In this document: one piece after another, positions 1 through 32,280 of the stretch
How the letters are laid out: each line of letters starts with the position of its first letter
Position numbering within the stretch: position 1 is the stretch's first letter
The notes under the pieces: generated by a model
Database searches by the model: none
Told to the model about the DNA's origin: nothing
The model's input: only the letters and a program-made list of their open reading frames with translations
Source of the DNA: an uncultured Ectothiorhodospiraceae bacterium
Lineage (GTDB): Bacteria > Pseudomonadota > Gammaproteobacteria > UBA9214
Assembly: GCA_947258615.1 (NCBI GenBank)
Contig: CAMYIX010000077.1
Location: forward strand, 1-32,280
Direction: 5' to 3'
Length of the DNA stretch: 32,280 nucleotides
Translations under genes and position numbers: made by a program

Positions 1-2
1 TT

Positions 3-935
3 CCCGGGTTCACCCACCTGCAGGTCGCCATGCCGGTCAGCTTCGGTCACCACATGCTGGCCTGGATCGAGATGCTGGAGCGCGACCACCAGCGCCTGCG
101 GGACTGCCGGCGGCGGGTCAACGTGATGCCGCTGGGCGCGGCCGCCCTGGCCGGCACGAGTTTTCCCATCGACCGGGTGTACACGGCCCGGTTGCTGGGC
201 TTCGATACCCCGGCCGCCAACTCCCTGGATGCGGTCAGTGACCGGGATTTCGTGATCGAGTTCTGCAGTGCGGCGGCGCTGGTAATGATGCATCTGTCTC
301 GCTTCTCGGAGGAACTGATACTGTGGTCATCGGCACAATTCAACTTTATTGAACTGCCGGACCGCTTCTGCACCGGCTCCAGCATCATGCCGCAGAAGAA
401 AAATCCCGATGTGCCGGAACTGGTGCGCGGCAAGAGCGGACGCGTGACCGGCCACCTGGTGAGCCTGCTGACCCTGATGAAAGGACAGCCACTGGCCTAT
501 AACAAGGACAACCAGGAGGACAAGGAGCCGCTGTTCGACAGCGTCGACACCCTCAAGGGATCACTGCGGGTGTTCGCCGACATGATGCCCGCGCTGGAAG
601 TGAACCGGGAGCAGATGATCCGCGCGGCGCGCCAGGGCTTCTCCACCGCAACCGACCTTGCGGACTACCTGGTGCGCAAGGGCACCCCCTTCCGCGACGC
701 CCACGAAATCGTTGGCCGCGCGGTCCGTTACGGTATCGAGAACGGCAAGGACCTGTCCGCCATGAGTCTGGAGGAACTGCAGGGGTTTTCCAGCTCCATT
801 GGCGCGGACGTATTCGAGGTGTTGACACTGGAGGGCTCGCTGGCAGCACGCAAGCACTTCGGTGGGACCGCGCCGGCACAGGTGCGGGCGGCCATCACCG
901 CGGTGCAGACGCGGCTCGCAAACCTTGAAGGCTAG
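3..935 (+). CDS. argH: Argininosuccinate lyase, C-terminal part (cut by left window edge)
   Basis: Last step of arginine synthesis: cleaves argininosuccinate to arginine and fumarate in the cytoplasm. The frame is open from the first base, so the start lies outside the window; about 310 residues are visible of a family length near 460. The reading begins [17 protein letters not shown], the second conserved block of the fumarase/aspartase superfamily. The superfamily signature [12 protein letters not shown] follows at about nt 375-410; its flexible loop carries the catalytic serine. The C-terminal helical domain is complete and ends at a TAG. The ATG at nt 30 is an internal methionine, not a start. 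The next gene follows after 75 nt on the same strand. The family call is certain from the signature. Confidence 0.96.
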
Positions 936-1010
936 AGCCGGCAGTATCATTAGCGTGAACCTTGCAGTCGAATTAGCGGCCCGAATCGTGGACCAAGGAA
1001 ACAGATCAGC

Positions 1011-1832
1011 ATGATAAACAAACTCGCACTCGAGGAAGCCCGGACCCTGCTGGATGCCTGCCCGCTGGGTATCCTGCTGATCGATAGCAGCGGCCAGCTG
1101 CGCGGTTTCAATGCGGCCTTTGCCGAACTGTTGGGCGAGGCCGCACGCACCATTTCGGATTCGGGAGCCGATCTGAGCAACGACAGCCTGCTGGCCCCGC
1201 TGCTGGGGCAGGGCACCCTGGTCAACTGGGTCATGCCGGACGGCGACGTGCGCTGGCTGGCTGTGAACAGCGTTCCCCTGGAGGACAATACGGGCGGCAC
1301 GGCTCGCTTCTACCAGGATGTAACGGAAAAGCTGCGCCACAAACAGGAGCGTGACGCGCTCAGCAACGAACTCCGGGAGCAGTCGCTCAAGGACGCGGAA
1401 CTGACCAGCCTGCTGAGCCGGCACGGATCCCTGGTGTCACTGGAACCGCTGGTGGCACGCAGCCGGCGCTACAACAGCCCGCTGTCCATCGTCGTCATGG
1501 GGCTCAATGACCGGGAGGCGCAGCAACGCACCCTGATGAAGGTCAGCTACCTGCTGAAGGACCAGACCCGCTGGGCCGACCTGGTCGGCTGCACCGAGAA
1601 CCACGAATTCATCCTGATCCTGCAGGAGACCACCCAGGACTCCGCCCTGCAGCTGATCAACAAGCTGGGCGAGCACCTCGGGCGCATCGGCGACGACCAG
1701 CCCACACTGACCGCCAGTTATGGTGTGACCCACTGCCAGAAGAACGACAACGCGCAGTCCCTGCTGGAACGCGCCGAGTCCGCACTCGCCGAGGCACGCA
1801 ACAACGACAGCGGAATCGCCATCGCCGTTTGA
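1011..1832 (+). CDS. PAS-domain protein with degenerate GGDEF domain
   Basis: A 273-residue soluble protein with no signal peptide or membrane segment. Residues ~5-105 look like a PAS sensor domain (LLDACPLGILLIDSSGQLRGFN, then a FYQDVTEK end), followed by a short charged linker helix. Residues ~125-273 resemble a diguanylate-cyclase fold. Where active enzymes have GGDEF, this protein has TENHEF, so the catalytic signature is lost. The later ASYGV block and the C-terminal helix with LLERAESALAEARNN fit the GGDEF-domain end. It is therefore probably a sensory or scaffold protein rather than a c-di-GMP synthase. That is inference; the ligand and partner cannot be read from sequence. It may be cotranscribed with argH, 75 nt upstream, and converges with the esterase gene. 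Confidence 0.75.
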   Translation: MINKLALEEARTLLDACPLGILLIDSSGQLRGFNAAFAELLGEAARTISDSGADLSNDSLLAPLLGQGTLVNWVMPDGDVRWLAVNSVPLEDNTGGTARFYQDVTEKLRHKQERDALSNELREQSLKDAELTSLLSRHGSLVSLEPLVARSRRYNSPLSIVVMGLNDREAQQRTLMKVSYLLKDQTRWADLVGCTENHEFILILQETTQDSALQLINKLGEHLGRIGDDQPTLTASYGVTHCQKNDNAQSLLERAESALAEARNNDSGIAIAV

Positions 1833-1868
1833 AACACCGGCAACCAACTGTTAGCACCACAATAATAT

Positions 1869-2537
1869 CTACACATACTTAACCAGCCAGCCGCGGATAT
1901 CCGCGATCTCGGCCGGGCATACGGCATGCGCCATCGGGTAACTGCGCCAGTCCACTGCATAACCCAGCCCCCGCAGCCGGTCACGTGACTGCTCGGCCAG
2001 CCCCAGAGGCACCACCGGGTCATTAAGCCCGTGCGCCATCAGGATCGGAACCGCCGCGTTTGCCGCCGCACGCTCGGTCGCCAGCGTGGCGGCCAGCGGG
2101 AGATAGCCCGACAGCGCAAGGATACCGGCCAGTCGCTGCGGATAGCGCAGGCCGGCCTGCAGGGCGATGGCGCTCCCCTGGGAAAAGCCGACCAGCACGA
2201 TATGTTCGGCGGCTATGCCGTTGCCGATCTCCTGCTCGATCAGGGCCTGCAGCTGCCGCTCCGATTCGCGGATACCCTGCGCGTCTTCAGCCTGCAGCAG
2301 ATCGGGGATTTTGATGTCGTACCAGGCACGCATGACCTGACCGCCATTGAGCGTGACCGGCCGGTATGGGGCATGCGGCAGGACCACCCGCAGCGCACGT
2401 TCCCTGACCAGCCCCAACTCGGGGATCAGGGGTTCGAAATCATGGCCGTCGGCCCCCAGGCCGTGCAGCCAGATCATGCAGGCGCGTGGCGGCGTCGGCG
2501 GATTGATCTCGATGGTATCCAGTAGGGTCGATTGCAC
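1869..2537 (-). CDS. Carboxylesterase / phospholipase family alpha/beta hydrolase
   Basis: Cytoplasmic serine hydrolase of the carboxylesterase-2 family (EstB, acyl-protein thioesterase type), acting on short-chain esters; the natural substrate is unknown. The oxyanion region is WLHGLGADGHDF, the nucleophile elbow is GFSQG, the acid is in HGLNDPVV and the histidine in YPMAHAVC, so the triad is complete. I chose the GTG at 2537, giving 222 residues, which matches the family's usual 215-225. The frame extends upstream to 2615, but the added residues are not family-like and run into the MITE-like element. It converges with the PAS gene, 36 nt away. No partner gene suggests a pathway. Confidence 0.85.
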   Translation of the reverse strand: MQSTLLDTIEINPPTPPRACMIWLHGLGADGHDFEPLIPELGLVRERALRVVLPHAPYRPVTLNGGQVMRAWYDIKIPDLLQAEDAQGIRESERQLQALIEQEIGNGIAAEHIVLVGFSQGSAIALQAGLRYPQRLAGILALSGYLPLAATLATERAAANAAVPILMAHGLNDPVVPLGLAEQSRDRLRGLGYAVDWRSYPMAHAVCPAEIADIRGWLVKYV

Positions 2538-2604
2538 AACGACAAGTATGCACCAGAAAGGGCGCCGGCATTGGGTTTGCCGCAACCACACCGTATACTC
2601 ACGG

Positions 2605-2703
2605 CTAGCCCGCATTTCTCACCGGAGAACGGTAGATTCACATAAGGCGTTGGGATAATGAACAGAGTGCAGATCTGGAATCCCGGTGAGAAATGCGGGC
2701 CAG
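2605..2703. repeat. MITE-like element with 18-bp perfect terminal inverted repeats
   Basis: Positions 2608-2625 read GCCCGCATTTCTCACCGG and 2683-2700 is its exact reverse complement. The match extends outward with one mismatch (CTA versus CTG) to 2605 and 2703. The 57-bp interior has no open frame of note. Size and structure fit a non-autonomous miniature inverted-repeat element or a large hairpin. No target-site duplication is evident. It lies between the divergent esterase and lptM genes, so promoters of either may lie in or beside it. Confidence 0.7.
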
Positions 2704-2719
2704 TTGACGGAAATACGCT

Positions 2720-2851
2720 ATGAACAAGCTGAAACTAACCAGGCTGTTCGGCTTGCTGCTGGTCATCACCGCAGCCAGCGCATGGCTTTCCGGCTGCGGC
2801 CAGAAGGGCCCGCTCTACCTGCCGAAGGAACTGCACCAGGAACACGACTGA
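2720..2851 (+). CDS. lptM: LPS assembly lipoprotein LptM (YifL family)
   Basis: A 43-residue lipoprotein. A basic start (MNKLKLTR) and a hydrophobic stretch lead to the lipobox LSGC, and the mature part begins with CGQKGPLYLP, the hallmark of this family. LptM is known in E. coli to assist disulfide maturation of LptD in the LptDE translocon, at the periplasmic face of the outer membrane. The gene starts 17 nt after the MITE-like element and ends 30 nt before lysA. The lptM, lysA, dapF order is conserved in many gammaproteobacteria, which supports the call despite the short length. Confidence 0.9.
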   Translation: MNKLKLTRLFGLLLVITAASAWLSGCGQKGPLYLPKELHQEHD

Positions 2852-2881
2852 TACCGGCCGGGCAACCGGGAAATACCTTTC

Positions 2882-4135
2882 ATGGACCACTTTGCATACC
2901 GTGACAAGCGCCTCTGGGCGGAAGACATCGACCTCGACGAGATCGTCAGGCGCGTGGGTACGCCCTGCTATGTCTATTCGCGGGCAACTCTGGAGCGCCA
3001 CTGGCGTGTGTTCAACGACGCGCTTGCCGGCCAGCCGCACCTGATCTGTTATGCGGTCAAGGCAAACTCCAACCTGGCCGTACTGCAGGTACTCGCGCAA
3101 CTGGGCTCGGGTTTCGATATCGTCTCGGAAGGGGAACTGCAACGCGTGCTGCAGGCAGGCGGCGATCCTGCCCGGGTGGTGTTTTCCGGCGTCGGCAAGC
3201 GTGCCAGCGAGATGCGGCGTGCACTGGAGGTCGGCATCCGCTGCTTCAATGTCGAATCGGAGGCCGAACTGGAGCGCCTCAACACGGTGGCCGGCGCAAG
3301 CGGACAGGTTGCACCGGTGTCGCTGCGTGTCAATCCGGACGTGGATGCCGGCACCCATCCGTACATCTCCACCGGACTCAGGGAGAACAAGTTCGGCATC
3401 GATGTTGACACGTCCCTGCAGGTCTACCGCCATGCCGCCGGGCTGGCGCACCTGCGCATCACCGGCATCGACTGCCACATCGGTTCACAGCTGACCGAGA
3501 TCACCCCCTTCGTCGATGCCCTCGAGCGCGTCCTGCAACTGGTCGGGCGCCTGGAGGACGAAGGCATCGCCCTCCAGCATATCGACGTGGGCGGCGGTCT
3601 CGGCATCCCTTACCAGGCACAGGACCGGCCGCCGCTGCCGGATGCCTATGCCCGCGCCCTGCTGGAAAAGCTCGGCGACAGCCCGCTGGAAATCCTGCTG
3701 GAACCCGGTCGTGCCATCGCCGGTAACGCGGGCATCCTGCTGACGCGCGTTGAATACCTGAAGCACACCACCGACAGGCACTTCGCCATCGTTGATGCCG
3801 CAATGAACGACCTGCAGCGCCCGGCGCTCTACAACGCCTGGCACGACATCGTCCCGCTGCAGCCACGCAGCGAGGAGCCGGCACTGGCCTACGACGTGGT
3901 CGGCCCGGTGTGCGAGACCGGCGACTTTCTCGGCAAGGGCCGCGAACTGGCACTGGCCGCGGATGATGTGCTGGTGGTGCGCTCCGCCGGCGCCTACGGC
4001 TTCACCATGAGCTCTAACTACAACTCGCGGCCACGCGCCGCCGAGGTCATGGTCGACGGCGACCGGATGCACGTCATCCGCGAACGCGAAACCCTGGAGG
4101 ACCTCACCCGCGGCGAGCACCTGCTACCGGAATGA
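2882..4135 (+). CDS. lysA: Diaminopimelate decarboxylase
   Basis: PLP-dependent decarboxylation of meso-diaminopimelate to lysine, the last step of lysine synthesis. The protein has 417 residues, normal for the family. The PLP lysine is K60 in YAVKANSN. DCHIGSQ, the phosphate-binding HIDVGGGLGIPY and EPGRAI follow in order in the alanine-racemase-like barrel. The C-terminal beta domain holds GPVCETGDFLG, with the cysteine near residue 344 that acts from the partner subunit of the dimer, and SAGAYGFTMSSNYN. The gene sits with lptM upstream and dapF, which makes its substrate, downstream. A 250-bp inverted repeat now separates it from dapF and may affect cotranscription. Confidence 0.97.
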   Translation: MDHFAYRDKRLWAEDIDLDEIVRRVGTPCYVYSRATLERHWRVFNDALAGQPHLICYAVKANSNLAVLQVLAQLGSGFDIVSEGELQRVLQAGGDPARVVFSGVGKRASEMRRALEVGIRCFNVESEAELERLNTVAGASGQVAPVSLRVNPDVDAGTHPYISTGLRENKFGIDVDTSLQVYRHAAGLAHLRITGIDCHIGSQLTEITPFVDALERVLQLVGRLEDEGIALQHIDVGGGLGIPYQAQDRPPLPDAYARALLEKLGDSPLEILLEPGRAIAGNAGILLTRVEYLKHTTDRHFAIVDAAMNDLQRPALYNAWHDIVPLQPRSEEPALAYDVVGPVCETGDFLGKGRELALAADDVLVVRSAGAYGFTMSSNYNSRPRAAEVMVDGDRMHVIRERETLEDLTRGEHLLPE

Positions 4136-4150
4136 CAGCCCAAACCATTT

Positions 4151-4403
4151 TCACCGCGGAGACGCCGAGGACGCAGAGAAATTCAGAATTAAAATCATTC
4201 ACCGCAAAGACGCAAAGTGCGCAAAGAAAACATTATTATTGCAAAAACACCGATCCGGTAAATGACAAGCAAACGGTCAATTGTTATGGCCGAGGTTGGT
4301 TGTTGTTAGCAAGAATTGTGTTTTGACTTTGCGCACTTTGCGTCTTTGCGGTTAGAACTTTTTTGTGTTGCATTTCTCTGCGTCCTCGGCGTCTCTGCGG
4401 TGA
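4151..4403. repeat. Nested inverted-repeat element, copy A (lysA-dapF spacer)
   Basis: This fills most of the 319-nt gap between lysA and dapF. Outer arms at 4151-4182 and 4372-4403 match as inverted repeats at 31 of 32 positions. Inner arms at 4201-4226 and 4327-4352 match at 26 of 26. Between left outer and inner arms is a tag (TTCAGAATTAAAATCATTC); between the right arms is an unrelated 19-nt spacer. The inner arms enclose a 100-nt core (4227-4326). The arms themselves are built of CGCAGAG/CGCAAAG-type short units. A further arm fragment (CCTCTGCGGTG) lies at 4431-4441. The core matches copy B near 31972-32068 in reverse orientation. No coding function is seen. Confidence 0.88.
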
Positions 4404-4454
4404 GAGATTATTTAATATATTTTCACGCGACCTCTGCGGTGGGTAACTGAAACT

Positions 4455-5285
4455 ATGCAACTTGAATTTACGAAAATGCACGGCCTCGGCAACGATTTCG
4501 TGGTCATCGACGCCATCAACCAGGCCGTGGCGCTGTCACCGGAGCAGGTGCGCCGGCTCGCCGACCGCCACACCGGCATCGGCTGCGACCAGTTGTTGCT
4601 GGTCGAGGCGGCGACCACAGCGGGCACCGACTTCCGTTACCGCATATTCAATGCCGACGGCGGGGAAGTGGACCAGTGCGGCAACGGGGCGCGCTGCTTC
4701 ATGCGTTTCGTGCACGATCAGGGGCTGAGTCACAAGCGCGAGGTGAACGTCGAGACCGCCAGCGGGCGCCTGCAGCTGGTTCTGGAAGATGACGGGCTGG
4801 TGACGGTGAACATGGGCGAGCCGCGCCTGCAGCCGGCGGACATCCCCTTCGATGCACCGGCCTATGCCCAGTCCTACAGCCTGGCGCTGGATAACGAGGA
4901 GATCGAGATCGCCGCCGTCTCCATGGGCAATCCGCATGCAGTGACCGCGATCGTGGACATCGATACGGCGCCGGTCGAACGGCTCGGGCCATTGATCCAG
5001 CAGCACCCGCGCTTTCCCGAGCAGGTCAATGCCGGTTTTATGCAGATCATCGACTTCGAACACATCCGCCTGCGGGTCTACGAACGCGGCGCCGGGGAAA
5101 CCCGGGCCTGTGGCAGCGGGGCCTGTGCGGCCGTGGTTGCCGGCCGACTCTGGGACCAGCTGGCAGCGCGTGTGAATGTCGCCCTGCCCGGCGGGGATCT
5201 TGTGGTAAGCTGGGCCGGCATGGGACATCCGGTCTACATGACCGGACCGGCAACACGGGTCTTCAAGGGGCGCATCGATATATGA
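4455..5285 (+). CDS. dapF: Diaminopimelate epimerase
   Basis: Interconverts LL- and meso-diaminopimelate, feeding lysine (LysA) and peptidoglycan synthesis. The protein has 276 residues, the usual length. The start [19 protein letters not shown] is the family N-terminus. The two catalytic cysteines are C75 in [14 protein letters not shown] and C219 in [11 protein letters not shown], one per pseudo-symmetric half. No strong ribosome-binding site precedes the ATG, as the upstream 300 nt are repeat sequence. The stop overlaps the DUF484 start (ATGA at 5282-5285), implying translational coupling. Confidence 0.97.
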
Positions 5286-6010
5286 CCACATCACAGCAAA
5301 CCCAAACCGAAATGCAGCCGCTGGAAGAAAAAGCGGTTGCCGATTTTCTGCGTGATAATCCCGAGTTCTTCCTTAACAACCCCAGCCTGCTGGCCATCCT
5401 GCGGATACCGCACACCTGCGGCACGGCGGTGTCGCTGATCGAGCATCAGGTCAAGGTGCTGCGCGACCAGAACCGCCAGCTGAAACGCAAGCTGATGGAC
5501 CTGGTGCACGTGGCACGCGACAACAACCGGCTCAACGAACGCATGCACCAGCTGACGCTGGGACTGGTCACGTCGGGCACCCTGGAGGCCCTGCTGGACA
5601 CCCTGCGCGAACACCTCCAGGGTGAATTCAACGCCGATACCGTCACCCTGCGCCTCGCGGGCATGTCGGAAGCCCGCAGTCGCGAATGCGGCGTGGACCC
5701 GTTCAACCGCGAGGCCGCCGAACTCGAGCATTTCGAGTCGTTTTACAAGAATTGCCGTCCCCTGTGCGGGCGCTTCAAGCGTGAACAGCTTTCCTATCTG
5801 TTTGGCGACCAGGCACAGGCCATCGAGTCAGCCGCCATCATCCCGCTGGGCAAGGGTGGCGCTACCGGCCTGCTGGCGATTGGCAGCCAGGAAGGCAACC
5901 GTTTTCATCCCGGCATGGGCACCCTGTTCCTCACCCACCTGGGTGAACTGGTCGACCTGCTGCTGAATCCACACCTGGAACCGGACAACCGGGAAGGCAG
6001 CGCTTTCTGA
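5282..6010 (+). CDS. DUF484 family protein (GAF-like)
   Basis: A 242-residue soluble protein of the DUF484 family, routinely found between dapF and xerC in gammaproteobacteria (E. coli YigA is the counterpart). The N-terminal motif [16 protein letters not shown] is diagnostic, followed by a helical segment [19 protein letters not shown] that probably forms a coiled coil. Residues ~90-230 have a GAF-like pattern ending with the conserved [16 protein letters not shown]. Its function is not established. It overlaps dapF by 4 nt and precedes xerC by 21 nt, so it is part of the same operon. Confidence 0.9.
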
Positions 6011-6031
6011 TCATGATGCGCACGCCGCCCC

Positions 6032-6937
6032 GTGCCGACTGACCCGCAACGCTGGCTGGAGCGCTTCCTGCATCACCTGCGCACCGAACGCCGCCTCTCC
6101 GCCAACACCCTCAAGCACTACCGGCGTGACCTGCAGGAGATTCTCGCCTTCTGCCAGGAGGCGGGCATCCCGCAATGGAATGACCTGGACACGCACCAGG
6201 TCAGGGAGTATGCCGCCCGGGCACATCGCCGCGGACTCAGCGGGCGCAGTATCCAGCGCCGCCTGTCGGCACTGCGCAGCTTCTACAGCTACCTGCTGCG
6301 CGAGCAGGTGGTCACCCGCAACCCGGCCCATGATGTACGTGCACCCAAATCCGAACGCCGCCTGCCGGACACCCTGAATGTCGATGACATCGCCCGGCTG
6401 CTCAGCGCCCATGCCCGGGACGCGCTGGAACTGCGCGACCTCGCCATCCTGGAACTGATGTATTCCTCCGGCCTGCGCCTGGGCGAACTGGTGGCCCTCG
6501 ACTGGGGCGAGGTGGACCTGGAGGAACGCATGCTGCGGGTCACCGGCAAGGGCGCCAAGACCCGGGTCGTCCCCATCGGTACCAAGGCGATGGCCGCGCT
6601 GCAGGCCTGGCGTCAGCAGCGCGGCCAACTGGCCGATGCCGCGGAACCGGCAGTATTCACCGGTCGCCACGGGCGCCGCCTGGGTGCCCGCGCCGTCCAG
6701 CAACGGCTGCGTCGCTGGGCCCGGCAGCATGGACTCCCGGGCGATATCCACCCGCATACCCTGCGGCATTCCTTCGCCAGTCATCTGCTCGAGTCCAGCG
6801 GTGACCTGCGCGCCGTGCAGGAATTGCTGGGGCATGCGGATATCAGCACCACCCAGATCTACACCCACCTGGACTTCCAGCACCTGGCACGCGTCTATGA
6901 CCAGGCACACCCGCGCGCGCGACGCGTGCGCAAGTAG
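6032..6937 (+). CDS. xerC: Tyrosine recombinase XerC
   Basis: Site-specific recombinase that, with XerD, resolves chromosome dimers at dif. The protein has 301 residues. The N-terminal SAM-like domain (RTERRLSANTLKHYRRDL) and the C-terminal catalytic domain are both present. The catalytic set is R149 in SGLRLGEL, a lysine in GKGAKTR, H242 and R245 in HTLRHSFASH, the histidine of LGHADIS and the tyrosine of TTQIYTH. The start is GTG at 6032; the nearby ATGs at 6013 and 6016 are out of frame. It follows DUF484 as in E. coli and is probably XerC rather than XerD because of that neighbourhood. Confidence 0.96.
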   Translation: MPTDPQRWLERFLHHLRTERRLSANTLKHYRRDLQEILAFCQEAGIPQWNDLDTHQVREYAARAHRRGLSGRSIQRRLSALRSFYSYLLREQVVTRNPAHDVRAPKSERRLPDTLNVDDIARLLSAHARDALELRDLAILELMYSSGLRLGELVALDWGEVDLEERMLRVTGKGAKTRVVPIGTKAMAALQAWRQQRGQLADAAEPAVFTGRHGRRLGARAVQQRLRRWARQHGLPGDIHPHTLRHSFASHLLESSGDLRAVQELLGHADISTTQIYTHLDFQHLARVYDQAHPRARRVRK

Positions 6938-6972
6938 AACCCCGCCTCCCGGGCAGGCCAAAACCCCTTTAG

Positions 6973-7010
6973 ATTCAGTCTGAGTAGACTGGATCGGATG
7001 GTGTACAATC
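6973..7010 (+). promoter_or_regulatory. Hairpin and candidate -10 box upstream of hslV
   Basis: A 10-bp stem with one wobble pair and a GAGT loop lies at 6973-6996, followed by TACAAT at 7005-7010, 28 nt before the hslV GTG. No good -35 hexamer is at the standard spacing and no clear heat-shock (sigma32) pair was found. The hairpin lacks a T-run, so it is a poor terminator for xerC and more likely an operator-like or leader structure. Confidence 0.35.
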
Positions 7011-7038
7011 GTACGCCCTTTGTCCCTGGAGTGAACCC

Positions 7039-7590
7039 GTGGAGCAGTTTCGAGGCACAACCATCCTGTCGGTACGCCGCAACGACCATGTGGTGATCGG
7101 CGGCGACGGCCAGGTATCGATGGGCGACACCATCATGAAGGGCAATGCCCGCAAGGTCCGCCGCCTGTACAACGACAGGGTGATCGCAGGCTTCGCCGGC
7201 GGTACGGCCGACGCCTTCACCCTGTTCGAACTGTTCGAGGGCAAGCTGGAGGCCCACTCCGGCCAGCTGACCCGCGCGGCCGTGGAACTGGCCAAGGACT
7301 GGCGCACCAACAAGATGCTGCGCAACCTGGAGGCGCTGCTGGCCGTGGCCGACAAGGACACCTCGCTGATCATCAGCGGCAACGGTGATGTCATCGAACC
7401 GGAAAATGCCCTCATGGCCATCGGCTCGGGTGGCAGCTACGCCCAGTCTGCGGCCCGCGCCCTGCTGGAGAACACCGCCATGGAGGCGCGCGCCATCACC
7501 GAGACCGCCTTGAAAATCGCTGCGGACATCTGCATCTACACCAACCACAACCTGGCCTTCGAGGAACTCAGCGTGGATCGCACCGGTTAG
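7039..7590 (+). CDS. hslV: ATP-dependent protease proteolytic subunit HslV
   Basis: Threonine peptidase of the HslUV (ClpQY) complex, a cytoplasmic dodecamer driven by the HslU ATPase. The precursor starts at GTG as [14 protein letters not shown]; removal of six residues would expose T7 as the catalytic N-terminal threonine. Typical blocks follow: [45 protein letters not shown] and [16 protein letters not shown]. The length (183) is normal and no key residue is missing. hslU follows after 79 nt. Because hslU is frameshifted in this sequence, HslV may have no functional unfoldase. Confidence 0.97.
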
Positions 7591-8328
7591 CGGGCAACCC
7601 CGGGATCAACAACACAAAAATGCAGTTATTTGTAGTCAAATTATATTAAAATACGCGAGCAGTAGTTAAATGTCGGCAATGACACCCAGAGAGATCGTCC
7701 AGGAACTGGACAAGCACATTATTGGCCAGGACGCCGCCAAGCGGGCCGTGGCCATCGCCCTGCGCAACCGCTGGCGACGCATGCAGGTCGATGAGCCACT
7801 GCGGGCCGAGATCACCCCCAAGAACATCTTGATGATCGGACCCACCGGTGTCGGCAAGACCGAGATCGCCCGGCGTCTGGCGCGGCTGGCCCGGGCACCG
7901 TTTATCAAGGTGGAGGCAACTAAATTCACCGAAGTTGGCTATGTTGGCCGTGATGTTGAGTCGATTGTCCGCGATCTTGCCGATGTTGCGATCAAGCTGG
8001 AGCGTGAGCAGGCCATGGACAAGGTGCGCCACCGCGCCGAGGACGCCGCCGAGGACCGCATTCTCGAAGCCCTGCTGCCCGCGCCCCGGAGCTTGGCACC
8101 GGGCGAGACGGCCGACACCGACTCGGACACCCGCCAGAAACTGCGCAAGCGCCTGCGTGAAGGCCAGCTGGACGAGCGGGAAATCGAGGTCGAGGTCTCC
8201 ACCACACCCGTCGGCGTGGAGATCATGGCCCCGCCCGGCATGGAGGAAATGACCAGCCAGTTGCAGGGCATGTTCCAGAACATGGCCGGCAGCCGCACCA
8301 AGGCGCGCAAGCTGCGTATCCGGGACGC

Positions 8329-8393
8329 GCGCCGCCTGCTGTCTGACGAAGAGGCCGCCAGCGCCGCCTGCTGTCTGACGAAGAGGCCGCCAG
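8329..8393 (+). repeat. 32-bp tandem duplication inside hslU
   Basis: Positions 8329-8361 and 8361-8393 are identical 33-mers offset by 32 nt, sharing one base. The unit contains CTGTCTGACGAAGAGGCC and encodes [10 protein letters not shown] in the HslU frame. Since 32 is not a multiple of three, the second copy shifts the frame. Deleting one unit restores [17 protein letters not shown], which aligns with HslU proteins. The identity of both copies indicates a very recent event or an artefact. Confidence 0.97.
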
Positions 8394-8394
8394 G

Positions 8395-9030
8395 ATGATC
8401 AACGACGATGACATCAAGCAGAGTGCGCTGGAAAATGTCGAGCAGAATGGCATTGTCTTTATCGACGAAATCGACAAGGTGACGCGCCGCGGCGAGTCCA
8501 GCGGACCCGACGTGTCGCGCGAGGGCGTGCAGCGCGACCTGCTGCCGCTGGTGGAGGGCAGCACCGTGTCAACCAAACACGGCATGGTGAAGACCGACCA
8601 CATCCTGTTCATCGCCTCCGGCGCCTTCCACATCTCCAGGCCTTCGGACCTGATCCCGGAACTGCAGGGCCGCCTGCCGATACGGGTCGAGCTGGATGCA
8701 CTGGGCGCGAAAGAATTCGCGCGCATCCTGACGGAACCGGATGCCTCGCTGACCGAACAGTACAGCGCACTGATCGCCACCGAGTCGGTCACCCTGGAGT
8801 TCAGCGAAGACAGCATCACGCGCATCGCCGAGATCGCCAGCGACATCAACGAACGCACCGAGAATATCGGAGCGCGCCGCCTGCACACTGTGATGGAGCG
8901 CCTGCTGGAAGCGATTTCCTTCGATGCCACCGACCGCTCCGGCAGTGTCACCACGATCGACGCCGCCTACGTCGACGAGCACCTCGGGCAGCTGGTGCAG
9001 GACGAAGACCTGAGCCGCTACATACTCTAA
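8395..9030 (+). CDS. C-terminal half of HslU, possibly reinitiated separately
   Basis: This 211-residue frame begins at an ATG that is an internal methionine of normal HslU. In this sequence the upstream half stops at the TGA of the same ATGA (8395-8398), and GAAGAGG lies 8 nt before the ATG at a workable Shine-Dalgarno spacing. Termination-reinitiation could therefore yield Walker A and Walker B halves as separate chains. Whether such halves assemble is unknown; no split HslU is known to me. If the duplication is an artefact this is simply the 3' half of hslU. Confidence 0.5.
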
Positions 9031-9096
9031 GACCCTTATCAGTCAATCCACACAGGCAATCCAGGCCACAGAGGCGAACAACACAGAGGCAAGTGC

Positions 9097-9465
9097 ATGA
9101 CAGACACACCCAAACCCACCGAAATCAGCCTGCACCAGAAATCCCGCGTGCTCGAGATCAGCTTCGAGGACGGTGCACATTTCAAGCTTCCCTACGAGTA
9201 CCTCAGGGTCTATTCACCCTCTGCCGAGGTGCGCGGTCACGGTCCCGGCCAGGGCGTCCTGCAGGTCGGCAAGGAGGATGTCAGCATCACCCAGGTCGAC
9301 CCGGTCGGCGCCTACGCCATTCAGCCGCATTTCGATGACGGCCACGACACCGGCATCTACTCCTGGGAAACGCTCTATGACATGGGCAAGAACCAGAAAA
9401 AATACTGGACCGAGTACCTGCAGCAGCTGGAAACGGCCGGACACAAGCGCAAGGGAAACGGATAA
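9097..9465 (+). CDS. DUF971 protein (gamma-butyrobetaine hydroxylase-like N-terminal domain)
   Basis: A 122-residue single-domain protein. The order of conserved pieces is LEISFEDGAHFKLPYEYLRVYSPSAE, then VGAYAIQPHFDDGHDTGIYSW and LYDMGKNQKKYW, the standard DUF971 fold. This domain is the N-terminal part of gamma-butyrobetaine hydroxylases but stands alone here, without the catalytic oxygenase domain. Stand-alone copies commonly sit next to hslUV and ubiE in proteobacteria; their role is not settled, with suggestions around iron-sulfur metabolism. It lies 66 nt after hslU and is flanked by decayed arm fragments of the window's repeat family. Confidence 0.9.
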   Translation: MTDTPKPTEISLHQKSRVLEISFEDGAHFKLPYEYLRVYSPSAEVRGHGPGQGVLQVGKEDVSITQVDPVGAYAIQPHFDDGHDTGIYSWETLYDMGKNQKKYWTEYLQQLETAGHKRKGNG

Positions 9466-9570
9466 GACAGCCGCTCAGCGGAAACACGACCTGAATTGAT
9501 TCTGGCAAACAGCAAGACAACCAACCGGCCGGATGTCCCTGCATGACCTGAGGCATCCATTTTTTCCTGC

Positions 9571-9593
9571 TTTCTCTGCGTCTATGCGGTAGA
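9571..9593. repeat. Solitary repeat-arm fragment upstream of ubiE
   Basis: TTTCTCTGCGTCTATGCGGT resembles the right outer arm of copy A (ATTTCTCTGCGTCC...TCTGCGG) with changes. No matching left arm is nearby, although CCACAGAGGC and CACAGAGGC pieces at about 9065-9092, on the other side of the DUF971 gene, look like decayed arm units. The rest of the 159-nt gap before ubiE shows nothing recognisable. Confidence 0.5.
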
Positions 9594-9624
9594 TTTATAA
9601 TAACGTTACAAGACGGGCGCCAGC

Positions 9625-10368
9625 ATGAAAGACAAGACCACACATTTCGGCTTCGAGGAAGTCCCCACAGAGGATAAGGTGCACCGGGTGCGCGCCGTCT
9701 TCGATTCCGTCGCCGACAATTACGACCTGATGAACGATGTGATGTCCCTGGGCATCCATCGCCTGTGGAAACGCCTGGTCATCGACATGGCGAACATACG
9801 GCCGGGCCAGCAGATCCTGGACCTCGCCGGCGGCACCGGCGACCTCACCCGCCTGCTCGCCGCCAGGACCGGAACGCAGGGCAGGGTGATCCTGTCCGAT
9901 ATCAATCACGCCATGATCAACACGGGCAGGGCGCGCCTGCTGGATGACGGGATCGCCGGCAACGTCGATTTCATCCAGGCAAATGCCGAACGGCTGCCAT
10001 TTGCCGACAACAGCTTCGACTGCATTACCATGGGTTTCGGCCTGCGCAACGTCACCGACAAGCAGTCCGCGCTCGATTCCATGCACCGTATCCTGAAGCC
10101 CGGTGGACGCCTGCTGGTACTCGAGTTCTCGCGCCCGCTCGCGACACTCAAGCCCGCCTATGACTTCTATTCGTTCAAGGTCCTGCCCAGACTGGGCAAG
10201 CTGTTCGCCGACGATGCCGATAGCTACCGCTACCTGGCCGAATCCATCCGCATGCATCCGGACCAGAAGGCACTGCTCGAGATGCTGGAAGCGGCCGGTT
10301 TCGAGGACTGCAGCTACCGGAACCTGAGCGGCGGTATCGTCGCCGTTCATCGCGGTTATAAATTTTGA
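9625..10368 (+). CDS. ubiE: Ubiquinone/menaquinone C-methyltransferase UbiE
   Basis: SAM-dependent C-methylation of the benzoquinol (or demethylmenaquinol) ring. The protein has 247 residues. The N-terminus has [15 protein letters not shown] and [17 protein letters not shown], characteristic of UbiE. The SAM-binding motif I is [34 protein letters not shown] and [13 protein letters not shown] follow. It leads a tight operon: the RDD gene starts 4 nt inside its end, and ubiJ and ubiB follow, all in ubiquinone synthesis apart from the RDD protein. Confidence 0.97.
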
Positions 10369-10835
10369 ACGGCACAGGCTTCCAGTATGCCGGTATGTGG
10401 CGCCGTTTCGGCGCACTGCTGATCGATGTCTTTCTGGCCGCCATGCTGCTGGCCTGCGCCGTGCTGGCCTGGAGCGCCTGGAGCGGTGACATGCCGGCCT
10501 GGGGTTCACGCACCCTGAACAGCGCGATTGCCGTTGCCGTGCTGATCGCGCTGCTGTTGATGGTGTGGCTAGACGCCCGGCTGCAGGGCACCCCGGGACT
10601 GCAGCTGCTTGACTGCCGGCTGGTCGATGCCCGCAGCGGTCAGGCCATCGGCCTCGCCCAGTCGACCCGGCGCGCCGCCTGCCTGCTGCTCGCGGTCCTG
10701 CCACTGCTACTGGGACTGCTGTGGATCGGCTGGGACAAGCACAAGCAGGGCCTGCATGACAAACTGGCCGGGACGCTGGTGATCCGTGAGGACTACGCGC
10801 TCAAGACACTGCAGGAACTGGCGCGGGGGTCATGA
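10365..10835 (+). CDS. RDD family membrane protein
   Basis: A 156-residue inner-membrane protein with hydrophobic segments near residues 14-38, 50-70 and 103-122. RDD-family hallmarks are [18 protein letters not shown] at the N-terminus, TPGLQLL after the second segment, and [11 protein letters not shown] near the end. The TTG at 10365 overlaps the ubiE stop by 4 nt and includes the family-typical YAG residues before MWRR. An ATG at 10395 is the alternative. The end overlaps ubiJ by 4 nt. Transport or membrane-anchoring roles are suggested for the family but none is established here. Its place inside a ubi operon is uncommon. Confidence 0.85.
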
Positions 10836-11473
10836 TGAAGCTGCCCGCCGGCGCGGCCACAGGCCTGGAAATTGCGCTCAACCGCTACCTCGACCTGGAC
10901 CCGGCCGTGCGCGACCGACTGGCGGAACTCGAGGGCCGACTGATCGCACTGCAACTCGGGGGCATCGACCTGAGGATTCTTTTGAGGATCGGCCGCAATG
11001 GCATCACCGTGCTGACCGACAGCGACCAGGACGCCGACACCGTGCTGCGCGGCAGTCCGCTGGGCATGGCCCGCCTCGGTCTGGGCGGTAATAGTGCAGG
11101 CACACTGTTTTCCGGAGCAGTGGAGATCGCGGGTGATGTCGAAACCGGCCAGGCATTCAAGGCCATCCTGGATGACCTGGAGATCGACTGGGAGGAGCAG
11201 TTGTCACGACTGACCGGCGACGTGGTGGCCCACCAGCTCGGCAACATCGCGCACAAGACCGGCACGCTGCTGGCACACGGGCGCGCCACCCTGATGCAGG
11301 ACCTGTCTGAATACCTGCAGGAGGAACTGCGCGTGCTGCCGGCACGTATCGAGGTCGAAAACTTCATCGAAGATGTCAGCCGGCTCGGCATGGCCATGGA
11401 CCGCCTGCAGGCACGCCTGGCGCGCCTGCAGGCGGTCCGCACGGCGGGACCCGCAACGGATGACAGGACATGA
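10832..11473 (+). CDS. ubiJ: Ubiquinone biosynthesis accessory factor UbiJ (SCP2 domain)
   Basis: A 213-residue soluble protein lying between ubiE and ubiB, the position of ubiJ (yigP) in E. coli, where it supports the lipid-binding Ubi metabolon. Residues ~10-105 form an SCP2-like domain (LEGRLIALQLGGIDLRILLRI, then SAGTLFSGAVEIAGD). The C-terminal part is helical and charged (YLQEELRVLPARIEVENF, RLQARLARLQ), probably a coiled coil. Its start overlaps the RDD stop and its stop overlaps the ubiB start, each by 4 nt. Confidence 0.9.
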   Translation: MMKLPAGAATGLEIALNRYLDLDPAVRDRLAELEGRLIALQLGGIDLRILLRIGRNGITVLTDSDQDADTVLRGSPLGMARLGLGGNSAGTLFSGAVEIAGDVETGQAFKAILDDLEIDWEEQLSRLTGDVVAHQLGNIAHKTGTLLAHGRATLMQDLSEYLQEELRVLPARIEVENFIEDVSRLGMAMDRLQARLARLQAVRTAGPATDDRT

Positions 11474-13143
11474 TCCGGCCGGCACAGCTGATCCGGCTGG
11501 TGCACATCAACTTCGTGCTGGTGCGCCACGGACTCGATGAAGTCATCCTCGCGACCCACCTGTTAAGGCCGTTCCGCTTCATCTTTTACCTCGCACCCTG
11601 GAACTGGCTGCCACGCGAACGCGAACCGCGCGCCGTGCGCATCCGCAGGACTCTGGAAGACCTCGGGCCGATCTACGTAAAATTCGGCCAGATACTGTCG
11701 ACGCGCCAGGACCTGCTGCCTGACGATATCGCGATCGAACTGGCGCATCTGCAGGACCGCGTACCACCGTTTCCGGGAGAACGCGCCAGGGCACAGATCG
11801 AAAAGGCCTATGGCCAGTCGGTGGAACAGGTGTTCCAGGCCTTCGATGAGACACCGCTGGCGTCGGCCTCGATTGCCCAGGTGCATAGCGCGCGCCTGCA
11901 CGACGGGACCGACGTGGTGGTCAAGGTCCTGCGCCCCAATATCCGCCAGTACATTGCCCGCGATGTCAGCCTGCTGCATACGGTCGCCCGCATGGCCGAG
12001 CGCTACTGGAAGGACGGACGCCGCCTGCGCCCCTGCGAAGTGGTGCGCGAGTTCGAAAAGACCCTGTATGACGAACTCGACCTGCTGCGTGAAGCCGCCA
12101 ATGCCTCCCAGCTGCGGCGCAATTTCAGTACGTCGCGCCAGCTCTACGTTCCCGAGATCTACTGGCCCTACTGCCGACCCAATGTGATGGTGATGGAGCG
12201 CATCTTCGGTATACCCATCAGCGATATCGACACACTGCGCAAGCACGACATCGACCTCAAGGAGCTGTCGGCACGCGGCGTGGAGATCTTCTTCACCCAG
12301 GTCTTCGAACACAATTTCTTTCATGCCGACATGCACCCCGGAAACCTGTTCGTGTCACCCGGCGGCTGCTATATGGCGGTCGATTTCGGCATCATGGGCA
12401 CCCTCAACCCCGTCGACCAGCGCTATCTGGCGGAAAATTTCCTGGCCTTTTTCCGGCGTGATTACCGGCGCGTGGCCGAGTTGCACGTGGAGTCGGAATG
12501 GGTACCGTCAGGCACCCGCGTGGACGAGTTCGAATCGGCGATTCGTACCGTCTGTGAACCGATCTTCGAGAAACCGCTGAAGGAGATCTCTTTTGGCAAT
12601 GTCCTGCTGCGGCTGTTCCAGACGGCACGACGCTTCAACATGGAAATCCAGCCGCAGCTTGTCCTGCTGCAGAAGACCCTGCTGAACATTGAGGGCCTGG
12701 GACGGCAGCTGTATCCCGACCTCGATCTGTGGCAGACGGCCAAACCGTTCCTGGAACGCTCCATGAGCGAGCAGCTCGGCACCCGCGCCCTGATCCGCAA
12801 CATCAAGCAGAGCATTCCCGCCTGGACCGAGACCCTGCCGGAACTGCCGATGCTGGGGCACAAATTTATGGAACAGGCCACCGCAGGGAAGCTGCGGGTC
12901 GAGTGGACCTCGGGAGAACTCGGCAGGCTGCGCCGTGATATGCGCCGCGCCAACCGCCGCACTGTCGGCGCGATCGTCGGTAGTGGCCTGATCCTCGCAG
13001 CGGCCGTGGTGTACGGACTGGCCGGTCTCGGCACCGGGCAGACGGGCATGCTGCTGGGTGCACCACTGCTGAGCTGGCTGCTGGGAGGTCTGGGGCTGGC
13101 GGTGCTGTACATCAGCCGCTCCGACAACACCGACCTGAGCTGA
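11470..13143 (+). CDS. ubiB: Ubiquinone biosynthesis kinase-like protein UbiB
   Basis: Atypical kinase/ATPase of the UbiB/ADCK family, membrane-associated and needed for ubiquinone synthesis. The protein has 557 residues. The family's KxGQ motif is KFGQILSTRQDLLP, the alanine-rich nucleotide loop is PLASASIAQVHSA, the invariant lysine lies in VVVKVLRPN, and the catalytic and metal motifs are HADMHPGN and AVDFG. Two C-terminal transmembrane segments (about 495-515 and 520-545) anchor it to the inner membrane. It ends the ubiE operon and converges on the DUF389 gene with only 7 nt between stops. Confidence 0.96.
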   Translation: MIRPAQLIRLVHINFVLVRHGLDEVILATHLLRPFRFIFYLAPWNWLPREREPRAVRIRRTLEDLGPIYVKFGQILSTRQDLLPDDIAIELAHLQDRVPPFPGERARAQIEKAYGQSVEQVFQAFDETPLASASIAQVHSARLHDGTDVVVKVLRPNIRQYIARDVSLLHTVARMAERYWKDGRRLRPCEVVREFEKTLYDELDLLREAANASQLRRNFSTSRQLYVPEIYWPYCRPNVMVMERIFGIPISDIDTLRKHDIDLKELSARGVEIFFTQVFEHNFFHADMHPGNLFVSPGGCYMAVDFGIMGTLNPVDQRYLAENFLAFFRRDYRRVAELHVESEWVPSGTRVDEFESAIRTVCEPIFEKPLKEISFGNVLLRLFQTARRFNMEIQPQLVLLQKTLLNIEGLGRQLYPDLDLWQTAKPFLERSMSEQLGTRALIRNIKQSIPAWTETLPELPMLGHKFMEQATAGKLRVEWTSGELGRLRRDMRRANRRTVGAIVGSGLILAAAVVYGLAGLGTGQTGMLLGAPLLSWLLGGLGLAVLYISRSDNTDLS

Positions 13144-13150
13144 CCGGGCC

Positions 13151-14146
13151 CTACCCCGGCAACTGCTGACGCAGGAAAATCGCCGCGACCAGCAGGGCCA
13201 GCGTCACAATCCAGATCGCCGTGTAGGTCACCTTGGACTGGCGTGCCTTGCGCTTTTCCAGCCAGGTGCGCGGCCTGACGCCGCGGTACATAAACATCAG
13301 CTTGGCGGACAGGTTGATGCAGACGATGTTCACCGCCAGCAGCAGTACAGCGCCAAGCGCCAGACCGGCCTGGCCACTACCCAGCAGCATGCCGAGGGTG
13401 GCGGCCGGCGGCAACAGGGCCACCGCGACCATCACGCCCACCAGGACACTCGATAACCCCGTCGTCAGCGACAGCACAGCGGCCGCGCCCGAAGCGAGCG
13501 CCAGCACCACCCCGTCGAGACCAACATCGGTACGTGCCAGGATCTCTGGGCTGGACAAAACATCGGGCCAGAGCGCACCGATTGTCAGCGTGAGCAACAG
13601 GGTCAGTCCCAGGCCTGCCAGGTTGGTCCTCAGCGACTTCCATATCAGTTCATGGTCACCCAGCGAGGTGGCGAAGGCGAGCGCAATATTTGGCCCCAGC
13701 AGCGGTGCGATCACCATGGCGCCGATAATCACGGCGACGTTATTCTCGATCAGTCCGATGGAGGCGACGATCGTTGACAGGCACACCATCAGCAGGAAGT
13801 TGCTGTCCAGGCGCGCGCCCTGCTCGATATCGTTGTACAGCTCTTCGCGTGTCTGGCCATTACCGCCAGGCGCCTTGTCCTGCCCGGTGTCGGTTGCCGG
13901 CTGCGCGCGCGGCAATGCCGCCTCTACCGGGAGAATCATGATGCGGTAATTTTCACTGCCGCCCAGCAGGCCCTGCAGGGCATCGATCAGCTGCTGGGGT
14001 GTTGCGTCATCGACCAGCATACGCAGCACCACCCGACCGTCGGTTGCAGACGGAACCGCCCAGGAATCCAGCACACGGTACTGTTCGGCAAGACTCGCCA
14101 GGGTGTCCAGGTGGCCGGCATCGGCGATAACCTCGATAATGCGCAC
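13151..14146 (-). CDS. DUF389 / TIGR00341 family membrane protein
   Basis: A 331-residue inner-membrane protein of unknown function. Residues 1-110 are a soluble domain rich in charged residues with a flexible linker (ATDTGQDKAPGGNGQ). From about 117 onward there are roughly six hydrophobic segments. The family hallmark, ENNVAVIIGAMVIAPLLGP, lies near residues 133-151; VAVALLPPAATLGMLLGSG follows. The start is GTG at 14146 with AAAGG upstream. It is last in the minus-strand run behind yajL, 17 nt downstream of that gene's stop. Confidence 0.88.
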   Translation of the reverse strand: MRIIEVIADAGHLDTLASLAEQYRVLDSWAVPSATDGRVVLRMLVDDATPQQLIDALQGLLGGSENYRIMILPVEAALPRAQPATDTGQDKAPGGNGQTREELYNDIEQGARLDSNFLLMVCLSTIVASIGLIENNVAVIIGAMVIAPLLGPNIALAFATSLGDHELIWKSLRTNLAGLGLTLLLTLTIGALWPDVLSSPEILARTDVGLDGVVLALASGAAAVLSLTTGLSSVLVGVMVAVALLPPAATLGMLLGSGQAGLALGAVLLLAVNIVCINLSAKLMFMYRGVRPRTWLEKRKARQSKVTYTAIWIVTLALLVAAIFLRQQLPG

Positions 14147-14163
14147 GGGCCTTTGGAAACCTG

Positions 14164-14721
14164 CTAGTGCGCGGGACGTTGCAGTCCCGCCTCGACCTGC
14201 GCACGCGTCTGCTCCCCGGCCAGCACCTCGATCAGCTGCAGTGCAAAGTCCATGGCCGTACCGGGACCGCGTGAGGTGATCACCTTGCCGTCGGCAACGA
14301 CCGGCGCCTCAGTGTATTCCATGCCCGGGACACTGTTGGGGTCCATGGAGCCGGGATAGCAGGTGGCGCGCTTGCCATCCAGCAGGCCGCTGTGCGCCAG
14401 CACCTTGGGAGCGGCGCAGATGGCCGCGGTGAATTTGCCCGCGGCTGCCATCTGCCTGAGCAGCCCGATCACGCGCGGGTCCTCGTCCAGATGGTCGGCG
14501 CCAGGCAGACCGCCCGGCAACACCACCATGTCGTAATCCTGCGTCAGTGCCTGGTCCAGGTTCATGTCGGGAATCAGCACCGTGCCGCGCGAGGCACGCA
14601 CCGGCTGGTCATCGAGGCCGGCAGTTACCACCTCGATATCCGCTCGTCGCAGCAGATCCACTATGGTGATGGCTTCGAGTTCTTCGCAACCTTGTGCGAG
14701 CGGGACCAGGACGCTTGCCAT
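14164..14721 (-). CDS. yajL: DJ-1/PfpI family protein, YajL-like
   Basis: A 185-residue cytoplasmic protein of the DJ-1 family, proposed as a chaperone or protein deglycase under oxidative or glycation stress. The conserved glutamate is in QGCEELEAITIVDLLRR, and the reactive cysteine is in the nucleophile elbow TAAICAAPKVLA. VVLPGGLPGADHL and TSRGPGTAMDFAL complete the family pattern. The ATG at 14721 has GGGGG eight nt upstream, so it is well supported even though it lies 61 nt inside the 3' end of yibQ. Confidence 0.9.
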   Translation of the reverse strand: MASVLVPLAQGCEELEAITIVDLLRRADIEVVTAGLDDQPVRASRGTVLIPDMNLDQALTQDYDMVVLPGGLPGADHLDEDPRVIGLLRQMAAAGKFTAAICAAPKVLAHSGLLDGKRATCYPGSMDPNSVPGMEYTEAPVVADGKVITSRGPGTAMDFALQLIEVLAGEQTRAQVEAGLQRPAH

Positions 14722-15524
14722 AGTTCGTTACCCCCGTCATCGATTTCAATCAGTCGCCTGACCGGCACCAGCTGAACATTATAGTCGGCGAGCCGTGGCA
14801 GTTCCCGCTTCAGCACCGCCAGGGTTTCCGGATAGGGATGCCCGATACCCAGTGCCGTACCGTTAGCGCGTGCGCTTGCCAGCAGCCGCCGGAACTGGCG
14901 CATTACGGCCGCGGGGTCGCGTACGTTGTCAAGGAACACGTTGCGTTCGATCCCGGGAACACCGTACTCGTTCGCCATCTGCAATGCGACCGTCGCCGTG
15001 GTGGTGCGGCTGTCGACAAAGAACAGTGGGCCGTGCCGGCTGATGCCCTGCATCAGCCACGCCATGTGGCCCGGATGACGTGTCAGCAGACTGCCCTGGT
15101 GATTGTTGATGCCGCTGACATGGGGCACCGCCGCTAGATGCCGCTGCAGGGTGTCGGTGAGCTGCTGCCGGGTCATGTCCAGCGTCAGCTCCCCGGGTTC
15201 GCTGGCGGAACGGCTGACCGCCTGCATCGGCAGGTGCAGCATGATTTCCTTGTTACCGGCATCTGCCAGCCGCGCAAGGGAGCGGGTGTGGGGTGCATGC
15301 GGCAGGAAGGAACAGGCGACCGGACCGGGCAAGGCGACCGCCTGCCTGCCCTGCAGCAGCTGGTTGCCCAGGTCGTCGATGATCAGGGCGATCCTGGCTG
15401 TTGCTGCAGGGACGCTGTCGTCAGCCGCAGCAGCGGGCAACACCGGCAGCAGCAGACAGGCCAGTAACAGGCCTCCGAATGCGCGCGCCAGACAGGACAG
15501 TCCGCCCGCGCCGCCGGAGGTCAC
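14661..15524 (-). CDS. yibQ: Divergent polysaccharide deacetylase family protein (YibQ)
   Basis: A 287-residue exported protein: a signal peptide (about residues 12-34, hydrophobic LLLACLLLPVLPAAAA) and a divergent polysaccharide deacetylase domain. Recognisable blocks are RIALIIDDLGNQ, IMLHLPMQ, VSGINNHQGSLLT, FFVDSRTT and ALGIGHPYPETL. In E. coli yibQ follows envC and gpmI, as in this cluster, suggesting a peptidoglycan-related periplasmic role; the substrate is unproven. The GTG start overlaps the ctpA stop (GTGA). The 3' end overlaps yajL by 61 nt. Confidence 0.9.
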   Translation of the reverse strand: MTSGGAGGLSCLARAFGGLLLACLLLPVLPAAAADDSVPAATARIALIIDDLGNQLLQGRQAVALPGPVACSFLPHAPHTRSLARLADAGNKEIMLHLPMQAVSRSASEPGELTLDMTRQQLTDTLQRHLAAVPHVSGINNHQGSLLTRHPGHMAWLMQGISRHGPLFFVDSRTTTATVALQMANEYGVPGIERNVFLDNVRDPAAVMRQFRRLLASARANGTALGIGHPYPETLAVLKRELPRLADYNVQLVPVRRLIEIDDGGNELWQASWSRSHKVAKNSKPSP

Positions 15525-16843
15525 TGCATGCGTTCCTGCAGGATGGACAGGCCCTTGAGCAGGTTCAGCGCCTCGTACAACTGGTAGTCGGATTGCGCCA
15601 GCGACTCCTTCCCGGCCTCAGCGCCGGAGGTTTCGCCATCGCCCTCGTCGAGCACCCTGTCATTGCCATTCGACAGATGCCCCGAGAGATCGGACTCCTT
15701 CAGCGGCTGCAGGTTCTTTTCTGCCGCCGCGACCTCCAGGGTTTCCAGCTCGATGTCCGGGACGATGCCTTCCGCCTGGATGGAGCGTCCGGAGGGTGTG
15801 TAGTAGCGCGCAGTGGTCAGTTTCAGCGCGGTACCGCCACTCAGCGGCAATATGGTCTGCACAGAGCCCTTGCCAAAGGTGCGTGTGCCGATGATGATGG
15901 CACGCTTGTGGTCCTGCAGGGCACCGGCCACAATCTCCGATGCGGAAGCGGATCCCTGATTCACCAGCACCACCATCGGCGCCCCGCGGACCACATCATC
16001 CGGCGTCGCGTTGAATCGCAGGCTGGAGTCAGCAATGCGGCCCTCGGTATAGACGATCAGGCCCTTGCTCAGAAAGGCGTCGGACACGGCGACCGCGCCG
16101 TTCAGCACGCCACCCGGGTTGTTCCTGAGGTCCAGCACCAGGCCAGTGAGCTTGCCGTCATTCTCCTTTCTCAGCTTGGCGATAGCATCGACCAGGTAGT
16201 CCGCCGTCTTGGACTGGAACTGCGAAATGCGCAGGTAGCCATAACCCGGTTCCAGGGTCCGGCTCTTGACGCTCTTGACCTTGATGATATCGCGCGTGAT
16301 GGTGATCTGCAGCGGCTTGTCGAGGCCTTCGCGCACAATGGTCAGCTCGATGTCGGTGCCGGGCTTGCCACGCATCACCTTCACCGCATCGCTCAGGGTC
16401 ATGCCCTTCACCGGTGAATCGTCCAGCCGGATGATCAGGTCGCCCGCCTTGATGCCGGCACGCTGGGCCGGGGTATCATCGATCGGCGCGATCACCTTGA
16501 CGAAGCCGTTTTCCATGCCGACCTCGATGCCCAGTCCGCCGAACTGGCCGGTAGTGCCGACCTGCAACTCCTTGAACTGGTCCGTGTCGAGATAGGCCGA
16601 ATGCGGATCCAGGCCCGTCAGCATGCCGCGGATGGCGTTTTCCAGCAGTTCCTTGTCCTCGACCGATTCGACATAGTCATTCTTGATGCGACCGAACACG
16701 TCGCTGAAGGTGCGCAGTTCTTCCACGGGCAGGGTGGCCGCGGTCGTATCGCGCTCGGCGAACACACCGTGTCCGATGGAGACCAGCACGCCCAGCACCA
16801 GCCCCGTGATCAATAGCAAATAATTCTGGGTTTTCACTTTCAT
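15521..16843 (-). CDS. ctpA: S41 family C-terminal processing peptidase
   Basis: Periplasmic serine protease of the CtpA/Prc family, anchored or exported through an N-terminal hydrophobic segment (NYLLLITGLVLGVLVSIGHG). The 440 residues hold a PDZ domain (about 95-180, with GIKAGDLIIRLDD) and the S41 domain: GYLRISQF, LVLDLRNNPGGVL, the serine in NQGSASASEIVAGAL and the lysine in RTFGKGSVQT form the Ser-Lys dyad. I chose MKVKTQ at 16843; the frame extends to a GTG at 16906, but those residues are not family-like. It lies between envC and yibQ; such peptidases often work with LytM proteins on murein hydrolases. Confidence 0.94.
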   Translation of the reverse strand: MKVKTQNYLLLITGLVLGVLVSIGHGVFAERDTTAATLPVEELRTFSDVFGRIKNDYVESVEDKELLENAIRGMLTGLDPHSAYLDTDQFKELQVGTTGQFGGLGIEVGMENGFVKVIAPIDDTPAQRAGIKAGDLIIRLDDSPVKGMTLSDAVKVMRGKPGTDIELTIVREGLDKPLQITITRDIIKVKSVKSRTLEPGYGYLRISQFQSKTADYLVDAIAKLRKENDGKLTGLVLDLRNNPGGVLNGAVAVSDAFLSKGLIVYTEGRIADSSLRFNATPDDVVRGAPMVVLVNQGSASASEIVAGALQDHKRAIIIGTRTFGKGSVQTILPLSGGTALKLTTARYYTPSGRSIQAEGIVPDIELETLEVAAAEKNLQPLKESDLSGHLSNGNDRVLDEGDGETSGAEAGKESLAQSDYQLYEALNLLKGLSILQERMQ

Positions 16844-17074
16844 AGGATCTATTTCCATGCGGCGCGCCGCTTGCGACCGGACTGCCTGGCCCGGTCGGCG
16901 CACCACGGTCTGTCAGTAATTATGACAATATCACAGGGTCAGTAAGAGCGGTATCGGCGTGCCGGTAAAAAGCTGTTGAAATACGGGATAAATCCCGTTC
17001 CTCTAACTCAGACAGCGGCACGCCGCGAAGGTGCCCGTCTCCCGCCGGCCACGCCACCACGGTCAGCGCCATCC

Positions 17075-18268
17075 TCAACGACTGGCCTGGTGTTCTGCGG
17101 GCATACCGGCAAACCAGGGCGCGGGATTGAATGGCCGGCCACCCCTGCGCGCCTCGAGATACAGCGCCGGCTGTGACTGGCCACCGCTGTTACCGACCGC
17201 GGCAATCACCTCACCGGCCTCGACCCACTCTCCGACCTCCTTGAAAAGACTACGGTTATGCCCGTACAGCGACATATAGCCGTCGCCGTGATCGAGGATC
17301 AGCAGCAAACCGAAACCACGCAGCCAGTCGGCAAACGCGATGCGGCCCTTGGATATGGCTTGCACGTCCGCATCGACACTCGCCCTGATCAACACCCCGC
17401 GTGACTTGAGCCTGCCCGCGGCATGGCGTTCACCGAAACGCATACCGATACGCCCTGCCACTGGCCAGGTCAGCTTGCCCTTGAGTGCACGCAACGATTG
17501 ATACTGGCCTACCGCCGGCGGGATGTCCCTGAGGGCCTGCTGCAGTGACTGCACCAGCGACTGCAGTCGCTGCTCGTCCTGCTCCAGCGTACCCAGTTCA
17601 CTGGTTTTTTTCTTCAGGTCGGACTGCAGCTTTGCCAGCACCTTGCGCCGGTTCGACTGCTGCTGTTCGAGCTGCCCGGTCTTTTCGCGCTGTTGCCCGT
17701 GCAAGGCCTCCAGCCTGGATTTCTCCTCCAGTAGCGCCTGTTCAGTGCGTCCCAGTTCGTCCAGCGCGCCCCGGATCGACTGCATGCGCTCGCTGCGGGC
17801 ACGGCTTAGATAACTGTGATAGGTCATGATGCGGCCGATGGTCGCCGGGTCCTGCTGGTTAAGCAGCAGCTTCACCTGCGCCTGCCGGCCCATGGAGTAG
17901 GCGGAGCGCATGTCGCGTGCCAGCGTGCTGCGCATCTCCCGCAGCGCCTCCTGTTGCTGCCGGCGCTGTCGATCGAGTGCCTCGAGCTTTTGCTCCGATG
18001 CCTGCGCCTCCTGCTTGAGCCGGCGCACCTCGGTAACCGTGGCACCGATCTCCTTCTCCGCACGCTCCAGCTGCCTGTGCAGTCTGCCCTGCCGATCGAG
18101 GATCGATCCCAGCTCGTCCTTGAGTCTGTCGATTTGGGTGCGCAGCTGCTTGAGACGCGTTGCCTGCTCCACGGCCTGACCGGCATCGGCCACAACCTGA
18201 CCGGCACAGGGCAGGAGGCTTGCCAGCAGCAGCGCTGCTATCGGATTCCGCCAGGCCACGTCACCCAA
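17075..18268 (-). CDS. envC: Murein hydrolase activator EnvC
   Basis: Periplasmic activator of the amidases AmiA/AmiB at the division site, working with FtsEX. The 397 residues comprise a signal peptide (IAALLLASLLPCAGQVVADA), a long coiled coil (~35-255, rich in Q, E, R and L) and a LytM domain (~275-390). The LytM domain is degenerate: the usual zinc-site HxxxD is replaced around RLKSRGVLI and the last HxH by YLEARR, so it should not be a peptidase, as in E. coli EnvC. The frame starts at TTG 18268; a GTG at 18259 is an equally plausible start. gpmI is 67 nt upstream. Confidence 0.93.
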   Translation of the reverse strand: MGDVAWRNPIAALLLASLLPCAGQVVADAGQAVEQATRLKQLRTQIDRLKDELGSILDRQGRLHRQLERAEKEIGATVTEVRRLKQEAQASEQKLEALDRQRRQQQEALREMRSTLARDMRSAYSMGRQAQVKLLLNQQDPATIGRIMTYHSYLSRARSERMQSIRGALDELGRTEQALLEEKSRLEALHGQQREKTGQLEQQQSNRRKVLAKLQSDLKKKTSELGTLEQDEQRLQSLVQSLQQALRDIPPAVGQYQSLRALKGKLTWPVAGRIGMRFGERHAAGRLKSRGVLIRASVDADVQAISKGRIAFADWLRGFGLLLILDHGDGYMSLYGHNRSLFKEVGEWVEAGEVIAAVGNSGGQSQPALYLEARRGGRPFNPAPWFAGMPAEHQASR

Positions 18269-18335
18269 GGATGTTCACCAACCGGCAAACACGATGGCAC
18301 GGTATTCGCATTGCCCCGGCAGGAAGGCCGGCAAA

Positions 18336-19961
18336 TCAACCATGCAGTTCGACTTTGCCGGTCGGCTGGGCCGGCTCAGCGACGGCCGGCAGCAGTTCAA
18401 TCAGTGGCGTCCCCGTCATTTCCGGCGGGATGGGCATATTCATCAGGTAGAGCATGCTCGGCGCAACATCGCACAGCGATCCGTTATCGACCATCTGCGC
18501 CGCACGGCCAACATAGACCAGGGGCACGAAGTTGGTGGTGTGTGCCGTGTGAATCTGTCCGGTGTCCGCATTCTGCATCAGTTCGGCATTGCCATGATCC
18601 GCTGTGATCAGCATTTCCCCGCCGGCCGACAGCAGGCTTTCGACAATGCGGTCGAGACAGACGTCGATGGCCTCGATCGCCTTGACGGCGGCGTCGAATT
18701 TACCCGTATGTCCGACCATGTCGGGATTGGCGAAGTTGCAGATTATGACGTCGTACTTGCCGCCCTCGATGGCATCCACCAGCTGGTCCGTCACCTCCGA
18801 GGCGCTCATCTCCGGCTGCAGGTCGTAGGTTGCCACCATGGGTGACTTGACCAGGACGCGCTCCTCGCCTTCAAACGGGGTCTCCACGCCACCGTTGAAA
18901 AAGAAGGTCACATGGGCGTATTTCTCGGTTTCCGCCAGGCGCAACTGGCGCAGCCCCTGGCCGGCGATGTAATCGCCGAAGACGTTCTTGAGGCGCTCGG
19001 GAGGAAACGCGACCGGTACGTCAAAATCCGACTTGTATTCCGTCAGGCTGACAAAACTGCCCAGCTGCGGTACATAGTCACGCTCGAAGCCGTCGAAATC
19101 AGGCTCGATGAACGGCCGCGTTATCTGGCGGGCACGGTCCGAACGGTAGTTCATGAAGACCATGACGTCACCGTCCAAGACGTGCACCGCGTCCTCCCCC
19201 GGAGCGACGATGCGCGTCCCCTTGACGAATTCGTCGGCCTCGCCGCGGGCGTAGGCCATTTCCAAAGCGCTGAGTGCGTTCTCCGCCTCGAACTCCGCCC
19301 TGGCCCGGGTGATCAGGTCATAGGCGGCCTGTATCCGTGGCCAGCGGTGGTCACGGTCCATGGCGTAGTAACGGCCTATGATCGAGGCAATCCGCCCGGC
19401 ACCAAGCTCCCGGAACTTGTCATCCATGGCCTGCAGAGACTCTTTGGCGCTGTGCGGCGGTGTATCGCGACCATCGAGGAAGGCATGCAGGTAGATGCGC
19501 TGCGCACCGCGCTGCACGGCCAGTTCGACCATGGCATGGATGTGGGCTTCGTGGCTGTGTACGCCACCCGGCGACAGCAGTCCCAGCAGGTGCAAGGCCT
19601 TGCCGTTTTCAACGGCCAGGTCGACGGCATCGGTGAGGGTGCGATTACTGAAAAAGGAACCGGTCTTGACGGAGCGGCTGACACGGGTGAATTCCTGGTA
19701 GACCACGCGCCCGGCACCCAGGTTGAGGTGACCGACCTCGGAATTGCCCATCTGGTCCGCCGGCAGGCCGACGGCGGCGCCCGAGGTGCGGATCAGGGTG
19801 TGCGGGTAATGTTCCCACAAGCGGTCCCACACCGGCTTTTTTGCAGCGGCAATGGCATTGTGCTCGGGGCTCTCGCTGTAACCCCAGCCATCCAGGATGA
19901 CCAATACCATGGGTTTTGCCGGGGAGGCCTGGGAACCGGAGTGGTGTTGCTGTTCGTTCAT
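18336..19961 (-). CDS. gpmI: Phosphoglycerate mutase, 2,3-bisphosphoglycerate-independent
   Basis: Interconverts 3- and 2-phosphoglycerate in glycolysis using two manganese ions. The protein has 541 residues, slightly long because of a 17-residue hydrophilic N-terminus. The alkaline-phosphatase-superfamily metal site begins with LVILDGWG; the phosphoserine is S74 in [52 protein letters not shown] and [10 protein letters not shown] give the remaining substrate and metal ligands. It heads the gpmI-envC cluster, divergent from the ArsR gene as the yib region is in E. coli. The spacer of 197 nt holds both promoters. Confidence 0.97.
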
Positions 19962-20058
19962 AATCTCTGGAATGAGTCTAATTCATATGTACAATCTACG
20001 CCACAGGCGCAGGCCGATGCGTGCGCGCATGAGGATCATACGGAAATGCGGCAACAGG

Positions 20059-20158
20059 CGTGACATTACCTATAGCCCAAACGGCTTATTATTGTATAAT
20101 GTTTTATTAATGATTGCAGTAACATAAAACAAATTCAGGGGGCTTAGGGGACATTCAA
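20059..20158 (+). promoter_or_regulatory. Candidate promoter/operator of the ArsR-rhodanese genes
   Basis: An exact TATAAT stands at 20095-20100 within the near-palindrome ATTGTATAAT (20091-20100), in an AT-rich stretch that contrasts with its GC-rich surroundings. No -35 hexamer is at 16-18 nt, though GTGACA lies farther up at 20060. AT-rich inverted repeats overlapping the -10 box are typical operators of BigR-like ArsR repressors, so self-regulation is plausible. AGGGG at about 20146-20150 may serve as a ribosome-binding site. Confidence 0.45.
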
Positions 20159-20473
20159 ATGACATTCAACAGTGAGCTATTGATATCGCGCGACGAAGAC
20201 ATCGACCGGGCTTCGCGCTCCCTGAAGGCCATGTCCCACCCCCTGCGACTGAAGATCCTGTGCACGCTCGGTGAACAGGAGGTCAGCGTTCAGGACATCG
20301 TGGAAAGCGTCGGCACGTCGCAAAGCAATATCTCCCAGCACCTCGCGATCCTGCGCGACAAGGGTATCCTCGCCTCGCGCAAGGACGCCAACCGCGTCTA
20401 TTATCGTGTCGGCGATGCGCGCACCCTGCGCCTGATCGGAATGATGCGCGAGGTGTTCTGCGAACATAACTGA
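20159..20473 (+). CDS. ArsR-family repressor, probable persulfide sensor (SqrR/BigR type)
   Basis: A 104-residue winged-helix protein. AMSHPLRLKILCTLG starts the DNA-binding fold; SVQDIVESVGTSQSNISQHLAILRDKG contains the helix-turn-helix; RVYYRVGD is the wing. The ELCVCDL metal site of ArsR/SmtB is absent. The only cysteines are C35 in the LKILC helix and C101 in the final helix (REVFCEHN), 66 residues apart. In R. capsulatus SqrR (C41, C107) and in BigR the sensing pair is at the same spacing and in the same helices, forming a polysulfide bridge. A reactive-sulfur sensor is inferred. The membrane rhodanese gene follows after 80 nt, which suits that role. Confidence 0.82.
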   Translation: MTFNSELLISRDEDIDRASRSLKAMSHPLRLKILCTLGEQEVSVQDIVESVGTSQSNISQHLAILRDKGILASRKDANRVYYRVGDARTLRLIGMMREVFCEHN

Positions 20474-20553
20474 TTGCTGGCAACAGCGCTGTAACGCCTT
20501 CTCCTTATCGACGACGACCTGTTTCACAGGCACAGCACGGCACTGACCCGGGC

Positions 20554-20985
20554 ATGGATTTCAATCAACTAAGCGAATTCGTCACCAATCACCTTCTGCT
20601 GGTCATGGCCTTTGTCGTTCTGCTGGCCATGCTGGTAGGCGGTGAACTCAAACGCCGCATCAGCGGCATCCAGTCCATCACACCGGTCGAGGCCACGCGA
20701 CTGCTCAATCACGACAACGCCATCATGATTGACATGCGCAGCGACAAGGATTACCGCGACGGCCACATCGTCAACGCCGTGCACATACCGGTTAAGGACC
20801 AGGGCAGCGACGCGCGTCTCGACAAGTACCGTGATCGCCCCCTGATTGTCTATTGCAACAGCGGCAATCAATCGACCCGCCTGTGCGGCAAGCTGCGCAA
20901 ACAGGGCTTCGAGCCCGTGTACAACCTCAAGGGCGGTGTCCTGGCATGGCAGCGCTCCGAACTGCCGTTGACCAGGGGCAAGTAG
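20554..20985 (+). CDS. yibN: Membrane-anchored rhodanese-like sulfurtransferase (YibN)
   Basis: A 143-residue protein with one N-terminal transmembrane helix (~13-30, LLLVMAFVVLLAMLVGG) and a cytoplasmic rhodanese domain. The CH2A-like block is IMIDMRSDKDYRDGHI, and the active-site loop is CNSGNQS with the persulfide-carrying C101; VYNLKGGVLAW ends the domain. It should move sulfane sulfur between small thiols or proteins. In E. coli yibN precedes grxC, secB and gpsA; here grxC is missing and secB follows after 46 nt. Confidence 0.9.
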   Translation: MDFNQLSEFVTNHLLLVMAFVVLLAMLVGGELKRRISGIQSITPVEATRLLNHDNAIMIDMRSDKDYRDGHIVNAVHIPVKDQGSDARLDKYRDRPLIVYCNSGNQSTRLCGKLRKQGFEPVYNLKGGVLAWQRSELPLTRGK

Positions 20986-21031
20986 ACCCCGGCACGGCCT
21001 CCCGAATAAAACCCAAACAAGGAAACACGCC

Positions 21032-21517
21032 ATGGCCGATGAAGCACAGACCGCAAACCAGGGAGGTAATGACGGGAAGGCCATTATCCCGCAGAAGGTC
21101 TACCTCAAGGATGTCTCTTTCGAGACACCCAACTCACCCGACATCTTTACCCGGGAATGGCAACCCCAGCTGGGCGTCGAGATCGACAACCAGATCGCCA
21201 GCGTCGCCGAGGACACCTGGGAGGTCGTGCTGACGATCACCGCCACGGTCAAGGTGGGCGAGACCACGGCCTTCCTGGCCGAGGTCCACCAGGCCGGTAT
21301 CTTCACCCTCAGGGGCTTTGAACCGGAACGGCTGGAGCGGCTGCAGAATGTCTACTGCCTTAGGACACTCTACCCCTTTGCCTGTGCCGCGCTGTCGGAC
21401 CTGGTGACCCGGGGCGGCTTTCCGCAACTGGTGCTGGCACCGATGAATTTCGAGAACCTCTATGAAAAGCGCCGCCAACAGGCAGAGGCTGGCGAAACCG
21501 ACCCAGCCCGGCATTGA
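21032..21517 (+). CDS. secB: Protein-export chaperone SecB
   Basis: Tetrameric cytoplasmic chaperone that keeps preproteins unfolded and hands them to SecA. The protein has 161 residues. Family blocks are KVYLKDVSFETPNSP near the start, LGVEIDNQIASV, VHQAGIFTLRGF, and the region LRTLYPFACAALSDLVTRGGFPQLVLAPMNF that forms the subunit interface. AAGGAAA sits upstream of the ATG. gpsA follows after 66 nt, as in E. coli. Confidence 0.97.
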   Translation: MADEAQTANQGGNDGKAIIPQKVYLKDVSFETPNSPDIFTREWQPQLGVEIDNQIASVAEDTWEVVLTITATVKVGETTAFLAEVHQAGIFTLRGFEPERLERLQNVYCLRTLYPFACAALSDLVTRGGFPQLVLAPMNFENLYEKRRQQAEAGETDPARH

Positions 21518-21583
21518 TACCGGTGTCATCCGGGCTGCGGACATGAACACCAGGACCGATCGCAGACAGGGCTCCCGGGACCG

Positions 21584-22588
21584 ATGACACGGACACCGAT
21601 CACCGTCCTGGGCGCCGGCTCCTGGGGCACGGCCCTGGCCATCCGCCTCGCCGCCAATGACAACGACACCTGCCTCTGGGGCCACGAACCGGAGGCCATG
21701 GCCGCACTCGAACGGGAGCGCCAGAACCGCGAGTTCCTGCCGGGCATGACCTTTCCCGAGTCCCTGGCTATCGAGACCGAACTGGCACAGGCCATCCGCC
21801 AGGGCCGCGACCTGCTGATCGCCGTGCCCAGCCACGCCATGCGCGAGGTCCTGACCCGGGCCGCACCTGCGCTGGAAAGCGGCTACCGCATCGCCTGGGC
21901 GACCAAGGGCCTGGAGAACCGCAGCGGCAAGTTCATGCACCAGGTCCTGGAAGAGGTGCTGGGAACACACTATCCGGCGGCCGTGCTGTCGGGGCCAACC
22001 TTCGCACTTGAAGTCGCCGCCGGCCTGCCCACCGCCTTGACGGTCGCCTCGAACAATCCGCCCTTTGCCAACGACCTGGCAGGCCGGCTGCATGGCAAAG
22101 CCATGCGCGTCTATACCAGTGATGACATCATCGGCGTGCAGCTCGGCGGCACCGTCAAGAACGTGCTGGCCATCGCGGCCGGCATCAGCGACGGCCTGCA
22201 GCTTGGCGCCAACAGCCGCGCCGCCCTGATCACCCGCGGCCTGGCGGAAATCATCCGCCTGGGCGACGCCCTGGGTGCACGCAGGGAAACCCTGATGGGA
22301 CTGGCCGGTGTGGGCGACCTGATACTCACCTGTACCGACGACCAGTCACGCAACCGGCGCCTGGGCCTGGCACTCGGCCACGGTACGCCCGTGGAAATCG
22401 CCGTCCGGGAAATCGGCCAGGTTGTCGAGGGTTTCAACACCGCACGCGAGGTTGTGCAACTGGCCAGCGATAACAGGGTCGACATGCCGATCTCGGAACA
22501 GGTGTTCCGGGTCCTGCACGAGGGCCTGTCCCCCGGCAAGGCCGTACACAACCTGCTGACCCGGGAGATCAAGGCGGAGTCCCGCTAG
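21584..22588 (+). CDS. gpsA: Glycerol-3-phosphate dehydrogenase [NAD(P)+]
   Basis: Reduces dihydroxyacetone phosphate to sn-glycerol 3-phosphate for phospholipid synthesis. The protein has 334 residues. The Rossmann motif is VLGAGSWGTALA; IAVPSHAMREV, TKGLE and LSGPTFALEVAAGLPTA follow. The catalytic lysine is in LGGTVKNVLAIAAGI, and LTCTDDQSRNRRLG binds the substrate phosphate. Start and end match the family. It converges with trmL across a 59-nt spacer with no evident terminator. Confidence 0.97.
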   Translation: MTRTPITVLGAGSWGTALAIRLAANDNDTCLWGHEPEAMAALERERQNREFLPGMTFPESLAIETELAQAIRQGRDLLIAVPSHAMREVLTRAAPALESGYRIAWATKGLENRSGKFMHQVLEEVLGTHYPAAVLSGPTFALEVAAGLPTALTVASNNPPFANDLAGRLHGKAMRVYTSDDIIGVQLGGTVKNVLAIAAGISDGLQLGANSRAALITRGLAEIIRLGDALGARRETLMGLAGVGDLILTCTDDQSRNRRLGLALGHGTPVEIAVREIGQVVEGFNTAREVVQLASDNRVDMPISEQVFRVLHEGLSPGKAVHNLLTREIKAESR

Positions 22589-22647
22589 CCCCGGGACTGA
22601 ATGCAAAAATTCGACGTTTGGGGCACGCCGGGAAAAGCAGCTGCGGG

Positions 22648-23106
22648 TCAGGTAGCAAAACCCTGTTGTCGCCAGGCCTCGTAGACAAGCACCGCCACGC
22701 TGTTGGAAAGATTCAGGCTGCGACTGGACTCGCGCATCGGGACCCGCAGCACGGCGTCCAGTCCGCTTGCCTGCAGCACGCTATCCGGCAGGCCGCGGGT
22801 CTCCGGCCCGAACAGGAAGGCATCGCCCTGACGATAGTCGACCGCGTCATAGCGGCGGCACCCGCGCGTGGACACCGGCCATAGGCGTGCCGGTTTCACA
22901 CGGTCCCGAAAGGCCTCCAGGGAATCATGTACGCTGACACTCGCCCACTCGTGATAATCCAGGCCAGCGCGGCGCAACCTGCGGTCATCGAGCTCGAAAC
23001 CCAGCGGCCGGATCAGGTGGAGGGCGCTGCCGGTATTGGCGCAAAGGCGTATGATATTGCCCGTATTGGGTGGAATCTCGGGTTGATATAAAACGACATG
23101 AAACAT
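22648..23106 (-). CDS. trmL: tRNA (cytidine/uridine-34 2'-O)-methyltransferase TrmL
   Basis: SPOUT-class enzyme that methylates the wobble ribose of tRNA-Leu isoacceptors with SAM. The protein has 152 residues, close to E. coli TrmL at 157. The start MFHVVLYQPEIPPNTGNI at 23106 is the family N-terminus; the longer open frame to 23250 crosses into pyrD and is rejected. Motif 1 is NTGNIIRLCANTG, motif 2 FLFGPETRGLP and motif 3 SRSLNLSNSVAVLVYEA, which form the deep trefoil knot. It is divergent from pyrD with only 26 nt between starts, so promoters must overlap neighbouring coding sequence or be short. Confidence 0.95.
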   Translation of the reverse strand: MFHVVLYQPEIPPNTGNIIRLCANTGSALHLIRPLGFELDDRRLRRAGLDYHEWASVSVHDSLEAFRDRVKPARLWPVSTRGCRRYDAVDYRQGDAFLFGPETRGLPDSVLQASGLDAVLRVPMRESSRSLNLSNSVAVLVYEAWRQQGFAT

Positions 23107-23132
23107 CTGCCAACCTGCAAGGCCTTTGATTG

Positions 23133-24113
23133 ATGACGGAATACACTGCAACAGACCGACATGAACTCGCCCTCGATTTCTGCGGGCTGTCGCTGACCAC
23201 ACCGCTGGTGCTGTTGTCTGGCTGCGTCGGCTTCGGTGAAGAATACACACGCGTACACGGCTTTTCCAACCGGGATGTCGGTGCCGTTTGCCTCAAGGGC
23301 ACCACGCTGGAACCGAGGCTGGGCAACCCGCCGCACCGGATTGCCGAAACCCCGATGGGCATGCTCAACGCCATTGGCCTGCAGAACCCCGGCGTTGATC
23401 ACGTGGTCAATGAAATCCTGCCATCACTCGATTTCGACGAGACCCGCTTCATCGCCAACGTCTCCGGCTCGACACTGGAGGAATACGCGGAGGTCACCCG
23501 CCGTTTCGATAACTCGCCCATCGACGCCATCGAGATCAACATTTCCTGTCCGAACGTGAAGGAAGGCGGCGTGGCCTTTGGAAACGACCCGGACATGTCG
23601 GCGCGCGTCGTGGCGGCCTGCCGTGCCGTCACCGGCAAGCCGCTGATAACCAAGCTGTCCCCCAACCAGACCGATATCGCGGAGAATGCGCGCCGTTGCA
23701 TCGAGGCGGGCAGTGACGCATTTGCCGTGATCAACACCCTGATGGGCATGGCCATCGATATCCATACGCGCACCCCGGTCATCGGCAATAACCAGGGCGG
23801 ACTGTCCGGACCGGCGATCAAGCCCATGGCCCTGCTCAAGGTGCAGCAGGTCTACCAGGTCTGCAAGCCGCACCAGATTCCCATCATCGGCCAGGGCGGC
23901 GTCACCACGGCAGAAGACGCCATCGAGTTCCTGATCGCCGGCGCCAGCTGCATCGGTGTCGGCACCGCGCTGTTCTATGACCCGCTGGTCTGCAACAAGA
24001 TCAACCGGGGCCTGCTCGACTACCTGCAACAACACGAACTGGACGGCATCCCGGCGCTCACCGGCAGCCTGATGCTCAACGAACCCGGCGGCGCCGCCTG
24101 CTGCGAGCGCTGA
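23133..24113 (+). CDS. pyrD: Dihydroorotate dehydrogenase, class IB-like catalytic subunit
   Basis: FMN barrel enzyme oxidising dihydroorotate to orotate in pyrimidine synthesis. The protein has 326 residues from the ATG at 23133 (a TTG is one codon earlier). The class I catalytic base is the cysteine of EINISCPNVKEGG; class II enzymes use serine. KLSPNQTDI, GNNQGGLSGPAIKPMAL and IIGQGGVTTAEDAIEFLIAGAS follow the PyrDB pattern, and no N-terminal membrane helix is present. Class IB enzymes normally need the FAD/[2Fe-2S] partner PyrK, which is not encoded nearby. A dihydropyrimidine-dehydrogenase-like PreA role is an alternative, but PreA's C-terminal ferredoxin domain is absent. Confidence 0.82.
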   Translation: MTEYTATDRHELALDFCGLSLTTPLVLLSGCVGFGEEYTRVHGFSNRDVGAVCLKGTTLEPRLGNPPHRIAETPMGMLNAIGLQNPGVDHVVNEILPSLDFDETRFIANVSGSTLEEYAEVTRRFDNSPIDAIEINISCPNVKEGGVAFGNDPDMSARVVAACRAVTGKPLITKLSPNQTDIAENARRCIEAGSDAFAVINTLMGMAIDIHTRTPVIGNNQGGLSGPAIKPMALLKVQQVYQVCKPHQIPIIGQGGVTTAEDAIEFLIAGASCIGVGTALFYDPLVCNKINRGLLDYLQQHELDGIPALTGSLMLNEPGGAACCER

Positions 24114-24132
24114 GCAGCAATGGCCCTGCTCA
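24111..24132. terminator. Inverted repeat spanning both stop codons of pyrD and ntrC
   Basis: TGAGCAG (24111-24117) and CTGCTCA (24126-24132) form a perfect 7-bp inverted repeat with an 8-nt loop. Its outer bases are the TGA stops of the two converging genes. There is no T-run on either side, so intrinsic termination would be weak; it may still mark the 3' ends of both transcripts. Confidence 0.35.
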
Positions 24133-25542
24133 GACGGAGCCGTTGAGGCCCAGTTCCTTGAGCTTGCGCGTCAGTGTGTTGCGGCCCCAGCCCAGCAGGC
24201 GTGCCGCTTCCTGGCGCCGCCCCCCGGTGTGCTGCAGCGCCGTCTCGATCATGATGCGCTCGAATGCCGGCAGCGCCTCTTTCAGCAATTGCCTCCGGTT
24301 GTCGGCAAGCTGCTGATGGACCCACTGGCGCAGCAACTGTTGCCAGTCGGCGCCGGCACTAACGACAGCACCGGTTTCATCCAGCAGTTCAGCGGGCAAA
24401 TCCTCGCCTCTGATCTCCTGCGCCGGCGCCATCACCGTCAGCCAGCGGCACAGGTTCTCCAGCTGGCGCACGTTGCCGGGCCAGTCCAGTGACATCAGAA
24501 TTCTTTCAACCTCCGGGCGCAGCACCTTCGGCTCGACCGCAAGTTCCTGCGCGGCCCGGGCAAGGAAATGCCGCATCAGCAACGGGATATCCTCGCGGCG
24601 CTCGCGCAGCGACGGGATGTGCACGCGGATCACGTTGAGCCGGTGAAACAGGTCCTCGCGGAAGTCACCGTCCTTCACGCGTTGCTCGAGGTCCTGGTGG
24701 GTCGCGGCGATGATACGTACATCGACCTGTTTGGGCGTGTGTGCACCGACCGGATAGAATTCACCATCGGCGAGCACCCGTAACAGGCGGGTCTGGAGTT
24801 CCGCTGGCATGTCACCGATCTCGTCCAGCATAAGGGTACCGCCGTTGGCCTGTTCGAAGCGGCCGGTACGCCGGCTTTGCGCACCGGTGAATGCCCCGCG
24901 CTCGTGCCCGAACAGCTCCGACTCCAGCAGGTCGCGCGGAATGGCTGCCATGTTCAGCGCAACAAAGGGTTTGTCGGCGCGTTCACTGTGGCGGTGCAGT
25001 GCCAGTGCCACCAGTTCCTTGCCGGTGCCGGATTCGCCGTTGATCAATACGGTTGCATTGGAGTGCGACAGGCGTCCGATGGCGCGAAACACCTCCTGCA
25101 TGGCGGGCGCCTTGCCGATGATCTCGGGTGATTCCTGTTCAGCCTGCGCTGCAACCTCGACCTGTTGCTGTTCACGCAACTCCAGTGCCCGGCGTGCAAG
25201 GGAAATCGCCTCGTTCACATCAAAGGGTTTTGGCAGGTACTCGAAGGCCCCGCCCTTGTAGGCGGACACCGCGCTGTCGAGATCGGAGTGCGCCGTCATG
25301 ATAATCACCGGCATTTCCGGGTACAGGCCGTTGATCCTTTCGAGCAGTTCCAGTCCGTCCATGCCCGGCATGCGAATATCCGAAATGATTACGGCGGGCT
25401 CTTCATGCTGCAGTGCGTTGAGCGCGGCCCCGGCATTCTCAAAAGTCTTCATCGCCAGGCCGGCCTTTTGCAGCGCCTTTTCCAGCACCCAGCGAATGGA
25501 GTTGTCATCATCAATGACCCAGATTTTACCGTTATGGCTCAT
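24130..25542 (-). CDS. ntrC: Nitrogen regulation response regulator NtrC
   Basis: Sigma54-dependent activator phosphorylated by NtrB under nitrogen limitation. The protein has 470 residues. The receiver domain (1-125) has the acidic pocket VIDDDNS and phospho-acceptor D55 in IISDIRMPGMDG, with K in YLPKPFD. The AAA+ domain has Walker A GESGTGKE, the sigma54-contact loop GAFTGA, and Walker B-type TLMLDEIGDMP. The C-terminal Fis-type helix-turn-helix is RRQEAARLLGWGRNTLTRKLKELG. It overlaps ntrB by 4 nt. Its likely targets, the palindromes at glnA and upstream of ntrB, are in this window. Confidence 0.97.
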   Translation of the reverse strand: MSHNGKIWVIDDDNSIRWVLEKALQKAGLAMKTFENAGAALNALQHEEPAVIISDIRMPGMDGLELLERINGLYPEMPVIIMTAHSDLDSAVSAYKGGAFEYLPKPFDVNEAISLARRALELREQQQVEVAAQAEQESPEIIGKAPAMQEVFRAIGRLSHSNATVLINGESGTGKELVALALHRHSERADKPFVALNMAAIPRDLLESELFGHERGAFTGAQSRRTGRFEQANGGTLMLDEIGDMPAELQTRLLRVLADGEFYPVGAHTPKQVDVRIIAATHQDLEQRVKDGDFREDLFHRLNVIRVHIPSLRERREDIPLLMRHFLARAAQELAVEPKVLRPEVERILMSLDWPGNVRQLENLCRWLTVMAPAQEIRGEDLPAELLDETGAVVSAGADWQQLLRQWVHQQLADNRRQLLKEALPAFERIMIETALQHTGGRRQEAARLLGWGRNTLTRKLKELGLNGSV

Positions 25543-26615
25543 TGCTTGTCGTCCAGTGGTAATAAAATGGTGAACACGGTTTCACCCGGCTTGCTGTTGC
25601 ATTCGATCAGTCCCTGGTGGCGGCTGATCAGAGACTGGGCGATTGAAAGGCCGAGTCCGGTACCCTCACTGCGGGTGGTGATCATCGGGTAAAAGATCTT
25701 TTCGCGCAGGTCCTCCTCGATACCGGGACCGTTATCGATGACCTGGATACAGGCCACCAGGCGGTGCAGGCGATTGCCGATATTGAACTGACGCTGCACC
25801 CGCGTCCGCAAGATGATTTCACCAGCACCCTCCAGTGCCTGCGCGGCATTGCGTACGATATTGAGTATGGCCTGCAGCATCAGGTCGGGATCGGCCTGGA
25901 CATTCGGCAGACTGGGATCATAGTCCTGGTGAATCATCAGACCGCCGCCGGTTTCTGCACGCACCAGTTCACGTACCCGTTCCAGGATGACGTGAATATT
26001 CGTGCTCTGTACGTTGGGGATGTCATTGGGTCCCAGCATACGATCCATCAGGTTCTGCAGGCGATCGGCCTCGCCGATAATGATCTGCGTGTATTCCCTG
26101 AGTGCAGCTTCGCCGATTTCCTGTTCCAGCAACTGGGCGGCACCGCGCAGGCCGCCCAGCGGGTTCTTGATTTCGTGGGCCAGTCCGCGCAGCAGTGCGT
26201 GGGTGGCTTCCTGCTGCGTAATCAACTGCTCATCCTGCTCGATACGCAAATGGTGGTCGACCTTGCGCAGTTCCAGCATCACGCCGCCACCCTGACCCGG
26301 CAGGTTGATCGGCGTATGGGTGCAGTTGACGATCAGGGCATGCTGGTCGGGCAACTCCAGTTGGCAGTTGCGCTGGTTGATGACATGACCGCTTTCCATC
26401 GTGGCACTCAGATGTTCGGTTACCGCGTCGGCGTTCTTGATGAGATCCCGGATTGACTTGCCGCGCGCGCGGCTGGCGCTGATGGCCAGCAACACCTCGC
26501 CCGCCGGGTTGAGATAGCGCAGCCGAAACTGGTCATCGAAGACCAGTAGCGCGGTACTCAGGTTATCCAGTAACTGTTCGGATTGGATATCCGTGAAGTG
26601 CTCAATGCCTGCCAT
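25539..26615 (-). CDS. ntrB: Nitrogen regulation sensor histidine kinase NtrB
   Basis: Cytoplasmic two-component kinase that, with PII, phosphorylates or dephosphorylates NtrC. From MAGIEHF at 26615 it has 358 residues. A PAS domain (~10-120, LLVFDDQFRLRYLNPAGE) precedes the H box LLRGLAHEIKNPLGG with H147. The ATPase domain has an N box NIVRNAAQALEGAG, G1 VIDNGPGIEEDL and G2 GTGLGLSIAQSLI. The open frame extends to a GTG at 26657, but that segment is not NtrB-like. Its stop overlaps the ntrC start (ATGA). No membrane segments are present, as expected for NtrB. Confidence 0.96.
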   Translation of the reverse strand: MAGIEHFTDIQSEQLLDNLSTALLVFDDQFRLRYLNPAGEVLLAISASRARGKSIRDLIKNADAVTEHLSATMESGHVINQRNCQLELPDQHALIVNCTHTPINLPGQGGGVMLELRKVDHHLRIEQDEQLITQQEATHALLRGLAHEIKNPLGGLRGAAQLLEQEIGEAALREYTQIIIGEADRLQNLMDRMLGPNDIPNVQSTNIHVILERVRELVRAETGGGLMIHQDYDPSLPNVQADPDLMLQAILNIVRNAAQALEGAGEIILRTRVQRQFNIGNRLHRLVACIQVIDNGPGIEEDLREKIFYPMITTRSEGTGLGLSIAQSLISRHQGLIECNSKPGETVFTILLPLDDKQ

Positions 26616-26729
26616 GGGAGCTATTATGCAAAAACCAAACCAGAATCCAGCGCGCACTGGAGCGCCGGCATGGTCAAATTAAACTACATACAATACAGAT
26701 AGATATTTACGGGGTGAGGATCGGTACCG

Positions 26730-26774
26730 GTGACAGTCGGATGTCACGACTCCCATTGTGCACCAAATTGGTGC
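26730..26774. promoter_or_regulatory. NtrC-type palindrome and second inverted repeat upstream of ntrB
   Basis: GCACCAAATTGGTGC at 26760-26774 is a perfect palindrome around its centre and matches the NtrC pattern GCAC-N7-GTGC. A separate inverted repeat, GTGACA-N6-TGTCAC, occupies 26730-26747. Both lie between the DUF4124 stop and the ntrB start, about 115-160 nt upstream of the ntrB ATG. No sigma54 -24/-12 element was found between them and ntrB, so NtrC could repress or activate here. The inverted repeat might instead act at the DUF4124 transcript end. Confidence 0.6.
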
Positions 26775-26789
26775 GCCTGTCACGCGGAA

Positions 26790-27341
26790 TCAGGGGGTCT
26801 TTGCCGGCGCCTTGCGGCTGGGAAGATTGATCGACTCGCGGTGCATGTGGAAGACCACCGTGTCGGTGCTGATGACCGTATCACCCCGTGCATTGACCAC
26901 ACTGGCGGACAGGAGATGGGAGCCCCGGTCCAGGCCGGTAAAACTCATGCTGGTTCCGGTGACCGGCTCGCCGTGGGCCGCGTCATCCAGGTAGTACTGC
27001 ACCCGGTGGCCCAGTCGGGTCTTCAACGGGGGCTGCAAGGACACCCTGGCCGTCAAGGCCCCGAGGTTATTGCGCACCGTGGCATCATCCTTCGGGATGC
27101 TGAACTCCATACTCTGGTACACCCTCGGGGCAGGTTGATCCTGTCTCGCCGCGCCGCTGGTCCGGGCACGCGCGGGTACCGGTGGTGCCTTATAGGTCGG
27201 CAACTCCGGCAGCTGTATCGGTACTGCCCCCGGGCTGGGTTGATCGGAAAAGATCACTTCGCCATCGGCACTGGTGGACTTGTAGACCTCTGCCTGCGCC
27301 GGGCCCGCCAACAGCAGCAGAAACATGACTAAATATTTCAT
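26790..27341 (-). CDS. DUF4124-domain exported protein
   Basis: A 183-residue exported protein of unknown function. The signal peptide is MKYLVMFLLLLAGPAQA, cleaved before EVYKS. The DUF4124 domain follows at once (EVYKSTSADGEVIFSDQPSPGA). The middle is proline-rich (ELPTYKAPPVPARA). Residues ~100-175 read like a beta-sandwich (TARVSLQPPLKTRLGHRVQYYLDD, VVNARGDTVIST). Proteins with this domain often lie between glnA and ntrB in gammaproteobacteria, but a link to nitrogen control is not shown. GGTGG precedes the start. It is a possible periplasmic binding or assembly factor. Confidence 0.85.
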   Translation of the reverse strand: MKYLVMFLLLLAGPAQAEVYKSTSADGEVIFSDQPSPGAVPIQLPELPTYKAPPVPARARTSGAARQDQPAPRVYQSMEFSIPKDDATVRNNLGALTARVSLQPPLKTRLGHRVQYYLDDAAHGEPVTGTSMSFTGLDRGSHLLSASVVNARGDTVISTDTVVFHMHRESINLPSRKAPAKTP

Positions 27342-27543
27342 AAAACCACCATAGCCCCGTCATGGCAGCGATGCAATACAGTTCATCCGCGCTTTGACCC
27401 CGTCGATCGGATTCAAGCCCCTGTATTCAGTCATCATCCTGCCGGCTGCCGCCACGGTGTCCGGAACTGATCACCGCAGACGCAAGATCGCAGACCAGAA
27501 AAAAGTCTTCACCGCAGCGGATCCAGAGAACACCAAAATATTA

Positions 27544-27680
27544 ACCGCAGAGACGCAGAGGCCGCAGAGAAAACAATAAATATTCGCCAATAAAGAAACT
27601 CATCGAAAGTAGTAACAAATTAATAGTACGGTTTTTTGGTCAATGAGATTTTTACTCTGCGGCCTCTGCGTCTCCGCGGT
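27544..27680. repeat. Inverted-repeat element, copy C (between DUF4124 gene and glnA)
   Basis: Arms at 27544-27569 and 27655-27680 match as inverted repeats at 25 of 26 positions. They are made of the same ACCGC(A/G)GAGACGC-type units as copy A. They enclose an 85-nt AT-rich core (27570-27654) that does not resemble the cores of copies A and B. Decayed outer arm pieces are visible at about 27470-27530 (TCACCGCAGACGCAAGATCGC, TTCACCGCAG) and 27693-27728 (TTTGCGTCC, CTCTGCGGTGAAGG). The 454-nt gap holds no gene; 27342-27468 shows nothing recognisable. Confidence 0.8.
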
Positions 27681-27747
27681 GGAAAATCTTGTACTTTCTT
27701 TGCGTCCTTTACGACTCTGCGGTGAAGGATTTTTTTCCAGCCAGAAA

Positions 27748-27775
27748 TAAAAAAGCGCCCCGAAGGGCGCTTTTC
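27748..27775 (-). terminator. Intrinsic terminator of glnA
   Basis: On the minus strand the sequence reads AGCGCCC-TTCG-GGGCGCT followed by a run of T, a perfect 7-bp GC-rich stem with a stable TTCG tetraloop, 20 nt after the glnA stop. The A-run on the other flank makes it potentially bidirectional. This is the clearest terminator in the window. Confidence 0.93.
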
Positions 27776-27795
27776 ATCAAGCGGATACCGCCGCC

Positions 27796-29205
27796 TTAGA
27801 GACTGAAGTACATGTCGAATTCAACCGGGTGGGTAGTCATGCGCATGCGCGTCACCTCGTCCATCTTCAGGTCGATATAGCCGTCGATCATGTCGTCGGT
27901 GAACACACCACCGGCGGTCAGGAACTTGCGGTCCTCGTCCAGCGACTCCAGGGCCTGGTCCAGGGAATGACACACGGTCGGGATCTGTGCCTCTTCCTCC
28001 GGCGGCAGATCGTAGAGATCCTTGTCCATGGCGCTACCCGGGTCGATCTTGTTCTTGATGCCGTCAAGGCCGGCCATCAGCATGGCCGCAAAGCTCAGGT
28101 AGGGATTGCCGCTGGGATCCGGGAAACGCACCTCGACACGCCGTCCCTTGGGGTTCGATTCGAACGGAATACGCACCGAGGCCGAACGGTTGCGTGCCGA
28201 GTAGGCCAGCATGACCGGCGCCTCGAAACCCGGCACCAGGCGCTTGTAGCTGTTGGTGCTGGCGTTGGTGAAGGCGTTCAGGGCACGGGCGTGCTTGAAG
28301 ATGCCGCCGATGTAATACAGTGCCTGCTGTGACAGGCCGCCATACTTGTTGCCGGTGAAGATGTTCTTGCCGGCCTTGGCCAGGGACTGGTGCACATGCA
28401 TGCCGCTGCCGTTGTCACCCACCAGTGGCTTGGGCATAAAGGTCGCGGTCTTGCCGTAACCGTGGGCAACATTCATTATCACGTACTTGAGGATCTGCAC
28501 CTCATCGGCCTTGCGTGTCAGGGTGTTGAACACGGTGCCGATTTCGCACTGACCGGCAGTGGCCACTTCGTGGTGGTGTACTTCCACGGGCACGCCCATC
28601 TCTTCCAGGGCCAGGCACATGGCGCTACGCAGGTCATGCAGCGAGTCGACCGGGGGCACGGGGAAGTAACCGCCCTTGTTGGTGGGACGGTGACCGATGT
28701 TGCCGTCCTCATAGACGCGCTCCGAATTCCAGGAGGCCTCCTCGGAATCGACCTTGTAGAAGGCGCCACCAATGTCGGCACCCCAGCGCACATCGTCGAG
28801 TACAAAGAACTCCGGTTCCGGGCCGAAATAGGCGGTGTCGGCGATCTTGGTCGATTTCAGGTAGGCCTCTGCGCGCTGCGCAATGGAACGCGGGTCGCGC
28901 TCGTAGCCCTTCATGGTGGTCGGCTCGAGGATATCGCAGCGCAGGTTCAGCATGGGTTCGTCGCTGAACAGGTCCATGACGGCGGTTGAGGTGTCCGGCA
29001 TCAGCACCATGTCGGATTCATTGATGCCCTTCCAGCCGGAAATACTCGAGCCGTCGAACATTTTGCCGTTTTTAAAAAAACTGGTATCGATTTGACTGGC
29101 GGGCAGGGTGACGTGCTGCTCCTTGCCGCGAGTATCGGTAAAACGCATGTCGATATACTTGACACCGTTATCTTTCATCATCTTCAGAACTTTGGTTGCA
29201 GACAT
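27796..29205 (-). CDS. glnA: Glutamine synthetase, type I
   Basis: ATP-dependent amidation of glutamate to glutamine, the entry point for ammonia. The protein has 469 residues, the normal length of the dodecameric GSI-beta type. [16 protein letters not shown] and the [10 protein letters not shown]-like block ([14 protein letters not shown]) are present, as are [30 protein letters not shown] and NRSASVRIP. The adenylylation tyrosine is in DLYDLPPEE near residue 398, so activity is probably controlled by GlnE. GGAGGAG precedes the ATG. Transcription is probably from the sigma54 promoter at 29299-29317 under NtrC, with a strong terminator downstream. Confidence 0.98.
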
Positions 29206-29298
29206 TACAACTCCTCCAGATTGGCTACGTCATTTCACACCGCGGTCGGCAGGACAACGGACATTTCATAAAATCATCACAATTCTTGCACTCTGAGA

Positions 29299-29317
29299 AA
29301 GCAGGAATTATGCCACG
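29299..29317 (-). promoter_or_regulatory. Sigma54 promoter of glnA
   Basis: On the minus strand, TGGCAT-N5-CTGCTTT gives GG and GC exactly 10 nt apart, the -24/-12 geometry of sigma54 promoters. It is very similar to E. coli glnAp2. The predicted transcript starts near 29289, about 85 nt before the glnA ATG. NtrC palindromes lie at the expected distance upstream. Confidence 0.85.
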
Positions 29318-29379
29318 GGCACACATTCAGGCAACGCCTTTTCTTTCACAGACTTAGGCCCATACACTGGCACAGAAAC

Positions 29380-29425
29380 GCGCCAATATGGTGCGCTCTT
29401 CAACACAGGCGCACCATCATGGTGC
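29380..29425 (-). promoter_or_regulatory. Paired NtrC-binding sites (glnA enhancer)
   Basis: GCACCATCATGGTGC (29411-29425) and GCGCCAATATGGTGC (29380-29394) both fit GCAC-N7-GTGC, the first perfectly. Their centres are 31 bp apart, three helical turns, and about 98 and 129 bp upstream of the predicted glnA start, close to the E. coli glnA enhancer. The distal site overlaps the last codons of the cation transporter gene. Confidence 0.85.
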
Positions 29426-30559
29426 TTGGTAGTAGACCTTGACCTCGCCCACGTCCGGTACCTGCTGGGCTGCACGCACCAGCTTTGCGGCGATTTCGCG
29501 GGCGGCCCCCGGATCGAGACCCGCCAGTGGCAGGATGATATCCACATGGATCCGGCCGCCCAGGTAATGCAGGACGGGTTTTTCCATGGCCACGTCGATA
29601 TCGAGTTCATCCAGCTGCGCATCCAGCTGTTCCTGGATCGCATCCCGCAGGGGCAGTTCCATGCAGGGCGCACCCAGCTCATCGTCCTCCGGATCGATGT
29701 GGACGGTCACATCGGTGACCTCGTCGACATCCCTGAGCAGCCGGGCGCGCACCGACTCGCCGATCTGGTGCCCTTCTGAAACACTCAGGGTCGGATCGAC
29801 CAGGATGTGCACATCCACCAGGGCATCACTGCCGCTGCGCCGGGTACGCAGCATGTGCAGTTCCCGCACCCCCGGCACCTCGAGGATCGACTCGCGGATG
29901 CCCTCCACCTGTTCACTCTCCAGTGCCGTGTCGATCAGCTCCTGCACGCTCTTCCATAACAGATCCCAGCCGATCTTGGCGATCATCAGAGCCACTGCGA
30001 CCGCGGCGAGGGCGTCCAGGTAGGGCAAACCCGCCATGGACCCAGCGACCCCGATCACCACCACGATCGAGGAAATGGCATCGGTACGGCTGTGCCAGGC
30101 GTTGGCATGCAGCATGTTGGAGCGCAGGCGCCGCGCCGCTTTGGCGGTGTAGCGGTAGATGGCCTCCTTGGAAAGAATCGAGATCATCGCCACCACCAGC
30201 GCCGGCATTTCCGGCTTCAACAGCAGCTGCGGGTCCAGCATGCGGCGTACGGCATCGAAGCTGATACCCATGGCCACGGCCGTCAGGGCCATGCCCAGTG
30301 CAACGGTGGCCACGGTCTCGATGCGGCCATGGCCGTAGGGGTGCTCTGCGTCGGCGGCACGGTGTGAATGCTTGGCAGCGTACAGGACCAGCACATCTGT
30401 ACCGAGATCCGACAGCGAGTGCACGCCATCGGCAATCAGCGCCTGGGAATGCGCCGGTATGCCGATCAGTATCTTGGCCACCCCCAGTAACAAGTCGACC
30501 ACGGAGCCGACCAGCGTCACCTTGCGAACCTCCCGGTAGCGTACATCGAGCTGTTCCAT
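29417..30559 (-). CDS. Cation diffusion facilitator family transporter
   Basis: Inner-membrane proton-coupled exporter of divalent cations. From the ATG at 30559 it has 380 residues; the frame opens at a GTG at 30610 that overlaps tusA by 17 nt, and neither start has a clear ribosome-binding site. Transmembrane helices occupy roughly the first 200 residues. The metal-site pairs are HSLSD in helix 2 and HSRTD in helix 5, both HxxxD, and HPYGHGRIE is the conserved loop. The C-terminal cytoplasmic part is longer than in FieF (300 residues) and seems to hold two ferredoxin-like modules (VRELHMLRTRRSGS, and a second ending VDIILPLAGLDP). HD-HD pairs suggest zinc, by inference. Confidence 0.92.
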   Translation of the reverse strand: MEQLDVRYREVRKVTLVGSVVDLLLGVAKILIGIPAHSQALIADGVHSLSDLGTDVLVLYAAKHSHRAADAEHPYGHGRIETVATVALGMALTAVAMGISFDAVRRMLDPQLLLKPEMPALVVAMISILSKEAIYRYTAKAARRLRSNMLHANAWHSRTDAISSIVVVIGVAGSMAGLPYLDALAAVAVALMIAKIGWDLLWKSVQELIDTALESEQVEGIRESILEVPGVRELHMLRTRRSGSDALVDVHILVDPTLSVSEGHQIGESVRARLLRDVDEVTDVTVHIDPEDDELGAPCMELPLRDAIQEQLDAQLDELDIDVAMEKPVLHYLGGRIHVDIILPLAGLDPGAAREIAAKLVRAAQQVPDVGEVKVYYQAP

Positions 30560-30593
30560 GCTGTGGTGCTGTGCAGTCAATAAACCAGTCCCG

Positions 30594-30824
30594 TCAGGTG
30601 TTGCCGACACGAACAGTGATCACGATTTCACCATCCTGCTCGACAATATCGCATACTTCGTGGCCATGGACACGGCACCAGGCCGGGATGTCATGGATAG
30701 CACCCGGGTCCGTGCACAACACCTGTACGGAATCACCCGGCGCCAGCCGGGCCATCGAGTCCTGGGTGCGTATTACGGGTAACGGACAGAGCAGATGCCG
30801 GGCATCAACGGTCTCGGTAGTCAT
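30594..30824 (-). CDS. tusA: TusA-type sulfur-carrier protein
   Basis: A 76-residue sulfur carrier. The persulfide cysteine is C13 in the hallmark LLCPLPVI; APGDSVQVLCTDPGA is the second conserved block. Three further cysteines (VLC, AWC, EVC) are present. The ATG at 30824 overlaps the stop of the PP-loop gene in ATGA, so the two are translationally coupled; an ATG three codons upstream is less likely. In E. coli TusA passes sulfur toward MnmA, and in sulfur oxidisers it also serves dissimilatory pathways. Here the coupling points to the PP-loop enzyme as the partner. Confidence 0.9.
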   Translation of the reverse strand: MTTETVDARHLLCPLPVIRTQDSMARLAPGDSVQVLCTDPGAIHDIPAWCRVHGHEVCDIVEQDGEIVITVRVGNT

Positions 30825-31864
30825 AGATACCATTCTGCAGGGATCTCGCCGGCAGGCAACGGGGTGACCTCCAGGGTGCGCGCAACACCGTCCTTGCCGG
30901 TCACCTCGACGGTGACACGTTCGGCATCGCGACCGTGGCTGAAGCGCGCGGTCAGGCGTGCGGCCAGTTCCAGATCATCGCTCCCGGCCTCGCCGTCGAG
31001 CAGCACCAGTGGTCCGGTATGACTGAGCGGGACCAGGTGTACGAAGCGCTTGCGATAGCCTTCCATGAAGCGGTTCTCGCCCTCCTCGCGCCCGACGATC
31101 AGCTTGAAATGCGGACGCGGCCGCAGGTGCCGTCCGACCTTGAGCAGCATGATGTCGTCGAGGTCATATTCGCGCTTGCCGCGGGTTTCCCACAGGTCCG
31201 CCAGCTTGACGGAGTATTGCTGGTCGGTCAGGAAACAGCAGCCCCCGGCCGGTTGCGCATAATCCTCGAAGCCGAACTCGCGTGCCAGTGCCATCTGCGG
31301 CTTGCGCGAACGGCCGCTGAAGTCATACAGCTGTTCGCGGTCCAGCCAGCCCTCCTGTTCGGGCAGCGTCGGCGGCAGGTTGCGTGCGCACAGCGGCCGC
31401 ACCAACCGCTCACCGGCACCGGAGTCGCGTGCGACCACCGGCATGGTATCGCGCCGCTGCGACATGGGCCGCTGACCGATGACTTCGCCGGTAATAATGA
31501 AATCGAATCCGTTGGCATCGATCCATTCGCGCGCCTTGTTGACCATGAAGATCTTGCAGTCGAGGCAGGGATTGAGATTCGCACCGTAGCCATGCTTCGG
31601 GTTGATCACCACCTGCTTGTATTCCTCGATGATATCGACGATATGCAGCTTGATGCCCAGTTGCTCGGCCACCCACAGGGCGTTGTTGCGCTTCGGCCTG
31701 GCGCGGTCCCTTTTGCGGATCGCGTGGGTATGGCCCTCCACGCAAAAGCCGGTGTAGAAATTGATGCCCTCGACATGCACGCCCTGCCCCATGACCACGC
31801 GCGCCGCCAGCAGCGAATCGAGACCACCGGAAATCAGGGCAATGGCTTTTCGTGGTTCAGACAT
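30821..31864 (-). CDS. PP-loop ATPase, MnmA/ThiI-like tRNA thiolation enzyme
   Basis: A 347-residue cytoplasmic protein. The PP-loop SGGLDS is at residues 12-17, which adenylates the target base. NPCLDC gives C100 and C103, and PAGGCCF gives C209 and C210; C41 and C159 are extra. A CxxC plus a later cysteine is the arrangement that holds [4Fe-4S] in TtcA- and TtuA-type thiolases, so an iron-sulfur enzyme is possible. It lacks a THUMP domain, unlike ThiI, and differs from canonical MnmA beyond the PP-loop. The C-terminal ~110 residues (GREEGENRFMEGYRKRF onward) may bind RNA. It is coupled to tusA. Which tRNA position it modifies is unknown. Confidence 0.78.
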   Translation of the reverse strand: MSEPRKAIALISGGLDSLLAARVVMGQGVHVEGINFYTGFCVEGHTHAIRKRDRARPKRNNALWVAEQLGIKLHIVDIIEEYKQVVINPKHGYGANLNPCLDCKIFMVNKAREWIDANGFDFIITGEVIGQRPMSQRRDTMPVVARDSGAGERLVRPLCARNLPPTLPEQEGWLDREQLYDFSGRSRKPQMALAREFGFEDYAQPAGGCCFLTDQQYSVKLADLWETRGKREYDLDDIMLLKVGRHLRPRPHFKLIVGREEGENRFMEGYRKRFVHLVPLSHTGPLVLLDGEAGSDDLELAARLTARFSHGRDAERVTVEVTGKDGVARTLEVTPLPAGEIPAEWYL

Positions 31865-31897
31865 GGTGTGTTGTATGACTATTGGAAAATATAACTA

Positions 31898-32093
31898 ACC
31901 GCAGAGACGCCGAGGACGCGGAGAAATTCAGAATCAAAATCATTCACCGCAAAGGCGCAAAGGGCGCAAAGTCAAAACACAAATCTTGCTAACAACAACC
32001 AACCTCGGTCATGAAAAATGAACGTCTGTATGTCATTTCCCGGATCGGTGTTGTTGCAATAATGTGTTCTTTGCGTCCTTTGCGCCTTTCGGC
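31898..32093. repeat. Nested inverted-repeat element, copy B, with core inverted relative to copy A
   Basis: The left outer arm (31898-31927), the tag TTCAGAATCAAAATCATTC and the left inner arm (31946-31971) follow in the same order and orientation as in copy A. The core, 31972-32068, aligns over its whole length (about 85 percent by eye) with the reverse complement of copy A's core. A decayed right inner arm (CTTTGCGTCCTTTGCGCCTTTCGG) ends the element at 32093, and no right outer arm is seen. The element begins 34 nt upstream of the PP-loop gene start, where that gene's promoter would be expected. Confidence 0.85.
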
Positions 32094-32280
32094 AATTGCT
32101 CCTGCATTGCTCTACCTCCTGCATCCCTGGAGTCGTGCGATGAATAATGATGTTCGCTACATACAGCATTCTACCCCATGCGCAGGGCATAAGGTTAAAA
32201 AGCGGATGGATTCAGTGTGTTTCCGGGGTGCCCGGGGACGCGATTGCGCGTTCGCCGCAGACCTGCCGGAAGCAGCGGCG
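32094..32280. other. Unassigned right end of window
   Basis: Two short open stretches reach the edge and neither is recognisable: a plus-strand frame from ATG 32206 (MDSVCFRGARGRD...) preceded by AAAAAGCGG, and a minus-strand frame ending with TGA at 32212-32214 (...RAIASPGTPETH). One of them may be the edge of a real gene. Nothing else is seen between 32094 and 32205. Confidence 0.3.

Follow-up and report, generated by a model that had tools for sequence, protein, structure and literature searches.

Recurrent inversion of hairpin loops in a genus-specific family of nested intergenic repeats

ELEMENTS IN THE WINDOW

The window is the whole 32,280-nt stretch of DNA analysed here, from an uncultured bacterium of the Ectothiorhodospiraceae; it comes from contig C77 of a genome (G000 in what follows) that is 1.92 Mb long and 65% complete. 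It contains two copies, A and B, of a nested inverted-repeat element whose parts follow the order outer arm, linker, inner arm, core, inner arm', linker', outer arm'. Copy A (4151-4403) lies between lysA and dapF. In copy B the right outer arm is missing, and another repeat, at about 32090-32135, interrupts the right inner arm. The features, with the basis for each call in brackets, are:

4153-4178, + strand: left outer arm of copy A, with CGCAGAG-type heptads (repeat comparison)
4179-4200, + strand: left linker of copy A, the 'tag' TTCAGAATTAAAATCATT (93% common with copy B)
4201-4226, + strand: left inner arm of copy A, with CGCAAAG-type heptads (perfect 26-bp inverted repeat with 4327-4352)
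4227-4326, - strand: core of copy A, its TCAAAACACAA end at 4326 (core sequence model)
4327-4352, - strand: right inner arm of copy A (pairs with 4201-4226)
4353-4375, - strand: right linker of copy A (read from sequence)
4376-4401, - strand: right outer arm of copy A (repeat comparison)
27544-27723 (within 27525-27733), no strand assigned: third arm hairpin, with an unrelated core, adjoining glnA (repeat comparison and core model)
31898-31923, + strand: left outer arm of copy B (repeat comparison)
31924-31945, + strand: left linker, or tag, of copy B (match to A)
31946-31971, + strand: left inner arm of copy B (repeat comparison)
31972-32068, + strand: core of copy B, in the orientation opposite to that of A relative to the left arm (alignment and core model)
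32069-32089, - strand: right inner arm of copy B, truncated (inverted-repeat comparison)
32090-32135, - strand: a different, GGAGGTAGAG-containing repeat inserted in the right inner arm of copy B and not followed by a right outer arm

On folding, copy A gives a single long hairpin (ssDNA z = -15.6; RNA z = -17.1). At the glnA locus (locus 7 below) the core is missing in G000 and present in three sister species, among which both orientations occur. Elsewhere in the window, a perfect 32-nt tandem duplication (8329-8392) falls in the hslU reading frame region; hslU is split in the list of open reading frames (7670-8398 and 8395-9030), possibly by a frameshift or an assembly error.

DISTRIBUTION OF CORE AND ARMS

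The core was found in five of the 57 genomes searched, which represent five species of one genus (G000 to G004), and in none of the other 52. About 30 near-full core copies occur across the five species, together with fragments; the core sequence model gave 62 matches in these genomes, some of them fragments or reverse-strand matches on the same copies. When copy A was the BLAST query, 135 matches to arms and cores were obtained in G000. The arms are more widely distributed than the core: of 274 genomes sampled from the class, 8 (counting G000) contain the outer arm word. In a DapF search, Thiohalobacter was the cultured relative with the best match. Between lysA and dapF of another gammaproteobacterial MAG there is a hairpin with CACAGAG-type arms. 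We also noted similar triple-word arms, with the different words CACAGAG and CACGGAA, in other gammaproteobacteria at lysA-dapF or upstream of dapF, which suggests that arms of this sort form a wider class. The window had no match in Rfam at the gathering score, and a literature search with the arm words returned only unrelated eukaryotic work.

The elements resemble the REP, BIME and REPIN sequences and MITE-like repeats of bacteria (PMC3116915, PMC2817692, PMC3733652) in being short, palindromic, non-coding, intergenic and multicopy. They differ in that the arms have three heptads and lack a GTAG-type tag, in their long conserved core, and in showing no tie to the RAYT genes that turned up in these genomes. 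RAYT was considered as a mobiliser and rejected, because only two of 15 Y1_Tnp matches lie in an element and the copy-rich genome G002 has no Y1_Tnp match. The two Y1_Tnp (RAYT-like) genes situated between element arms (G000:C60:45996-46337 and G000:C10:28961-29158) seem to have been inserted into the core or next to it; since the second of them, the one inspected, has a different GTAG-type hairpin of its own, nested insertion is the more likely explanation.

COMPARISON OF COPIES A AND B

The first-pass annotation of the window had claimed that the left outer arm, tag and left inner arm occur in the same order in both copies, that the cores so enclosed are in opposite orientation, and that the inner arms of A are perfect inverted repeats. 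All three observations hold: 4153-4226 matches 31898-31971 directly (74 nt, 93%), 4235-4352 matches 31946-32063 in inverted orientation (118 nt, 89%), and 4201-4226 and 4327-4352 form a perfect 26-bp inverted repeat. When the cores alone are aligned, 80 of 91 positions are identical in the inverted reading, with a score of 69 as against 21 for the direct reading and a shuffle maximum of 15. The core sequence model, built from an alignment that itself contains A and B, places A on the - strand (E 9e-31) and B on the + strand (E 2e-31). Copy A also has a weak + strand match (E 1e-7), because the core is an imperfect palindrome, and the orientation call is still unambiguous.

The tag, which had been used as the marker of polarity, does not serve as one. 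Its inner half (AATCATTC next to ACCGC) is a common arm extension, found to the left of the core in seven copies, to the right in six and on both sides in one. Without that polarity the comparison of A with B could not by itself prove a flip, and the claim rests instead on orthologous loci. Moreover the core of B shows 85-86% identity with the cores at locus A but only 72-74% with its own orthologs, and the left linker of B is likewise of the A type. Since core and tag are both closer to the locus-A copies, an A-type copy has probably overwritten copy B or been re-inserted in its place. The A/B pair is thus not itself a clean flip; in one of the two copies the core has apparently turned round relative to the linker.

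CORE ORIENTATION AT ORTHOLOGOUS LOCI

Comparison of flanks yielded 13 orthologous loci with a core in at least two species, the original locus 4 having been split into two; the comparison covers five congeneric species, with one genome per species, all of them draft assemblies. Relative to the flanking genes, core orientation differs between species at seven of the 13 loci (A, B, 4b, 6, 7, 9 and 10), and the 48 ortholog pairs divide into 24 with the same orientation and 24 inverted. At least 10 flips are needed on the flank-derived tree ((G000,G002),(G001,G004),G003), and at least 9 on any species tree; from the conflicting quartet patterns it follows that flips recur. At locus A, for example, G000, G001 and G002 agree while G003 and G004 are opposite, and at locus B G000 agrees with G004 while G002 and G003 are opposite. 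Three of the seven loci are weaker, locus 10 because G000 has no more than a short fragment of the core there, and loci 6 and 7 because their cores are strongly diverged; the sequences at these three may reflect replacement instead of inversion.

The other four loci can be compared in detail. At locus 9 (G000:C8 and G002:C11) 79 of 80 positions are identical from the flank through outer arm and linker into the beginning of the inner arm, and the core is reversed, with 76 of 88 positions identical when inverted (86%) and a direct reading that scores at shuffle level. At locus 4b, G000 and G003 share left flank and linker (72/80) and a homologous right linker around a core that matches at 87 of 93 positions when inverted; at locus A the corresponding figures for G001 and G003 are 71/80 for flank and linker and 78/92 for the inverted core. 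At locus B a locus-specific core with a common 1-nt deletion is inverted in G004 relative to G002 and G003. As read from these alignments, inversion between the inner arms is shown at several loci, the core being reversed and its surroundings (flanking gene, outer arm, linker) conserved. In G004 at locus 4b the linkers have moved together with the core, which suggests that the outer unit was inverted there, through the outer arms. Both arm pairs therefore appear, from the alignments, to have mediated inversion. The proposal that members of the family have flipped during evolution is borne out by these sister-species comparisons, and the same reversed orthologous cores at conserved loci rule against two fixed ancestral element types.

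Another copy might instead take over a site in either orientation, through the palindromic arms or by inserting anew. Such ectopic replacement or repeated insertion fits copy B in G000, where core and linker are of A type and not those of its own locus, and it fits contig C53 of G002, which holds at a different locus a core 90% like that at G000:C10:17909. Core-less sites occur in other species, and the G003 and G004 cores at locus A show no tight grouping by locus. Against this, the inverted cores at locus 9, locus 4b (G000/G003), locus A (G001/G003) and locus B (G004/G002) are closest to, or have private motifs in common with, their own orthologs, and the adjoining linker and outer arm are conserved at all four loci, so we regard replacement as an unlikely general explanation of the reversed cores. 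Core-less sites were found at bioH-bioF, at ruvC-yebC and in G000:C41, and no target duplication could be defined at them because the intergenic regions are patchworks of other repeats or are too different.

Arbitrary setting of loop orientation by short-read assemblers would also produce mixed orientations, and a 50:50 ratio is what arbitrary choice would give; all five genomes are drafts, with several copies at contig ends. The perfect inverted repeats beside the core, however, measure 7-26 bp in near-full copies, and 16 and 7 bp at locus 9. The k-mers used in final assembly are usually longer than this, which makes arbitrary orientation by the assembler unlikely, and we consider an artefact very improbable.

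RECOMBINASES AND PROMOTERS

The first-pass annotation had also raised the prospect of an invertible segment with a linked invertase. No invertase was found near the elements, and a search with PF00239, whose positive controls gave signal, found no serine recombinase in any of the five genomes; with arms as variable as these, the reading as a programmed switch was not sustained. An inverton-like phase-variation switch worked by a site-specific recombinase would account for the perfect or near-perfect inverted repeats bounding a defined segment and for both orientations occurring between species. Tyrosine recombinases (XerC and others) are encoded in all five genomes, and one of them, XerC, lies in the window about 1.6 kb from copy A. 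That is the only case of linkage to an element, however, and XerC is a conserved housekeeping gene. The arms are not constant from copy to copy, many copies having short or broken ones, and the genes adjoining the elements are housekeeping genes (lysA-dapF, glnA, bioH-bioF). An invertible promoter in the core was considered and rejected, as one weak promoter-like match was found in the core of A and none in that of B. Given these points we think programmed inversion very unlikely. Known invertons (PMC11892184) are similar in that a segment lies between inverted repeats of 10-40 nt and occurs in both orientations; they differ in that here no invertase was found, the variation is known between species only, and no surface or phase-variable gene class is involved.

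It would be a long shot to suppose that the two-level hairpins, as a genome-wide family, still flip in living populations, with possible effects on the mRNA hairpin or on a weak loop promoter. Were it so, each of dozens of intergenic sites would have up to four states, given by the core within the inner arms and these within the outer arms.

PROPOSED MECHANISM

The earlier flip idea is right in substance, and is best described as recurrent hairpin-loop inversion in a genus-specific repeat family. We put at roughly two in three the probability that this inversion, as inferred from the sequences, is enzyme-free and most likely neutral, and that it affects dispersed nested intergenic repeats on an evolutionary time scale, with no phase-variation switch involved. 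The loop most likely flips by ordinary replication slips at the hairpin and not through a dedicated genetic switch. The long palindrome would adopt a hairpin or cruciform form, and its loop would then be inverted, and its arms made alike, when replication switches template from one short arm to the other or when the two recombine. No dedicated enzyme would take part in loop inversion, although recombination between the arms by RecA or another host recombinase is possible. The dispersal of the family to new loci, and the acquisition of an A-type core by B, would be separate, ectopic events.

Inner arms within an element agree at variable positions with a frequency of 0.70, as against 0.52 when shuffled (p=0.001; 21 copies), although this agreement could instead reflect selection for pairing. 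Loop inversion and within-element likeness of the arms together fit template switching between short inverted repeats, which is reported to yield both arm homogenization and spacer inversion; its repeated occurrence at such sites has been proposed to be common among proteobacteria (PMC8604942). That a spacer between short inverted repeats can invert has been described before (PMC8604942, PMC2903610), and loop inversion at hairpins is already known in chloroplasts and, with very short spacers, in yeast. In the cited inversions the spacer measures 2-5 bp (yeast genes) or 25-27 bp (trnH-psbA), which is short compared with the loop of about 90-100 nt here.

The template-switching system (PMC8604942) agrees with ours in combining spacer inversion with arm similarity, and in being recurrent and reversible; it differs in that our spacer is far longer and the mechanism here is inferred from sequences. 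Palindrome-flanked inversions are frequent and homoplastic in chloroplast intergenic spacers (PMC2903610), and in the minute inversions of trnH-psbA (PMC2903610, citing Kelchner and Wendel 1996) the loop of an intergenic stem-loop inverts in place, repeatedly and homoplastically, as here. The chloroplast case concerns a single site, whereas here there are dispersed bacterial repeats with loops of about 100 nt and two nested arm pairs.

This bacterial repeat family provides many parallel loci with readable flips of a loop of about 100 nt, nested at two levels, and so a natural system in which to measure inversion rate against arm length and spacer. Flips are frequent enough that orientation looks randomised between species about 13-15% diverged, and the orientation of such repeats is unfit for use as a phylogenetic or regulatory marker.

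INSERTIONS AND ARM EXPANSION

Some copies have been altered in other ways. The repeat of about 47 nt, GACTGCATGGATGCAGGAGGTAGAG...GAGCAGTTACCGA, that interrupts copy B (32090-32135) recurs inside inner arms in G000:C10, G002:C80, G002:C53 and G004:C4, and sometimes itself carries a further inserted segment. Another palindrome, of the GTCATTCCGGC...GCCGGAATCC kind, breaks up two cores in G003 (C55:4696-4934 and C127:3048-3273). At G002:C7:14590 an inner arm has been expanded into about six CACGCAAAG units in tandem.
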